Part shown: piece after piece, positions 1 to 64,000 of the stretch
Layout: every line of letters starts with the position of its first letter
Position numbering within the stretch: position 1 is the first letter of the stretch
DNA from: Hymenobacter metallicola
Lineage (GTDB): Bacteria; Bacteroidota; Bacteroidia; Cytophagales; Hymenobacteraceae
Reading direction: 5' to 3'
DNA: 64,000 bases
Assembly (NCBI RefSeq): GCF_004745645.1
Contig: NZ_SRMB01000001.1
Coordinates: forward strand, 1,364,001 to 1,428,000
The notes under the pieces: model-generated
What the model saw: only the letters and a program-made list of their open reading frames with translations
Databases searched by the model: none
What the model was told of the DNA's origin: nothing
Position numbers and translations under genes: made by a program

Positions 1-2566
1 TGTTCAGTGAGTCTACCATTCGGTTGATGTTGTCCTTGAGGTCCAACATTTCGCCGCGTACGTCTACCGACACTTTCTGGCTCAGGTCGCCTTTGGTAAT
101 GGCCGTGGTTACGTTGGCAATGTCCCGTACCTGCGAGGTCAGGTTCAGGGCCATGGTGTTTACGTTGTCGGTCAGTTCCTTCCAGGCGCCGCGCACGTTG
201 GGCACGTTGGCCTGACCGCCGAGCTTTCCTTCCGTACCTACTTCGCGGGCCACGCGGGTTACTTCGTCACCGAAGGTGTTGAGCGAGTCCACCATCTGGT
301 TGAGGTTTTCCTTCAGCTGCAACAGCTCTCCGCGTACGTTTACCGTGATTTTCTGGCTTAGGTCGCCACGGGCTACGGCGGTAGCTACGTTGGCAATGTC
401 TCGTACCTGCGAAGTAAGGTTCGAGGCCATGGTGTTTACGTTGTCGGTCAGGTCCTTCCAGGTACCCGATACGCTCGGCACGTTGGCCTGGCCGCCCAGA
501 ATACCTTCCGTACCTACTTCGCGGGCCACGCGGGTTACTTCGCCAGCGAAGATGTTGAGCGAGTCCACCATCTGGTTCAGAATGTTCTTCAGATCCAGCA
601 GCTCGCCCTTTACGTCTACCGTGATTTTCTGGGTCAGGTCACCCTTTGCTACAGCCGTGGCTACGTTGGCAATGTCCCGCACCTGAGAAGTCAGGTTGGC
701 CGCCATCGTGTTTACGTTATCCGTCAGCTCTTTCCAGGTACCACCAACGCGGGGCACGTTCGCTTGGCCGCCGAGTTTTCCTTCCGTACCTACTTCACGG
801 GCCACACGGGTTACTTCGTCACCGAAAATGTTTAGGGAGTCCACCATCTGGTTCAAGATGTTCTTGAGCTCCAGGATTTCGCCCTTCACGTTTACCGTCA
901 TCTTCTGCGACAAGTCACCGCGGGCTACGGCGGTAGCTACGTTAGCAATGTCTCGCACCTGACTGGTCAAGTTCGAGGCCATGTAGTTTACGTTGTCCGT
1001 CAATTCCTTCCATACGCCGGCCACGTTCGGTACCGAAGCCTGCCCACCGAGTTTACCCTCAGTGCCTACTTCCTGGGCCACGCGGGTTACCTCGCCGGCA
1101 AACAGGTTGAGCGAGTCCACCATCTGGTTCAGGTTCTGCTTCAACTGCAGCAGCTCCCCTTTTACATCCACGGTGATTTTCTGGCTGAGGTCACCGCGGG
1201 CTACGGCGGTAGCTACGTTAGCAATGTCTCGCACCTGACTGGTCAAGTTCGAGGCCATGTAGTTTACGTTGTCCGTCAGCTCTTTCCATACACCAGCCAC
1301 GTTCGGTACCGAAGCCTGGCCGCCCAGGCGGCCTTCCGTGCCTACTTCCTGGGCCACCCGGGTTACCTCGCCGGCAAACAGGTTGAGCGAGTCCACCATC
1401 TGGTTCAGGTTCTGCTTCAACTGCAGCAGCTCCCCTTTCACGTCTACCGTAATCTTTTGCGACAAGTCGCCTTTGGCTACGGCGGTGGCTACGTTAGCAA
1501 TGTCTCGTACCTGACTGGTCAGGTTCGAAGCCATGTTATTTACGTTGTCGGTCAGGTCTTTCCAGACGCCCGATACGTTGGGTACGCTGGCTTGGCCGCC
1601 GAGCTTTCCTTCGGTGCCTACCTCCTGGGCCACCCGGGTTACTTCGCCGGCAAACAGGTTGAGCGAGTCCACCATCTGGTTCAGGTTCTGCTTCAATTGC
1701 AGCAGCTCCCCCTTTACGTCTACCGTGATTTTCTGGGTCAGGTCACCCTTTGCTACGGCGGTAGCTACGTTAGCAATGTCTCGTACCTGCGAAGTCAGGT
1801 TCGAGGCCATGGTGTTTACGTTGTCCGTCAACTGCTTCCACACCCCACCCACGTTGGGCACCGAGGCTTGGCCACCGAGTTTCCCTTCGGTACCTACTTC
1901 CTGGGCCACGCGGGTTACTTCGCCGGCGAACAGGTTCAGGTTGTCGATGGTTTTGTTGATGGTTTCGGCCATCACCTTGAAGTCACCCGAAACCGGAATC
2001 TGGAAGGTTTCGTCCAGGTTTCCTTTCGAAATGTTCTTCAGTACTTTGCCTACCTCCAATACCGGCACGGCGATGCTGTCCACCAGGCCGTTGATGTTGT
2101 TGATCATGTCGCGCCAGAAGCCCGAGGCGTTTTCGGCCGAGGCCCGCGCCTTCAGGTTACCCTCTACCCCGGCAACCTTGGAAATGCGCGACACCTCACC
2201 CCCTACCCCGCCGATCATCTCTACCATCGAGTTGTAGGCTTCGGCTATTTCGGCGAAGATGTCGTCGTTCTGTTTGGTCAGGCGCACCGACACATCCCCT
2301 TTCTTAAAGGCGTCGAGGGCGTAGAGCACCCGGTTGAGCTGGTCGTTAACGTAATCGGCTTCCTGGCTGTCTTCCGAGCCCCGACCACTGCCGCGTTTGC
2401 GGGTAATATCGGAACTGGTGCGGGCGCCGGAGGGGCGCAGCAAGGCGCTACGGTCGTAAGGAGCCGAGGGAGTGTGTGCAGGAGGTGTGTTAGAAGACGG
2501 GGAATCCTGCTCGGGAGCGTTGTTTTCCGGCGTATTCGTATTCTTGGTAGTCTTACCTGAAGCCAT
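1..2566 (-). CDS. Multi-HAMP sensor histidine kinase (N-terminal part, runs off the window)
   Basis: The reading frame opens with ATG at 2566 and stays open to base 1, giving 855 codons with no stop. The first 75 or so residues are Ser/Pro/Thr-rich and contain no membrane segment, so the protein looks cytoplasmic. A HAMP-like unit follows (around [11 protein letters not shown]), then a divergent one, then seven tandem 92-residue units with the cores [37 protein letters not shown] and [20 protein letters not shown]. Poly-HAMP arrays of this period occur in bacterial hybrid kinases and in fungal group III (Nik1/Os-1) kinases, where they sense osmotic or other stress and feed a HisKA/HATPase core. 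That catalytic part would lie left of the window and is not seen. Neighbour topA is divergent. Kinase identity is inferred from the array. Confidence 0.8.
9..1940 (-). repeat. Seven tandem 276-bp repeats encoding HAMP units
   Basis: The landmark encoding MVDSLN recurs at 9, 285, 561, 837, 1113, 1389 and 1665, exactly 276 bp (92 codons) apart. A degenerate eighth unit lies at 1941 onward. Neighbouring units, especially those starting 1113 and 1389, are nearly identical at DNA level including third codon positions. This points to recent duplication or gene conversion. Confidence 0.9.
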
Positions 2567-2647
2567 ACAAAGGGTAGGGTTGCGAAGCCTGGTGTAGAGA
2601 GGCGAAGCTGTAAACCAGAAACAACCGTAAAGGAGTTCCTAGACTTA

Positions 2648-2655
2648 CAAAGGTA
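2648..2655 (-). promoter_or_regulatory. Bacteroidota -7 box upstream of the HAMP kinase
   Basis: TACCTTTG on the minus strand matches TAnnTTTG and leaves a leader of about 75 nt before the ATG at 2566. A TTTG lies 16 nt upstream as a possible -33 element. The rest of 2567-2920 holds no gene. It contains this box and the candidate topA promoter. Confidence 0.5.
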
Positions 2656-2812
2656 GCAAATACCGCCTTTTCAAACACATTCTATTGTATTTGTTGCCAG
2701 GATTCTACAAACTCTCACTCAGTGAACTACTTGCCTGGATTACGGCGTTAAAAAATCTACTCTGGACTGGCTAAACTCGACTGGTTTCCTGTGGAATTGC
2801 TATCCAAGGCGG

Positions 2813-2841
2813 TTGTGCGCCGGATTATTCCAGCATCTTTG
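2813..2841 (+). promoter_or_regulatory. Candidate topA promoter
   Basis: TTG at 2813-2815 is followed after 18 nt by CATCTTTG at 2834-2841, one base from the consensus TAnnTTTG. The spacing fits the Bacteroidota primary sigma factor. The leader to the topA start would be about 75 nt. Confidence 0.45.
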
Positions 2842-2920
2842 CGGCAAAATTCAACTTTTCGTCTGCTTCGGCCGTTTCCTACTCCGAGCCCTTTACCTTC
2901 CCGCCCTCTCCTAGCCTTAT

Positions 2921-5389
2921 ATGGTCAAAAACCTAGTCATCGTAGAGTCACCTGCCAAAGCCAAAACCATCGAGGGTTACTTGGGCAAGGACTTTATTGT
3001 CAAATCCAGCTTCGGCCACGTCCGCGACCTGCCCAAGGACAATAATGCCATTGATATCAGCAATGGATTTAAGCCGACCTACGTCGTGTCGCCCGACAAG
3101 CGGGAAATTATTTCCCAGCTCAAGAAGCTGGCGAAAGAGGCCGAAACGGTTTGGCTGGCGAGTGACGATGACCGTGAGGGCGAGGCCATCAGCTGGCACT
3201 TGGCCGAAACCCTGAACCTGAACGATGCCAAGACGCGTCGTATTGTGTTCCGGGAGATTACCAAGAATGCCATTCTTAATGCTATTGACAATCCCCGGGA
3301 AATCGACCTGAACCTGGTGAATGCCCAGCAGGCCCGGCGCGTGCTCGACCGGCTCGTGGGCTTCGAGCTGAGCCCGGTGCTGTGGAAGAAAGTAAAGACT
3401 GGCTTGTCGGCGGGACGGGTACAGTCGGTGGCAGTACGGTTCGTTGTGGAGCGGGAACGGGAGATAAACCAGCACAAATCGTCGTCGGCCTATCGGGTAA
3501 CGGCCCGCTTTGATGCGGGCCGGAACACAGTACTGGAAGCGGAGCTGCCTACGCGCTTCAAAACGCAACAGGAGGCGCAGGAGTTTCTGACCCGCTGCAT
3601 CGGCGCCACCTATAAGATTGAGAACCTGGAAAAGAAGCCGGGCAAACGCAGCCCCGCGCCACCCTTCACTACGTCGACTTTGCAGCAGGAAGCCTCGCGC
3701 AAGCTGGGTTTCTCGGTGGCCCAGACGATGAGCGTAGCCCAGAAGCTCTACGAAGCGGGCAAGATCAGCTACATGCGGACCGACTCGGTGAACCTTTCGC
3801 AGGACGCGCTGGCAGCGGCCAAGGCGGAAATCAGCGCGGCCTACGGCCCGGAGTATGCGCACACCCGTCACTTCAAGACGAAATCGGCCTCGGCTCAGGA
3901 GGCCCACGAAGCCATCCGACCCACCGACTTCTCTTTGGTAAAGGCCGGTTCCGACTCGGCCGAGCAGCGCCTCTACGACCTGATTCGCAAGCGGGCTATG
4001 GCTTCGCAAATGGCCGATGCCACCATTGAGCGCACCGTGGCCACCATCGGCATCAGCACCCAGCCGGGCGTGCCGCTTACTGCTACCGGGGAAGTCATCA
4101 CGTTTGAGGGCTTCCTGAAAGCTTACAGTGAGTCGAAAGATGAGGAAGAGCAGGACGGCGAATCGTCGTTTTCCCGGGGACTGCCGCCCTTGAATGTGGG
4201 CCAGGAACTGCCCTTGCAGTTGCTGCGGGCCACCGAGCGGTATGCTGCGCCCCCGGCCCGCTACACGGAAGCTTCTTTGGTAAAAAAGCTGGAGGAAATG
4301 GGCATTGGCCGGCCTTCAACCTACGCGCCGACTATTAGCACGATTCAGAAGCGCGGCTACGTGGAAAAAGACACCCGGGAAGGCAAGGAACGCAAGTTTC
4401 ACGTGCTAACCCTGGAGGGTGACCAGGTAAAAACCGAAGCCAAAACCGAAACCTACGGAGCGGATAAGGCCAAGCTGTTTCCGACCGACACGGCCATGGT
4501 AGTCAACGACTTTCTGGTCGAGCACTTTCCCATTATCATCGACTACCAGTTTACGGCCAAAGTCGAGGGCGAATTTGATTTGATTGCCAACGGTCAGGAA
4601 CAGTGGGGCAAGATGCTGTCGAACTTTTACGGCACCTTCCACGAAACCATCGAGCGAGGTCAGGACATTGAACGCAGCACCCTGGGCTCGACCCGCGAAA
4701 TTGGCATTCACCCTGAAACGGGTCAGAAGCTGACCGCCCGCCTGGGCCGCTACGGTCCGTACGTGCAGATTGAGCCCAAAGAAGGCGCGCCGGAAGGTGA
4801 AAAGGCGGTGTATGCCAGCCTGCGGAAAGGCCAGTTCATCGAAAGCATTACCCTGGAAGAAGCCCTCGACTTGTTTAAGCTGCCGCGCATTGTGGGGCAG
4901 TTTGAGGACAAGGATATGACGGCGGCCCTGGGTCGTTTCGGGCCTTACATCCGCCACGACAGCAAATTCTACTCCCTGACCAAGGAGCAGGACCCGCACA
5001 CCATTACTGCTCAGGAAGCCATTGAGCTGATTGAGAACAAGCGTAAAACCGACGCGGAGCGCCTGATCAAGGAGTTTCCCGGCCGCGACGACGTGCAAGT
5101 ACTCAACGGGCGCTTTGGTCCTTACATCGTAGTGGGTAAGAAAAACGTGAAAATTCCCAAGGGCGAAGAGCCCCAAGAGTTGACATTGGAACGCTGCCTG
5201 GAACTGGCCGAGGCTACCCCGGACAAACCGGCCAAAGGGGGGCGCTTTGCCAAGAAGGCGGCCCCGGCCGCCGATGACACGGCCGATAAGCCCGCCAAGA
5301 AAAAGCCAGCCGCCAAAGCGCCGGCCAAGAAAGCAGCTGGAACGGCCAAGAAACCAGCCGCTAAAAAGCCGGCTGCCAAGGCCAAGTAG
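2921..5389 (+). CDS. topA: DNA topoisomerase I (type IA)
   Basis: Type IA topoisomerases relax negative supercoils by cutting one strand through a tyrosine link. The 822-residue protein has the TOPRIM domain at the N-terminus (VIVESPAKAKTIEGYLG with Glu9; acidic DDDRE at 82-86) and the active-site tyrosine Tyr284 in KISYMRTDSV. The central domain carries the usual GRVQSVAVR motif. The C-terminus has no CxxC zinc fingers like those of the E. coli enzyme. Instead it has three glycine-rich repeats of the GRYGPYV type at about residues 608-735, then a Lys/Ala/Pro-rich basic tail of about 45 residues that probably binds DNA non-specifically. It stands alone, with its own terminator. Confidence 0.97.
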   Translation: MVKNLVIVESPAKAKTIEGYLGKDFIVKSSFGHVRDLPKDNNAIDISNGFKPTYVVSPDKREIISQLKKLAKEAETVWLASDDDREGEAISWHLAETLNLNDAKTRRIVFREITKNAILNAIDNPREIDLNLVNAQQARRVLDRLVGFELSPVLWKKVKTGLSAGRVQSVAVRFVVEREREINQHKSSSAYRVTARFDAGRNTVLEAELPTRFKTQQEAQEFLTRCIGATYKIENLEKKPGKRSPAPPFTTSTLQQEASRKLGFSVAQTMSVAQKLYEAGKISYMRTDSVNLSQDALAAAKAEISAAYGPEYAHTRHFKTKSASAQEAHEAIRPTDFSLVKAGSDSAEQRLYDLIRKRAMASQMADATIERTVATIGISTQPGVPLTATGEVITFEGFLKAYSESKDEEEQDGESSFSRGLPPLNVGQELPLQLLRATERYAAPPARYTEASLVKKLEEMGIGRPSTYAPTISTIQKRGYVEKDTREGKERKFHVLTLEGDQVKTEAKTETYGADKAKLFPTDTAMVVNDFLVEHFPIIIDYQFTAKVEGEFDLIANGQEQWGKMLSNFYGTFHETIERGQDIERSTLGSTREIGIHPETGQKLTARLGRYGPYVQIEPKEGAPEGEKAVYASLRKGQFIESITLEEALDLFKLPRIVGQFEDKDMTAALGRFGPYIRHDSKFYSLTKEQDPHTITAQEAIELIENKRKTDAERLIKEFPGRDDVQVLNGRFGPYIVVGKKNVKIPKGEEPQELTLERCLELAEATPDKPAKGGRFAKKAAPAADDTADKPAKKKPAAKAPAKKAAGTAKKPAAKKPAAKAK

Positions 5390-5407
5390 TTTGTACCTCC
5401 CTTGCTG

Positions 5408-5443
5408 AAAAAGGCTTCTACCCGCAGGTAGAAGCCTTTTTTT
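5408..5443 (+). terminator. Rho-independent terminator of topA
   Basis: A perfect 15-bp stem (5408-5422 with 5427-5441) has a 4-nt loop and ends in a T run, 18 nt after the topA stop. Confidence 0.85.
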
Positions 5444-5486
5444 ATATAAAATTCCGAATAGCTTTCTGCGTTGTAACGCTCATACA

Positions 5487-6368
5487 ATGCTGCGTACCAT
5501 GAATACACTCGGACTACTACTTGGCCTGCCCTGGCTTATACTAACGCACACGCTAGCCCCGGGCGCGGCCACTACTCCCACCAAAACGACTGCCCCACCG
5601 CACTATGCGTGGCTAACGGCCGCGCAGGTGGGCGGGGCTCAGGGCTTGGCTGCGCGCTTTGCTCCTCCAGTTGGCGCCACCCGGGAGGCTGCGGCAGCCG
5701 GTTCTTTTGCCTGGTGGCTGCGGTATCTGCCCTTACAGCCGCCGGGCGCGGCGGTGCATTTGCACAACGGAAAGCTAAAAAACCTCCAAACGGTGCATGC
5801 CGCCGTGGTGCGCATTGATGTCGGCCCGCGGGACTTGCAGCAGTGTGCCGATGCGGTAATCCGGCTCCGGGCGGAGTACTTGTTTAGCCAAGACCCCAAC
5901 AAGGTGCATTTTCACCTGACCAGCGGACACGACATCTGGTTTTCGGACTGGTACGGGGGGCGGGGTTTTCGGGCCCGGGGGGAAGTCGTAGAGCCCGTGG
6001 CGAAAGCCGTAGAAACACCCACCCACGCGGTATTCCGGCGCTACCTGGACCAGATTTTTACCTATGCCGGCACCCGGTCGGTGGAGCGGGAAATGCGGCC
6101 GGTGGCGATGGCAACCCTACAGCCCGGGGACGTATTCGTACAAGGTGGCTCACCGGGCCACGCCGTGCTGGTGCTGGATGTGAGTGCCAACCCACGGACG
6201 GGCCGCAAGTATTTTTTACTGGCGCAGAGCTATATGCCCGCCCAGGAAATCCATGTTTTGCGTAATCTGCAGAACCCCAAGCTGAGCCCGTGGTACGAGC
6301 TAAACGACAAGGTAACGCTGGAAACACCGGAATGGGACTTCAGTCCTAGTCAGCTGCGGCGGTTTTAA
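5487..6368 (+). CDS. Secreted DUF4846 family protein
   Basis: A 293-residue exported protein: an N-terminal hydrophobic signal of about 20 residues is followed by a globular domain. Diagnostic stretches are YLPLQPPGAAVHLHNGKLKN, VVRIDVGPRDLQQCADAVIR and the FHLTSGHD / WYGGRGF region, which I recognise as the DUF4846 family. Its biochemical function is unknown. A second ATG at 5499 would shorten the signal peptide slightly. I kept 5487 because it supplies the basic residue of the signal n-region. It is first in a tight same-strand run with the sirtuin (20 nt gap) and the YdjM-like gene (15 nt gap), so co-transcription is likely. Confidence 0.75.
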   Translation: MLRTMNTLGLLLGLPWLILTHTLAPGAATTPTKTTAPPHYAWLTAAQVGGAQGLAARFAPPVGATREAAAAGSFAWWLRYLPLQPPGAAVHLHNGKLKNLQTVHAAVVRIDVGPRDLQQCADAVIRLRAEYLFSQDPNKVHFHLTSGHDIWFSDWYGGRGFRARGEVVEPVAKAVETPTHAVFRRYLDQIFTYAGTRSVEREMRPVAMATLQPGDVFVQGGSPGHAVLVLDVSANPRTGRKYFLLAQSYMPAQEIHVLRNLQNPKLSPWYELNDKVTLETPEWDFSPSQLRRF

Positions 6369-6388
6369 TTTCTTTCGCCTGAGAACAG

Positions 6389-7087
6389 ATGAAGCAGAAA
6401 ATAGTGGTTTTAACCGGAGCCGGTATCAGCGCGGAAAGCGGCTTAGCTACCTTTCGGGGCTCCGATGGCCTGTGGGAAGGCCACCGCGTAGAGGACGTGG
6501 CTTCGCCCGAAGGCTGGGCCCGCAACCCGGAACTGGTACTGGAGTTTTACAACCAGCGCCGCGCGGCCGCCCGGGCCGCCCAGCCCAATGCCGGCCACTT
6601 GGCCCTGGTGGCGCTGGAGCAGGCTTACGAAGTCGTCATCATCACCCAAAACGTGGACGATTTGCACGAGCGGGCCGGCTCCAGCCGGGTAATTCATCTG
6701 CACGGCAAGTTGTTCGAGTCGCGCAGCACGCGCCACGACAACCTCGTGTACCCCATGACCGGGGACCGAATCGAGTTAGGGGACCACTGTGAGAAAGGCC
6801 ACCAGCTGCGGCCCAATATTGTCTGGTTTGGCGAAGCCGTGCCGCTGATGGAGCGTGCCATGGAAGAAACCGCTACCGCTGCTATTTTCATGGTTGTGGG
6901 CACCTCCCTGCAGGTTTACCCCGCCGCCAACCTGGTGTATTACACCCCCACGGGCTGCCCTACCTACATCATCGACCCGCAGCAGCCCCCCGTATCAGCC
7001 CGGCCCAACCTGCATTTCGTGCGGGAGCCGGCCACCACGGGAGTGCCACGGGTAGCGGCCGAGCTAATGGCCCGCGCGGCCCAGTAA
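6389..7087 (+). CDS. cobB: NAD-dependent protein deacylase, class III sirtuin (CobB type)
   Basis: Sirtuins remove acyl groups from lysine using NAD, giving O-acyl-ADP-ribose and nicotinamide. Seen here: the NAD loop GAGISAESGLATFRG at the N-terminus, TQNVDDLHERAG, the catalytic histidine His105 in IHLHGKL, and the Tyr54/Arg57 pair in EFYNQRR. In SIRT5 and CobB that pair favours succinyl or malonyl lysine, so desuccinylase-like activity is inferred. The four zinc-binding cysteines found in E. coli CobB are absent: between HLHGKL and RPNIVWFGE there is only one Cys (GDHCEKG). At 232 residues the length fits the small-domain-reduced subgroup. It lies mid-operon between the DUF4846 and YdjM-like genes. 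Confidence 0.92.
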   Translation: MKQKIVVLTGAGISAESGLATFRGSDGLWEGHRVEDVASPEGWARNPELVLEFYNQRRAAARAAQPNAGHLALVALEQAYEVVIITQNVDDLHERAGSSRVIHLHGKLFESRSTRHDNLVYPMTGDRIELGDHCEKGHQLRPNIVWFGEAVPLMERAMEETATAAIFMVVGTSLQVYPAANLVYYTPTGCPTYIIDPQQPPVSARPNLHFVREPATTGVPRVAAELMARAAQ

Positions 7088-7102
7088 TATCAATTCTCTC
7101 CT

Positions 7103-7648
7103 ATGGCCTCCGCATTCGGACATGCCCTGCTGGGCGCTACGCTCGGCAAACTCCTGCTCCCCGCCCACCCGAATTGGCCCTGGTGGCTTCTGGCGGCCGC
7201 CTGCGCCGTGCTGCCCGATGCCGATGTAGTCGGCTTTACGTTGGGCGTGGCCTACGACAGCCTGTGGGGCCACCGGGGTTTGAGCCACTCCCTGCTGGTG
7301 GCGGCGGTGCTGGCCGGTAGTTTGGCGGGCCTAGCGGCACTGCGCCAGCCCCATCCGCAGCTGGGCCGGCTCGGGCTGGTGTTGTTTCTGGCTACTGCGT
7401 CGCACGGGGTGCTGGATGCCATGACGACAGGTGGCCTGGGCGTGGCTTTTTTGAGCCCCTGGGACCAGCAGCGCTACTTTTTGGGGTTCCGCCCTATTCA
7501 GGTGTCGCCTATCGGGATAAGCCGGTTTGCCGGAGCTGCCGCGTGGCGGGTATTGCGCAGCGAAGCCCTTTGGGTGGGGATTCCCTGCCTGCTCTTGTGG
7601 CTTGGGCTGGGTTTTTTGACGTCCCGTTCCGCAGATACGCAGCGTTGA
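7103..7648 (+). CDS. YdjM-like membrane-bound metal-dependent hydrolase
   Basis: This 181-residue membrane protein shows the YdjM/DUF457 pattern: an N-terminal GHALLGATLGKLL with a histidine, CAVLPDADV, and the HRGLSHSLLVA motif, with several hydrophobic helices between. These His/Asp residues are the presumed metal ligands. The family is annotated as membrane-bound hydrolase, and the E. coli member is LexA-regulated, but no substrate is established. It follows the sirtuin by 15 nt and is last in the apparent operon. No terminator is obvious before the next gene 65 nt downstream. Confidence 0.82.
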   Translation: MASAFGHALLGATLGKLLLPAHPNWPWWLLAAACAVLPDADVVGFTLGVAYDSLWGHRGLSHSLLVAAVLAGSLAGLAALRQPHPQLGRLGLVLFLATASHGVLDAMTTGGLGVAFLSPWDQQRYFLGFRPIQVSPIGISRFAGAAAWRVLRSEALWVGIPCLLLWLGLGFLTSRSADTQR

Positions 7649-7713
7649 CGCACCCTGACGAGGTTTATTTCGTACAGTAGAGAATACCTCTATTTCTACG
7701 ATTCGCTACCCTC

Positions 7714-10700
7714 ATGCGAAAATCCTACCGTCTGCTCCTGGCAGCGCTGCTTACCACACTATCCGCTCCTCTTGTTGCTCAAAATCAGTCGGCGGCGCAC
7801 TCTGTTTATTTGCTTGGAAATACCGCCGGCGACGCCGTTTCGGAAGCTCATGTGCGTGCCCTCCGCCAGCAGCTGGAAAAGCAAACCGGGGCTTTTACCG
7901 TAGTGCACCTAGGCGACATTGCCAGCAACAAAGGCTTGAAAAAAGAGCCCGACGCCCAGACCACTGCCCGGCTCGACCAGCTCATCGGCCTGGTCCAGGG
8001 CCTGCCCAACGGCCGCATCTACTTCGTGCCCGGCGACAAAGACTGGGACAATTCCGGGGCCGATGGGCTCAAGAAAGTAAAGCGTCTGGAAGAGTACATC
8101 GAGCAGAAGCTGCCGGGCCAGAATGCCTTTCTGCCCACCGGCGGCTGCCCCGGCCCCGAAATCATTGACGTGGCGCCCAACGTCCGGCTGGTGGCCATCA
8201 ACTCGCCCTGGTGGACGCATCCCTACGACAAGCCCGAAGCCCCCGACACCGAGTGCAAGACCATGACCAAGGAGGAGTTTCGGGAGCAGCTCCAGGACGT
8301 GCTAGACGACACCCGGGGCAAAAATGTACTGGTGGTGGGTCACCATCCGGTGATGAGCAACGGGGTGTACGGGGGCCGGATTCCGCTGGGCCGCCACCTG
8401 TTTCCTTTCGATAATGGAGTGCCCCTGCCCGTCTTCGGCTCAGTGTACGCGGCCTACCGCCAGAACGTGGGCACCCCGCGCGACATTGCCAACCCTGCCT
8501 ACGCCGACCTGCGTAAAAACCTGCTCAGCACCTTCAAGGAAAACCCTGGTGTGGTGTACGCCGCCGCCCACGATTATAGCCTGCAACTCGCCCGCTTCGA
8601 GGACAACTACCACCTCGTGTCGGGCAGCTTTGCCGAGGAAGAGCACGTGGGCGCCAACTCCCGAGCTTTATATAATGAGTCGAAAGAAGGCTTTTCCAAA
8701 ATCGACTACTACGCCGATGGTACCGTCAAGTCGTACTTCTACACCTTCGCCAAGGATGGAAATTCGGCCCAGGAAGCCTACAACACCACCCTGTTTCAAT
8801 CGGCCTGCACGGAGCCGCGCCTGCCCAATGTGCCGGTCAACGCCTTTATTCCGGAATGCCCCTCAGCCACGCAAGGCGTAGCCACTACCAAGCCCGACGC
8901 CCCGTTCCAGCCCACCGTTACGGTAGTACCGGGGGCGCAGTACAAGGCCGGGCCGGGCAAACGCTTTTTTCTGGGTCCGCTCTACCGTAGCTCCTGGACC
9001 CAGCCGGTAGAAGTGAAAACCCTGGACTTGGCCGCCGAAAAAGGCGGAATGCGCATTTTTGGGAAAGGTGGCGGCCGGCAGACGACTTCCGTAAAGCTGA
9101 TTGCGGCCGACTCGTCCGAGTATGTATTCCGCTCGGTCGATAAGGACGTAACGCGCATTCTGCCGCCCGAGCTGCGCAACTCTATTGCCGCCGACGTGCT
9201 GCGCGACATCACGCCCACGGCCCATCCTTATTCAGCCCTGGTTACGGGTTCCTTGCTCGACCAAACCGACATTCTGCACGCCCGCCCGCGCCTGTTCGTC
9301 TTGCCCGACAACAACCAGCTCGGGCCCTACCGGCAGGAATATGCGGGCCTGCTCGGAACGCTCGAAGACCGGCCCGTGGACCCTAAGCCCAACCTGCCCG
9401 GCTTCGGCGGGGCCGACGAAGTGCGCCGCTCGTTCAGCTTCTTCCGCCAGCTCTATAAAGACCACGACAACCAAGTGGATGCCATGGCCCTGGGCAAGGC
9501 CCGGGCTTTCGATATGCTCGTGGCTGACTTCGGCAAGCACGAAGACAACTGGAAATGGGCCGGCTACAAGCAGGGGAAGAAAACCATTTACCGCCCCATT
9601 CCGCGCGACCGGGACCAAAGCTTCACGCTCTGGAACGGCTTGCTGACCTACATTGCCAACCGGGAGTGGGCCGTGCCCAGCATCGAGGACTTCCAGGAGG
9701 AATTTCACGACCTGGAAAGCCTCAATTGGCCGGCCCGCCACCTCGACCGGTTCCTGCTGCAATCCATGACCCGGGACCAGTGGCAACAGGTGGCCAAGTA
9801 CATGCAGGAGAAGATTACGCCCGCGGCCATCGACCAGGCCACGGCCCAACTGCCCAAGGAAGTACAGCCCATTTCCGGCAACGACCTGAACCGCAAGCTC
9901 AAAGCCCGTATTCAGGAACTGCCCAAAGCCCTGGACGAGTATTACCTGATGCTGGCCAAGCGCGTGGATGTGGTAGGTTCCAACAAGGCCGAAGTGTTTC
10001 AGGTAAACCGCCTCGACGACGGCAAGGTGCGGGTGCAGATGTTCGACAAGGCAAAGGACTCGGACGACAGCAACGGTGAAGCCCTGTTTGACCGCACGTT
10101 CGACCCCAAGGAAACCGATGAAGTAGCCCTCTATGGCCTCGACGGCAAGGACATTTTCACCGTAACGGGCTCGGCCCGCAAGAGCGTGCTCGTCCGCATC
10201 ATCGGCGGCGACGGCAAGGACCGGATTACGGATGAGTCGCGGGTGGCAGGGCTACGCACCAAAACCAAGGTGTACGACCTGGCCGATACCGAGCTGAAGC
10301 CGAGCAAGGAAACCGATAACCACACCTCCAACCGTCTGTCGGTGAACCGCTACGACCGGGAAGCCTTTGAGTACGATGGTTACAACCCGCGCGCCACGCT
10401 GATTTACAACCAGAGCGACGGATTCGGGGCCGGGGCCGGGTTCGACATTGTGCGCCAGGGCTTCCGCAAGCCCGACTACAAAAATCTCTACGGCTTCGAC
10501 GTGCAGGGCTCCACCAACGGTAACTTTCAGGTAGCCCTGAACATGCGCCACCGCCACGCCATCAAGTCCTGGGACATTGGGGCGCGGGCTGAATACGGCA
10601 ACTACTTCCAGTTCTACAATTTCTTTGGCCTCGGCAACGACACGCAGAAAGACGAAGGCCTCTACGACGCCAACTTTTACAAGGCCCGTTACAAAGGCTA

Positions 10701-11451
10701 CCTTGGCAACGTGTTTGCCGAGCGGGCTTTCCTGCAGCGCAGCGTGTTCCGCTTCGGACCCACGTATGAGCAGTACCAGTCTAATTTTGCCGGCAACAGC
10801 CTGCTCGGCCAGTTGGAGCAGCAAACGCCCGGCCCCAACGACCGGCGCCCCAACACGGCTTTTCAGCGGCTGCTGGGCCTGAATGCCTTGCTCGATCTGG
10901 ATTTGCGCGACCGGCAGACCTTTGCCCGCCGGGGCTTCCGGGTGCGGGCCCAGCACGACAGCTACCACCAGCTCAACCGCACCGAGGGTAACTTTGGCCT
11001 GACCCAGCTTTTCGCCGAGTATTATGCCACCGCCCGCCTCGGCATCCCGGTTACGTTTGTCGTGAAAGGTGGCGGCGCCAAGAACTATGGCAACGTCGAC
11101 GAAATTCCGTTCTACAAATTTACCAGCCTGGGGCAGCGCGAAAACCTGCGCGGTTACTACCGTAACCGCTTCACCGGCGACGCCAGTGCCTACCTCAACT
11201 CCGAAATTCGCCTAGCCCTGGGCCGCGTAACCAACAACTTCCTGCCCTTTTCGTACGGTATCTTCGGTTTCTATGACCAGGGCCGCGTGTACTACAAGGG
11301 CAACTCGCCCGGGGGCTGGCACGCCGGCTATGGCGGGGGCTTCTACATTGCGCCCGTCACTGACCAGTTAGCCTTATCCATTTCCGTCCAGAACTCCGAG
11401 GAACAGACCGCCCTGCTGCAGTTTGGCGTCGGCTTCCGGATCGACCAATAG
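7714..11451 (+). CDS. Outer-membrane protein: metallophosphoesterase-like domain, CotH-like centre, BamA-type barrel
   Basis: A 1245-residue protein with a signal peptide (cleavage near LVAQ). Residues about 30-330 resemble a calcineurin-like phosphoesterase (VVHLGDIASNKG, FVPGDKDWDNSG, VLVVGHHPVMSNG, AAAHDYSLQ). However the usual GNH motif reads GDK and the first DxH is missing. The centre carries KHEDNW (609-613 for HEDNW) and, 19 residues on, RPIPRDRDQSF (Asp632, Asp634), which resembles the catalytic pair of CotH-type atypical kinases. The last 350 or so residues read as an Omp85/BamA-like surface-antigen barrel (QRENLRGYYRNRF, ending FGVGFRIDQ). Related proteins are common in Bacteroidota but uncharacterised as far as I know. 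Kinase-like activity is inference from motif resemblance. Confidence 0.8.
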   Translation: MRKSYRLLLAALLTTLSAPLVAQNQSAAHSVYLLGNTAGDAVSEAHVRALRQQLEKQTGAFTVVHLGDIASNKGLKKEPDAQTTARLDQLIGLVQGLPNGRIYFVPGDKDWDNSGADGLKKVKRLEEYIEQKLPGQNAFLPTGGCPGPEIIDVAPNVRLVAINSPWWTHPYDKPEAPDTECKTMTKEEFREQLQDVLDDTRGKNVLVVGHHPVMSNGVYGGRIPLGRHLFPFDNGVPLPVFGSVYAAYRQNVGTPRDIANPAYADLRKNLLSTFKENPGVVYAAAHDYSLQLARFEDNYHLVSGSFAEEEHVGANSRALYNESKEGFSKIDYYADGTVKSYFYTFAKDGNSAQEAYNTTLFQSACTEPRLPNVPVNAFIPECPSATQGVATTKPDAPFQPTVTVVPGAQYKAGPGKRFFLGPLYRSSWTQPVEVKTLDLAAEKGGMRIFGKGGGRQTTSVKLIAADSSEYVFRSVDKDVTRILPPELRNSIAADVLRDITPTAHPYSALVTGSLLDQTDILHARPRLFVLPDNNQLGPYRQEYAGLLGTLEDRPVDPKPNLPGFGGADEVRRSFSFFRQLYKDHDNQVDAMALGKARAFDMLVADFGKHEDNWKWAGYKQGKKTIYRPIPRDRDQSFTLWNGLLTYIANREWAVPSIEDFQEEFHDLESLNWPARHLDRFLLQSMTRDQWQQVAKYMQEKITPAAIDQATAQLPKEVQPISGNDLNRKLKARIQELPKALDEYYLMLAKRVDVVGSNKAEVFQVNRLDDGKVRVQMFDKAKDSDDSNGEALFDRTFDPKETDEVALYGLDGKDIFTVTGSARKSVLVRIIGGDGKDRITDESRVAGLRTKTKVYDLADTELKPSKETDNHTSNRLSVNRYDREAFEYDGYNPRATLIYNQSDGFGAGAGFDIVRQGFRKPDYKNLYGFDVQGSTNGNFQVALNMRHRHAIKSWDIGARAEYGNYFQFYNFFGLGNDTQKDEGLYDANFYKARYKGYLGNVFAERAFLQRSVFRFGPTYEQYQSNFAGNSLLGQLEQQTPGPNDRRPNTAFQRLLGLNALLDLDLRDRQTFARRGFRVRAQHDSYHQLNRTEGNFGLTQLFAEYYATARLGIPVTFVVKGGGAKNYGNVDEIPFYKFTSLGQRENLRGYYRNRFTGDASAYLNSEIRLALGRVTNNFLPFSYGIFGFYDQGRVYYKGNSPGGWHAGYGGGFYIAPVTDQLALSISVQNSEEQTALLQFGVGFRIDQ

Positions 11452-11470
11452 TTAAGTTGTCCAGTAATTC

Positions 11471-11505
11471 AAAAAGCCCGCCTTTCTGAGGTCGGGCTTT
11501 TTTTA
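11471..11505 (+). terminator. Terminator after the outer-membrane protein gene
   Basis: The stem aaaaagcccg pairs with cgggcttttt (11471-11480 with 11493-11502) and is followed by more T. Confidence 0.8.
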
Positions 11506-11571
11506 CGGGCTTTTCACCCATAGCCAAGCTACTCCCCGTAGTATTCGGCTAGCCTACTTTTGGCAAACCTG

Positions 11572-11579
11572 TATCTTTG
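11572..11579 (+). promoter_or_regulatory. -7 box of the ppx promoter
   Basis: TATCTTTG matches TAnnTTTG exactly. It would start transcription near 11584, downstream of an in-frame ATG at 11560. That supports the later ATG at 11611 as the translation start. No convincing -33 TTG is seen at the right distance. Confidence 0.5.
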
Positions 11580-11610
11580 GCCCCTCCTTCCACTCTTTCC
11601 TCTCCATCGT

Positions 11611-12597
11611 ATGAATTACCCGCTTCTGAAACTGGCTGCCATTGATATTGGGTCGAATGCTGTACGGTGTCAGATTTCAGCGGTATTGCATTACGGCGAC
11701 CGGTACCGCCTCAAACGCGTGGAATACGTGCGCTACCCGCTGCGTTTGGGCGAAGACGTGTTTGCCACCGGCCGCATTTCGACGGCCCGAGAAGACAAGT
11801 TCGTTAAGTTTCTGCACGCCCTGAAACTGCTCATGGAAGTGCACGACGTAGCTCACTACCTGATTTGCGCCACCTCGGCCATGCGCACCGCGGCCAATGC
11901 CCCCGAAATCGTGGCCCGGGTGCAGAAGGAACTCAACATGCCGATTCAGGTTATCAACGGGCAAGACGAGGCCTTCTACATCAACCGCGTTATCGAGCAC
12001 CTGTTGGAAGATAACAAGCACTACCTGCATATTGATGTAGGTGGGGGCAGCACCGAGTTCAACATCTACCACGACCGGCGCAAAGTGGCTTCCCAGTCGT
12101 TCGAAGTGGGCTCTATCCGGCGCATGCAGCAGGAAGAAAGCGGCTTGTCGAACGAGGCCCTGAACGGCACCTGGCAGCGCATGGAAGACTGGGTACGGGA
12201 GAATGGCCGCAAATACCACGTCACCCGCGCCATCGGTACCGGGGGCAACATCAACAAGCTCTACAGCCTGGCCCAGCCCTCGCTCGACAAGCCCGTCACG
12301 CGCCGGCGCATTGCCACGATTCTGAACAACCTGACCAAGATGAGCATGGATGAGCGGGTAAACGTGGCCATGCTCAACCCCGACCGCGCCGACGTCATCG
12401 TGCCCGCCGGCCAGATCTACCTCTCGGCCATGGAGTGGTCCAACGTCAACCAGATGATTGTGCCCGATATTGGCCTTAAGGACGGCATGCTCCAGACCCT
12501 GTTTGAGCAGCACTTCGACGAAATCGATCCGCTCAACCACGGTGCCGACCATCTGCTCCTGGCCACCGTTCCGAGTCGTACCAACGGCATGGAATAA
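11611..12597 (+). CDS. ppx: Exopolyphosphatase / guanosine pentaphosphatase (Ppx/GppA)
   Basis: Ppx/GppA enzymes release phosphate from polyphosphate ends or hydrolyse pppGpp. They belong to the ASKHA fold (actin/Hsp70/sugar kinase). Visible motifs are the first phosphate loop AAIDIGSNAVRCQI at the N-terminus, YLICATSAMRTAANA, the second phosphate loop LHIDVGGGSTEFNIY and AIGTGGNINKL. At 328 residues it is the short single-module form without the C-terminal HD domain of E. coli Ppx. I chose ATG 11611 because an upstream in-frame ATG would precede the predicted transcription start. It converges on ppk1, so polyphosphate synthesis and breakdown are encoded side by side. Confidence 0.92.
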   Translation: MNYPLLKLAAIDIGSNAVRCQISAVLHYGDRYRLKRVEYVRYPLRLGEDVFATGRISTAREDKFVKFLHALKLLMEVHDVAHYLICATSAMRTAANAPEIVARVQKELNMPIQVINGQDEAFYINRVIEHLLEDNKHYLHIDVGGGSTEFNIYHDRRKVASQSFEVGSIRRMQQEESGLSNEALNGTWQRMEDWVRENGRKYHVTRAIGTGGNINKLYSLAQPSLDKPVTRRRIATILNNLTKMSMDERVNVAMLNPDRADVIVPAGQIYLSAMEWSNVNQMIVPDIGLKDGMLQTLFEQHFDEIDPLNHGADHLLLATVPSRTNGME

Positions 12598-12598
12598 T

Positions 12599-12636
12599 AA
12601 AAAAGCCCGCTGCATTGCTCGCAACGGGCTTTTTTA
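12599..12636. terminator. Bidirectional terminator between ppx and ppk1
   Basis: The stem aaaaaagcccg (12599-12609) pairs with cgggctttttt (12625-12635). A on the left and T on the right make it usable from both directions, for the two convergent genes. Confidence 0.85.
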
Positions 12637-12652
12637 ACGGAAGTACGTCAAC

Positions 12653-14989
12653 TCACGAATTGGCGAAGTCGGCTTTCTCGTCGGGTTCCCCCTCTACCAG
12701 GGCCTGCACTACCGAAATTTCTTGTACCGCCTGCTCCGTTAGTTCCTCCAGCTCATCCTCTTGGGCCTCGGCGCAGGCTTCGGCCAGTTCGTTGGCTTCC
12801 TCCTCTGCCAGAGCTGCCGCTTCATCGGCTTCCTGCTTATTCCGGCGGGTTTGCTGGAAGAGCAGGTGCAACAGCCCCTCGGGAGTCGCCGCAGCCAGCC
12901 GTTCCTCGTCGCGGCGGTAAAAGTCGCGGTGTACGTTCACGCTGGGCTCGTTTTCAGCCGGGCGGTTGCGCACGTAAGCCCCGTCTTCGCGCATGAGGTA
13001 GGAGTTCTGATTGTCGAGCAGATTAAGCATCAGGATGCTGATGGCCTCGCGCTTAAGCTGGGGGTTGACAATCAGGAACAGCGCCTCAATGCGCCGGTCG
13101 AAAGAGCGCACCATGATGTCGGCCGAGCCGGCGTACACTTTCGGGTTACCGGCCTGGTGAAAATAAAACAGGCGGGAGTGCTCCAGCAGGTCTCCCACGA
13201 TGCTGCGCACCTCGATGTTCTCGCTCAGGCCGGGCCGGCCGGGGCGCAGGCAGCAGATGCCACGCACCACAAACCGAATCGGCACCCCGGCCTTGGAAGC
13301 CTTGTAAAACTCGTCGATGAGCTCCTTGTCTTCCAACGAGTTCATTTTCATCACAATGCCGCTGGGCAGGCCTTTTTTGGCATTGCGCACTTCCTCCCGA
13401 ATCAGGTGGATGATCTGCTGGCGCATGTCCTTGGGCGCCGTTATCAGGTATTCGTAGTCGTCGGGCTGGGAGTGGCCGGTAATAACATTGAAGAATTCCG
13501 ACACATCGTGGCCATACACGTCGTTGGTCGTGAGCATGCTCACGTCGGTGTAAATTTTGCTGGTTTGCTCGTTGTAGTTGCCCGAGCCGATGTGTACGTA
13601 GCGCGTCACCTTCTCCCCTTCCTTGCGGATGATCATGAGCATTTTGGTGTGCGTCTTGTACTTGCTCACCCCATAAATCACGAAGCAGCCGGCTTTTTCC
13701 AGCTTGGAGCCCTCCCGAATATTACGCTCCTCATCGAAACGGGCTTTCACCTCAAACAGCACCGATACGTGCTTGCCGTTTTCAGCCGCCTTCAGCAGCG
13801 CCGCCGTCACGCGCGAGTCGTCGGCCAGGCGGTAGATGGTCTGCTTGATACCCAGCACGTGCGGGTCTTCGGCGGCCTGCTCCAGCAGGCGCACCACCGG
13901 CTCGATGCTGTTGTAGGGATGGTGCAGCAGCACGTCGTGGTGCTTGAGAAACTCGAACAGGTTTTCCTCCGCGCCTTCGGGCAGGCTCAGCGGTACTACC
14001 GGGGCCGGCATCCGCGTCGACTTGCCCCGGAAGTTGGGGTGCTTCAGAATCTGCAGCAGGCCCTTCATGTCAATTAGCGAGTTGATGACGAACACATTGC
14101 CGTTGTCAATCTTCCACCGCTCCTTGAGCACGGCCATCATCACCGGCGAGGCGTCGTGTTCGACTTCCAGCCGCACCACGCGTCCTTTCTTGCGGGTTTT
14201 GAGGCCCACCTGGATTTCCTTGATAAAGTCCACGTCGATGTCGTCCGACTCTTCTAGGGTAAAGTCGCCGTTGCGGGTGATGCGGAACAGATCGGCCGAC
14301 ACGATTTCCACGTTGCGGAACAGCTTGGGCAAATTGGCCCGCACGATTTCCTCGATGGGCACAAAAATGACCTTGTCCTTGCGGGTAAGCTCAAAAAAGC
14401 GCGACAGGTTCTGCGGAATCTGCACGAAGGTGAGCCGCTCATGGCCGTTGTCCATCACGCTGTCGGGGCCGGTGCGCGTCACGACCCCGAAGATGAGCAT
14501 CTGGTTCATCATCAGCGGGAAGCCGTGGTAGGAGTCGTAGACCATCGGCGTGAGCAGCGGGAAAATGGTGTTCTTGAAGTAGCCGTCGGCTTTCTTCAGC
14601 TCCAGTTCCGTGAGCTCATCCATCCGCAGGATGTTGAAGCCGGCCTTCTCGAATTGGGGCTTCAGCTCGTTCTGGTACGTCAGCGACTGGTCGTTGGTAA
14701 ACCGGTGGGCAAAGTCGAGCAGCTTGCGCCGAAAAGGCAGTTCCCGCAGCCCGGAATAGTCCACCCGCTCCTTGCCGTAGTCGAGGTAGTTATAGAGCGA
14801 GCCAACCCGAATCATAAAAAACTCGTCGAGGTTGGACGAGGTAATGGCCAGAAACCGCAGCCGGTCAAACAGCGTGCGGCCCGTATCCTTGGCCATGTCC
14901 AGCACCCGATAATTAAACCGCAGCCAGCTTAGGTCGCGGCTGATGTATTTGCTTTTGCGAATGAGGTCGGCGGATTTGAATAATTTCAT
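12653..14989 (-). CDS. ppk1: Polyphosphate kinase 1
   Basis: PPK1 makes long-chain polyphosphate from ATP, reversibly, through a phosphohistidine. The 778-residue protein begins KYISRDLSWLRFNYRVL, the family's N-terminal signature. It carries the autophosphorylated His447 in SKYKTHTKML, the second essential histidine His604 in LLEHSRLFYFH, and HIGSGNYNEQT of the phospholipase-D-like fold. After the last conserved domain there is an extra acidic, Glu-rich tail of about 60 residues (EEEANELAEACAEAQEDE), beyond the usual length. An in-frame ATG at 15034 would add 15 non-conserved residues, so I chose 14989. RidA lies 54 nt upstream on the same strand. Confidence 0.96.
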   Translation of the reverse strand: MKLFKSADLIRKSKYISRDLSWLRFNYRVLDMAKDTGRTLFDRLRFLAITSSNLDEFFMIRVGSLYNYLDYGKERVDYSGLRELPFRRKLLDFAHRFTNDQSLTYQNELKPQFEKAGFNILRMDELTELELKKADGYFKNTIFPLLTPMVYDSYHGFPLMMNQMLIFGVVTRTGPDSVMDNGHERLTFVQIPQNLSRFFELTRKDKVIFVPIEEIVRANLPKLFRNVEIVSADLFRITRNGDFTLEESDDIDVDFIKEIQVGLKTRKKGRVVRLEVEHDASPVMMAVLKERWKIDNGNVFVINSLIDMKGLLQILKHPNFRGKSTRMPAPVVPLSLPEGAEENLFEFLKHHDVLLHHPYNSIEPVVRLLEQAAEDPHVLGIKQTIYRLADDSRVTAALLKAAENGKHVSVLFEVKARFDEERNIREGSKLEKAGCFVIYGVSKYKTHTKMLMIIRKEGEKVTRYVHIGSGNYNEQTSKIYTDVSMLTTNDVYGHDVSEFFNVITGHSQPDDYEYLITAPKDMRQQIIHLIREEVRNAKKGLPSGIVMKMNSLEDKELIDEFYKASKAGVPIRFVVRGICCLRPGRPGLSENIEVRSIVGDLLEHSRLFYFHQAGNPKVYAGSADIMVRSFDRRIEALFLIVNPQLKREAISILMLNLLDNQNSYLMREDGAYVRNRPAENEPSVNVHRDFYRRDEERLAAATPEGLLHLLFQQTRRNKQEADEAAALAEEEANELAEACAEAQEDELEELTEQAVQEISVVQALVEGEPDEKADFANS

Positions 14990-15043
14990 GGCTAGGCAGT
15001 AATGCGGGCTAAGATACGCAGCTGGGCTGCGCAAAGGCGTATT

Positions 15044-15427
15044 TTACGGGTAAGAAATAACGGCCGTGGCTTCAATTTCGACCAGCAGCCGGGCATCTAT
15101 CAACGCTCGGACCTCAACCATTGTGGCTGCAGGGCGAATCTGGGCAAAAAACTCCCCGTGGGCCCGCCCAATTTCTTCCCACTGGCTGATGTCGGTGGTG
15201 AAGATGCGGGTGCGCACCACGTCGGTTAGCGAGGCCCCCGCCTGAGTTAGGGCAGCCGTTATCTTCTCCAGCGCCCGGCGGGTCTGCTCGTAGGCCGTGC
15301 GGCCCGTAATAGTGTCGCCGTCCTGGGCCGTCGTGCCGGCCACTTCCACCACGTTGCCAATCCGTACGGCCCGGGAATAACCCACAATACTTTCCCAGGG
15401 TGCCCCAGAGGCAATATTCTGCCGCAT
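15044..15427 (-). CDS. RidA/YjgF/UK114 family protein
   Basis: RidA-family trimers hydrolyse reactive enamines and imines released by PLP enzymes; many members have other or unknown roles. The 127-residue protein is full length with [12 protein letters not shown], the [12 protein letters not shown] helix and the C-terminal [11 protein letters not shown] strand. The key arginine of true RidA is normally just before a hydrophobic V-EIEA segment. Here the region reads [17 protein letters not shown], so the arginine position is plausible but shifted, as in YjgH-like paralogues. True 2-iminobutanoate deaminase activity is therefore uncertain. It precedes ppk1 on the same strand with no terminator between them. 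Confidence 0.88.
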
Positions 15428-15459
15428 GCGTGTTGTTTAATTCGTTCTTAAATCAGACC

Positions 15460-15550
15460 AACATTCCGAGCGCAGCAAAGCGGAGTCGAGGAATCTTGCC
15501 TGCTGACGTTACAATGGTACCTGTTATGCTGAGCGTAGTTGAAGCATGAT
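15460..15550. repeat. Intergenic repeat-like sequence
   Basis: The spacer between the RidA gene and the gyrB terminator contains gagcgcagcaaagcggagtc with gaggaatctt after it, and further on gttatgctgagcgtagttga followed by agcatga. Both resemble short dispersed intergenic repeats I have seen in Hymenobacter-type genomes. No gene fits here. Repeat status cannot be shown from one window. Confidence 0.35.
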
Positions 15551-15599
15551 GACCAATATGGCCCACGTGGAGCTCTGCCATTTGTTAGGCAAGCACAAT

Positions 15600-15628
15600 A
15601 AAAAAGCCCGCATCGAGCGGGCTTTTTT
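15600..15628 (-). terminator. Terminator of gyrB
   Basis: The hairpin gcccgc / gcgggc is flanked by A6 on one side and T6 on the other, 12 nt beyond the gyrB stop on the minus strand. Confidence 0.85.
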
Positions 15629-15640
15629 ACTACTTGGCGC

Positions 15641-17641
<2,001 letters not shown>

Positions 17642-17652
17642 CTACTAACATA

Positions 17653-17660
17653 CAAAGATA
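17653..17660 (-). promoter_or_regulatory. -7 box of the gyrB promoter
   Basis: TATCTTTG on the minus strand lies 36 nt upstream of the gyrB ATG. The match to TAnnTTTG is exact, but no good -33 TTG is seen. Confidence 0.55.
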
Positions 17661-17804
17661 CCGATTTTATCCGGTTTTTGCCAGTTTTTATATGATTTGA
17701 GCGGGTTTGCCCGCACTGCCTTAGGCTAAGTTTCTCCCTGATTTAGCCATCGTTCTGACCTCAGCGGTATGCCCCTGGCCCGCGGGCTTTGTAGCACAGT
17801 TTTT

Positions 17805-17856
17805 TACGCTTGTCAGGGCCGTAATGAAAATACGCTTGTCAGGGCCGTAATGAAAA
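17805..17856. repeat. Perfect 26-bp tandem duplication
   Basis: tacgcttgtcagggccgtaa followed by tgaaaa occupies 17805-17830 and is repeated without change at 17831-17856. It sits between the gyrB promoter and the terminator of the next minus-strand gene. Apart from this repeat, the gyrB -7 box and that terminator, the gene-free stretch 17618-17969 shows nothing recognisable. Confidence 0.9.
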
Positions 17857-17915
17857 ATAGTTGCGGCGCAAAAATCGATAACGAATTTAGAGCACAGCCC
17901 GCACCCACCAGAAAC

Positions 17916-17951
17916 AACAAGCCCTTTCCACCAACGTGAAAAGGGCTTGTT
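17916..17951 (-). terminator. Terminator of the sialidase-fold T9SS protein gene
   Basis: aacaagccctttcca (17916-17930) pairs with the segment ending in gggcttgtt (17943-17951), 19 nt past the stop. The T run on the minus strand is interrupted (TTGTTGTTT). Confidence 0.6.
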
Positions 17952-17969
17952 ATCGGAAAGTCAAAAGAT

Positions 17970-19340
17970 TTATTGAATAACCAGTTTCTGCTGTGCGACA
18001 CCGGCGCTGGTGCGCAATTCCAGCGTATAGAGCCCGGCTTTCTGCTTGCTCAAGTCGATAGGGGCCACCTGAGAAGCAACAGCCGTAGCATTCAGGTGCT
18101 GGTTGAGCACCTGACGGCCCAGGGCGTCGAACACCCGCACCGAAGTACCGGCCTTGATACCCGACCGCAGTTGCAGCTCAAATACCCCGGACGAGCTTGG
18201 GTTGGGATATACGGCCAGGGCTTTCTGCAGCTCCGAGTTACGGGCCGTGCTCAGAATTGTCGCGCTGGCCTTATAGACCCCGCCCGTGCCACTGGCACTG
18301 GTTACGGCGCCGGTGTAGCCGGCCGTGCGGCTGGCGAAATCAACCGTTCTGTGCTCACGGCCACGGTCAATGTCGATCCAAGTAGCCCCGTTATCGGTGG
18401 TGTAGGAAGAACCGTAGTCATTCGGCCCCGAAGGCGTTGGCACCGAAGTCCCTACGCTGACAATGATGTTGGTACCGGGCACATGGGCCAAATCATTATG
18501 GTTGAAGTTGCCGGTGTAGAATTGGGACTGCCACGTGTTGCCGCCGTCCGTTGTGTAAATCAGGTCGGAGTCGTTGAATGCAATGCCGTTGTTGGCATCC
18601 GACATGGCAATTTTGGTGATGGCGCCTACCAGGGGCGTAAGCTCGGAGGCCGTCCACGTCAGGCCGCGGTCAGTCGACTTCAGAACCCGCACGGGCACGC
18701 CATTATCCCCGTTTGAGGTACCCGCCCAGATGGTATTGCCAAGGGCACAGTACGAACCGGTGAGACCATATTCGAGTTCATCCAGGGGAGTGGGCAAGTT
18801 GGCCGCCGGTACGCGCGTCCAGTTGCGCCCCCCGTTGCTGGTGGTGTACACCTCAAAAACCCCATCGGGAGTCGGGTCACCCAGGGTCACACCGTTGTTG
18901 GCATCGAAAAAATACACCCAGTTGGCGAAGCTGCTGGCCGAAGTGAATTCGCCGCCGAGGGTAACCTTGGTCCAGGTGGTGCCCCCATCCGTTGTTTTCA
19001 GAATTTCGCCACCCGGACTACCAAACTGACTCACGAAGGCCGTGTTTTCATCCAAGGCGTGAATACCAGCCGCCTGAAAGCTCGAATTGCCCCGGATGGC
19101 TTTGTATTCCCAGGTAGCTCCCCCATTGGCCGTTTTAGATAAGGCGCGACTAGGGGAGTTGGTTGTATTGGGGCTCATGAGCTGCCAGGCAACCTGTTCA
19201 CTGACGGTGTGCATCAGGTCCGAAATAAGGTTTCCTGGCGTAGAGGGTGTTGCAGTATTTTGGAGAACCCACTGCGCCTGGGCTTGCGGGGCAATGCCTA
19301 GTCCGGATAGCAACGCCAGGGTAAGTAATTGTTTTTTCAT
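17970..19340 (-). CDS. Secreted Asp-box (BNR/sialidase-fold) protein with T9SS type A sorting domain
   Basis: A 456-residue exported protein. ATG 19340 gives a clean signal peptide (MKKQLLTLALLSGLGIAPQA), whereas an upstream in-frame start at 19433 would bury it. The body has six Asp-box repeats of the form TTDGGTTW (KTANGGATW, KTTDGGTTW, TTSNGGRNW, KSTDRGLTW, YTTDGGNTW, YTTDNGATW). These predict a six-bladed beta-propeller like sialidases and Ycf48-type proteins. No sialidase arginine triad is evident, so enzymatic activity is not claimed. The last 80 or so residues (AVYPNPSSSGVFELQL, FDALGRQVL, LYTLELRTSAGVAQQKLVIQ) form a type A T9SS C-terminal domain, so the protein is likely secreted or surface-attached. 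Confidence 0.85.
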   Translation of the reverse strand: MKKQLLTLALLSGLGIAPQAQAQWVLQNTATPSTPGNLISDLMHTVSEQVAWQLMSPNTTNSPSRALSKTANGGATWEYKAIRGNSSFQAAGIHALDENTAFVSQFGSPGGEILKTTDGGTTWTKVTLGGEFTSASSFANWVYFFDANNGVTLGDPTPDGVFEVYTTSNGGRNWTRVPAANLPTPLDELEYGLTGSYCALGNTIWAGTSNGDNGVPVRVLKSTDRGLTWTASELTPLVGAITKIAMSDANNGIAFNDSDLIYTTDGGNTWQSQFYTGNFNHNDLAHVPGTNIIVSVGTSVPTPSGPNDYGSSYTTDNGATWIDIDRGREHRTVDFASRTAGYTGAVTSASGTGGVYKASATILSTARNSELQKALAVYPNPSSSGVFELQLRSGIKAGTSVRVFDALGRQVLNQHLNATAVASQVAPIDLSKQKAGLYTLELRTSAGVAQQKLVIQ

Positions 19341-19574
19341 TGGAAGGAGGAATTGACAGGAATAAGTAAGTAGGGGAGCTCTAAAGTGGAGGAGCTTCCT
19401 CACTACGGAGTTCGAGGAGCATTCGTCGGCCAATATAAAGTTTTCGTGAAGAAAAATGCGCTATATGGGCGGTTAGTGCCGGCTGACGACAACTCATGCG
19501 ACGATGAATTACGACCCGCTTGCTAGGCCTGACCGCGCTGGCCGAGCGTCCAGCCCAGTCGGTGCGGCGACATT

Positions 19575-19855
19575 GCGGTTTTCGCAGGCCAGCCTCAACG
19601 GCACGACTGTAGGGCGGTTCACTGCCCTCAACTCCAGCGGCGAAGTGCAGGTGGCAAGCACTTTCACCGGGTAGGCAGCCTTTTTGCCACCACGCTACTT
19701 ATCGGCACGGGCGGCACCGACGTACTCCTGGCCAAATAGGTACGGCCTCGAACATGTGGCCGTGGCGGCAGCGGTGGTAGCTATACCGTAACCGCTAGCT
19801 CTCGGGGCGTGTACGTTACCAGCAGCCGGCTACGTTCGGCAGCCTGGTGTTCAAG
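19575..19855 (+). pseudogene. Decayed SBBP-type beta-propeller gene fragment
   Basis: Three frames read in turn give recognisable pieces of the SBBP repeat found in large T9SS propeller proteins: TTVGRFTALNSSGEVQVAST then FTG and a stop at 19671; GSLFATTLLIGTGGTDVLLA then K and a stop near 19737; RGVYVTSSRL; and TFGSLVF. Intact repeats read roughly TFGSxTLTSxGGTDVFVAK and xSxSVYVTGxF. No frame is open across the region and no start or sorting domain remains, so this is a remnant with several frameshifts. The rest of 19341-20015 shows no gene. tRNA-Arg lies 160 bp away. Confidence 0.6.
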
Positions 19856-20015
19856 CTTTTTCTTCTAAGCTCCCTAAGATTTCTTGCTAAGTTGGTCTGA
19901 CGACCTGATAGCAAGCCTCCTCCGACTAGTGTAAAGAAATCCTTGCCTGTCCTTCTGTAGGAACCAAACGCAAATGAGCCACCCAACCCAAAGGCTAAGT
20001 AGCTCATTTACAAAG

Positions 20016-20089
20016 TACCCCGTAAGAGATTCGAACTCCTGACCTACTGCTTAGAAGGCAGCCGCTCTATCCAACTGAGCTAACGAGGC
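20016..20089 (-). tRNA. tRNA-Arg (anticodon TCT)
   Basis: A 74-nt cloverleaf. The acceptor stem GCCTCGT pairs with ACGGGGT (two G-T pairs), the D-arm is AGCTCAGTTGGATAGAGC, the anticodon loop CCTTCTAA gives TCT, and the T-arm contains GTTCGAATC. CCA is not encoded. Confidence 0.95.
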
Positions 20090-20142
20090 AAGTGAGGGGC
20101 GGAAGGCTCGCCAAAGGTACGCGAGAACTTGGTGCTTACAAA

Positions 20143-20175
20143 AAAAGGCCTTCTGAGTTCTTCAGAAGGCCTTTT
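20143..20175. terminator. Perfect 14-bp hairpin terminator between tRNA-Pro and tRNA-Arg
   Basis: aaaaggccttctga (20143-20156) pairs perfectly with tcagaaggcctttt (20162-20175) around a 5-nt loop. On the minus strand it would end the Ser-Pro tRNA transcript before tRNA-Arg, implying that tRNA-Arg has its own promoter. Confidence 0.8.
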
Positions 20176-20204
20176 CAGTTCCAGTTAACGGGGAACAAGC
20201 AACG

Positions 20205-20278
20205 TCGGGGTGGCAGGATTCGAACCTGCGGCCTCCTGCTCCCAAAGCAGGCGCGATACCGGGCTACGCTACACCCCG
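20205..20278 (-). tRNA. tRNA-Pro (anticodon TGG)
   Basis: A 74-nt cloverleaf with acceptor CGGGGTG/CACCCCG. The anticodon stem GCCTGCTTTGGGAGCAGG exposes TGG, and the T-arm contains GGTTCGAATCC. CCA is not encoded. Confidence 0.95.
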
Positions 20279-20369
20279 AAACATTCGGAGGTGCCCTCGG
20301 TGAGGAGAACAACCCGATGAAGGGAAACTTTCAGATTCTGGTGGTCCAAGGCTCTGAAAAAACCCGTGG

Positions 20370-20457
20370 CGGAGAGAGGGGGATTCGAACCCCCGGTAGC
20401 CTTTAGAGCTACGGCAGTTTAGCAAACTACTGGTTTCAGCCACTCACCCATCTCTCC
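20370..20457 (-). tRNA. tRNA-Ser (anticodon GCT)
   Basis: An 88-nt class II tRNA with acceptor GGAGAGA/TCTCTCC. The anticodon loop TTTGCTAA gives GCT, there is a long variable arm (GTAGCTCTAAAGGCTAC), and the T-arm contains GGTTCGAATCC. CCA is not encoded. Confidence 0.95.
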
Positions 20458-20574
20458 TAGACAAGTCCCTTTTTGCTGAAAGGGTGTGCAAATATACGAG
20501 TAGAACGCAAAAACAAACCCTTCTGAAAAAAAATATCTTCATTTCCATACATCAGCGTACGGGCGCCGGACCCC

Positions 20575-20582
20575 TATCTTTG
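20575..20582 (+). promoter_or_regulatory. -7 box upstream of batB
   Basis: TATCTTTG matches TAnnTTTG and lies about 68 nt before the ATG at 20651. A -33 TTG is not obvious. Confidence 0.5.
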
Positions 20583-20650
20583 CCTCCTACCCTCGCCCCT
20601 GACCAGCGCTTGTGCATGAATTCTAATCAGTTGAGTTTTGAAGTAACATC

Positions 20651-21625
20651 ATGAACTGGGCTCATCCACTCACATGGGCCGAACTGCTGGGGGCCCTACT
20701 TTTTTTTGTTTTGTACGTGGGCTATGCCTTGCGCACTCAGCGTTTGGCCGCTCCGCTAGGACAAAAGGGGTGGCGTATCGGGTGGAAACTGGGGTTGCGG
20801 CTCCTGTATTTTCCGTTGCTGCTCCTTGCCCTGCTGGGCCCCGCCTACGGAGTAACCCAGCAGCCCGTGCGTACGGCGGGCAAAGACGTATGGCTGCTTG
20901 TCGACCTATCCCGCTCCATGGATGCCCCCGACGTGGCTCCTTCGCGGCTGCAAAAGGTCAAGGCCGAGCTGAGCACGCTGATTAACCGCTTCCAGGCCGA
21001 CCGACTGGGGTTGATAGTCTTTGCCGGTGATGCCTTTGTGCACTGCCCGCTTACCTACGACCAGAGTGCGCTGCAGCTGTTCCTGAATACGCTACAAACA
21101 AACCTGGTCACCGCAACGGGAACCGACCTTACCCCGGCGCTGGAACTGGCCCTCAGCCGCATCAGCGCCACGCCCCAAGTGGCGGGCAGCCCGCCCAGAG
21201 TGGCAGCGTTGGTATTAGTAAGCGACGGGGAAGATTTCGGCGAAAACCTGGAGCCGACCTTGCGGGTTTTGACGCGGGCTGGGGTGCGCTTGTTCAGCAT
21301 GGGGGTTGGCACCCTAGAAGGCGCACGGGTGCCCCGCCCGACGGGTGGCTATCTGCGGGATGACCGGGGCCGGGAAATAGTGAGCCGGCTAAACCCCACA
21401 AGCTTACGCCGCTTGGCCGAGCAAACCAACGGGCAGTACTTTGAACTAACCAACCGTCGCAATGAATTTCCGCTGCTGGTCAATGCCCTTAACCGCATTG
21501 AAGGGCAGGCCGAGCAAGTCCGGACGGTATCGGTGGCCGACAACCGGTACCGCTACCCACTGGCCCTGGCGCTTTTGCTGTTGGCGCTGGATATTCTACT
21601 AACTATAAAAGTGATTCGCCCGTGA
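20651..21625 (+). CDS. batB: VWA-domain membrane protein, BatB-like
   Basis: A 324-residue inner-membrane protein. One or two N-terminal membrane segments (LLGALLFFVLYVGYAL; LLYFPLLLLALLGPAYG) are followed by a von Willebrand A domain with a complete MIDAS start DLSRS (Asp85, Ser87, Ser89), the Thr of TGTDLTPAL and SDGEDFGE. A C-terminal membrane helix (LALALLLLALDILLTI) closes the protein. Bat proteins (Bacteroides aerotolerance) link to oxygen tolerance and envelope function; the biochemical role is unsettled. It overlaps the downstream TPR gene by 4 nt (GTGA), so the two are translationally coupled. The batA, MoxR and BatD partners usually found beside it are absent here, which is unusual. 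Confidence 0.85.
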   Translation: MNWAHPLTWAELLGALLFFVLYVGYALRTQRLAAPLGQKGWRIGWKLGLRLLYFPLLLLALLGPAYGVTQQPVRTAGKDVWLLVDLSRSMDAPDVAPSRLQKVKAELSTLINRFQADRLGLIVFAGDAFVHCPLTYDQSALQLFLNTLQTNLVTATGTDLTPALELALSRISATPQVAGSPPRVAALVLVSDGEDFGENLEPTLRVLTRAGVRLFSMGVGTLEGARVPRPTGGYLRDDRGREIVSRLNPTSLRRLAEQTNGQYFELTNRRNEFPLLVNALNRIEGQAEQVRTVSVADNRYRYPLALALLLLALDILLTIKVIRP

Positions 21626-22596
21626 AACCTTTGCTGTTCCTGTTGCTGCTGGCCCTGCCCACCTGGACCAGCCTGACCCGCATTCGGGACCGGAATGAGG
21701 TGGTAGAGCAAGCCCAGCAGGCTTACCGCCGGGGTAATTTTGGCCGCGCCGCCGACCTGTACCGGCAGGCGGTAGAAAAGCTCGGCGCCCAGGATGAAGC
21801 CATTGTGCTAAATCTGGGTCATGCCTACGCCCAGACCGGGCGCTCGGCCCAAGCCCGCGCTTATTATGGGCGCCTGCTCACCAGCAAAACCGCCGCGGTA
21901 CGCAGCGTAGCCCGGCAGCAACTAGCGGTATTGGCCGCGCAGCAAGGCGAATATGCTCAGGCGGTGGCCCTGCTCCGGCAATCCTTGCTGGCCGACCCCA
22001 CCAATGCCGCCGCGCGCTACAATTACGAGGTGCTGCGCGATTATCTGACCCGGCACCCTAATGAACCCCGGATTCCGCCGGCGGCCAACGCTCCAGGCGC
22101 GGCCAATAAATCGGAAAAGGCGCCCAACCAGCCCCAGCCCAAGGCCGGCAACGAGCGCAGCGGACAGCTCAACGACCCTACCCAGCCCAACGATCCGCGC
22201 AACGCCCCGGAGCGGCAAGCCAGTCCTAATGGGCAGCCCGACCCCAACCAGAACGGCCCCGGCGGCGGCACGCAGCCCACCGACAGCTTTCAGCCGGGGG
22301 CGGGTACTCAGCAACGGATAGCCCAAGGCAACCAGCCTGGCAACACGCGGGGCCTCGATACGGGCACTGCCGGAGACAACAACTCCGGTGCCGCCAGCCG
22401 CCAGCCGGGTACTGAGCAAGCCTCCTTGGATGAAACCCAGCTGCAAACGCAACGCGAACGGCTGCAGCAGATGAACCTAAGCGCGGGGCAGGCCCGGCAA
22501 CTGCTCGATGCCTTGCGCACAGCCGAGCAACAATACCTGCAGCAAATGCCGCACCGTAGCACTCAGAAACCAGACCCGAAAAAACCGACCTGGTAA
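21622..22596 (+). CDS. batC: TPR protein, BatC-like
   Basis: A 324-residue exported or membrane-anchored protein starting with GTG at 21622, whose last two bases open the batB stop codon. The N-terminus has a signal-like hydrophobic stretch (PLLFLLLLALPTW). Residues about 25-150 form TPR repeats (AQQAYRRGNFGRAADLYRQA, VLNLGHAYAQTGRSAQARAY, LLRQSLLADPTNAAARYNYE). The following 120 residues are low-complexity Asn/Pro/Gln/Gly-rich (PDPNQNGPGGGTQPTDS), a disordered spacer common in BatC. A short helical end (QARQLLDALRTAEQQYLQQM) finishes it. TPRs suggest a scaffold for the BatB complex at the inner membrane. Confidence 0.8.
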   Translation: MKPLLFLLLLALPTWTSLTRIRDRNEVVEQAQQAYRRGNFGRAADLYRQAVEKLGAQDEAIVLNLGHAYAQTGRSAQARAYYGRLLTSKTAAVRSVARQQLAVLAAQQGEYAQAVALLRQSLLADPTNAAARYNYEVLRDYLTRHPNEPRIPPAANAPGAANKSEKAPNQPQPKAGNERSGQLNDPTQPNDPRNAPERQASPNGQPDPNQNGPGGGTQPTDSFQPGAGTQQRIAQGNQPGNTRGLDTGTAGDNNSGAASRQPGTEQASLDETQLQTQRERLQQMNLSAGQARQLLDALRTAEQQYLQQMPHRSTQKPDPKKPTW

Positions 22597-22747
22597 TTGC
22601 CAGGCCGGAAACAACCCGCTGCTTTTTGGGGTTTGCCCAGGCGGCCAAGGCGCTTGTTGTGAGCCTCCACCGCCGGATACTACCTGCAAGCAGCGCAATT
22701 CGTACTTTTAGCCCGTCATTCACCCCAAACTCCCACCCTTCCCTTTT

Positions 22748-23929
22748 ATGCAAGTCAAAGAAGTATATATCATTTCGGCCGTGCGCACCCCCATTGGCAG
22801 CTTCGGCGGCAGCCTGGCCTCGTTGTCGGCCACGGAGCTGGGCGCTATTGCGCTGAAAGGCGCGCTGGAAAAAGCCGGCGTCGATGGCAAGGAAGTTGAC
22901 CAGGTTATCATGGGCAACGTTATTTCGGCAAACCTGGGCCAGGCTCCGGCCCGGCAGGCCGCCAAAAAGGCCGGCTTGCCCGATACGGTAGAGTGCACCA
23001 CGGTAAATAAAGTCTGTGCTTCGGGCACCAAGGCCATTATGTTTGCCGCCCAGGCCATCATGCTCGGCCAGTCGGAAGTGATTCTCGCCGGCGGCATGGA
23101 AAGCATGTCGAACGTGCCCTATTACCTCGACAAAGCCCGCTTCGGAGCCAAATACGGCCACTCCCAGATGATTGACGGCCTCATGAAGGACGGCCTCTGG
23201 GACCCGTATAACGACTACGCCATGGGCAATGCGGCCGAGCACACGGCCAAGGAAATGGGCTTTACCCGCGAGCAGCAGGACGAGTTTGCCATTGAATCAT
23301 ACACCCGCAGCGCCAAAGCGGCCAAGGAAGGCAAAAAGAAGGACGAAATCATTCCCGTAACCATCGAAAGCCGCGGCAAAACCACGGTTATCGAGGACGA
23401 TGAGGAGTATCTGAAAGTGGATTTCACCAAGGTAGCCGGCCTGCGGCCCGCCTTCACCAAGGATGGCACCGTAACCGCGGCCAATGCCTCGACCTTGAAC
23501 GACGGCGCGGCGGCTATCCTGCTTATGAGCAAGGAGAAGGCCGAGGCCCTGGGCGTAACGCCTATCGGCAAAATCCGCGGCTTCGCCGATGCCGAGCAGG
23601 CGCCCGAGTGGTTCACGACCTCGCCCTCCCTGGCCATTCCTAAGGCCCTGAAGCACGCGGGCGTAAGCCCCGAGGAAGTGGACTTCTACGAAATCAACGA
23701 GGCTTTCTCGGTCGTTTCGCTGGCCAATAACAAGCTGCTGAACCTGGAAGGCACCAAGGTGAACGTGTACGGCGGTGCCGTGTCGCTGGGCCACCCCCTG
23801 GGAGCTTCGGGTGCCCGTATCGTGACGACCCTGATGAACGTGCTCAAGAATGAGGGCGGCAAAATCGGGGTTACCGGTATCTGCAACGGCGGCGGCGGGG
23901 CTTCCAGCCTTGTGGTCGAGCGGCTGTAG
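22748..23929 (+). CDS. Acetyl-CoA C-acetyltransferase (thiolase)
   Basis: Thiolases condense two acetyl-CoA into acetoacetyl-CoA, or cleave 3-ketoacyl-CoA in the reverse direction. The 393-residue protein has the nucleophile Cys90 in NKVCASGTKA, His349 in GGAVSLGHPLGASGARI and the acid/base Cys379 in GICNGGGGASS, so the catalytic triad is complete. The full-length match and the N-terminal EVYIISAVRTPIGSFGGSLA fit biosynthetic-type acetyl-CoA acetyltransferase. With no beta-oxidation or PHB genes alongside, the direction cannot be told. It is monocistronic with a terminator behind it. Confidence 0.94.
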   Translation: MQVKEVYIISAVRTPIGSFGGSLASLSATELGAIALKGALEKAGVDGKEVDQVIMGNVISANLGQAPARQAAKKAGLPDTVECTTVNKVCASGTKAIMFAAQAIMLGQSEVILAGGMESMSNVPYYLDKARFGAKYGHSQMIDGLMKDGLWDPYNDYAMGNAAEHTAKEMGFTREQQDEFAIESYTRSAKAAKEGKKKDEIIPVTIESRGKTTVIEDDEEYLKVDFTKVAGLRPAFTKDGTVTAANASTLNDGAAAILLMSKEKAEALGVTPIGKIRGFADAEQAPEWFTTSPSLAIPKALKHAGVSPEEVDFYEINEAFSVVSLANNKLLNLEGTKVNVYGGAVSLGHPLGASGARIVTTLMNVLKNEGGKIGVTGICNGGGGASSLVVERL

Positions 23930-23983
23930 GCCCCAACGCAGCAGTTTTCTCAGATTTGCTGCTGCCCTGCTTTTACCTTTGTC

Positions 23984-24015
23984 AAAAAGCCGCTCTACCA
24001 AGAGCGGCTTTTTCT
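23984..24015 (+). terminator. Terminator of the thiolase gene
   Basis: A perfect 13-bp stem (23984-23996 with 24001-24013) with loop acca ends in T5. Confidence 0.85.
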
Positions 24016-24115
24016 TTGCTATTTCGATTTGGCAAACTAAAGCCAGCTGGCTTGGCGTTTGCAGACGAGGGCGCAACAACTCCTTAGTGGTTTCGCTTTT
24101 CTATTTTCATTTTTG

Positions 24116-25543
24116 ATGACAGTGAACAAGTTGCTCTCTTTTCGATTCGCTTTGCTGGCTGCTGGCCTGCTCCTCAGCAGCCAGGCAACTCAGGCCCAGA
24201 AGCTGCGGCGTTTGATTTCGTACTACGACTCGACTAACACCCAGAAGCGCGAAGTATACTCGGCCCTGGTAGCCGGTGATACGGTGCTGGAAGGCCCTTA
24301 CAAACGGTTTTATCGTTCGGGCAAGCTCGAAGCCCAAACCCGCTACGCCGGCGGCAAGCGCGACAGTGCCTACGTCGAGTTTCACCCCAGCGGCAAGCGG
24401 CGGGTGGAAGTGACTTACAGCCAGGGCGTGCGCCAGGGGCCGTTCAAGACTTATTATGAGACGGGCAAAGTAGCGCAGGAAGGCACGTATGAAAACGACC
24501 AGCCGACCGGTACGCTGCGCTACTACCACCCCAGCGGCGAAATAAAGCTGGAAACCAGCCTCAATAACGGCCAGCCCGCCGGCGTGGTGCGGGAGCTGTA
24601 CGCCGACGGCAAGCCCAAAGCCGAAATAACCTACGAAAACGGGCAGGCCAACGGGCCGGTGAAAACCTACTTCCCCAACGGCAAGCTGCAGAGCGAGGCA
24701 ACCTTTAGCCGCGGCCTGCTGGCGGGACCCTATAAAACGTACTACGACAACGGGCAGGTGGAAACGGAGGTACTGGCCGACCGCACCGGCCGGGGCACCT
24801 ACCACAGCTACTACCGCTCGGGCAAGCTCCGCACCGAGGGCACCTACGTGGCCTCTACCCTCAACGGCCGGGCCGTGAAGAACCCGCTGGGCGACGACTT
24901 GACCAAGCAGGCCCGCCAGATGACCGGCGGTACGGCTAACCTCGAAGGCCCCGCCAAGGCGTACTACGAAAGCGGCGCTATCAAAAGCCGGATGACCTAC
25001 CGCAACGGCATTCTGAACGGCACGCAGCAGGACTTCTACGAATCGGGGAAGCCCGAGCAGACCATTGAGCACGCCAACCAGGGCCGGGACCGGAAAATCA
25101 CGCTTTACTTCGAGGACGGCATGGCCCGTGGTGAGCAGCAGTTCAAGAACGGACAGCCCAGCGGCACCTGGCGCACATTTTTCCCCGGTGGCAAGCAGGT
25201 GCAAACCCAGGAAACCTATGTGAACGGCAAGCTCAACGGCGAGAAGCTAACCTATTATGATACTGGTACCGTGCAAAGCAAGCTGCTGTACGAAAACGGG
25301 CGTCCGGTGGGCACAGGCCGGGAGTTTTATAGCTCCGGCAAGCCCAAATCGGAAACAACCTACCTGAAAGGGCTCAAAGCGGGCAGCTTCAAGCAGCTCC
25401 GGGAAGATGGTACGGTGGAAATCAGTGGGGCCTTCCGCAATAACCGCGAAACAGGTATCTGGACCTACTTTGGACCTGATGGCAAGACGGTGGCTAAGAA
25501 AGTTACGTTCCGCAACGGTCAGCAAGTAAGTTCGGGCAAATAG
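24116..25543 (+). CDS. Secreted MORN-repeat protein (YwqK family)
   Basis: A 475-residue exported protein. I chose ATG 24116 because it places a signal peptide (LLSFRFALLAAGLLLSSQA) at the very N-terminus; an in-frame start at 24059 adds 19 residues before it. The mature part is sixteen consecutive units of about 24 residues of the MORN_2 type, for example PFKTYYETGKVAQEGTYEND and PVKTYFPNGKLQSEATFSRG. One non-repeat insertion of about 30 residues lies near residue 260 (NPLGDDLTKQARQMTGG). Such repeats form an elongated beta-sheet. Databases often label this family a YwqK toxin-antitoxin antitoxin, but nothing here supports a toxin-antitoxin role. It is a stand-alone gene. Confidence 0.85.
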   Translation: MTVNKLLSFRFALLAAGLLLSSQATQAQKLRRLISYYDSTNTQKREVYSALVAGDTVLEGPYKRFYRSGKLEAQTRYAGGKRDSAYVEFHPSGKRRVEVTYSQGVRQGPFKTYYETGKVAQEGTYENDQPTGTLRYYHPSGEIKLETSLNNGQPAGVVRELYADGKPKAEITYENGQANGPVKTYFPNGKLQSEATFSRGLLAGPYKTYYDNGQVETEVLADRTGRGTYHSYYRSGKLRTEGTYVASTLNGRAVKNPLGDDLTKQARQMTGGTANLEGPAKAYYESGAIKSRMTYRNGILNGTQQDFYESGKPEQTIEHANQGRDRKITLYFEDGMARGEQQFKNGQPSGTWRTFFPGGKQVQTQETYVNGKLNGEKLTYYDTGTVQSKLLYENGRPVGTGREFYSSGKPKSETTYLKGLKAGSFKQLREDGTVEISGAFRNNRETGIWTYFGPDGKTVAKKVTFRNGQQVSSGK

Positions 25544-25581
25544 AGCCGTCAGCCGCTCGGCTGCCTACCCCACCCATGGTC

Positions 25582-25628
25582 TAGCCCCTCTATCGTGTAC
25601 ATTGCACGAGGGAGGGGCTACTTTTTTT
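25582..25628 (+). terminator. Terminator of the MORN protein gene
   Basis: tagcccctc (25582-25590) pairs with gaggggcta (25612-25620), with an inner cgtg/cacg pair, and is followed by T7. Confidence 0.8.
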
Positions 25629-25842
25629 ATTATTCTATCAACTTATGAATCAAGTATATATCTCTAAATATATAGGTGTTTTAAAAAAATTTCTAACCCA
25701 TAGGCAGCCCTTTGTATCCGGTTCCCATCTTATTGGTGTGATGCAGGTAATAGTGCAGAAGTAGGACCCCATACTCCAATTCAGTCTTTCTTTTCCCTTG
25801 TAAATGCAAGGATTTTCAGTGAAATGAAAATAAATTTTAAAA

Positions 25843-25878
25843 CTACCTTGCATCACATAGTACCATATACTACCTTTG
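25843..25878 (+). promoter_or_regulatory. Promoter with embedded operator-like sequence, copy 1
   Basis: TTG (25848-25850), a 20-nt spacer and TACCTTTG (25871-25878) form a full Bacteroidota promoter. The spacer starts CATCACATAGTACC. The same architecture and nearly the same sequence recur at 27185-27221. The common core TACCTTGCRTCACATAGTA is an imperfect palindrome, so it may bind a dimeric repressor that blocks the polymerase. The upstream part of this gap, 25629-25842, is markedly AT-rich compared with its neighbours and holds no convincing gene. Confidence 0.65.
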
Positions 25879-25884
25879 TCATGT

Positions 25885-26117
25885 TCTTCTACTCTACCAG
25901 AGCGGGGAACCACTTAAAACCTGGTTCCGGGCCAACCGCCCCCTAGAGTTGCCTGCCCCTACCCTGGGGCCTCTGACCTACAGCTGGTTAGCTAACCACC
26001 GCCAGCTGGGCTTGCCCCTCCCCTTTAATGCGCTAACCGGCTTCTTCGTCCGGAACAGAACCGCGGCTGTTTGGACGCGCATAGGCTGGCCTTTGACCTC
26101 ACTTTCCTTCCTGAGCT
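25885..26117 (+). other. Long leader region with fold-back potential, copy 1
   Basis: Roughly 235 nt separate the promoter from the ATG at 26118. The stretch contains ggaacca (25906-25912) facing tggttcc (25922-25928) and a ggttagctaacc palindrome near 25985. No conserved riboswitch class is recognised. It could equally be a plain 5' untranslated region. Confidence 0.4.
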
Positions 26118-26510
26118 ATGAAAACCTCCTTTTTCTTCCGTACTCTCGCCGCTTTCCTGTTTGCTGCCCTGCTGTTTTCCGGCGTGCAGGGCTCTACCCC
26201 CACTGCCAGCTACGGCACCCTGACCGGTGTTCTGCGGGATGCAGTTACCCACGAGCCGATTCCGGGCACGAATGTAGTATTGCTCAACACCCGCGGTAAC
26301 ACCCTGATTTGCAGCACCAAAACCCGTCCTGACGGCACCTTCCGCCTGGATAAAGTCCCCTACGGCCAGTATAGCTTCCGGGCCACGGTACTGGGCTACC
26401 AGCCGCTACAGCCCAAACTGGTCTTTAGTGCCAAACAGCCCCACGTGGTAATGGGCACGCTGAGCCTGCAACCCATGAGTTCAGAATTGCTGGCCTTGGC
26501 CAACCGCTAA
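26118..26510 (+). CDS. Secreted stand-alone carboxypeptidase-regulatory-like domain protein
   Basis: A 130-residue protein with a signal peptide (TLAAFLFAALLFSGVQG) and a single carboxypeptidase-D-regulatory-like beta-sandwich: GTLTGVLRDAVTHEPIPGTN, TRPDGTFRLDKVPYGQYSFR and ATVLGYQPLQPKL. This domain normally forms the N-terminal extension of TonB-dependent receptors. Here it stops after it. The domain is visibly related to the one in the receptor at 27481 (shared RATVLGY-PL pattern), and both genes sit behind the same promoter motif. A soluble periplasmic partner or decoy of that receptor is a possible role, but inference only. Confidence 0.75.
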   Translation: MKTSFFFRTLAAFLFAALLFSGVQGSTPTASYGTLTGVLRDAVTHEPIPGTNVVLLNTRGNTLICSTKTRPDGTFRLDKVPYGQYSFRATVLGYQPLQPKLVFSAKQPHVVMGTLSLQPMSSELLALANR

Positions 26511-26606
26511 GCCCGACGGCTTTTTCCCTTCCATTTCAACGGCGGCCCATGCTGCGGCCCCTTTTCATCTTCTCTTTCTCTTCTCAACTCCTTCACTTTC
26601 TGTGTT

Positions 26607-26984
26607 ATGAAAACTTCCCTGATTTCCCGCCTGAGCCTAGTAGCTGCCCTGTTTGGTTTGTCCATCACGATGGCTAATGCCCAAACCTCCATCTATACCG
26701 AAGATGCCAAGCAGCCCGGCACCGGCTACTGGAGCATTGAAACCGACCTGGCGCGCCGCGACTACAGCATTGTGCGCTTCTATAACGCCAGCCACGAGAA
26801 AATCTACGAGGAACGCCTCGACGACGTGTGCCTGGATCCTAGTCGGGGCACCGCGGCCTGCCGCCGCACGGCCCGCATGCTCAGCAATGCCGTGGTACAG
26901 GTGCAGCGGGCCCGCAACAACTCCATGGTTACGAATGGCCTGAGCCTGCACCGCCGCGACACGAAAGTGTACGCCTCCCGCTAA
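26607..26984 (+). CDS. Small secreted protein of unknown function
   Basis: A 125-residue protein with a clear signal peptide (ISRLSLVAALFGLSITMANA). The mature part is about 100 residues, mixed charged, with two cysteines (DDVCLDPSRGTAACRR) that could form a disulfide, and contains GYWSIETDLARRDYSIVRFY. I do not recognise a family. It lies 96 nt after the carboxypeptidase-regulatory-domain gene on the same strand with no terminator between them, so it may share that gene's promoter. Confidence 0.6.
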   Translation: MKTSLISRLSLVAALFGLSITMANAQTSIYTEDAKQPGTGYWSIETDLARRDYSIVRFYNASHEKIYEERLDDVCLDPSRGTAACRRTARMLSNAVVQVQRARNNSMVTNGLSLHRRDTKVYASR

Positions 26985-27184
26985 GCCTTATTAGCGCCTC
27001 CTTTTTCGACCGGCTGCAGAACACCCAGGCAGGGTTTCTGCAGCCGGGTGGAAAACCAAGAGTACGGCAGCCATGTCAATTTACTTCCTCAGCTGCTCCA
27101 GCCGGCCATCAATAGCCGAGCTAATTAATTGTTTGGCAATTGGTTACTACCAAACCCAAGTGTCGACAATTATTTTTTTATCAA

Positions 27185-27221
27185 GGTACCTTGCGTCACA
27201 TAGTACCTTCTATTATATTTG
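27185..27221 (+). promoter_or_regulatory. Promoter with embedded operator-like sequence, copy 2
   Basis: TTG (27191-27193), a 20-nt spacer and TATATTTG (27214-27221, exact TAnnTTTG) form the promoter. Spacer and flanks repeat the copy at 25843: TACCTTG, R, then TCACATAGTACC. Here the ends also form GGTAC...GTACC. The surrounding 26985-27184 is AT-rich toward the promoter and shows no gene. Confidence 0.7.
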
Positions 27222-27227
27222 TATCAT

Positions 27228-27480
27228 TACTTAGAAATCCTTCCCGCCTTGCGCACCCAACCGGGGTGCCGGGTCACCTACCGCGCCACCTGCTGCGTGC
27301 AGCAGCTTACCAAAAGCTTAGCCGAGACGCTAAGCCAGGCAGGTAGCCGGGGTGAAAATTTGCTTCGGAAAGGCTTCTTCTCTTTTGCTTGAATCCCTGC
27401 GCAAGGGAACCCCAGCGGATCCGCGGCCGCCTGGAACGGCTCCCCTTTGCCCGGTTTTTTCACTCACTACCCTCTTCGTC
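27228..27480 (+). other. Long leader region with three hairpins, copy 2
   Basis: About 250 nt lie between promoter and ATG. Small perfect hairpins are gcaccc/gggtgc (27253-27269), ctgctg/cagcag (27290-27305) and gcttagc/gctaagc (27316-27335). An in-frame ATG at 27352 exists, but residues from it to 27480 look non-coding and would bury the signal peptide. Confidence 0.4.
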
Positions 27481-29940
27481 ATGAACTTCTCGTCTACTTT
27501 TTGCCGGGCACTGCGGTGCCTGGGGTTGCTCGTTACGCTCGCTCCGCTGGGTTTGCAAGCCCAAAACACCACCGGGGGCGCGGGCTCCGTATCCGGGGTA
27601 CTGCTGGATAACACCAACAGCCAGCCCCTGCCCTTTGCTAATGTAGTGCTGCTGCGGGCCCAGGACTCCAGCTTCGTACATGGGGTGCAAACGACTGAAA
27701 CCGGGGCTTTTGCCCTCGAAAAAGTGGCGGCGGGCACGTATCTGGTACGGGCCACGGTGCTGGGCTACAAACCCCTGCGCCGCACCGTGGCTCTTACCAG
27801 CGCTACTCCGAACGTGCAGCTGGGCTCGTTGAAGCTGATTTCGACGGCCACGCAGTTGGCGGGCGTAACGGTGCAGGGCGAGCGGGCCGCGGTAGTCGAC
27901 AACCTGGACAAAAAGGTGATTAATGTGGAGAAAGACCTGACCAGCGTAGGCGGTACGGCAGTAAACGTGCTACAAAACGTGCCCTCCGTATCGGTCGACC
28001 AGAATGGTACGGTGAGCATGCGCGGCAGTAGCAACATCACGGTGCTGATTGATGGCAAACCCTCGGGCGCTACCAACGGCGGCACCGGCACCCGCCTGGA
28101 GCAGATTCCGGCCAGCGCCATTGAGAAAGTAGAAGTGGTAACCAACCCCTCGGCCCGCTACGATGCGGCCGGCTCGGGCGGGGTTATCAATATCATCCTG
28201 AAAAAGCAGCGCAAAGACGGCTGGAACGGGCAGGCCACCGGCAACGTGGGCACTGCCGACAAGTACAACTCCTCGCTGAGCCTAAACCGTCGCCAGGGGA
28301 AAATTAACCTGTTTGGCAGCTATAATATGCGCGACGACCGGTACCGCAACCGCAACACCGTCGACCAGACGGCCGTGGTAGAAGGCCAGACCTTCGTGGT
28401 AACCCAGGACGGCCGCAGCCAGCGTCACAGCTCCTCCCACGACGGCCGCCTCGGCCTCGACTACGCCCTCAGCCCCGAGCACAGCCTGACCTTCACGGTG
28501 GAGCCCCACATGAACCGCGGCCTGAATACCGGCACCCAGAACGCCCTGCTGAACAATACGCCCCAGGTAAACACCCAGCGCGTGAGCGAAAATGTGAACA
28601 ACGTGGATGTGTCGACCGACTACCGCCGCACGTGGCAGGCTCACAAAGGCCGTGAGCTGAACGCCTCCCTGGGCTACACCAACCTGTGGGCCAACGTGGT
28701 AATCGGCCAACAGCTCACCAGCAACGCCGTAGTCGAGCCCGAGTGGAAACAGGATTTGGGAGTAAAGATGGATGTGGTGTATAATCAGATTGACTACACC
28801 CACCCGCTCGATTCGACCAGCCGCTTGGACCTGGGCCTGAAAGGCCAGTGGCAAACCAACCACGGCACCGACGACTTCCTGCGCCAGAATACGGACCGCC
28901 CCGACGAATACTTGCGCATTGCGGACCGCTCGGTAGCCTACACCTTCCAGGAATACCTGCAGGCCGGCTACGCCACCTACCAGCTGCAGCGCGGTAAGTG
29001 GAGCTACCAGGGCGGCGTACGCGCCGAATACACCCACACCCAGGGCAATGTGCAGGGCGGCCAGGGCGCTTTCTCGCTCAACTACCTGAACCTCTTTCCC
29101 TCGGCCACGGTGGTCCGCACCCTGCCCGGCGACCAGCGCCTGCAGCTGAGCTACGCCCGCCGGCTGAACCGGCCCAACTTTATGCAGCTGCTGGCCTTCC
29201 CGCTCTACCAGGACCAGCGCAGCTACCGCCTCGGCGACCCCAGCCTCCGCCCCGAGTACATTAATGCCTTCGAAATAGGCCACCAGGTGTCGATGGGCGG
29301 GGCCAGCCTGAGCACTACGGTATTCTACCGCCAGACCAACAACGCCATTCAGCGCCTCCGCGAAATCGACGAGGAAGCCACGGCCGAAAACGGGTCGGCG
29401 GGCGTGGTAACGGCCGAGCTGAACCGCAACTTCGGCCGCACCCAGAGCTACGGCGCCGAGCTGAGCCTGAACCAGCCCCTGGCCAAGTGGTGGCGCCTGA
29501 CGGCCAGCGGCTCGCTTTTCCGCAACACCGTAACGGCCCTGGCCAATACCGAAGCCAGCCGCAGCAACCTGACCGGCACGGCCCGCCTGATGAATAGCTT
29601 CACACCCACGCCCAAGCTCGACGTGCAGGTAACGGGCACGTACCGCGCCGCCGTTATCACGCCCCAGGGCCGGCTGCTGCCCCAGGGCGGCGTCGACGTA
29701 GCCCTGCGCCAGAAACTATTTGCCGATCGGGGCGCCCTGACCTTGCGGGTAAGTGACATTTTCAATACCCAGCGCCAGCGCATTGAGGCTTTCGGCGACA
29801 ATGGCTTCCGGGCTTCCTACGTGAATAAGTACGAAACGCGCGTCGGCTACCTGGGCTTCTCCTGGTACTTCGGCTCGAACAAGCCCCCGAAGAAAATTGA
29901 ATCTGCGCCCCAGGGCGGCGGCGGGGGCTTCGGCGGCTAA
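27481..29940 (+). CDS. TonB-dependent receptor with outer-membrane beta-barrel (PF14905 type)
   Basis: An 819-residue outer-membrane receptor that would import a substrate using TonB energy; the substrate is unknown. Order: signal peptide (CLGLLVTLAPLGLQAQ), carboxypeptidase-regulatory domain (SVSGVLLDNTNSQPLPFANV to about residue 120), plug domain (VNVLQNVPSVSVDQNGTVSM, NPSARYDAAGSGGVINIILK) and a 14-strand-type barrel of the OMP_b-brl_3 family to the end. The C-terminus is unusual: glycine-rich (QGGGGGFGG) rather than ending on an aromatic residue, as is common in this subfamily. I chose ATG 27481 for the signal peptide. No SusD partner follows, so it is not a classical polysaccharide utilisation pair. 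Its own terminator lies at 29946. Confidence 0.92.
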   Translation: MNFSSTFCRALRCLGLLVTLAPLGLQAQNTTGGAGSVSGVLLDNTNSQPLPFANVVLLRAQDSSFVHGVQTTETGAFALEKVAAGTYLVRATVLGYKPLRRTVALTSATPNVQLGSLKLISTATQLAGVTVQGERAAVVDNLDKKVINVEKDLTSVGGTAVNVLQNVPSVSVDQNGTVSMRGSSNITVLIDGKPSGATNGGTGTRLEQIPASAIEKVEVVTNPSARYDAAGSGGVINIILKKQRKDGWNGQATGNVGTADKYNSSLSLNRRQGKINLFGSYNMRDDRYRNRNTVDQTAVVEGQTFVVTQDGRSQRHSSSHDGRLGLDYALSPEHSLTFTVEPHMNRGLNTGTQNALLNNTPQVNTQRVSENVNNVDVSTDYRRTWQAHKGRELNASLGYTNLWANVVIGQQLTSNAVVEPEWKQDLGVKMDVVYNQIDYTHPLDSTSRLDLGLKGQWQTNHGTDDFLRQNTDRPDEYLRIADRSVAYTFQEYLQAGYATYQLQRGKWSYQGGVRAEYTHTQGNVQGGQGAFSLNYLNLFPSATVVRTLPGDQRLQLSYARRLNRPNFMQLLAFPLYQDQRSYRLGDPSLRPEYINAFEIGHQVSMGGASLSTTVFYRQTNNAIQRLREIDEEATAENGSAGVVTAELNRNFGRTQSYGAELSLNQPLAKWWRLTASGSLFRNTVTALANTEASRSNLTGTARLMNSFTPTPKLDVQVTGTYRAAVITPQGRLLPQGGVDVALRQKLFADRGALTLRVSDIFNTQRQRIEAFGDNGFRASYVNKYETRVGYLGFSWYFGSNKPPKKIESAPQGGGGGFGG

Positions 29941-29945
29941 GCCGG

Positions 29946-29982
29946 AAGGCCCTGCCGAGGCCGACTTGGCAGGGCCTTTTTC
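29946..29982 (+). terminator. Terminator of the TonB-dependent receptor gene
   Basis: aaggccctgcc (29946-29956) pairs with ggcagggcctt (29968-29978), followed by T3 and a C. Confidence 0.75.
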
Positions 29983-30080
29983 GGCCGGAACCCTACGCGC
30001 AAAGCCTGAAGCCGGCTACTTCCTTCCAGTACTGCTTTCTTCCTTCCCAACCTCTACCACCGTTATTCGACCCTACTTGT

Positions 30081-31562
30081 ATGAAAACTACCCACTGGAT
30101 TGCCGGTATTTGCACTGTACTCGGGCTGGCTACCAGCCCCCTGGCGCAGGCCCAATCGGCTCCGGCCCCCGACAGCCTCGACGCGTATGTGCAAACCAAG
30201 ATGCGGCAGCTGCGCATTCCGGGCCTGCAGCTGGCGGTGGTGCACCACGGCAAAATTGTGAAGCTGGGACACTACGGCCTGGCCAATCTGCAGGACTCGG
30301 TTCCGGTTACGGGCCGCACGTTGTTCCCAATTAATTCCATTACCAAAGCCTTTACCGGCGTGGCCATCATGCAGCTAGTGGAGGCCGGCAAGCTGGACCT
30401 GGCCGCCCCGGTGAGCCAGTACCTGCAAGACCTACCCGCCGCCTGGCGGCCCGCCACCATCCGGCAGCTACTTTCGCACACCTCGGGCCTGCCCGAAATC
30501 ATGCCCAACGACCAGCAGGTAACGGCTGAGGAGCAGCAAACCGCCTGGGCAGCAGTGCAGAAGCTCCCGATGCAGTTCCAGCCCGGTGAGAAATTCAGCT
30601 ACAACCAAACCAACTACTTGCTGCTCGGCAAAATTATTGACCAGCTCAGCGGCCAGCCGTTTGCCCAAATGATTCAGCAGAAGCAGCTGCAGGTGGCCGG
30701 CATGCCCCGCACCGTTTTTGGCGACGCCCACGACGTTGTGCGGGGCAGCGCCCGGGGCTACACCTTTATGTATGCCGAAGACGGGCAGCTGCGCCGCACC
30801 AACGAGCTGCACAACGTGTTTGAAGTGTTTGCTCCCACCCTGCGCACCGCGGCCGGCCTGAACTCGACGGCCGAGGACATGGCCCACTGGGTGCAGGCCC
30901 TGCAGCAAGGCAAGCTACTGCAACCCAGCAGCCTGCCTACTCTCTGGACCCCGGCTCTACTGAACAACGGCACCCCGCGCGGCTTCAGCAAGCAGCTCAA
31001 TGGCTATGCCCTGGGCTGGCCGACCGTGCTGCGCCCCGAGCACCGGGCCGTGGCCGCGGTGGGTGGGGGCCGGTCGGCGGTGTTTGTGTACCCCGAAGAC
31101 GACCTGGCCATCATCGTGCTTACCAACCTGATTGGGGCCAACCCCGACCGGTTTGTGGATGAGCTAGCCAGCTTTTACGTGCCCGATATGCGGGTAGCCT
31201 CCGGGTTTGGCTTGCCCCCGCAGCTGCGGGCCTTGCACAACGAGCTGCGCAAGCGGGGCTTCGACCAGGCCCTGAAGCTGGTGCGGCAGGAACAGAAGAA
31301 AAATGCCAGTTTCCGCCTGCCCGAAGACGAGGTAAACGCCTGGGGCTACAATCTACTGCGCCAGCAACAGCCGCAGCAGGCCCTAGAAATCTTCAAGCTG
31401 AACGTGAGCCTGTACCCGCAGAGCGCCAACTGCTACGACAGTCTGGCCGAAACCTACCAGGAACTGGGCAACAAGTCCCTGGCCGTTAAGAATTACAAAC
31501 AGGTGCTCCGCCTCGACCCCAAGAGTGAAAACGCGGCCGAACAGCTCAAAAGGTTGCAGTAA
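30081..31562 (+). CDS. Exported serine hydrolase (beta-lactamase/class C fold) with C-terminal TPR
   Basis: A 493-residue protein with a signal peptide (GICTVLGLATSPLAQAQ). The class C beta-lactamase / DD-peptidase fold shows the SxxK motif Ser86-Ile-Thr-Lys89, LLSHTSGLPE and a GGGRSAVFVYPEDD region in place of KTG/HxG. The YxN motif position reads Tyr174-Asn-Gln (FSYNQTNY), so the usual Asn is Gln. Residues about 410-493 form two to three TPRs (LLRQQQPQQALEIFKLNVSL, SLAETYQELGNKSLAVKNYK). Such proteins act as esterases or peptidases in the periplasm; true beta-lactamase activity is unlikely. The esterase gene follows after 18 nt, suggesting an operon. Confidence 0.88.
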   Translation: MKTTHWIAGICTVLGLATSPLAQAQSAPAPDSLDAYVQTKMRQLRIPGLQLAVVHHGKIVKLGHYGLANLQDSVPVTGRTLFPINSITKAFTGVAIMQLVEAGKLDLAAPVSQYLQDLPAAWRPATIRQLLSHTSGLPEIMPNDQQVTAEEQQTAWAAVQKLPMQFQPGEKFSYNQTNYLLLGKIIDQLSGQPFAQMIQQKQLQVAGMPRTVFGDAHDVVRGSARGYTFMYAEDGQLRRTNELHNVFEVFAPTLRTAAGLNSTAEDMAHWVQALQQGKLLQPSSLPTLWTPALLNNGTPRGFSKQLNGYALGWPTVLRPEHRAVAAVGGGRSAVFVYPEDDLAIIVLTNLIGANPDRFVDELASFYVPDMRVASGFGLPPQLRALHNELRKRGFDQALKLVRQEQKKNASFRLPEDEVNAWGYNLLRQQQPQQALEIFKLNVSLYPQSANCYDSLAETYQELGNKSLAVKNYKQVLRLDPKSENAAEQLKRLQ

Positions 31563-31580
31563 CCCCCAAACGCCTGCTGT

Positions 31581-32750
31581 ATGAACCGATTGTGGTCTAT
31601 AATCCTACTACTGATGGGGCTGCTGACTGGCCCGCAGGCCCACGCCCAAGCGTATGACCAACTACTGGAAAGCGCGGCTCGCCAACTTGGTCAAAAAAAC
31701 TACTGCGCGGCTACTGCATCCTTTGCTCAAGCCTTTGCCGACACCACCCAGGCGGGCCCGTTCGACCTGTATGCGGGGGCAGGGGCAGCCGCCAATTGTC
31801 CGGGCCAACAAACGCAGGCCTTACGCTGGCTACTACGCATAACCCGCGCAGCCAACTTGCCTATCACGAGCCGCGACGTGGACCAGATGGCGCAGGACGC
31901 TGCTTTCAGCACCCTGCATAACTTTCCGGAGTGGAGCCACTTCCTGGCCAGCTTGCGTCAAACGGCGGCCCAGCGTGTGGCGGAGGCCCAACGCGCGGCA
32001 GCGGAATGGCAGAGCGGGGCACTGCGCCAAGCGCTGCCATTGCCTGCCAAGCCCGGCCGCCATGCGCCGGCTCAGTCCGGGTTTGCGCTGTATTACGCGC
32101 CCGTCGATACCGTGCGGGTACCCTACTTGGTATACGTTCCCAAGACGTATCAACCCGGCCGCCGGACGGCGCTGCTCGTGTATCTGCACGGCGGTGTCGT
32201 AAACACCACGCAGTTTCAGGCGGCCGACCCGGGTGTGGTCCAGGAACCGATTTTTGCGGCCGCCGCCGCCCTCCAGACCCTGGTACTTTACCCCTTCGGC
32301 CGCCAATCGTTTGGGTGGCTCGAGCAGCGGGCAGCCCTGGAGAACGTGCGGACCATGGTGGAGCAAGTAAAGCAGCGTTATAACATCGACAGCCGCCGGG
32401 TATATCTGGGTGGCATGTCGAACGGGGGCAGCGCAGCTTTGTGGTATGCGTGCCAATCACCAACGGGCTTTGCGGGGTTCTTTGCCGTCTCGGCCCTGCC
32501 CGCCATGTCTCTGGGTCCGCTAAACTTTAAGCAGCTGAACCGCGGTGCGCCGCTTTATTCGCTTCATGCTCCAGACGATCAGGTAGCCCCTTATCACGAG
32601 TTGCAGGCTCTGTACGCGCAACAAGGTGGACAGGTCCGGCACTGGCACCTGGTACCGGCCCCGGCGGGCGGCCACGCGTTTCTGTACGGCCCGAAAGGCC
32701 TTGCTGCCCTGCAAACCTTACTCAACCAGCTTATGCAGCCCGCTCCCTGA
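31581..32750 (+). CDS. Secreted alpha/beta hydrolase (esterase) with N-terminal helical extension
   Basis: A 389-residue protein. A signal peptide (IILLLMGLLTGPQAHAQ) is followed by about 140 residues of helical, TPR-like sequence (QLGQKNYCAATASFAQAFAD) and then an alpha/beta hydrolase domain. YLVYVPKTYQ and LLVYLHGGVVN give the oxyanion region. The nucleophile is Ser280 in GGMSNGGSA, the acid is Asp332 or Asp333 in HAPDDQVAP, and the histidine is His365 in GGHAF. The arrangement resembles PHB-depolymerase-like and Esterase-D-like enzymes. The substrate is unknown. It follows the serine hydrolase by 18 nt. Confidence 0.83.
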   Translation: MNRLWSIILLLMGLLTGPQAHAQAYDQLLESAARQLGQKNYCAATASFAQAFADTTQAGPFDLYAGAGAAANCPGQQTQALRWLLRITRAANLPITSRDVDQMAQDAAFSTLHNFPEWSHFLASLRQTAAQRVAEAQRAAAEWQSGALRQALPLPAKPGRHAPAQSGFALYYAPVDTVRVPYLVYVPKTYQPGRRTALLVYLHGGVVNTTQFQAADPGVVQEPIFAAAAALQTLVLYPFGRQSFGWLEQRAALENVRTMVEQVKQRYNIDSRRVYLGGMSNGGSAALWYACQSPTGFAGFFAVSALPAMSLGPLNFKQLNRGAPLYSLHAPDDQVAPYHELQALYAQQGGQVRHWHLVPAPAGGHAFLYGPKGLAALQTLLNQLMQPAP

Positions 32751-32820
32751 CGGGAAACTACTTGGCCGGCAAGTCAGGGCAGGATACCTTCGGCGCCATT
32801 TCCTACGTTAAGGGGAGCTG

Positions 32821-33486
32821 ATGCACGCAGCGCTTACCTTTCTTCTGCTCTTCCTCATGGCCGGTACCATCGTGCCCGTCAACCGCCACTTTCGCCAAAC
32901 GCCCGGCGGCATTCCGGTGTTTGTCGTGTCGAATGGGGTGCATACGGATGTGGTAGTGCCCCTGCGCGAACCCCAAACCGGCACCGACTGGCTGGAGCAG
33001 CTGCAGCAACCCCAGCTCACAGCCCGGTTCGGGAGCTATGGCTACGTGGGCTTCGGCTGGGGCAGTGAGCAGTTCTACCTGGCCTCCTACGGGGGCAACT
33101 TCCCCAAACCGGGCACCGTGCTGCGGGCCCTGCTGCCGGGCCCCACGCTGATGCATGTCGACTTCTACCAGCAGGCCCCGCGGCCCGGCAAGCGGGTCGT
33201 GGCCCTGCAGATTTCCCGTGCCCAGTACCAGCAGCTAACCCAGCTGATTCGGGCCTCCTTCCGGCCCGACAGCACCGGGGCCACGGTGCTGCGCAACGCG
33301 GCGGGCTATACGCCCGAGGACTTTTTCTTTCGGGGACGGGGCCGCTACCACGCCCTGCGCACCTGCAACGACTGGACCAATGCCACGCTGCGGAAAGCCG
33401 GACTACGGGCGGCCCTGAAAGCCCCGTTGGCGGGTTCGGTGCTTCATCAGGTGCGCCGAAGCCGTTTCCATGCTGCTGCCCAGTAA
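32821..33486 (+). CDS. DUF2459 (TIGR02117) family membrane-associated protein
   Basis: A 221-residue protein with one N-terminal hydrophobic segment (ALTFLLLFLMAGTIVPV) serving as signal or anchor. Conserved landmarks are VFVVSNGVHTDVVVP, the GYVGFGWGSEQFYL motif, MHVDFY and the CNDWTNATLRKAGL segment with an invariant Cys. I recognise these as DUF2459, a family without a known function; the Cys plus His residues hint at a papain/NlpC-like fold, which is inference. It lies 70 nt downstream of the esterase on the same strand. Confidence 0.78.
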   Translation: MHAALTFLLLFLMAGTIVPVNRHFRQTPGGIPVFVVSNGVHTDVVVPLREPQTGTDWLEQLQQPQLTARFGSYGYVGFGWGSEQFYLASYGGNFPKPGTVLRALLPGPTLMHVDFYQQAPRPGKRVVALQISRAQYQQLTQLIRASFRPDSTGATVLRNAAGYTPEDFFFRGRGRYHALRTCNDWTNATLRKAGLRAALKAPLAGSVLHQVRRSRFHAAAQ

Positions 33487-33611
33487 GCGTATTTTCTTTC
33501 CAGCAGCGTATATTTCCTTGTTTAATACCAAGTCAAAGGCAGAATACCACACGTATTACCACCCGAGTAGCCGACCGGCTACCGGTTCGTGATGCTCCTG
33601 TCTTTGTTGCT

Positions 33612-33977
33612 ATGCTTGATGTTCATCGTGAGGAATTGCCTCAAAGCTACCTGCTGGTGCTGGCTCCCTCTACCAATGACACGGACGAAATCAAGCTGAC
33701 CCGGGCCCTGCACCGAGCCAGCCGCAGCCCCAAAAAGGCTATCTGGGTGGACTGCAGCCTGCTGGACCACCTCTCCAGCGAAGCCATTGACCTGCTGCTG
33801 GCCTACGCCTACCTGCTGCACTGCCAGGAACGCCGCCTCGTGCTCTGCCACGTGCCCGACAACGTGCGCCACCACTTCCTGGACCTCGACGCCGAATCCC
33901 AGCCGTTGGTCGTGCCCTCGTTGCTGGACGCCGAATCCCTCAGTACCGATTTTCCCCGCAACCAGTCGGCCGCCTAG
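33612..33977 (+). CDS. STAS-domain protein
   Basis: A 121-residue soluble protein whose fold reads as a STAS domain: beta strand SYLLVLAP, helix, KAIWVDCSLLDHLSSEAIDL (the loop that in anti-sigma antagonists holds the phosphorylated Ser, here near Ser in HLSSEA) and RRLVLCHVPDNVRHHFLDL. STAS proteins bind partner kinases or transporters. No RsbW-like kinase or sigma factor is nearby, so the partner is unknown. hisS starts 112 nt downstream. Confidence 0.65.
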   Translation: MLDVHREELPQSYLLVLAPSTNDTDEIKLTRALHRASRSPKKAIWVDCSLLDHLSSEAIDLLLAYAYLLHCQERRLVLCHVPDNVRHHFLDLDAESQPLVVPSLLDAESLSTDFPRNQSAA

Positions 33978-34089
33978 CCGGCTGGGCGGCGCTACCTGCC
34001 TGTGCTAAAGCCCGGATGCATTTGCGTAAGGGCTGGGGGAAGTCGGGCGGGCGGTTGTACCTTCGCGCCATTATTCCGCATTCAACCCG

Positions 34090-35493
34090 ATGAGCGCCCA
34101 GAAACCCAGCATCCCGAAAGGCACCCGCGACTTTGGCCCGGCCGTGGTGGCCCGCCGCAATTACATCTTCGGCATTATTCGCCGCACCTTCGAGAAATTC
34201 GGCTACGCTCCGCTCGAAACCCCCACCCTGGAAAACCTCTCGGTGCTGACCGGCAAGTACGGCGACGAGGGCGACCAGCTCTTGTTTAAAGTTCTGAACT
34301 CGGGCGACTTCCTCAAGGACGTAACCGCCGAAGACCTGCAAAACGAGGACGGCAAGGCCACCCGCCGGGTGCTGCCCAAGGTGGCCGAAAAAGGCTTGCG
34401 CTACGACCTGACCGTGCCCTTCGCCCGCTACGTGGTCATGAACCGGGGCACGTTGACCTTTCCCTTCAAGCGCTACCAGATTCAGCCCGTATGGCGCGCC
34501 GACCGGCCCCAGCGCGGCCGTTACCGCGAGTTTTACCAGTGCGACGCCGACGTGGTAGGTACCGATTCGCTGCTCTGCGAGGCCGAAATCGTGCTGATGA
34601 TGAGCGAGGTACTCAACACGCTGGGCCTGAAGGACTTTACCATCAAAATCAACCACCGCGGGGTGCTGCGCAACATTTACCAGGCCCTGAACAGTGAGGC
34701 GCGCGAAACCGACCTGTTTGTGGCTATTGATAAGCTGGACAAGATCGGGCGCGACGGGGTGACCAAGGAGCTGCTGGAGCGGGGCTTCTCGGAAGTGGCC
34801 GCCGGGCAGCTGTTCGACCTGCTGGCCGTGGAAGGCTCGTTTACGGACAAGCTGGAGAAGCTGCGCACTGCTTTTGCCAACGCCAACGTGCCCACCGATG
34901 CCCCGGAAAGCTACAAGGGCCTGCAGGAGTTGGGCCAGGTAATGGACTTTCTCACCAGCTTCGGCTTCGCGCAGTTCGACCACCTCGAATTTGACCCGAC
35001 GCTGGCCCGGGGCCTCTCCTACTACACGGGCTGCATCTTCGAAATCAAGATCAACAACGTGAACATGGGCAGCGTGAGTGGCGGGGGCCGCTACGACAAC
35101 CTGACCGGCGCCTTCGGGTTGCCGGGCGTGTCGGGCGTGGGCTTCAGCTTCGGGGTGGACCGACTCTACGACTGCCTCGACGAGCTGAACCTGTTTCCGG
35201 AAAACGCCGCTACCACCACCCGCTGCCTGGTGACTAACTTCGACGCCGAAGGCATGCGCCAGCTCCTGCCGGTGCTGCGGGAGCTACGGGCGGCCGGCGT
35301 ACCGAGCGAGCTGTACCCGGAAAGCAAGAAATTGGCCCAGCAGTTTAAGTACGCCGACGCCAAGGGCATTCCCTACGTGCTGATACAGGGGTCCGAGGAG
35401 CGGGCCGCGGGTCAGTTCAAGCTGAAGGAGCTGCGCACCGGCGAGGAAAAAACGCTCACCCTGGAAGAAGTTTTGGGAGTACTCACGGCGTAG
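34090..35493 (+). CDS. hisS: Histidyl-tRNA synthetase
   Basis: A class II aminoacyl-tRNA synthetase that charges tRNA-His. The 467-residue protein has the N-terminal PKGTRDFGP, motif 2 (VWRADRPQRGRYREFYQCDA), the histidine-specific ARGLSYYTGCIFEI and GGGRYDNL, motif 3 (GVGFSFGVDRL) and the C-terminal anticodon-binding domain (GVPSELYPESKKLAQQFKYA, IPYVLIQGSEE). All expected blocks are present and uninterrupted. Confidence 0.97.
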   Translation: MSAQKPSIPKGTRDFGPAVVARRNYIFGIIRRTFEKFGYAPLETPTLENLSVLTGKYGDEGDQLLFKVLNSGDFLKDVTAEDLQNEDGKATRRVLPKVAEKGLRYDLTVPFARYVVMNRGTLTFPFKRYQIQPVWRADRPQRGRYREFYQCDADVVGTDSLLCEAEIVLMMSEVLNTLGLKDFTIKINHRGVLRNIYQALNSEARETDLFVAIDKLDKIGRDGVTKELLERGFSEVAAGQLFDLLAVEGSFTDKLEKLRTAFANANVPTDAPESYKGLQELGQVMDFLTSFGFAQFDHLEFDPTLARGLSYYTGCIFEIKINNVNMGSVSGGGRYDNLTGAFGLPGVSGVGFSFGVDRLYDCLDELNLFPENAATTTRCLVTNFDAEGMRQLLPVLRELRAAGVPSELYPESKKLAQQFKYADAKGIPYVLIQGSEERAAGQFKLKELRTGEEKTLTLEEVLGVLTA

Positions 35494-35573
35494 TATCTGG
35501 CGACAAAACCGGGGCTGCAAGTTTAAAATTGGCAGCAATTACCGGGAATTCTTACTAGGTTACGCTGAAATAC

Positions 35574-35617
35574 GCAGCCTGCTTTCCTATCTGGAAAATG
35601 CAGGCTGCTTTCGTTTT
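35574..35617 (+). terminator. Probable terminator of hisS
   Basis: gcagcctgc (35574-35582) pairs with gcaggctgc (35600-35608) and is followed by a T-rich but interrupted tail. Confidence 0.5.
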
Positions 35618-35713
35618 CGCCCCCTTAGTCGAGGTGGCAGAACCGACCGTAGCCGGTTCCAAAAGATTTGAGGAACTTGCCGCTCACCCGATTTTTCCTT
35701 TTTCACCACCCGC

Positions 35714-37213
35714 ATGTCCGCCGACGTTTTTTACCTCGACCCCACCACCCACCTCGACTTACCCACCCTGCGCCAGTTGCTGGCCAGCAAGCAAACAGTC
35801 AAGCTCAGCCCCGCCGCCACCCAGCGGATTCAGGCCTGCTACGACTACCTGCACAACCGCCTGGCCCAGTCCGATGCGCCGGTGTACGGCATCAACACCG
35901 GCTTCGGGGCCTTGTGCAACACCGGTATTGCCCCCGAAGAACGGCAGCAGCTGCAGGTGAACCTGATGATGTCGCACGCCTGCGGTACGGGCGAGGAAGT
36001 GCCGGCCGAACTGGTGCGCCTGATGCTGCTGCTCAAGGCCCAGAGCCTGAGCTACGGCCACAGCGGCGTGCAGGTGGCCACTGTGCAGCGCCTGCTCGAC
36101 TTCTACAACCGCGGCATCCTGCCGGTGGTTTACCAGCAGGGCTCCTTGGGGGCCAGCGGCGATTTGGCGCCTTTGGCCCACTTGTGCTTGCCGTTGCTGG
36201 GCTTGGGAGAAGTAAACTACGAAGGCTACCGCCTGCAGGCCGCCGATGCCCTGCACCTCTTCAGCTGGCAGCCGATTACCCTGGAAGCCAAGGAAGGTCT
36301 GGCCTTGCTCAACGGCACCCAGTTTATGCTGGCCTACGGGGTGCACTGCCAGCTCCGGGCCGAGCGCCTGGCCCAGGCCGCCGACGTGATTGGGGCCCTG
36401 TCCTTGGAAGCGTTTGATGGGCGGGCCGAGCCGTTTGACGTCCGGTTGCACCAGATCCGGCCCCACGCCGGGCAGCTGAAAGTAGCCGAGCGGATTCGCG
36501 GCTTCTTGCACGGCAGCGAGTTGCAGCAGCAGGAAAAAGTGGCCGTGCAGGACCCCTACTCCTTCCGCTGCCAGCCCCAGGTGCACGGGGCCTCCCGCGA
36601 CGCGCTGGCCTACGTGGCCCAGGTGCTCGAAACTGAGTGCAACGCCGTAACCGACAACCCCAACATCTTCCCCGCCGACGACCAGATCCTGTCGGGCGGC
36701 AACTTTCACGGCCAGCCCCTGGCCCTGGCCCTGGATTTTCTGGCTATAGCCCTGGCCGAGCTAGGCAGCATTTCGGAGCGCCGCACCTACCAGCTCATCG
36801 GCGGGCAGCGCGGCCTGCCGCCCTTCTTGGTGGCCGAGCCGGGGTTAAACTCGGGCTTTATGATTCCGCAGTACACCGCCGCCGGCATTGTAAGCCAGAA
36901 CAAGCAGCTCTGCACCCCGGCTTCGGTAGACAGCATTGTGAGCAGCAACGGGCAGGAAGACCACGTGAGCATGGGCGCCAACGCCGCTACCAAGGCCCGG
37001 CGGGTGCTCGACAACGTGGAGCAGATTCTGGGCATTGAGCTCATGAACGCCACCCAGGCCCTGGCCTTCCGCCGCCCGGCCCGCACCTCGGCCGTGCTGG
37101 AGCAAGTGGTGGAAGCCTTCCGCGAGCAGGTTAAGTTCGTGAGCCGGGACCGGGTGCTCTACCCCGACCTGCACGCCGCCGCGGCCTTTGTGCGGGGCTA
37201 CGAGTGGCCGTAA
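35714..37213 (+). CDS. hutH: Histidine ammonia-lyase
   Basis: HutH deaminates histidine to urocanate, the first step of histidine breakdown. The 499-residue enzyme has the self-cyclising Ala147-Ser148-Gly149 in GSLGASGDLAPLAHL that makes the MIO cofactor, VYGINTGFGALCN with the catalytic tyrosine, NGTQFM, and QDPYSFRCQPQVHGA. Phenylalanine and tyrosine ammonia-lyases share the fold; the overall pattern fits histidine. hutU, hutI and hutG are not in the window, so the gene is unlinked from the rest of the pathway. Confidence 0.94.
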   Translation: MSADVFYLDPTTHLDLPTLRQLLASKQTVKLSPAATQRIQACYDYLHNRLAQSDAPVYGINTGFGALCNTGIAPEERQQLQVNLMMSHACGTGEEVPAELVRLMLLLKAQSLSYGHSGVQVATVQRLLDFYNRGILPVVYQQGSLGASGDLAPLAHLCLPLLGLGEVNYEGYRLQAADALHLFSWQPITLEAKEGLALLNGTQFMLAYGVHCQLRAERLAQAADVIGALSLEAFDGRAEPFDVRLHQIRPHAGQLKVAERIRGFLHGSELQQQEKVAVQDPYSFRCQPQVHGASRDALAYVAQVLETECNAVTDNPNIFPADDQILSGGNFHGQPLALALDFLAIALAELGSISERRTYQLIGGQRGLPPFLVAEPGLNSGFMIPQYTAAGIVSQNKQLCTPASVDSIVSSNGQEDHVSMGANAATKARRVLDNVEQILGIELMNATQALAFRRPARTSAVLEQVVEAFREQVKFVSRDRVLYPDLHAAAAFVRGYEWP

Positions 37214-37283
37214 GCCACCGGGCAATCTGGGCCGAGTTCCTATTTTTAGCGCAGCCAAAACGCAAATGCGGATGTCGTACGTT

Positions 37284-39257
37284 ATGAAATCTGTGAACTA
37301 CTTCCGCCTTCTACTTTTGCTGCTGAGTCTGGGGCTGGGGCAGGCGTCGGCCCGCGCCCAGTGCCTGGATCAGCTGCCGGCCAACTGCGACCAGCCTTTC
37401 GAGGCTTTTGACTTGCAGACCGGCCTGCCGGTGCAAAGCTTCTGCGTGGGCCGGGCCGTCCGCATCACCATTACCTGCCCCGGCCGGGCCGGCGTAGACC
37501 GCAACGCGCTGTACTACCAGTTTGTGCCCGGGGCGGCTGCTACGGCGCCCTGCACCGGCTACACCAGCCGCACCAACACCTTCACGCCCACCCAGGCCGG
37601 CAAGCTGACGGTGGCCGAAAACGCCCAGGCCGGGGCCGGGGCGGGCACTATTTTCCTGCGGGTATACGATGTATACGCCACCAGCAAGCCGACTTTCCAG
37701 GTGGAAGCCTGCGCCCCCGGCTCGGTGCGCGTAAACGTAACTGACCAGGCCTACGATGCCTACACCGTCCGCATCAACGACGGGCCGGTGCAGCCGGTGG
37801 CCAAAGGGGCCGGGCCCCAAACCTACGCCGTGGCCACTACTACCGGTAAAATTGTGGTGAAGGGCTTCTACGCCGTGGGGGGCTTGTGCGTGGGCGCCGA
37901 CAGCACTACCTACTCGACCCTGGCGGCGGCCCCCTCGCCGGTTATTCGCCGCCTGACGCTGAGCGGAACCCAGGCGCAGTTTCAGCTCGACGCCCTGCCG
38001 ACCGGCTACCAGTACGTGCTGCAGGAAGCCGATGCCAGCAGCCCCGGGGGCTACCGCACCCTGCCCCAGGCCGTATTTAGCAGTACTGGGGCCACGCTGA
38101 GCGGGGTAACGGGCCCGGCCTGCTACCGGGTGCGGGTGCAGGATGTGTGCGCTAGCGCTACGCTGCCCGCCTCGCCGGCGGCCTGCACCCTTTTTCTGAC
38201 GGTAAGCTCTGCCAACGGGCAGAACACGCTGGCCTTTGCCGGCAGCGCGGCCAGCTACACCGTGAAGCGCGACGGGCAGCCCCTGGCCACTCTGCCCGCC
38301 GGCAGCACCAGCTACACCGATGCCGCCGTGACCTGCGGAGTGCCCTACTGCTACCAGCTCGAAGCCAGCAGCGGCCCCGCGGCGGCCCGAACTACCCTGG
38401 TCTCCAACGAGGCCTGTACCACCACCACGCCCAGCCCGGTGCTGCCCGTGCCCCAGCTTGTTGCTAGCTTCACGTTGACCAACCAGGTGGAGCTCACCGC
38501 GACGGTACCGGGCTTGCCCAGCGGCGGGCGGGTGCGGTATCTGCGGGCCAACGCCCAGGGAACCCCGACCCAGGTTGCCCTCACCGCCCGCCGCACCCTG
38601 CGCGACTCCACCCTGGCCTTCACGCCCAGTCAGGGCCTGTGCTACCAGGCCCAGTTTGTCGATGACTGTGGCAACAGCTCGGCCCTGAGCGCGCCCTTCT
38701 GCCCGGTTATCTTACAGGCCAAAGCGGCCAACCTGGACGGCACCACGGTGCAGCTAACCTGGAGTGCCCTGGGCGGCCCCGACCCGGCCGGCAGCGTGCA
38801 ATACAGCTTGCAGCTGGTCGATATCCGGGGGGCGGTGCTCCGGCAGGTTGCGGTGAGCAGCGCCGGCTCCTACCTCGACCAGACCCCACCCGACAACCAG
38901 CAAGTGCTGCGCTACCGCATTGCGGCCAGCAGCCCCGGCCTGAGCCAGCCCAGCTATTCCAATGTAGCCACCGTAGCCCGGGAAATGCGGGCCGTGCTAC
39001 CCACGGCCTTCACGCCCAACGGCGACGGACTGAATGATGTGCTGGAAGTAAAAGGCCGTTTTCTGTCCACCTTTATCTTCACCGTAGTTGACCGCAACGG
39101 CCAGCAGGTGTTCCGTGGCACCGACCGCACCCAGGTCTGGGATGGGCGGGTGGGCACTGCGCAACCCGTGCCGGGGGCCTACGTGTGGCGCTTCGAAGCG
39201 GCTGATGAAACCGGCCAGCGCGTGGTACAGCACGGCACTATCACCATTTTGCGGTAA
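37284..39257 (+). CDS. Secreted protein with T9SS type B (gliding-motility-associated) sorting domain
   Basis: A 657-residue exported protein. ATG 37284 gives a direct signal peptide (NYFRLLLLLLSLGLGQASARAQ); an in-frame start at 37188 would overlap hutH and hide it. The mature part is a chain of beta-sandwich modules, with a PKD or fibronectin-III look (YQYVLQEADASSPGGYRTL, CYQLEASSG, VQYSLQLVD) and regularly placed cysteines. The end (VLPTAFTPNGDGLNDVLEVK, VVDRNGQQVF, PGAYVWRFEA) is a CHU_C / type B T9SS signal. It is likely a surface adhesin or scaffold; the ligand is unknown. Confidence 0.85.
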   Translation: MKSVNYFRLLLLLLSLGLGQASARAQCLDQLPANCDQPFEAFDLQTGLPVQSFCVGRAVRITITCPGRAGVDRNALYYQFVPGAAATAPCTGYTSRTNTFTPTQAGKLTVAENAQAGAGAGTIFLRVYDVYATSKPTFQVEACAPGSVRVNVTDQAYDAYTVRINDGPVQPVAKGAGPQTYAVATTTGKIVVKGFYAVGGLCVGADSTTYSTLAAAPSPVIRRLTLSGTQAQFQLDALPTGYQYVLQEADASSPGGYRTLPQAVFSSTGATLSGVTGPACYRVRVQDVCASATLPASPAACTLFLTVSSANGQNTLAFAGSAASYTVKRDGQPLATLPAGSTSYTDAAVTCGVPYCYQLEASSGPAAARTTLVSNEACTTTTPSPVLPVPQLVASFTLTNQVELTATVPGLPSGGRVRYLRANAQGTPTQVALTARRTLRDSTLAFTPSQGLCYQAQFVDDCGNSSALSAPFCPVILQAKAANLDGTTVQLTWSALGGPDPAGSVQYSLQLVDIRGAVLRQVAVSSAGSYLDQTPPDNQQVLRYRIAASSPGLSQPSYSNVATVAREMRAVLPTAFTPNGDGLNDVLEVKGRFLSTFIFTVVDRNGQQVFRGTDRTQVWDGRVGTAQPVPGAYVWRFEAADETGQRVVQHGTITILR

Positions 39258-39653
39258 GGACTGCCTCAATCAATGCTCACAAAAAAGGTTGCTCTTAGTC
39301 TGAGGGTGGTCTTTTTTGCAAGAAAACACGGGTAAAAGGCCTAGGACCCAGCAGGCAGATTCGTACTATCCAGGGGCATTTCGTACACCGGCCCAGCTTG
39401 CTGATAGTGAGCCCGTAAACGTATCACGTTCTGGGCATTTACGGCGCTGCCCCGCCTCCACCGCGTCCAGGGCTTGGCCTACAGGATAATTTCGGGCCAC
39501 TTCAGCACTTGCGCCTTGGCGGATTGGTGCGGCCAGAAACAAGGCCAGGACAGGCACTCTTTTGTAGAAAAGCAGCCGTGAATTAATCCTGCCCCCTCCG
39601 CAAGGCGAAGAATGGCAAGAATTTAGGTGGCCATGCCCGCTGCCTGTAGCCGT
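39258..39653. other. Gene-free stretch between two convergent genes
   Basis: About 400 bp without a convincing gene. A weak A-run/T-run hairpin (about 39280-39318) may end the T9SS protein transcript. A short minus-strand frame (39366-39557) has no recognisable domain; other frames show isolated protein-like words only, so a decayed gene is possible but not shown. Confidence 0.4.
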
Positions 39654-40805
39654 TTAGGGTTGGAGCTTGTAAACTTCACTGCCCGCCAGCAGGAAGCAGC
39701 CCAGGCCGTAGTCCTCGAAATCGGGTTTGCTGGTGTAGCTCACCGGCTGCCCGTCCTTGGGCTCCTTACCGGTGCCCTGCACGTAGCCCAGAAAGCCGTC
39801 GGGGTGCAGGGCATCCTTAATCATGGCCTGCCAGGCCTTGGCAATAATGGGCTGGTACTGCTTGCGGTCCAGCAGGCCCCGGTTGATGCCCCAGGCCATG
39901 CCGTACACAAACAACGCCGTACCCGTCAGCTCTTTACCGCCGTAGTGGTTGGCATCGTGCAAGCTCACGTTCCAAAAACCATCGGGGCGCTGCTGGGCCG
40001 GCAATACCTTCATCATTTGCATGTACATCTGCACGTATTCGTCGCGGTGCGGGGCGCTGCGGGGCAGCACGTCGAGCACGCGCACCATGGCGGCTACCAC
40101 CCAGCCGTTGCCCCGGCTCCAGTAGCAGTCCTCCCCGTTGGGCTCCTTATAAGGCGGCACAAAGTCCTTGTCGCGCCACCACAGCCCGTCCTGCGGGTTA
40201 TACAGGCCCTTGCCGCCCTGCTGGGTTTTGGAGTGATTATAGAGCTGGTACATCTTCTCGAAGTAGCGGCTGTCGTTGTACTCGGCCCCCAGCTTGGCAT
40301 ACACTGGCATAGCCATTTGCAAGGCGTCAATCCAGCTCCAGTCGTCTACTTTCGGGCTGTTGACCATGTGGTCGATGCAGGCTTTGATGTCGCGAATCCG
40401 CTCGGGCTTGCGGTCAATCTGGTAGAGTTCGATGTAGGTCTGGCCGGCGCACTGGTTGTCGGCGTCCCGGTCGGTCACGCCGTTGCGGATGCCCCACTGG
40501 TGCTTTTCGGCCCAGTCGACGGCGTAGTCATAATACCGCTTCTGCTTGTCGATCTGGTGGAGGGCCAGCAAGCCTTCGTAGTAGACGCTGCGCGTCCAGA
40601 TGTGACTGGGCCGCGGCTTGTTGGTCATGATATCCTTGCCCGGGTCGGGCCACTTCTGCATGAAGTAGTCGTTGGTCAGGGTCATAGCCCTGAGCACCTT
40701 TTGCTTCTTGGGCAGCTTCTGGGCCGGGGCTGGGGCGGCCGTCAGCACCAGGCCCAGGAAACTCAGGCCAGCCAGGGAATGGGTAAGCAGGGAAGGAAGC
40801 TTCAT
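39654..40805 (-). CDS. Exported glycoside hydrolase family 88/105 (unsaturated rhamnogalacturonyl hydrolase-like)
   Basis: GH105 enzymes remove the unsaturated uronic acid left by pectin or other polysaccharide lyases, using vinyl-ether hydration. The 383-residue protein has a signal peptide (TAAPAPAQ cleavage region) and an (alpha/alpha)6 barrel pattern: IWTRSVYYEGLLALHQ, the catalytic-aspartate region NGVTDRDADNQCAGQTYIEL, DDWSWIDALQMAMPVYAKLG, YWSRGNGWVVAAMVRVLDVL and the C-terminal GTALFVYGMAWGINRGLL. GH88 and GH105 are hard to separate by eye; the length fits YteR/YesR-like GH105. No SusC/D pair is adjacent. It is divergent from the aldo/keto reductase gene. Confidence 0.88.
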   Translation of the reverse strand: MKLPSLLTHSLAGLSFLGLVLTAAPAPAQKLPKKQKVLRAMTLTNDYFMQKWPDPGKDIMTNKPRPSHIWTRSVYYEGLLALHQIDKQKRYYDYAVDWAEKHQWGIRNGVTDRDADNQCAGQTYIELYQIDRKPERIRDIKACIDHMVNSPKVDDWSWIDALQMAMPVYAKLGAEYNDSRYFEKMYQLYNHSKTQQGGKGLYNPQDGLWWRDKDFVPPYKEPNGEDCYWSRGNGWVVAAMVRVLDVLPRSAPHRDEYVQMYMQMMKVLPAQQRPDGFWNVSLHDANHYGGKELTGTALFVYGMAWGINRGLLDRKQYQPIIAKAWQAMIKDALHPDGFLGYVQGTGKEPKDGQPVSYTSKPDFEDYGLGCFLLAGSEVYKLQP

Positions 40806-41091
40806 GAGGAACGGAAAGGAGAATCAGGGAAAGAACGGCAACAGACCCGGAATGTAGTGCTAGGAAGCGAAATTCGCCACTTCGGCGGCCCGCCCTGACG
40901 CTGTCCTCTCTGAATCAGCCCGAAAAATAACCTCTTTTCCTCGTACCCAGGCCGTGGCCAGGACTCAGGGGCGCAGCCGAATAAGCGAGAAATCGCACGC
41001 CCCTGCGCAAGTATTTGCGCAAGTTGTAAGGAGAAACGGGCGCGAAAAACAATCTTGCCCGCTCGTTATCTGCCTTACTTCTTCCCAACCA

Positions 41092-42093
41092 ATGCACTAC
41101 TTACCCAACCAAGCCCGCTACCAGGACATGACCTACCGCCGCTGCGGGCGCAGCGGCCTGAAACTGCCGGCCTTGTCGCTGGGCCTGTGGCACAACTTCG
41201 GCGACGTTGACCAGCTCTCGGTGGGCCGCAGTACGCTGCGCCGCGCCTTCGACTCGGGCGTGACCCACTTCGACCTGGCCAACAACTACGGCCCGCCACC
41301 CGGCTCGGCCGAGCTCAACTTTGGCCGCGTGCTGCGCGAAGACTTTGCCAGCTACCGCGACGAGCTGATCATTTCTACCAAGGCGGGCTACCACATGTGG
41401 GAAGGCCCCTACGGCGAATGGGGGTCCAAGAAATACCTGGTCAGCAGCCTCGACCAGAGCCTCAAGCGCATGGGGCTGGAGTACGTGGATATTTTTTACC
41501 ACCACCGCCCCGACCCCGACACGCCCCTGGAGGAAACCATGTCGGCCCTCGACCTGCTGGTGCGCCAGGGCAAGGCCTTGTACGTAGGCATCAGCAACTA
41601 CCAGCCCGCCGAAGCCCGCGAAGCTTTCCGGATGCTGCGGGAGCTGGGCACGCCCTGCCTGATTCACCAGCCCAAGTACTCGATGTTGGAGCGGTGGGTG
41701 GAAGACGGCCTGCTCGACTTGCTCGCAGCAGAAGGCGTGGGCTGCATTCCCTTCTCGCCCCTGGCCCAAGGCCTGCTGACCAACAAATACCTGCACGGCG
41801 TCCCCGACGATTCGCGCGTCGCCAAGGGCGTGGGCTTCCTGACCGAACAGCAGCTTACCCCGGAGCGCCTGGGCCAGGTACGCCGCCTGAACGAGCTGGC
41901 CCAGCAGCGCAACCAGAGCCTGGCCCAGATGGCCCTGGCCTGGCTCTTGAAAGATGAGCGCGTTACGTCGGTACTAATCGGAGCCAGCCGCCCCGAGCAG
42001 CTCACCGACTCGCTCCACTGCCTGCAGAACCTAGCCTTCAGCCCCGACGAGCTTGCGGCCATTGAGCAGATTCTGCGGGACGAATACGCCTGA
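41092..42093 (+). CDS. Aldo/keto reductase, YghZ type (L-glyceraldehyde 3-phosphate reductase family)
   Basis: NADPH-dependent reductase with a TIM barrel. The 333-residue protein opens MTYRRCGRSGLKLPALSLGL and has the catalytic tetrad residues Asp and Tyr in FDLANNYGPPPGSAE, Lys in ISTKAGYHMWEGPYGEWGSK and His in DIFYHHRPDPDTPLEE. The WEGPYGEWGSKKYL insert is typical of YghZ/GpR. ATG 41092 starts 7 residues before the first well-conserved stretch; an in-frame ATG at 40954 would add 46 residues with no family counterpart. The gene is divergent from GH105, and the shared 286-bp spacer holds no other gene. Confidence 0.92.
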   Translation: MHYLPNQARYQDMTYRRCGRSGLKLPALSLGLWHNFGDVDQLSVGRSTLRRAFDSGVTHFDLANNYGPPPGSAELNFGRVLREDFASYRDELIISTKAGYHMWEGPYGEWGSKKYLVSSLDQSLKRMGLEYVDIFYHHRPDPDTPLEETMSALDLLVRQGKALYVGISNYQPAEAREAFRMLRELGTPCLIHQPKYSMLERWVEDGLLDLLAAEGVGCIPFSPLAQGLLTNKYLHGVPDDSRVAKGVGFLTEQQLTPERLGQVRRLNELAQQRNQSLAQMALAWLLKDERVTSVLIGASRPEQLTDSLHCLQNLAFSPDELAAIEQILRDEYA

Positions 42094-42112
42094 TTGGGTA
42101 GTTGTTTCCAAT

Positions 42113-42159
42113 AAAAAAGGCCGGGCCCGAACTAGCGACAGTTCGGGCCCGGCCTTTTT
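42113..42159. terminator. Strong bidirectional terminator between the aldo/keto reductase gene and ackA
   Basis: A perfect 19-bp stem (42114-42132 with 42141-42159) has an 8-nt loop, with A5 on one side and T5 on the other. It serves both convergent genes. Confidence 0.9.
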
Positions 42160-42183
42160 ACGCCACTCAGGCTCGTTTGGGGC

Positions 42184-43392
42184 CTACGCCAGCAGCTCGG
42201 CACACTGGCGGGCTATTTCCAGCTCCTCGTTGGTGGGAATAATCAGGATGCGGGCGCGGGAATCGGGCCCGCTCACGTCGCGCAGGCCCGGGCGCCGCTG
42301 CTGGTTCAGCTCCTCGTCGAGCTGCAGGCCGAAGAAGTCCATATCCTGACAGACCCGGCTGCGCACCAGCACGTCGTTTTCCCCTACCCCGGCCGTAAAC
42401 ACGATGGCGTCGAGGCCGCCCAGCACCGCCGTATAGGCCCCGATGTACTGCCGAATGCGGTAGGCGTAGAGCATGTAGGCCAGCTCGGCCCGGGTATCAC
42501 CGGCGGCCAGGGCCCGGCCAATGTCCCGCATGTCGCTAAAACCCGTGAGGCCCAGCATGCCGCTTTCCTTATTAAGCAAAGTGCTGACCTGCTCGGCCGA
42601 ATATCCCAAGGGCCCGAGCAGATGCAGCAGCACCGAGGGGTCCAGGTCGCCGGAGCGGGTGCCCATTACCAGCCCGGCCAGGGGCCCGAAGCCCATGGTG
42701 GTATCCAGGGCCCGCCCCCCGCGCACGGCCGCCATGCTGCAGCCGTTGCCGAGGTGAATAGTAATGAGACGGGCATCGGGGTTGTGGAGGTAGGCCGCGG
42801 CCTGGGCCGCTACGTACTGGTGACTAGTACCGTGAAAGCCGTACTTGCGGATGCGCTGCTCGGTATACAGAGCCTCGGGCAGGGCGTAGCGGAAGGCGTG
42901 TTCGGGCAGGGTCTGGTGAAAGGCCGTGTCGAAGACGGCTACTTGCCGCGCCTGCGGAAACAGCCGCTCGGCCACCTCAATGCCCAGGGAATTAGCCGGG
43001 TTGTGCAGGGGAGCCAGGGCAAACAGGCGCCGAATTTCGGCCTTTACCTCTCCCGTAATCAAGGTGGTAGCGGCAAAGGCCTCGCCCCCGTGGACCACCC
43101 GGTGGCCCACCACGTCAATATCGGCCGGGTTCTGAATTACGCGGCCCTCGCCTTCGGTCAGCAGGCGCACCACCTCGCGCAGCCCGGCTTCGTGGTCGGC
43201 CAGGGGCAGGGTGCGCTTCTGCTCGGTGGCATCGGCAGCCGGCTGCTGTCCGTCGAAAACCTTGTGGGTAATGGTGGCCTGCTCCTGCCCAATGCGCTCC
43301 ACCAAGCCCGTGCACACGGGCTGCTCAGTGGGCCAGCGGAAAAGTTGGTACTTGATGGAGCTACTACCGGAGTTGACGACGAAAATATTCAT
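42184..43392 (-). CDS. ackA: Acetate kinase
   Basis: Converts acetyl phosphate and ADP to acetate and ATP, reversibly. The 402-residue ASKHA-fold enzyme starts MNIFVVNSGSSSIKYQLF and has VVHGGEAF, AVFDTAFHQTLPEHAFRYAL, GFHGTSHQYV, HLGNGCSMAAVRGG, DTTMGFGPLAGLVMGTRSGD and FTAGVGEND, all family signatures. It lies 86 nt downstream of pta on the same strand, the classical pta-ackA operon. Confidence 0.97.
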   Translation of the reverse strand: MNIFVVNSGSSSIKYQLFRWPTEQPVCTGLVERIGQEQATITHKVFDGQQPAADATEQKRTLPLADHEAGLREVVRLLTEGEGRVIQNPADIDVVGHRVVHGGEAFAATTLITGEVKAEIRRLFALAPLHNPANSLGIEVAERLFPQARQVAVFDTAFHQTLPEHAFRYALPEALYTEQRIRKYGFHGTSHQYVAAQAAAYLHNPDARLITIHLGNGCSMAAVRGGRALDTTMGFGPLAGLVMGTRSGDLDPSVLLHLLGPLGYSAEQVSTLLNKESGMLGLTGFSDMRDIGRALAAGDTRAELAYMLYAYRIRQYIGAYTAVLGGLDAIVFTAGVGENDVLVRSRVCQDMDFFGLQLDEELNQQRRPGLRDVSGPDSRARILIIPTNEELEIARQCAELLA

Positions 43393-43478
43393 GCCTGGAT
43401 AAAAGCGCGGGGCTCGGAGGTGAAGAAAAAAGCAGCTGCCGACATACGTAGGCGCGGCAAGCTACTGCCTGGAAGCTA

Positions 43479-45569
43479 CTATTGCTGGCTTTGAATAGCG
43501 GTAATGACCACCGTATTGAACACGTCGTCCACGGTGCAGCCGCGGCTGAGGTCGTTGACGGGCTTGTTCAGGCCTTGCAGCACGGGGCCAATGGCCAGGG
43601 CGCCGGTTTCGCGCTGCACGGCTTTGTAGGTGTTGTTGCCCGTGTTCAAGTCCGGAAAAATCAGCACGCTGGCCTGCCCGGCCACTTCCGAGTCGGGCAG
43701 CTTCTGCCGGCCCACCAGCGGGTCGACGGCGGCATCATACTGAATGGGGCCTTCTACCTTCAGATCGGGCCGCTTCTGCCGCACCAACTCCGTGGCCTGG
43801 CGCACCTTGTCCACGTCGGCCCCCGCCCCGGAGGTACCCGAGGAGTATGAGAGCATGGCCACCCGGGGCTCGATGCCGAAGGCCCGGCTGCTTTCGGCCG
43901 AGGAAATGGCAATTTCGGCCAGCTGCTCGGCCGTGGGGTTGGGATTCACGGCGCAGTCGCCAAAGACGGCCACCCGGTCGGGCAGGCACATGAAGAATAC
44001 CGACGACACGACCGACACGCCGGGCTTGGTTTTGATAAACTGCAGCGCCGGCCGAATCGTGTGCTGGGTGGTATGTACCGCCCCCGACACCATGCCGTCG
44101 GCGTGGCCCTTCCACACCATCATCGAGCCGAAGTACGACACGTCGCGCAGCAGGTCGCGGGCCATATCCTCGTTGACGCCCTTGTCTTTGCGCAGCTCAT
44201 AAAACGTCTGCACGTAGTCGGCGTAGTACTCCGAGTTTACCGGGTCGAGGATGCGCACGTGGCCGGCGGGGAAGTTGAGGCCCAGGCGCTTCACGGAGGC
44301 CAGTACTTCGTCGGGCTTGCCCAGAATGGTCAGATCGACAATATCCTGGTGCAGCAGCAGGGCGGCGGCCCGCAGGATCCGGTCGTCGTTGCCTTCGGGC
44401 AGCACAATGTGGCGGCGCTGCCGCTTGGCCCACTGTAGCAGCCGGTACTGAAACATGTGGGGCGTGATGCCCTCGGGCTGGAAGCTGACAAGCTTTTCCT
44501 CCAGGGCCCGAATTTCCACGTACCGCTCGAAGGTGCTGATGGCCAGCTGGATTTTCTTGGGATTGTCGGGGGTGATGCGGGAGCGAATGGCCCCGATTCG
44601 GGTCGAAGTTTCGAAGGTGCCGGTGCCAACGGCCAGAATGGGCACCACGCTGGGCAGACCCTCGAGCAGGCGCACGATGGGCGCATCGGGCTCGGACCCG
44701 GCCGACAGCACAATGCCCGCCACCCGCGGGTAGCTGGCCGACATATTGGCCTGCAAGGCGCAGATGATAATGTCGCCCCGGTCACCGGGGGTTACAATCA
44801 GCACGTTGTCCTTGAGGTAGTTCAGGAAGTTGGGCACCTGCATGGCCCCGATGACGTAGTTGTCGACCTGGTTGCCGAGCCCGGCTTCGCCAAAGAGCAG
44901 CTTGCCGCCCAGTCCGGCGTGAATTTCCCGCATCGTAGGGTGCGAGAGGTCCTGATCTTCAGGAATTACGCTCAGCAGCACCTCCGCGGGCAGCTGGCTG
45001 CGCAGCAGCTCCCGCACGTCGTCGGCCTGGGCCGGCGGAATGCGGTTGGCCATAATCATGAGCACAGGCACCTCGCGGGCTTCAAAGTTGCGCAGCAGCG
45101 TCAGGGCCGAGCTCACCATCTGGGCCGTACTCTTATCGGCCCCCGACACGACCAGAATAACCGGCACGCCGAGGTTTTTGGCAATTGAAACGTTGGCGTC
45201 GAATTCAAACGCGGTACCGGCCCCCAGAAAGTCGCTGCCTTCCACCACGGTAAAGTCGTAGTTGTCTTCCCACTGCTTGAACTTGTGAATCACGGTGTCA
45301 ATCAGGTCGCCCTGGGCGTCGGCTTCCATCAGGCGCAGGGCTTCGGGCCGGGTGTAGGCGTAGGTGTCGGCGTAGCTCAGCGGCAGCTTGAAGTGGCTCA
45401 GCACCGTGTCGATGTGGGGGTCGCGCTGCTGGGCGGGGTCGTAGTCGATGATGGGCTTGAAGTAACCCACCTTGCGGGCCTGGCCCAGCAGCATGTTTAC
45501 GAGGCCCAAAGAAACCAGGGACTTGCCGCTGTAGGGCTCGGCGGTAGCAATAAAAACGGCTTTCGTCAT
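43479..45569 (-). CDS. pta: Phosphate acetyltransferase (long form)
   Basis: Makes acetyl phosphate from acetyl-CoA and feeds AckA. The 696-residue protein has three parts: an N-terminal P-loop AAA_26 domain (VFIATAEPYSGKSLVSLGLV), a DRTGG-type regulatory domain in the middle (DNVLIVTPGDRGDIIICALQ), and the C-terminal catalytic PTA domain (HIVLPEGNDDRILRAAALLL, MVSGAVHTTQHTIRPALQFI, LIFPDLNTGNNTYKAVQRET). The length matches E. coli Pta (714), so it is the regulated long form rather than the short clostridial form. Confidence 0.96.
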   Translation of the reverse strand: MTKAVFIATAEPYSGKSLVSLGLVNMLLGQARKVGYFKPIIDYDPAQQRDPHIDTVLSHFKLPLSYADTYAYTRPEALRLMEADAQGDLIDTVIHKFKQWEDNYDFTVVEGSDFLGAGTAFEFDANVSIAKNLGVPVILVVSGADKSTAQMVSSALTLLRNFEAREVPVLMIMANRIPPAQADDVRELLRSQLPAEVLLSVIPEDQDLSHPTMREIHAGLGGKLLFGEAGLGNQVDNYVIGAMQVPNFLNYLKDNVLIVTPGDRGDIIICALQANMSASYPRVAGIVLSAGSEPDAPIVRLLEGLPSVVPILAVGTGTFETSTRIGAIRSRITPDNPKKIQLAISTFERYVEIRALEEKLVSFQPEGITPHMFQYRLLQWAKRQRRHIVLPEGNDDRILRAAALLLHQDIVDLTILGKPDEVLASVKRLGLNFPAGHVRILDPVNSEYYADYVQTFYELRKDKGVNEDMARDLLRDVSYFGSMMVWKGHADGMVSGAVHTTQHTIRPALQFIKTKPGVSVVSSVFFMCLPDRVAVFGDCAVNPNPTAEQLAEIAISSAESSRAFGIEPRVAMLSYSSGTSGAGADVDKVRQATELVRQKRPDLKVEGPIQYDAAVDPLVGRQKLPDSEVAGQASVLIFPDLNTGNNTYKAVQRETGALAIGPVLQGLNKPVNDLSRGCTVDDVFNTVVITAIQSQQ

Positions 45570-45642
45570 GGCTATGCTAACGTAAGGGCAGCAGTAGGCG
45601 TTGGCTGGACCCCGGGCGTGAAATAAATTCGGAGCTAACTCC

Positions 45643-45671
45643 TTGTTGGCTACTGCTGAACCGTAGCTTTG
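45643..45671 (+). promoter_or_regulatory. Promoter of the NHL/IPT protein gene
   Basis: TTG (45643-45645), an 18-nt spacer and TAGCTTTG (45664-45671, exact TAnnTTTG) give a leader of about 48 nt before the ATG at 45725. Confidence 0.65.
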
Positions 45672-45724
45672 CAGGATTTGATTTTAGCAAGAGTTCCTCC
45701 TCGGTCTTATCATTCCGCTATTGC

Positions 45725-48700
45725 ATGCTTAAACGTTTACTAACAACGATCTTACTGGTGTATTCGGCCCTGGGATTTGCCCAAAACCCCACGTACCGGC
45801 TGGATAAGATGATGTGTACCCCCGTCGACTGGCCCTACGACATAGCCGTGGACCGCGCCGGCAATATTTACCTGAAAGACGGCGACGTTATCAAGCTCGA
45901 TTCCACGGGCCGGTATTTGAAAACTATCGACGTCAAGCCCACGTCGGGCACCAACGGCGGCAGCTGGGCCATGGGCCTCGACGCGGTGGGCAACCTGTAC
46001 GTGGCCAGCTACGCCTCCAACAACAGCGGGGGCAACAACTTTGTCCGCAAGTACAACCCCGACGGCCAGCTGCTGCTGCAGTTTGGCTCGGCGGGCACCG
46101 GGCCCGGGCAGTTTCAGGAAGTGCATGGCATGTGCGTTAATGCGGCGGGCACCATGTTTATTGCCGACTACAGCACGGCCCGCCTGCAGTGCTTCGACAA
46201 CCAGGGCAACCGCCTGTTTGAATACCGCGTGCCCGGCACTCCCTACAGCACCCACCTGGTGGATGTGGACCTGGACGCGGCCGGCAACATCTACCTGTTG
46301 GAAGAAAACTTCGTGGTGACCAAGCTCAGCCCCAGCGGGCAGCTGCTGGCTTCCATTCCTTTGCGGCGGGACAATAACACAACCTGGGCTCCCTACGACA
46401 AGAGCTCCTCCCTGCTCGTCGAAGCGTCCGGGACCCTGATTGTTTCGGGCTCCCAGAAGCCGCTGATGCGCTTCAGTGCCCAGGGGGCTTTTCTGAGTGT
46501 GGTTGGCACCAATGCCTACGTCTTCAGCGGCAGCACGCGTACGGCCCTGGCCCACGGGCGGGGCGGCAGCTTCTTTGCCACCGACAACACCCACCAGACG
46601 TTTTCCAACCACCTCTACAAGTATAGCAGCAGCCACGCCCTGATTCAGCGCTTCGGCAACCTGACCGGCCTCTCCCACGTGCGCCAGGACGAAATCGGCA
46701 ACGTGTACACCTATGATAAGACGGCGCAGCAAGTGCGCATACACAACCCGGCCGGCCAGCTCATCTTGTCCTTCGGCCTCACCGGCTCCACCAACCTAGC
46801 GGTTACCGGCCTGGCCCTCGACGGCAGCGGCAATATCTACGTGCTGGAAACGTCGGATGATGGCTCGCGCATTCTGAAATACACCCGCCGCGGGCAGCTT
46901 CTAGCCAAATTTGAATCGTTTGGCATTACCCAGGGCTACAAACGCCTGTCGTCCTTGGCCGTCGACGCCGGGGGCAACATGTTTGTCACCGACTATTACG
47001 GGGGCTGCGTGCGCAAACTCAGTGCCCAAGGCGCCTTTCTGGGCACCGTTGGCACCTGGGGTATCGGCAGCGGCCAGCTCTTTGTGCCCCAGGCCGTGGC
47101 CGTCGACGTGCGCGGTAATATCTACGCGGCTGATTTCGACGGGCGCCGGGTGCAGAAATTCAGCGCCAGCGGCCAGTTGCTCAAGCAATTCGGACCATCC
47201 ACCTCTTACATGGGCTCGACGGTCTGCGACTTTGATATGGAGGTAGACGGGGCCGGCACGATTTACCTGGTCAGCTCGGTGCACGCGGGCAAGATATTCA
47301 CGGCCGATGGCCGCGAAACGCCCATGCCCATTGGCGGCAGCCGGGTATCGATAAACCGCAGCGGCAGCCGACTGCTGGTGATGAGCACCAACAACGACCT
47401 GATCCGCTTCTACGTCTCGGGCCAGCAAGCTCCGACCAACCAGATCAGCGGACAGATTTTTCACGATGTCAACGGCAACTGCATTAAGGAAGCCTCCGAG
47501 CTGCCCCTGGCTGGCATAGTGGTGGTGGCCGAACCGGGCAACTATTACGGTATATCCGACGAAAACGGCAGCTACCAGCTGGCTACCGATACCGGCCGCT
47601 ACGAAGTGCGGCAGCTGCTGCCCGAAAACGAGGTAGGCCGCACGATACAGCAAACCTGCGCCGCTAACCCTACTGTCGTATTCCGCGACTATGGCAATAC
47701 GGTACCCGGCGTCGACTTTGGCAACCAGGTCAGCACCAGCCCCTTCCTGCGGGTAGGCGTAGCCTCCAACCGCCGCCGCCGCTGCTTCCGCAACACAACG
47801 ACCGTGACGTACGCCAACGACGGCTACGCGGCGGCCAGCAACGTGGTGGTGAAAGTAGCCTTGCCCGCCGAGGTGAAATTTATTTCGGCCAACGCGGCCC
47901 ACACCGTGGATGCGGACGGCAACTACGTGTTTCAGATTGGCACCGTGGCTGCCAACGACAAAGGCAGCATCCTTATTCAGGATTCCGTGGTCTGCGGCAA
48001 CCCCGAGCTGCGGGGCCGCACCGTCTGCACCAAGGCCACGATATTTCCCGGCAATGCCTACCCGCCCCCGCCGGTCTGGACCCGGGCCTCGGTCGTGGCG
48101 CAGGGCCGCCCCCAAGCCGGCAATCAGGTGCGGTTTGTGCTGCGCAATACCGGCCAGGGCAACATGAGCGACAGTCTGACCTTCCGCATCTACCAGAACA
48201 GTGAGCTGGCCTTGCAGCACCGCTACTGGCTGGCCGCCACCGACAGCCTCGTGTTGCGCGTGCCCGCCAGCCGCCCCGTAGTGCGCCTGGAAGCCAACCA
48301 GCCCGCGGGGCATCCCACCCAGCGCGTGGCCAGCGCCACCGTGGAGCTGCGCGGCCTGAGTAACTCGGGCGAGCCGAACCCGGACATGAATTCCATGTTT
48401 TCTGGTAGTCCGGGCCCCGAAACGGCTACCGACTGCCAGCCCATTCTAGACTCCTACGACCCCAACGACAAGCTGGTAGAGCCCACCGGCGTAACCCAAC
48501 AGCACTACACGCCAACCGGCACCCCGCTGCGCTACCGGATCCGCTTCCAGAATACGGGCAACGATGATGCCTACCGCGTGGTGGTCGTGGATACGCTGGC
48601 CGCCGACCTGGACCCGCGCACCTTGCGGGTGGAAAGCGCCTCCCACCCGTACCGCTTCTCCGTGACGGGCCACGGGCGGCTGGTGCTCACCTTCACCCTG

Positions 48701-50182
48701 GACAACATCAACCTGCCTCCCAGCAGCCGCAACGACGCGGGCAGCAACGGCTTTGTACAGTTCAGCATTCAGCCCAAAGCCGGCCTGCCGGCCCGGGCGC
48801 TGGTTGAAAACAACGCCGATATCTACTTCGACTACAACCCGCCGATTCGGACGAATACGACCGTCAACCGCATTTACGACCTACCGCTGGTAGTGTCGAG
48901 CGACGTGGCCCTTTCCTACTCGGCCATTATCGCCTCGCCCGCCGTGACCAGTCTGGCCCCGGCCCAGGGGCGCGCCGGCACCTTGGTCACGCTCACCGGC
49001 CAGCGTTTCGCTACTACCAGCCCGGGCAACAACGTGAGCTTCAACGGGGTCAGCACGCCAGTGCTGAGTGCCACGGCCACTACCCTGACGGTGCGCGTAC
49101 CCGCCGGTGCTACCAGCGGCGCGGTGCAGGTCGTCACCCCCGATGGGTCGGCCCGCAGCCAGGCTTTCACGGTATACCAAGCTCCTACCCTGCTGAGCAT
49201 GACTCCGGCGGAAGGCATACCGGGCAGCATTGTTAGCCTGACCGGCACGCACTTCGCCCCGCTGGCCGCCCAGGATACCGTCTGGTTTGGCCCGGTAGCG
49301 GCCCGGGTGCTGACGGCTACGGCCACTTCCCTACAGGTAGAAGTGCCGGCCGCGCCCACTCGCAGTCTCATCAAGCTCAGCACCCTGGGCGGGTCGGTGA
49401 CAAGCCCGCAACCCTTCGTGATTTGGTATCCCCCGACTTTGGTACAGGTGAGCCCGGCCAAAGCCCGCGTGGGTGCCAAGGTCACGATTACCGGCACCAA
49501 CTTCGCCGAAGCCACCGCGCGCAACAAAGTTTCCTTCGGCGCGGGCCCCGCTACGGTACTACAGGCCACCGCGGGCACCTTGCAGGTGCAGGTACCCGCG
49601 GCGGCCGAGTCGGGGCTGGTGCGGGTAGAAACGCCCGGTGGCACCACCACCCTGCCCGGCTTCACCCTGCTGCCCGCCCCGGTCCTAACAACGCTCAACC
49701 CGCCGCGGGGCAGCGTGGGAAGCGTGGTAACGGTGAGCGGACGAAACTTCCAGGTCGATGCGCAAACGGACACCGTATTCTTTGGCGGTATTCCGGCCCG
49801 GGTGCTGAGCGCCACCGGTTCCGAATTGCAGGTGGTGGTGCCCAAAGGCGTCCGGACGGCCCCACTGACGGTGGCCGGCGCCGGGGGCCGCTCCAACAGT
49901 CCGCTCGACTTTGAAGTGGTGGCCCTCTCCCCCGACGAGGCCATTGCGGCCTACCCTAACCCCACCTCGGGCGAGCTGAACATCAACTGGTCGAAGGCAG
50001 AATTCGAGGTCCTGGAATTGTCGCTTTACGACGCTCTGGGCCGGGTAGTATACCAGCAAGGCAATCTGGCCCGGGAACCCGAGCACGTGCAGTTGCGGCT
50101 CATGGGCTACCGGCCCGGGATGTACCTGCTGCGCCTGCAAACCAGCGCCGGGCCGGTCCTGAAACGCATCAGCCTGCTCTAA
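45725..50182 (+). CDS. Large secreted NHL-repeat / IPT-TIG protein with T9SS type A sorting domain
   Basis: A 1485-residue exported protein. Order: signal peptide (LLTTILLVYSALGFAQ); NHL-type propeller repeats to about residue 560 (AVDRAGNIYLKDGDVIKLDS, GPGQFQEVHGMCVNAAGTMF); an SdrD-B-like module at about 571 (ISGQIFHDVNGNCIKEASEL); DUF11/DUF7619-type surface domains to about 1060 (LRYRIRFQNTGNDDAYRVVV, NADIYFDYNPPIRTNTTVNR); four IPT/TIG domains at about 1070-1400 (VTSLAPAQGRAGTLVTLTGQ, VLTTLNPPRGSVGSVVTVSG); and a type A sorting tail from about 1409 (AYPNPTSGELNINWSK, YRPGMYLLRLQT). It is likely a surface adhesin. No catalytic motif is seen. Confidence 0.88.
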   Translation: MLKRLLTTILLVYSALGFAQNPTYRLDKMMCTPVDWPYDIAVDRAGNIYLKDGDVIKLDSTGRYLKTIDVKPTSGTNGGSWAMGLDAVGNLYVASYASNNSGGNNFVRKYNPDGQLLLQFGSAGTGPGQFQEVHGMCVNAAGTMFIADYSTARLQCFDNQGNRLFEYRVPGTPYSTHLVDVDLDAAGNIYLLEENFVVTKLSPSGQLLASIPLRRDNNTTWAPYDKSSSLLVEASGTLIVSGSQKPLMRFSAQGAFLSVVGTNAYVFSGSTRTALAHGRGGSFFATDNTHQTFSNHLYKYSSSHALIQRFGNLTGLSHVRQDEIGNVYTYDKTAQQVRIHNPAGQLILSFGLTGSTNLAVTGLALDGSGNIYVLETSDDGSRILKYTRRGQLLAKFESFGITQGYKRLSSLAVDAGGNMFVTDYYGGCVRKLSAQGAFLGTVGTWGIGSGQLFVPQAVAVDVRGNIYAADFDGRRVQKFSASGQLLKQFGPSTSYMGSTVCDFDMEVDGAGTIYLVSSVHAGKIFTADGRETPMPIGGSRVSINRSGSRLLVMSTNNDLIRFYVSGQQAPTNQISGQIFHDVNGNCIKEASELPLAGIVVVAEPGNYYGISDENGSYQLATDTGRYEVRQLLPENEVGRTIQQTCAANPTVVFRDYGNTVPGVDFGNQVSTSPFLRVGVASNRRRRCFRNTTTVTYANDGYAAASNVVVKVALPAEVKFISANAAHTVDADGNYVFQIGTVAANDKGSILIQDSVVCGNPELRGRTVCTKATIFPGNAYPPPPVWTRASVVAQGRPQAGNQVRFVLRNTGQGNMSDSLTFRIYQNSELALQHRYWLAATDSLVLRVPASRPVVRLEANQPAGHPTQRVASATVELRGLSNSGEPNPDMNSMFSGSPGPETATDCQPILDSYDPNDKLVEPTGVTQQHYTPTGTPLRYRIRFQNTGNDDAYRVVVVDTLAADLDPRTLRVESASHPYRFSVTGHGRLVLTFTLDNINLPPSSRNDAGSNGFVQFSIQPKAGLPARALVENNADIYFDYNPPIRTNTTVNRIYDLPLVVSSDVALSYSAIIASPAVTSLAPAQGRAGTLVTLTGQRFATTSPGNNVSFNGVSTPVLSATATTLTVRVPAGATSGAVQVVTPDGSARSQAFTVYQAPTLLSMTPAEGIPGSIVSLTGTHFAPLAAQDTVWFGPVAARVLTATATSLQVEVPAAPTRSLIKLSTLGGSVTSPQPFVIWYPPTLVQVSPAKARVGAKVTITGTNFAEATARNKVSFGAGPATVLQATAGTLQVQVPAAAESGLVRVETPGGTTTLPGFTLLPAPVLTTLNPPRGSVGSVVTVSGRNFQVDAQTDTVFFGGIPARVLSATGSELQVVVPKGVRTAPLTVAGAGGRSNSPLDFEVVALSPDEAIAAYPNPTSGELNINWSKAEFEVLELSLYDALGRVVYQQGNLAREPEHVQLRLMGYRPGMYLLRLQTSAGPVLKRISLL

Positions 50183-50375
50183 AGCTCTTGCCCAAGCTTG
50201 CTGCGCCCTGTTGGTCCCAGTCCTCCTCCCCGGGGAAAGGCTGGGTGCCAAGAGGGCGCTTCTTTTTCTGTCCCACTCGTATGCTACCAGACGTTGGGTG
50301 GCGACCCGGCATGCTGTTGTTTTGCGTAAATTGCCCGCCAAACACCGTTTGGGGCCTTCAACACGCAGCAGCTTC

Positions 50376-50383
50376 TACTTTTG
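50376..50383 (+). promoter_or_regulatory. -7 box upstream of ybaB
   Basis: TACTTTTG fits TAnnTTTG, and the leader to the ATG at 50473 would be about 85 nt. The nearest upstream TTTG is 24 nt away, longer than usual. Nothing else is seen in 50183-50472. Confidence 0.45.
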
Positions 50384-50472
50384 AAGCGCTGATTCAGAAA
50401 CTTAGTCGCGCAGCCCAAGCCACCTTATTCGATAACCTCTTCCAGCCAACTGGAAATAAAAACACAGAGCAT

Positions 50473-50808
50473 ATGTTTGACATGATGGGCATGATGGGCA
50501 AGGTCAAGGAGCTTCAGGAGAAAATGAAGCAGGCCCAACACGAACTGCAGTACCTGACCGTCACGGCCGAGTCGGGTGGCGGCTTGGTGAAGGCCACGGC
50601 CAACGGCCACCGTCAAGTACTCAAGCTCGACATCGACGAATCATTGCTCACGCCCCAGGACCGCGAAATGCTGGCCGACCTGGTCGTGGCCGCCGTGAAC
50701 AAGGCCCTGAGCGAAGTGGGCGACAAAGCCAAAGAAGAACTCAAAAACAAAACCTCCGGCCTGATGCCCAACCTGCCCGGCCTCGACTTGAGCAACTTTG
50801 GCCTCTAA
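50473..50808 (+). CDS. ybaB: YbaB/EbfC nucleoid-associated protein
   Basis: A small dimeric DNA-binding protein that coats the nucleoid. The 111-residue product shows the family pattern: MMGKVKELQEKMKQAQHELQ coiled coil, VTAESGGGLVKATANGHRQV and LKLDIDESLLTPQDREMLAD. An in-frame frame upstream reaches 50188, but its residues are unrelated to the family, so ATG 50473 is chosen. The usual neighbours dnaX and recR are not here; instead a glycosyltransferase gene overlaps its 3' end by 11 nt. Confidence 0.93.
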   Translation: MFDMMGMMGKVKELQEKMKQAQHELQYLTVTAESGGGLVKATANGHRQVLKLDIDESLLTPQDREMLADLVVAAVNKALSEVGDKAKEELKNKTSGLMPNLPGLDLSNFGL

Positions 50809-51940
50809 GGATTCGGCCGCACCCACCGGCCTCTGCGCCGATGTGGCCGTGGTTATTCTGAACTGGAACGGGCAGAAATTTCTCCGGCAGTTTCTGCCTG
50901 CCGTTCTGGCGTACTCCGACGGAGCCCGCATCATCGTGGCCGACAACGCCAGCACCGACGACTCGGTAGCGTTGCTGGGCCGGGAGTTTCCGACGGTGGA
51001 AGTTATTCAGAACCCCGGCAATCTGGGTTTTTGCGACGGCTACAACCACGCCCTGCAACAAGTAGAGGCGCAGTACTACATGCTGCTCAACTCCGACGTG
51101 GAGGTGACGCCGGGTTGGCTGCGGCCCTTGCGCGAACTACTGGAAACCCGCCCGCAGATTGCCGCTTGTCAGCCCAAAATCCGGCAGTATAGCCCAGACC
51201 CGGCCCAACGGGAAATGTTTGAGTATGCCGGCGCGGGCGGGGGCTACCTCGACCGGCTGGGCTACCCTTTCTGCCGCGGCCGGCTCTTCGACACCCTGGA
51301 GCAAGACCTGGGTCAGTACGACGACCCGCGCCCAGTGGCCTGGGCGACGGGGGCCTGTATGTTTGTACGCGCGGCTTGCTGGCACCAGATAGGCGGCCTG
51401 GAACCGGCCTTTTTTGCCCACATGGAGGAAATTGACCTCTGCTGGCGCCTTTGGAATACGGGGCAGGAAGTGTGGTACCACGGGGGCAGCACGGTGTTTC
51501 ACGTGGGCGGCGGCACACTGCATAAGTCGAACCCGCGCAAAACCTACCTCAACTTCCGCAACGGCCTGGCGTTGGTGTATAAGAATGTGGCCGACCAGGA
51601 GCTGGCCGGCGTGCTGGCCACCCGGCTGGTGCTCGACTGGGTAGCGGCCCTGCGCTTTCTGCTGCAAGGCAACACGGGCGACTTTACAGCCATTCTGCGC
51701 GCCCACCGCGACTTTTTCACTAAGCGGGCTTACTGGAAACGGAAGCGGCGGGAAAATCCGCAGAAACGGCCCACCAGTCAGCGGCCGGGCGTGTACCAAG
51801 GAAGCTTGGTGTGGGCCTACTTCGGCCAAGAAATCCGCGCCTTTTCTCAGCTCGACCCGGAGAATTTTGGCGGGGATCAAGGCACAAACGACCCGGCCAC
51901 TCCGGAAAGCGCCCACCCCACAAACTCACCCTTTCACTAA
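50798..51940 (+). CDS. Family 2 glycosyltransferase
   Basis: An inverting GT-A glycosyltransferase using a nucleotide sugar, probably for surface polysaccharide or rhamnan-type chains. The 380-residue frame has VAVVILNWNGQKFLRQFLPA, IIVADNASTDDSVALL, PGNLGFCDGYNHAL, the metal-binding-site region MLLNSDVEV, AWATGACMFVRAACWHQIGG and the acid region FFAHMEEIDLCWRL. There is no ATG at the 5' end. TTG 50798 (overlapping ybaB by 11 nt) or GTG 50843 are the options, the latter starting almost directly at the first strand. TTG is kept, with doubt. The C-terminal 60 residues are basic and then low-complexity. Confidence 0.88.
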   Translation: MASKDSAAPTGLCADVAVVILNWNGQKFLRQFLPAVLAYSDGARIIVADNASTDDSVALLGREFPTVEVIQNPGNLGFCDGYNHALQQVEAQYYMLLNSDVEVTPGWLRPLRELLETRPQIAACQPKIRQYSPDPAQREMFEYAGAGGGYLDRLGYPFCRGRLFDTLEQDLGQYDDPRPVAWATGACMFVRAACWHQIGGLEPAFFAHMEEIDLCWRLWNTGQEVWYHGGSTVFHVGGGTLHKSNPRKTYLNFRNGLALVYKNVADQELAGVLATRLVLDWVAALRFLLQGNTGDFTAILRAHRDFFTKRAYWKRKRRENPQKRPTSQRPGVYQGSLVWAYFGQEIRAFSQLDPENFGGDQGTNDPATPESAHPTNSPFH

Positions 51941-51953
51941 TTCACCCGCTCGC

Positions 51954-52172
51954 CTACAGGTCCCAGACGGTGCTGCGCTGCCGGCGCATGGCCCGGCGCA
52001 CATTCATCCAGAAAGCCAGGGCGAAATACAGCACGATGGGCGAGCCAAAGGTGAAGAACGAGGCGTACACAAAAGACAGCCGGACGCTACTGCTGGAGAA
52101 GCCCAAACGCTGCCCCAAAGCATTGCAGACGCCAAAGCTCTGCTGTTCGATGAAGTCGGTTAATCGTTTCAT
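51954..52172 (-). CDS. PspC-domain small membrane protein
   Basis: A 72-residue protein: FGVCNALGQRLGFSSSSVRL matches the PspC start (GVCAGLGEYLGID-like), followed by one membrane helix (FTFGSPIVLYFALAFWMNV) and a basic end. PspC proteins sit in the inner membrane and take part in envelope stress responses; in Bacteroidota short solo versions are common. agGAGCt just upstream of the ATG is a possible ribosome site, unusually strong for this window. It converges on the glycosyltransferase gene (13 nt gap) and is divergent from the OmpA-TPR gene. Confidence 0.78.
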   Translation of the reverse strand: MKRLTDFIEQQSFGVCNALGQRLGFSSSSVRLSFVYASFFTFGSPIVLYFALAFWMNVRRAMRRQRSTVWDL

Positions 52173-52291
52173 AGCTCCTCATTTATAACCGATTGAACCG
52201 GTTAACGCACTTCAAAATAACAAGAAAACCGCCGTACGGCAAGCTCAGCTTCGACAATTGAGCACAATTTCTGACCCTCCTCAGCAGTTTT

Positions 52292-52299
52292 TACGTTTG
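52292..52299 (+). promoter_or_regulatory. -7 box upstream of the OmpA-TPR lipoprotein gene
   Basis: TACGTTTG fits TAnnTTTG exactly and is 46 nt before the ATG at 52346. No clear -33 TTG is present. Confidence 0.5.
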
Positions 52300-52345
52300 T
52301 AGGCCAACCTTTCGGCCCTGTCTTCGCTGCTTAGCTTTTTTGCCT

Positions 52346-54154
52346 ATGAGAGTTTATTTGCGCCTGTTTCCGTCTGTGTGGGTTGTGCTGGCCGCCTCCG
52401 CGTTGCCGGGTTGTACGTTGCCCCGGATGCTAAAGGTTGCGCAAGAAGGTCAACAAGTTACGGTGCAGCCGTCGGTGCTGGAAAGCAACGGCGAGAACGT
52501 CCTGTTTGAAGTAACGGCCCGGGTGCCGGCCAAGCACCTCAAATCCGGCAATGCCTACAACCTGGCCCTGAGCTACCGCTACGACAACGGCCTGCGCGAA
52601 GACACCGTGGGCCGCCTCACCTTCGTGTCGGGCGAGTATACCTACGACACGGAGAAAAAGGACCAGCTGGTCATTACCAAACAGTTTTCCTTTCCCTACT
52701 CGCCCCGCAAAAGCCCCGGCGAACTGCTGGCCCTGCCCGATGCCCACCAGTTAAAACCAAACGGCAAACGGGTGAAAGGCCAGTCGTTTCGGGTGGCCCG
52801 CGGCATCGTCACGACGGGCCGCCTGGTGGTACGCCAGGACACGGCCATCAACCTGCTGCCCGAAACGGCCGATAATAACATGAGTGGTACCCGCATCCTG
52901 CCGTTCTTCTTCGACCAGGGCAGCGCGGCTATCCGCAATTATCTGGGCACCAACGTGCAGGCCCTGGAAGACTTCATTGAGGCCAACCAGCACACCAAAA
53001 AGGTGATGATAGCCGCCGGCCACTCGCCCGACTCAATCGACTCGCGCGACGCCCGCCTGGCCGACCGTCGGGTGCAGGGCCTGCTGCGCTACTACAAAAA
53101 GCGCGTCGACACGGATTCGTATCTGAATAAGGTCAGCAACATCCAGTTTGAAACCGTGGCCTACCACCGCCGCTGGGACCTGTTCCTGAACAAGGTGCAG
53201 AACTCGGCCCTCAAGCCGGCCCAGATTGACTCGGTGGTACTGCTGATCAACGACTCGCAGGGCACCTTTGCCCAAAAGGAGCGCCGCCTGCGGGCCCTCT
53301 CCTTCTACGATTACCTCGACCAGTACATTTACCCCGTAATGCGCTTTGGTACGGTGGCCGTGGAGTACACCGCCCCCAAGCGCTACGACTCGGAAATCTA
53401 CCTGCTCTCCAAAAAGATTGTGGAGAAGGAAATGGAGGCCGATGCCCTTACGCCCGAGGAGCTACGCTACTCCGCTACGCTCACCCCGTTGCTGGCCGAA
53501 AAGCAGCGCATCTACGAAACCGCCGTGGCAACCACCGGCCGCTGGGAAGCCTACCACAACCTGGCCGTGGTGCTCCTGCAGCGCTCGGAAAAAGAGGCGA
53601 GCGACAAGGTGCGCAAAGCCTACTTGCGCCGGGCGGCTACCAACTTCACCCTGGCGGCCCACCGCAACCCTACCGCCGACTTGTTCTACCGCGTAGCCAC
53701 GGCCTACCACCGGGCCGGCGACCGGCTCGAAGCTCTGCAGAACTACGACTACGCCATCAAGCTCGGCGGGCCGCGGCCGGTGCTGGAAAAAGTATTTGCC
53801 GACAAAGCAGCCCTGGAAATCGAAGTCGGCCAGCTCGATGATGCCCTGGGCAGCATCAGCTACAGCGGCAAAAGCTACCAGAACACCATGAACCGGGCCC
53901 TGATCTACCTGCTCAAAGGCAACTACGACGGCGCGGCCGGCATTTACCGCGAAGCCCTGGACCTGAAGCCCAGCGACCCGATGGCCTACTACTGCCTGGC
54001 TGTGGTAGCGGCCCGCCGCCAGGACGAAGCCCAGATGGGCCAGTTCCTGCGCCGCGCCGTGCAGCTCGACCGCGCCTACGCCAATCGGGCCGTCGAAGAC
54101 CTGGAGTTCCGGGATTACGCGGCGGGCAAGATGTTCCTGGAAGCCCTACGGTAG
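52346..54154 (+). CDS. OmpA-like / TPR lipoprotein
   Basis: A 602-residue envelope protein. The N-terminus ends in a lipobox (ASALPGC), so it is probably a lipoprotein. Residues about 25-180 have no recognised domain. Then an OmpA-like peptidoglycan-binding segment follows (ILPFFFDQGSAAIRNYLGTN, VMIAAGHSPDSIDSRDARLA). The second half holds TPRs (VATAYHRAGDRLEALQNYDY, ALIYLLKGNYDGAAGIYREA, MAYYCLAVVAARRQDEAQMG). OmpA plus TPR in one lipoprotein recalls T9SS component PorE, but the order is different (PorE has its OmpA domain at the C-terminus), so the role is open. It is followed after 5 nt by the DUF2019 gene. Confidence 0.75.
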   Translation: MRVYLRLFPSVWVVLAASALPGCTLPRMLKVAQEGQQVTVQPSVLESNGENVLFEVTARVPAKHLKSGNAYNLALSYRYDNGLREDTVGRLTFVSGEYTYDTEKKDQLVITKQFSFPYSPRKSPGELLALPDAHQLKPNGKRVKGQSFRVARGIVTTGRLVVRQDTAINLLPETADNNMSGTRILPFFFDQGSAAIRNYLGTNVQALEDFIEANQHTKKVMIAAGHSPDSIDSRDARLADRRVQGLLRYYKKRVDTDSYLNKVSNIQFETVAYHRRWDLFLNKVQNSALKPAQIDSVVLLINDSQGTFAQKERRLRALSFYDYLDQYIYPVMRFGTVAVEYTAPKRYDSEIYLLSKKIVEKEMEADALTPEELRYSATLTPLLAEKQRIYETAVATTGRWEAYHNLAVVLLQRSEKEASDKVRKAYLRRAATNFTLAAHRNPTADLFYRVATAYHRAGDRLEALQNYDYAIKLGGPRPVLEKVFADKAALEIEVGQLDDALGSISYSGKSYQNTMNRALIYLLKGNYDGAAGIYREALDLKPSDPMAYYCLAVVAARRQDEAQMGQFLRRAVQLDRAYANRAVEDLEFRDYAAGKMFLEALR

Positions 54155-54159
54155 CATTT

Positions 54160-54510
54160 ATGCTTGTACACAATCAGAACGAGGCGCTAGGGCTGTTTTG
54201 CTTGGCGGCCACCAAGCAGGCCGAAGCAACAAAAACTGGTGACTACCGCGCGGGCAATAAGGCTTACGACCAGATTCTGGCAGCCGTACAATGGCTGACC
54301 GCTAATCAGGCTATAGACGCTCTTCAGCCCCTGCTTCAGGCTGAAGATGGCGGCATTCGGCTGTGGGCCGCAACCGTGCTACTGCCCTATGGCACTGCCC
54401 AAGCCGAAGAAACCCTGACAGCTTTGGCTTCCTCAACTTCTATTCACGGATTTACCGCTGCCACCATGCTAAGCGAATGGCGTGCGGGAAGGCTGCTGCC
54501 TATGGCCTGA
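54160..54510 (+). CDS. DUF2019 family small protein
   Basis: A 116-residue all-helical soluble protein: ATKTGDYRAGNKAYDQILAA, ALQPLLQAEDGGIRLWAATV, and HGFTAATMLSEWRAGRLLP. The GDYRxxNKxYD and RLWAAT...EW.xG patterns fit DUF2019, a HEAT-like family of unknown function often found near polymorphic toxin immunity genes. No toxin is recognised here. It starts 5 nt after the OmpA-TPR gene, so it may be translated from the same message. Confidence 0.65.
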   Translation: MLVHNQNEALGLFCLAATKQAEATKTGDYRAGNKAYDQILAAVQWLTANQAIDALQPLLQAEDGGIRLWAATVLLPYGTAQAEETLTALASSTSIHGFTAATMLSEWRAGRLLPMA

Positions 54511-54634
54511 TTTTCGGCTATCTGCCGCTATAATGCGCATCGGTTCCTGCTCGTTTTACTGCCGTGAACCAGCGGCGAAGCGGCGGCAATGACCTACTAA
54601 GGGCCGGTAATGAGCTTCATTACAACGGCAACAC

Positions 54635-54720
54635 TGTAGAGACGCATATTTGCGTCTCGGCGGCCGCGCCGTGCCACCGATGGTTGTTCAACGATTGAGA
54701 CGCAAGTATGCGTCTCTACA
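54635..54720. repeat. 24-bp inverted repeat, each arm itself palindromic
   Basis: The arm 54635-54658 (tgtagagacgcatatttgcg, then tctc) pairs with 54697-54720 with one mismatch across a 38-nt GC-rich spacer. Inside each arm gagacgca...tgcgtctc forms its own hairpin, so the DNA can fold as one long stem or as two small ones. Sequences with this gagacgca core are widespread dispersed repeats in several phyla. It lies between the DUF2019 gene and the next gene, 40 nt before the latter's ATG. Confidence 0.85.
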
Positions 54721-54759
54721 CCGTTCAGGAGTTAGGGTCAACTGCTACCTTACCGGCCT

Positions 54760-55188
54760 ATGGAATTTCTAAACTTCACCCTCGACGGGCAAAATATCGG
54801 CCTGGAATGGTCCAACGGTGGCTACGCCGACCTGCACAACAGCTTCAAATTTGTAGACCTACAATACGCACCAGCCGCTGCTACGCTCCGTCTGCGCTGG
54901 CAAAAATCAACGGGTGACTGGGCTAAAAATGTGCCGTGGCAAGGCTTGCATCTGGTTTTTGAGGGCGTGACCTATTTCCGCGTGAAAGAGCGGGACCCGG
55001 ATTTTCCAATCAGTGAGGATGATTGCCTGCGTGACATTTGCTGTACGCCAAGTGAAATGCGGGATGACTTTGACAATTGCTATACCGGTCGCAACTGGCC
55101 TGCCGAGTACGACTTGCAATTGGTCTTCCAGAGCGAGTGGGGAATCAAGGTCAACGCCGTCACGGTGCGCCTGCAACTTGAATCGTAA
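54760..55188 (+). CDS. Hypothetical protein
   Basis: A 142-residue soluble protein without signal peptide, starting MEFLNFTLDGQNIGLEWSNG. It alternates strands (FKFVDLQYAPAAATLRLRW, LHLVFEGVTYFRVKERD, YDLQLVFQSEWGIKVNAVTV) and has a central cysteine-bearing stretch (DDCLRDICCTPSEMRDDFDN). It looks like a small beta protein; I do not recognise the family. The coding character is good, with normal GC and no internal stops. The inverted repeat just upstream may affect its expression. Confidence 0.6.
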   Translation: MEFLNFTLDGQNIGLEWSNGGYADLHNSFKFVDLQYAPAAATLRLRWQKSTGDWAKNVPWQGLHLVFEGVTYFRVKERDPDFPISEDDCLRDICCTPSEMRDDFDNCYTGRNWPAEYDLQLVFQSEWGIKVNAVTVRLQLES

Positions 55189-55194
55189 TCGTGC

Positions 55195-55225
55195 TTGCCC
55201 GTCCCGGCTGCGGGTTGTAGCTTTA
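55195..55225 (+). promoter_or_regulatory. Candidate pdhB promoter
   Basis: TTG (55195-55197), a 20-nt spacer and TAGCTTTA (55218-55225, one base from TAnnTTTG) leave a leader of about 55 nt before the ATG at 55284. Confidence 0.45.
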
Positions 55226-55283
55226 CGGGCCGGAAAATTTCCGGCATTTTGTTTCTGACGTTTCGAATTCCTGCAATCTGATT

Positions 55284-56267
<984 letters not shown>

Positions 56268-56285
56268 TTTCGCCCACTGGTTTCG

Positions 56286-56322
56286 AAAAAGCCCTGACTA
56301 CCGGTGGTAGTCAGGGCTTTTT
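56286..56322. terminator. Terminator of pdhB, abutting the convergent gene's stop
   Basis: A perfect 17-bp stem (56286-56302 with 56306-56322) has a 3-nt loop and ends T5. Its right arm overlaps the stop codon of the convergent membrane-protein gene. Confidence 0.88.
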
Positions 56323-57754
56323 AGTTGGCCTGAGCTTCGGCTCCACCCAGCGGAGCCAGCACCCGCACGTCGGGCGTGAGGTGGCTCCGCGTTTGGGCCG
56401 AGAGGGTGAAGCAGAGCAGCAGAAAAAGTCCGTAGCCCACGAGTAGCAGTCCCACCCGGGGCTTCGACCACTGCGCTGGGCGACGCCCTTGCGCTCCCCC
56501 AAAACACGCGGTGGCGTACAGGAGCAAATGCAGGGGCAGCAAAAAGCGGCACTCAATGGCAATGGGCAGGGAGGCCAGGCACGGCAGCAGCAGCGCCCCC
56601 ACCACCAGGCTCACCAGCAGCATCTGCCGGCGGGACAAGGCCCGCCACTGGGCGGCTACCACCCCGGCCCCAAACCAGAGCGTGTAGTGCAGCCACGAAA
56701 GCCCACCGGACCGCTGCGCCACCTGCCGGACAAACAGCGTGGGATACTGCACATCCAGCCCGTTGAATAAATGCCGGCCGTAAAGAGCGGCAAAAGCCAG
56801 GGGCTCCCGCAGGACGGCTCTTATATAGGCTGGATAATCGGTAAAGTGCCGGATGGCCTGGCGCTGCAGCAAGGCCTGCCCGGCGGGGTCGGTGTAGAGC
56901 ATGCGCGGGGAGGGAAACTCCGGGTCGAGGCTGGTTTCGTACTTCTGCACCACCAAGCCCCACCCCAGTTGGGCCAGATACAGGTTGGCCGTGGGCAGGC
57001 GGGCATCGCGCGAAAGCACCAGCGGCGTCCAGACACCGTGGTGGCGGCCATTGAGCAGCAGCTGCGGGCCGCTGAGCAAGGCAAAACCCAGTAGCAGGCC
57101 GGCCGGCACAGTTCCCCAGCGGCGTGGCTCGGTACTGGCCACGCAGGCAAGAAGCCCTACCATTGGGGCGGCCAGCAAGTACACGGGCCGGATATTGCTG
57201 GCCGCCGCCGCGCAGCAGCCAATGAGCACCGCCTGCCGCCCCCCCGGATGCTGCACGGCCAGCCGCAAGCCCAGCAGCAGGGCCAGCAGGGCCGGAAAGT
57301 CAGACAGCACGAAGTTGAAATAGTCGCGCCAAAACAGGAAGCCTACTGCTGCCACGGCCAGGCGGGGTCCCCACCCCAGCCGGTGCGTTGGAAACAAGGC
57401 CAGCCAGAGGCCCGGCGCAGCCCAGCCAAACAGCAGGGCCGCGTAGGCGGCCCCCATCAGGCGGGTAAGCACCAGCGGATCGGCGCCGGTGAAATGGGTA
57501 ACCGCCTTGGCCGGCAGATTCAGCAGGGGCAGAAAATAACCGCGCAGCGCATCGTTGTAGGCCAACAAGTGGAAGCTGCCGTGCTGAAAGAACCGCTCGG
57601 TCAGGGTCCAGTAATTCAGCGCGTCGTACACCATTTCGGTGTAGCCCGAAACGGGTAGATACAGGCAATAGAGCAGAAAAATCCCGCCCGTTACCCACCA
57701 GCTTAGCAACCGCGCCGGGGCGGGCTCGGGTACTACCACGGCCTTGCTGCTCAT
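56321..57754 (-). CDS. Polytopic membrane protein, GT-C glycosyltransferase-like
   Basis: A 477-residue protein with about ten hydrophobic helices (VTGGIFLLYCLYLPVSGY, AALLFGWAAPGLWLALF, LLLVGYGLFLLLCF). The first loop after helix 1 contains YDALNYWTLTERFFQHG with acidic residues, and RLMGAAYAALLFGW follows. This is the topology of GT-C (PMT/ArnT-like) glycosyltransferases that use polyprenyl-phosphate sugars. No precise DxD or named family is assigned. ATG 57754 is chosen; an in-frame ATG at 57832 would add a non-hydrophobic 26-residue stretch. The gene runs opposite to pdhB and is divergent from dinB. Confidence 0.65.
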   Translation of the reverse strand: MSSKAVVVPEPAPARLLSWWVTGGIFLLYCLYLPVSGYTEMVYDALNYWTLTERFFQHGSFHLLAYNDALRGYFLPLLNLPAKAVTHFTGADPLVLTRLMGAAYAALLFGWAAPGLWLALFPTHRLGWGPRLAVAAVGFLFWRDYFNFVLSDFPALLALLLGLRLAVQHPGGRQAVLIGCCAAAASNIRPVYLLAAPMVGLLACVASTEPRRWGTVPAGLLLGFALLSGPQLLLNGRHHGVWTPLVLSRDARLPTANLYLAQLGWGLVVQKYETSLDPEFPSPRMLYTDPAGQALLQRQAIRHFTDYPAYIRAVLREPLAFAALYGRHLFNGLDVQYPTLFVRQVAQRSGGLSWLHYTLWFGAGVVAAQWRALSRRQMLLVSLVVGALLLPCLASLPIAIECRFLLPLHLLLYATACFGGAQGRRPAQWSKPRVGLLLVGYGLFLLLCFTLSAQTRSHLTPDVRVLAPLGGAEAQAN

Positions 57755-57972
57755 GAGGCAACCCGGCTCAGCGGACCAACACACTTCCGGGTTGCCAGCA
57801 GCAGCTGGTCGTGGGGCAGGGCCGCGGGCCAACGCAAAACACAGGGAGGTTGAGAAAGCAACTCGAAACGCAAGTAGAGTGGAAAGCCAGCTGGCCTAGC
57901 GCCGGGCTTGGCCTAGGTATTTTACGTACCTTTTGCCGCAAAGCTACTCACTTCTCCCCGCCCCCGGCTCCC

Positions 57973-58512
57973 ATGAATCATCGTCTGCACCTGCGCTTCG
58001 AACAACTGGAACACGCCACCACCCGCCTGCTCGATCAGGCCCAGGCCCTGGGCGACAAAGCTCACCAGCAGCCGGGACCAGGCCAATGGTCGGCGGCCCA
58101 GGTAGTGCAGCACCTAGTGGTGGCCGAAACCGGCATCGGGCAATACATCGACAAGAAGATTATGCAGGAAGAAGAGCTGGGCAAATCCGGGTTTCTCACC
58201 TTTGTCCGCTCCCGAGTTTTGCGGGCGGCGTTGCGGCTGCCCTTCCTGCGTTTCAAGGCTCCTAAATACTTAGCGTCCCTGACGCCCGAAACTGCCCCCC
58301 CGCTACCCGAGCTGCGCACCGAGTGGGCACGGATACGGCGGCAACTAGAGCGCACCCTCAACGAGTTTCCCAGCCCGCTACTGAATCGGGACATTTTCAA
58401 GCACCCCCGCTCAGGCATGCTCAACATCTACCAGACTCTGGACTTTATGGTCGACCATGTGCTGCACCACCAAAAGCAGCTGGAGCGGATCAGCAAAGCC
58501 GTAAAGGCGTAG
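57973..58512 (+). CDS. DinB family protein
   Basis: A 179-residue four-helix-bundle protein of the DinB/DfsB metal-binding superfamily: RFEQLEHATTRLLDQAQALG, PGQWSAAQVVQHLVVAETGI with the first metal-site His, and MVDHVLHHQKQLERISKAVK with the second pair of His. Many members are bacillithiol or similar S-transferases; others are uncharacterised. The three His ligands appear present (QHLV, DHVLHHQ). ATG 57973 places the first helix at the start; upstream in-frame residues look unrelated. Confidence 0.8.
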   Translation: MNHRLHLRFEQLEHATTRLLDQAQALGDKAHQQPGPGQWSAAQVVQHLVVAETGIGQYIDKKIMQEEELGKSGFLTFVRSRVLRAALRLPFLRFKAPKYLASLTPETAPPLPELRTEWARIRRQLERTLNEFPSPLLNRDIFKHPRSGMLNIYQTLDFMVDHVLHHQKQLERISKAVKA

Positions 58513-58569
58513 ATCGGAATGTAAATCTAAGGTGCTAGTGGGTTGAAATATGCTGTGTGCTCAAGACGT

Positions 58570-58720
58570 GTCATGGCGAGGAACGAAGCAATCCGTCCTC
58601 TGCTAGTGCCCAATGGCCTTTTACCAGAAAGCCCCTTCTTACCGCGTGTGAGAAGGGGCTTGTCAACTTAGAAGGCTCAGTACAGTTCAACGGACGGATT
58701 GCTTCGTTCCTCGCCATGAC
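58570..58720. repeat. MITE-like element with perfect 29-bp terminal inverted repeats
   Basis: gtcatggcgaggaacgaagc plus aatccgtcc (58570-58598) is perfectly inverted at 58692-58720. The 93-bp core carries a strong hairpin. The total of 151 bp, perfect ends and no coding capacity resemble a miniature inverted-repeat element or a large REP unit; the same terminal motif is familiar from other Bacteroidota intergenic regions. No clear target duplication is seen (…caagacgt / agggtaaa…). Confidence 0.8.
58629..58661. terminator. Hairpin inside the inverted-repeat element
   Basis: aagccccttct (58629-58639) pairs with agaaggggctt (58651-58661) around ACCGCGTGTG-like loop bases. Without a long T run it could still act as a terminator for dinB or for the convergent thioesterase gene. 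Confidence 0.55.
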
Positions 58721-58763
58721 AGGGTAAAGGTTGCTGCTTTGCCGTCGGGGCCACCACTTCGCT

Positions 58764-59210
58764 TTATTTCTGGCCTCGCTCGATGTCGGCGTAGGTTTCG
58801 TGCTTGTCGAGCTGACGCATGGCCTCGGCCATTTCGGTGGGAGGCACCGTGAGCTTGCGCAGGCGCAGGTCGAGCCAGGCGCCGTCGACGGCAACGGTAG
58901 CGGCCACGCGGCCATCGGCTTTGTAGATGGTATGGATGATGCGCCAGCGGGAGGCGTCGGCATTGAGGCCGCTGAGCTCGGCTGTCACCTTAATGGCTTC
59001 GCTCAGGCCGATTTCTTTGAGAAACCGGGTGTCTTCCCGAAACAGGATAGGCCCGATGCCGAGCTCGGCAAAACGCTTCATCGGGAAGCCCTGGTCGGCC
59101 AGAAACTCCAGGCGGAGCTGAGCGGCGTAGTCGGTGTAGGCCGAGTGGCGCATGTGCACGTTGGGGTCCATATCGGCCCAGCGCGCGGTGTAGGTTTTAG
59201 CGTATTCCAT
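58764..59210 (-). CDS. Acyl-CoA thioesterase (4HBT hot-dog fold)
   Basis: A 148-residue protein of the 4-hydroxybenzoyl-CoA thioesterase type. The N-terminal TARWADMDPNVHMRHSAYTD is the DmDxxxHvxN-like signature with the catalytic Asp. Then come the hot-dog strands (GIGPILFREDTRFLKEIGLS, WRIIHTIYKADGRVAATVAV) and a helical end. It would hydrolyse acyl-CoA or acyl-carrier thioesters; the chain length is unknown. It lies 14 nt downstream of the methyltransferase and is probably co-transcribed with it. Confidence 0.86.
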   Translation of the reverse strand: MEYAKTYTARWADMDPNVHMRHSAYTDYAAQLRLEFLADQGFPMKRFAELGIGPILFREDTRFLKEIGLSEAIKVTAELSGLNADASRWRIIHTIYKADGRVAATVAVDGAWLDLRLRKLTVPPTEMAEAMRQLDKHETYADIERGQK

Positions 59211-59224
59211 AAAAAAAGCCCGGC

Positions 59225-59968
59225 TTAGTTGTTATCGATATTCTGCTGCTTGAGCGTGAGGCGCACCAGGTACTGCTGCTGGTCGTCTTCTCCCAGGAAC
59301 TCCACTTCGTAGCCCGCTTCCTCGGCGTAGTCCTGCAGCAGGCCGGCATCGATAAAGAGCCAGTCGAAGGAGGCACCGGTTTCGTCGCCATAGGTCATGG
59401 AGTACTCCACTTCACCGTAGTAGGGGCCGTTGAGGTTGATAACCAGGGCTCCTTCCTCGTCTTCGTAGAGGTAGCTGATGTCGGAGGAGGTAGCCAGAAT
59501 CTGGCCGCCGGGGGCCAGCAGGTGCTTGGCCTGCTGCAGAAACTTTTCCAGGCCTTCCAGGGTGCCGACCAGGCCCAGCCCGTTCATCAGCATCAGAATG
59601 GTGTCGTAATGCTCGCCGGTGGGCAGCTCAAACAGGTTGTGGCAGGCGGCTTCCTGCACGCCCCGGGCCTGCAGCACCTGCACGGCCCCGGGCGAGGCGT
59701 CGATGGCCTTGACCGGAAAGCCCCGGTTCTGCAGTTCCAGGCTGTGGCAGCCGGCCCCGGCCCCGGCATCCAGAATTCGGCCGCGGCATTCTTCCAGGGC
59801 CGTGCGCTCCAACTCGGGCATTTCCCAGAGCGTGCGAAAAAAGTAGCTGGCCGGCAGCGGCTCTTCCTCCGCTACGTTGCTGTGCACCGTTAGCTCAGCG
59901 TGCTGGTTACCTTGTAAATACGCCAGCATAGCATGGCCAACCGGGTCGGAAGCAGGGGTTCGGGACAT
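59225..59968 (-). CDS. Class I SAM-dependent methyltransferase
   Basis: A 247-residue protein with motif I (RILDAGAGAGCHSLELQ), motif II acid (VKAIDASPGAV), YDTILMLMNGLGLVGTLEGL as motif post-II and a C-terminal YGEVEYSMTYGDETGASFDW region. The SAM-binding Rossmann fold is clear, the substrate is not. ATG 59968 is chosen over an in-frame ATG at 60106, because the -7 box TACCTTTG lies between them, just 5 bp upstream of 59968. The message may therefore be leaderless. The thioesterase gene follows. Confidence 0.85.
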   Translation of the reverse strand: MSRTPASDPVGHAMLAYLQGNQHAELTVHSNVAEEEPLPASYFFRTLWEMPELERTALEECRGRILDAGAGAGCHSLELQNRGFPVKAIDASPGAVQVLQARGVQEAACHNLFELPTGEHYDTILMLMNGLGLVGTLEGLEKFLQQAKHLLAPGGQILATSSDISYLYEDEEGALVINLNGPYYGEVEYSMTYGDETGASFDWLFIDAGLLQDYAEEAGYEVEFLGEDDQQQYLVRLTLKQQNIDNN

Positions 59969-59972
59969 GGGG

Positions 59973-59980
59973 CAAAGGTA
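59973..59980 (-). promoter_or_regulatory. -7 box almost touching the methyltransferase start
   Basis: TACCTTTG on the minus strand ends 5 bp before the ATG at 59968. With a usual start about 5-7 nt after the box, transcription would begin at or within a base or two of the ATG. Confidence 0.5.
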
Positions 59981-60130
59981 AGAGGAGTTGCCAGAAGGGT
60001 ACGGAAGCCGGGGGGCCAAGCGTTGTCGGGCGGATGCCGCCGGGCGGGTTTTATGGCCGAGGCTGTATCCTTCCAGGCCGGATCTGCGTTGTTTCGGGCA
60101 AGACAACTTCTTCCCTTTCGCCCTTCTGCA

Positions 60131-60529
60131 ATGTCCAGCAACCTAGACTACCTCGACCCCGCTCTGATTCCGCTCGAAGACAAAGTAAAAGCCTACCTGG
60201 AGGCCGAAGAAGACCTGCGCAAGGCCATTGTCGAAGCCAAATCCTTGCCCAACACGGCCGCTAGTGAGGCCCAGGCCAACCAGGCTTTCGACCACCGCCC
60301 GGCCACCGGCAGCTTCGACCAGCACGCCGACGAGGTGGAGCAGCGCATTCAGAACCTACAGGACGATTTGCAGCTGCTGCGCCAGGAAATCATCGGCCTG
60401 CTGCCGACCCGCAACGAGTTTGTGAAAGTGAACCTGGGCTACGGCCCCAGCCGCGTGGGCGCTTTTGCCGTGGACCACGGCGGCCAGGCCGCGGCCGAGC
60501 CGCAGTACGAGCTGCGCATCGTGCACTAA
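60131..60529 (+). CDS. Small coiled-coil protein of unknown function
   Basis: A 132-residue soluble protein. After a short start (MSSNLDYLDPALIPLEDKVK) it is largely helical and acidic (YLEAEEDLRKAIVEAKSLPN, ADEVEQRIQNLQDDLQLLRQ), suggesting a coiled coil. The C-terminal part has NEFVKVNLGYGPSRVGAFAV. I do not recognise a family. ATG 60131 is chosen over a longer in-frame frame because upstream residues are unrelated. Divergent from the methyltransferase gene. Confidence 0.6.
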   Translation: MSSNLDYLDPALIPLEDKVKAYLEAEEDLRKAIVEAKSLPNTAASEAQANQAFDHRPATGSFDQHADEVEQRIQNLQDDLQLLRQEIIGLLPTRNEFVKVNLGYGPSRVGAFAVDHGGQAAAEPQYELRIVH

Positions 60530-60608
60530 GGATTATCCCCCACTCCGTTCCGGAAGGCCGCTCTGCTTTGGCAGGGCGGCCTTCCGGCATTTAGCCCCGA
60601 TCCTATAG

Positions 60609-62843
<2,235 letters not shown>

Positions 62844-62874
62844 GCCGAGCCAGTCTTACCCGATTGGTTGCACG

Positions 62875-62915
62875 AAAAAGCCCCGCCGGACACCTAGTCC
62901 GGCGGGGCTTTCTTC
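62875..62915. terminator. Bidirectional terminator between GH97 and the epimerase
   Basis: aagccccgccgga (62878-62890) pairs perfectly with tccggcggggctt (62898-62910), with A5 upstream and T-rich downstream, for two convergent genes. Confidence 0.85.
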
Positions 62916-62922
62916 TTTGGCT

Positions 62923-63903
62923 TTATACGCCGGCCGGTGCTACCTGCCCTACCGGCAGCCAGGCCACAAACTGGCGCAGCCCTTCCGCCAGGCTGGTGCG
63001 GGGCCGGTAGCCGAGCAGGGCCTGGGCCTTGCTGATGTCGGCAAACGTGGTATCGACGTCGCCGGCCTGCAGGGGCTGAAAGGAGAGTTCAGGCACGACA
63101 CCGACGACCTGCCCTACGGCCTCAATCAGCTTTAGCAGCGGCACGGGCCGGTTATTGCCCAGGTTTACGGTTTCGAACACGCCGGTGTGGGTCAATAAGT
63201 AGTGCACCCCGCGCGCAATTCCATCGACCGTGTCGGCCACAAAGGTGTAGTCGCGCGAGGTGCTGCCGTTGCCGAATACCGGAATGGGCTGCCCGGCCCG
63301 GAGCAGGCGCACAAACTTGTGAATGGCCAGATCGGGACGCTGCCGGGGGCCATACACCGTGAAAAAGCGCGCATTTAGGGCATCAACCTGGTAGAGGTGG
63401 TGGTAGGTATGCACCAGCTCCTCCCCGGCCAGCTTGCTGGCAGCGTAGGGCGAAATGCAGGTGGCCAGCGTGTTCAGATCCTCCCGGAAGGGCTTTTCCG
63501 TAGCGTTGCCGTACACCGACGAAGACGAGGCAAAAAACAGCTTACGGACGCCGTGCTGCCGCATCCACTCCAGCAAATGCATGGTGCCCATCACGTTGCT
63601 TTCCAGGTAGGCGGCCGGTTCCAGCACCGAGGGGCCCACCCCGGCTTTGGCGGCCAGGTGCACCACTATATCGGCGGCTACGGGTGGCAGGGCCGCCGGG
63701 CCGTCACGCAGATCGGCTTCGTAAAACGAGAAATGCGGATGCTCGGCAAAGCCCGCCAGATTCGCTTCCTTCACTTCCCGGGCGTAGAACGGGTCGAAGT
63801 TGTCGAGGCCGACCACGTGGTAGCCATCGTGCAACAGCCGCTCGCACAGGTGGGAGCCGATAAAACCGGCGCAGCCGGTGACGAGAACAGTAGAAGGTCG
63901 CAA
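62923..63903 (-). CDS. NAD-dependent sugar-nucleotide epimerase/dehydratase
   Basis: An extended short-chain dehydrogenase of 326 residues. The NAD motif TGCAGFIGSHLCERLL is at the N-terminus, VVGLDNFDPFYAREVKEANL follows, and the catalytic pair is Tyr153/Lys157 in SPYAASKLAGEEL with the Ser of FASSSSVYGN. RFFTVYGPRQRPDLAIHKFV and SRDYTFVADTVDGIARGVHY fit UDP-glucuronate 4-epimerase or UDP-glucose 4-epimerase. The DNFDPFY stretch is typical of the glucuronate type. Likely role: precursor for capsule or lipopolysaccharide. The remaining 63904-64000 shows only the promoter side of this gene, no other feature. Confidence 0.88.
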   Translation of the reverse strand: MRPSTVLVTGCAGFIGSHLCERLLHDGYHVVGLDNFDPFYAREVKEANLAGFAEHPHFSFYEADLRDGPAALPPVAADIVVHLAAKAGVGPSVLEPAAYLESNVMGTMHLLEWMRQHGVRKLFFASSSSVYGNATEKPFREDLNTLATCISPYAASKLAGEELVHTYHHLYQVDALNARFFTVYGPRQRPDLAIHKFVRLLRAGQPIPVFGNGSTSRDYTFVADTVDGIARGVHYLLTHTGVFETVNLGNNRPVPLLKLIEAVGQVVGVVPELSFQPLQAGDVDTTFADISKAQALLGYRPRTSLAEGLRQFVAWLPVGQVAPAGV

Positions 63904-64000
63904 GGCTGGTAGGATAGATGGAAACTAACGGACAGAAGCAGAAACATCGGCAAAATATCGATTCAGTTCTATTCTAGCCGACTACCTTACGTCATCGAAG

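Follow-up and report, generated by a model that had tools for sequence, protein, structure and literature searches.

A Bacteroidota protein family joining a purple-acid-phosphatase-type domain and a kinase fold to an Omp85-type barrel, with both catalytic sites altered in a Hymenobacter copy

In the Omp85 "Metallo" subfamily, as described in the main text of Heinz and Lithgow (2014), a PF00149 domain lies N-terminal to the barrel and there are no POTRA domains (PMC4104836). PF00149 is called a metalloprotease domain there, and the words kinase and phosphatase do not occur in that main text (PMC4104836). A pairing of a pseudokinase with a kinase has been described for the eukaryotic proteins Fam20A and Fam20C (PMC5413348). 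Extracytoplasmic kinases of this fold pose the question of their phosphate donor, and a widespread family with a kinase domain on an outer-membrane barrel, frequently accompanied by a phosphatase domain and in some genomes by a neighboring polyphosphate kinase gene, makes that question testable in harmless laboratory bacteria.

We analyzed a 64,000-nucleotide stretch of the Hymenobacter metallicola genome (the window). One open frame (positions 7714 to 11451, plus strand, as are all its features) encodes a protein of 1,245 amino acids. In a first scan, from which the best 80 of 146 matches were kept, alignments at 79 loci ran from residue 29 or earlier to residue 1244 or 1245; the exception was L050, whose match stops at a contig end. 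In a scan of Bacteroidota, 134 of 296 genomes had family matches at an E value of ≤1e-5. Since matches are full length at 79 loci and present in so many genomes, the frame is not a chance ORF. Residues 1 to 23 (7714 to 7782), judged by eye, are a probable signal peptide. They precede a purple acid phosphatase (PAP)-type domain (residues about 30 to 340; 7801 to 8733), a kinase-fold domain (about 434 to 748; 9013 to 9957), a beta-rich domain in the kinase-barrel linker region, assigned from the secondary structure of the model (about 749 to 870; 9958 to 10323), and an Omp85-type barrel of 16 strands (about 889 to 1245; 10378 to 11448). As modeled, the family is a modular one of Bacteroidota, with a PAP domain (missing from some members), a kinase fold of the PI4KII/CotH/HipA/CtkA type, a beta domain, and an Omp85 barrel.

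Annotation shows little of this family, with no Pfam kinase and "hypothetical protein" labels; a full-length relative with 65% identity carries that label in two plasmid records. Against Pfam, the window protein gave only a subthreshold match to DUF2267, and the kinase, PF00149, and Omp85 profiles were all unmatched. A phmmer search of the PDB with the window protein gave a best E value of 0.048, to a stretch of a viral 3C protease, and an hmmsearch of the PDB with alignment A1 gave a best E value of 1.2. Of the 68 central domains from the window and the distant rows, A1 includes 44. Its list of invariant positions is favorable because ten degenerate rows (L131, L134, L135, L136, L137, L140, L141, L143, L148, and L144:2302) and fourteen others, mostly near-duplicates, are excluded. 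Motif counts were taken over all 67 distant rows. The 82 rows of the Hymenobacter-type clade include the window sequence twice (P0001 and L080); L078, with an interrupted frame, was included in the counts with a gap and excluded from the folds, and L050 is outside the alignment.

By structure comparison, the N-terminal domain matched pig, human, and rat PAPs with Z scores of 20.7 to 21.1 (for 5uq6, Z of 21.1 and rmsd of 3.0 over 246 aligned residues). The original prediction had described a phosphoesterase with altered motifs, and alignment counts bore this out. In GNTA (residues 35 to 38; 7816 to 7827; GDxG in relatives), ligand D36 is replaced by Asn, found in 81 of 82 clade rows with 1 gap; Asp is found in 33 of 35 distant full-length rows. 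GDIAS (67 to 71; 7912 to 7926; GDNIY in relatives) retains D68 and has lost the Tyr ligand at 71, and GDKD (107 to 110; 8032 to 8043; GNHD in relatives) has Asp for N108 and Lys for H109. His 210 is retained in GHHP (209 to 212; 8338 to 8349), as is H286 in AHDY (285 to 288; 8566 to 8577; GHxH in relatives), where H288 is Tyr. Scored against what we take to be the set of seven PAP metal ligands, the window copy has four ligands and the catalytic His substituted and three ligands unchanged. The motif set is complete in 33 of the 35 distant full-length rows.

The AlphaFold model of the central domain (pLDDT, 78; pTM, 0.82) is two-lobed with a kinase fold, aligning with known structures at Z scores of 13 to 14 over 234 to 267 residues. 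The matches were PI4KII (Z of 14.1), CotH (13.6), CtkA (13.4), and HipA (10.6), with weaker ones to Fam20A (9.8) and golgi casein kinase (Fam20C; 9.7). Hence, the two-lobed kinase-like fold, whose absence had been set beforehand as refuting the original prediction, was recovered. Judged by title, all 50 matches listed by a second structure aligner were kinase-superfamily entries, among which we count PDB entry 3dnu by assumption. Foldseek gave 6 matches at an E value of ≤0.001, all to CtkA (TM-score by target, 0.45 to 0.52; rmsd, 8 to 9); CotH and Fam20 were absent among the 50 Foldseek matches listed and present among those of the second aligner.

Sequence comparison placed a glycine-rich loop, KGGGRQT, with the N-lobe residues R473 and K477 at 9064 to 9144. 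DFGKHEDNW (605 to 613; 9526 to 9552) lies at the catalytic-loop position, where relatives have GDWDRHxDQW. As had been noted, HEDNW (609 to 613) and DRD (632 to 634; 9607 to 9615) are 19 residues apart; DRD is at the likely metal-binding position. HEDNW was at first considered the catalytic center and was replaced by position 607 once relatives were aligned. The predicted catalytic Asp position is 607, which is Gly in all 82 clade rows; the 67 distant rows have Asp in 61, Asn in 4, and Glu in 2. The register agrees in two weak hhalign alignments, to CotH and HipA. The five residues singled out for a conservation check (H609, D611, N612, D632, and D634), and also D605, are each present in 82 of 82 clade rows. 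Among the distant rows, four of the five are largely kept (H609 in 56, D611 in 56, D632 in 60, and D634 in 58), but Asn 612 occurs in only 3, with Gln in 60.

In sequence, kinship with CotH is remote at most. The CotH profile PF08757 matched 1 of 44 members at an E value of 0.023, and none significantly. With hhalign, the probability against CotH was 7.5% (score, 30.5; the highest of 60 column-shuffled controls scored 23.8) and against HipA (PF07804) was 2.5% (score, 24.9; the highest of 40 shuffled controls scored 21.5); as a yardstick, CotH against HipA gave 69.5%. The PF00454 profile had zero matches in 80 sampled Bacteroidota genomes.

The predicted Omp85-type C-terminal barrel was likewise found, matching the structures of BamA, TamA, and SAM (Z scores of 20.6 to 23.6). 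NCBIfam Omp85_fam matched the window protein at an E value of 6e-16, under the profile's own cut-off, and Pfam detected no POTRA domains in it. Pfam Omp85 was above cut-off in relatives L083 and L116; PF00149 was matched together with Omp85 in L083 and alone in L129. The full-length model (pTM, 0.49) is unreliable as to the relative placement of domains, and the suggestion that the soluble domains sit at the cell surface, threaded into their own barrel, found no support. Since these domains are N-terminal to the barrel, they most likely face the periplasm. In L116 and L117, the kinase part and the barrel are encoded by two genes that lie close together, and in L127, L128, and L224 the kinase part occurs without any barrel.

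Residues of both catalytic centers have thus changed throughout the clade, and the replacing residues N36, D108, and G607 do not vary among the clade rows that cover these positions. Across eight orthologue pairs, dN/dS was 0.02 to 0.24 over all four domains; the kinase domain (0.024 to 0.105) was lowest of the four in 7 of 8 pairs. Because both sites have lost key residues while dN/dS in the kinase domain stays at 0.02 to 0.11, the window copy looks like a maintained double pseudoenzyme, and we infer from the substitutions that it has probably lost activity. The genome also carries a paralogue (copy 2) that scores above cut-off for PF00149 and has a complete set of phosphatase motifs as well as GDWDRHEDQW. 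The original prediction also held that the protein could both add and remove phosphate; this found no support for the window copy, whose two centers have lost residues conserved in most distant relatives. The idea fits the family, including copy 2, better. In a tree from which the same ten degenerate rows of 80 were dropped, copy 1 lay closer to phosphatase-less proteins of other families than to copy 2 (SH-aLRT, 96; deep forks weak), and therefore both copies appear to be old. D605, D611, or others might take over from the lost residues, and metal could still be bound through N36 and D108.

Next to the gene are a Ppx/GppA phosphatase family gene (11560 to 12597, plus strand; PF02541, E value of 2e-38; 74 of 79 Hymenobacter-type loci) and a gene for polyphosphate kinase PPK1 (12653 to 15034, minus strand; PF02503 and others; 70 of 79 loci, with 5-kb flanks, some of them cut). 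We measured wider linkage in 40 genomes hand-picked from those with a full-length member, using rounded genome sizes; random-placement expectations overstate significance because these genomes are related and hand-picked. Neighbors were called with phmmer from single queries and can be missed. A PycTM-domain gene lay within 10 kb of a family gene in 36 of 40 genomes (0.38 expected). Of these linked matches, 25 were in frames of at least 390 amino acids and 11 in frames of 190 to 301; an HD domain was tested for and present in two PycTM proteins. A single PycTM match was found in 29 genomes, and in 26 of those it was the family-linked one. The window copy has no PycTM neighbor; the only PycTM gene of its genome adjoins copy 2. 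PPK1 lay within 10 kb in 11 of 40 genomes (0.41 expected), covering 7 family codes; in one of these (G118) the linked gene is a barrel-less kinase part. In G000, G072, and G166, PPK1 is within 5 kb of each of two copies. PPK1 was absent within 20 kb in 24 of 40 genomes, and 2 of 40 had no PPK1 match at all.

At four loci (L199, L201, L203, and L217), HD-PycTM, PPK1, SdiA-like, and family genes follow one another in that order on one strand, and in three of the four a GAF-like gene comes next. PAP2-, CotH-, porin-, SdiA-, PPK1-, SixA-, and HD-PycTM-like genes surround the family gene of L264. At L226, Pfam confirmed PAP2, CotH, porin O/P, histidine phosphatase, and HD-PycTM, and no PPK1 was seen. 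True CotH genes occur nearby as separate genes at some loci. Around phosphatase-less members (20 loci), an HD-PycTM-like gene was found at 8, PPK1 at 5, and no queried neighbor at 11. A cyclase/TPR gene cluster occurs at 7 of 40 loci; the one member tested matched PF00211, and PycC weakly. Similar cyclase-type genes lie in L260, L261, and L263, where the match may rest on TPR repeats. A role in a defense system was considered and rejected: PADLOC recognized the HD-PycTM protein, gave a weak match to the cyclase, and left the window protein and copy 2 unmatched, and the 29 genomes with one PycTM match have it mostly beside this family.

We considered several other readings of these data. The family may be a non-enzymatic sensor of phosphate or polyphosphate that acts in nucleotide signaling through the PycTM protein and the cyclase-type neighbor, as the linkage of both would suggest. 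However, in most relatives both domains retain their catalytic residues, for which a pure sensor would have no use, and we regard this reading as rather unlikely. That the soluble domains are cargo of the barrel is suggested by its likeness to BamA, TamA, and SAM and by the PlpD precedent in the text of PMC4104836; the separate and barrel-less kinase genes point instead to enzyme modules, making cargo improbable.

Two further readings concern the window copy. It might be an active, unconventional enzyme, with a migrated acid (D605 or D611) acting with N612, D632, and D634, and a phosphatase site using fewer or other metals. The invariance of D605, H609, D611, D632, and D634 is consistent with this, as are the strong constraint on the kinase domain and the Asn at 612, which HipA has at the aligned place and where distant rows mostly have Gln. 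However, G607 is equally invariant, and the phosphatase site has lost its catalytic His along with four of its seven ligands, so we consider activity of this kind unlikely. If the window copy were the decaying remnant of a gene duplication, the lost residues would be explained. Among 61 genomes of the genus, the gene is broken into two frames in one, only its N-terminal part is seen in another, and nine lack a copy-1 row. Yet the gene is whole in 50, its altered residues are fixed, and its dN/dS indicates purifying selection, which contradicts decay and leaves it with a very slim chance.

The explanation that we tentatively favor, as a real possibility, is a polyphosphate-linked phosphotransfer system of the envelope, with the window copy acting as a noncatalytic partner. 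Because the sites of most relatives look intact in both domains, and because of the PycTM linkage and the partial PPK1 linkage, the family probably works in the envelope as a phosphotransfer or phosphatase system that is linked to polyphosphate or to the phosphate status of the cell. In the Hymenobacter-type clade, where both centers have lost residues and the changes are fixed, the window copy would most likely be noncatalytic: a ligand-binding scaffold or an allosteric partner of an active paralogue, as Fam20A is for Fam20C. Its partner role and polyphosphate role are what we infer by this route. A bolder and quite unlikely version is that polyphosphate, not ATP, is the phosphoryl donor in an ATP-free envelope. 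PPK1 would supply the polymer, the PycTM protein gate the signal, the kinase domain phosphorylate an envelope target, the PAP domain reverse this, and the Hymenobacter double-pseudoenzyme paralogue regulate it. Loss of both sites in one copy, strong constraint, and an intact-looking paralogue together make a natural pseudoenzyme experiment.

Compared by description with the Metallo subfamily in the text of PMC4104836, the family likewise has a PAP-type domain ahead of an Omp85 barrel; unlike in that description, a kinase-fold domain lies in between and both enzyme sites are altered in the window clade. The kinase domain resembles CotH (PF08757; PDB entries 5jd9 and 5jda) in structure (Z of 13.6, rmsd of 4.1, 249 aligned residues, 12% identity) and in the motif order GxWD...IPxDxD, but differs in its Gln or Asn at 612, its RDRD metal site, and its fusion to a PAP domain and a barrel. 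With PI4KII, CtkA, HipA, and Fam20 it has the fold in common, and no sequence-level membership was found. The N-terminal domain has the fold of the PAPs (Z of about 21), with three of seven ligands kept in the window copy. The Fam20A/Fam20C pair, as described in PMC5413348, offers an analogy for a degraded copy beside an active relative.

The open reading frame at 7714-11451 on the forward strand encodes 1245 amino acids. The original observation of phosphoesterase-like, CotH-like, and BamA-like parts in one protein was confirmed, and its motif positions were right (HEDNW spans 609-613 and DRD spans 632-634, with a spacing of 19 residues). A Pfam search with this protein gave no match above threshold, and an NCBIfam search gave a subthreshold Omp85 match over residues 1060-1232. 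From a genome scan, we kept 79 loci with best-segment identity of 64-91%, all titled Hymenobacter save L038 (Hymenobacteraceae) and L047 (Solirubrum). Across the phylum, the window protein matched in 134 of 296 genomes (E ≤ 1e-5) and a profile of its kinase part in 69 of 198 (E ≤ 1e-10); the family is therefore widespread. A full-length relative with 64.7% identity is annotated "hypothetical protein" in two plasmid records.

We modeled the central domain using AlphaFold2 with 77 orthologues (pLDDT 78, pTM 0.82). A Foldseek search against the PDB gave six matches at E ≤ 0.001, every one of them H. pylori CtkA, with PI4KII alpha next; TM-scores were modest (0.45-0.52 by target), and CotH was absent among the 50 rows listed. 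When a second aligner re-aligned Foldseek's own candidates, Z scores were 14.1 for PI4KII beta, 13.6 for CotH (249 residues, rmsd 4.1, 12% identity), 13.4 for CtkA, 10-11 for PI3K/VPS34 and HipA, 9.8 for Fam20A, and 9.7 for golgi casein kinase, to be read against this aligner's own yardstick, by which the best Z of models without a clear match is typically 7-8 and reaches 14 for mostly helical ones. The earlier interpretation holds for its kinase-fold part. In a full-length model (residues 46-1245; pLDDT 71, pTM 0.49), whose domain placement is not trustworthy, the barrel has 16 strands and matches BamA, TamA, and SAM (Z 20.6-23.6); the N-terminal domain matches pig, human, and rat purple acid phosphatases (Z 20.7-21.1, ~246 residues).

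Most of 67 distant family members carry the kinase loop GDWDRHxDQWRW and the metal site PIPRDRDQAF. In profile alignments with CotH and HipA domains from the phylum, D607 of this loop aligned with the aspartate of CotH GxWD and of HipA DxHxxN. Both alignments were weak but outscored every column-shuffled control: for CotH, the probability was 7.5% and the score 30.5, versus ≤23.8 in all 60 column-shuffled controls; for HipA, the values were 2.5% and 24.9, versus ≤21.5 in all 40 controls. Position 607 is D in 61, N in 4, and E in 2 of the distant rows, and Gly in 82 of 82 rows of the window's clade (which include the window sequence twice). Degraded kinase motifs also occur in L134, L135, L148, and one member of a tandem pair in L144.

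In the phosphatase domain, the metal-ligand set of purple acid phosphatases is complete in 33 of the 35 full-length rows from distant genomes. Rows of the window's clade have N at position 36 and D at 108 (each 81/82, with 1 gap); G, A, S, or V at 71; K, R, or Q at 109; and Y or F at 288, and they retain D68, H210, and H286. Metal might still be bound by N36 and D108. Two other loci, L133 and L147, combine a broken phosphatase motif with an intact kinase loop. We infer a change of both sites along the branch leading to the window's clade. Since residues are lost at both sites, the proposal that the protein both adds and removes phosphate is not supported for the window copy; dual activity is plausible in its relatives.

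Paired with each of eight orthologues, the window copy gave Nei-Gojobori dN/dS values of 0.024-0.105 for the kinase domain (the lowest in 7 of the 8 pairs), 0.056-0.213 for the phosphatase domain, 0.049-0.242 for the beta domain, and 0.079-0.183 for the barrel. Orthologues were whole in 50 of 61 genus genomes, split into two frames in 1, reduced to the N-terminal part in 1, and absent among the matches listed in 9 (2 of these genomes being 82% complete); the counts come from the matches listed, which leave out the weakest.

Proteins of distant genomes show the parts of the family to be modules. Full-length members (~1200-1380 amino acids; e.g., L083-L109 and L129) occur, as do proteins with kinase part and barrel and no phosphatase (mostly 850-950 amino acids; e.g., L110-L115), kinase part and barrel split into separate same-strand genes (L116 and L117), the kinase part by itself (L127 and L128), and the phosphatase part by itself (L138; in L139, directly adjoining a kinase-part gene). 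The kinase-part profile matches four genes in the window's genome: the window copy, a 1379-amino-acid paralogue on contig 7 (copy 2), and a divergent pair, 537 and 530 amino acids long (L224), whose starts look lipoprotein-like by reading. This barrel-less pair lies on contig 6 near 1017739-1021021 (L224:8174-11531), with a separate PF00149 gene ~6 kb away. One member has GDWSRREDQW, with the catalytic Asp position changed, and the other GDWDRHEGQW, with it kept; this is another intact/degraded pair.

Beside the window copy lie Ppx/GppA and polyphosphate kinase (PPK1) genes, the first detected in 74 and the second in 70 of the 79 loci. Of 40 stretches around distant full-length members, 32 contain an HD/PycTM cluster, 23 contain SdiA-regulated/phytase-like clusters (15 and 8), 19 contain a conserved 790-amino-acid GAF-like gene (L213:855-3236 and 18 other loci; 762-808 amino acids, the GAF match being subthreshold in the one member tested), and 8 contain PPK1; for each neighbor cluster, Pfam was applied to one or two representatives. 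In whole-genome searches of 40 genomes, PycTM lay ≤10 kb from a family gene in 36 (0.38 expected from random placement) and PPK1 in 11 (0.41 expected), or 16 at ≤20 kb (0.74 expected), figures that are not probabilities because the genomes are related and hand-picked. The single PycTM match of 29 genomes was linked in 26. PPK1-linked genomes cover seven family codes, with a barrel-less kinase-part gene in G118, and PPK1 lies ≤5 kb from each copy in the window's genome, G072, and G166. An obligatory link is argued against by the 24 of 40 genomes with no PPK1 within 20 kb and by G107 and G134, which gave no PPK1 match in the whole-genome search.

We examined 20 loci whose family member lacks the phosphatase. 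An HD-PycTM-like gene is present in eight (L260, L261, L264, L266, L273, L274, L275, and L279), five of which (L260, L261, L264, L266, and L274) carry PPK1 as well; at L263, the queried neighbors are represented by SdiA- and cyclase-like genes alone, and the remaining 11 showed none of them. L264 also holds SixA-, CotH-, PAP2-, and porin-like genes; L227 holds PPK1, HD-PycTM, SdiA-, and CotH-like genes; and Pfam identified CotH, PAP2, porin O/P, histidine phosphatase, and HD-PycTM in L226, with no PPK1 within its 14 kb. The CotH kinase gene, which Pfam confirms in L226, is clustered in L226 and L264 with the kinase-fold barrel protein and with PAP2 and porin O/P-like genes. Separately, a cyclase/TPR gene lies near the family gene in L188 (the one tested, with Pfam and PADLOC), L190, L191, L194-L196, and L198. 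In L190, L191, and L198, it is accompanied by a PycTM-cluster gene, an arrangement that resembles a Pycsar cyclase-effector pairing, here in a non-defense setting.

Elsewhere in the window, DUF4846 (E 5e-87), Sir2, and YdjM genes lie upstream at 5487-7648 (Sir2 found in 72 of 79 loci). The gene at 2-2566 on the reverse strand, open at the window edge, has about seven tandem 92-amino-acid units, underlain by a 276-bp DNA repeat at 59-1936; the units read like repeated HAMP-type linkers in a large sensor protein. A 1485-amino-acid protein (45725-50182) has a Por_Secre_tail sorting domain, NHL/TIG repeats, and DUF7619.

Beyond the predicted folds, motif loss, constraint, and linkage demonstrated here, we suggest a mechanism. 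The soluble domains would be periplasmic, because they are placed ahead of an Omp85 barrel. Intact members would phosphorylate and dephosphorylate some envelope substrate, perhaps in the context of polyphosphate or phosphate status, and the window copy would act as a noncatalytic partner. Of most interest are the family itself and what looks like a maintained double pseudoenzyme. Our searches of the open-access literature turned up neither a kinase domain in such Omp85 proteins nor a PycTM/PPK1 link. A "Metallo" subfamily of Omp85 proteins, with PF00149 taken as a metalloprotease domain, and its relation to "noNterm" barrels are described by Heinz and Lithgow (2014, PMC4104836), whose main text does not contain the word kinase. 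The nearest published analogy that we found is the Fam20A/Fam20C pair (PMC5413348).
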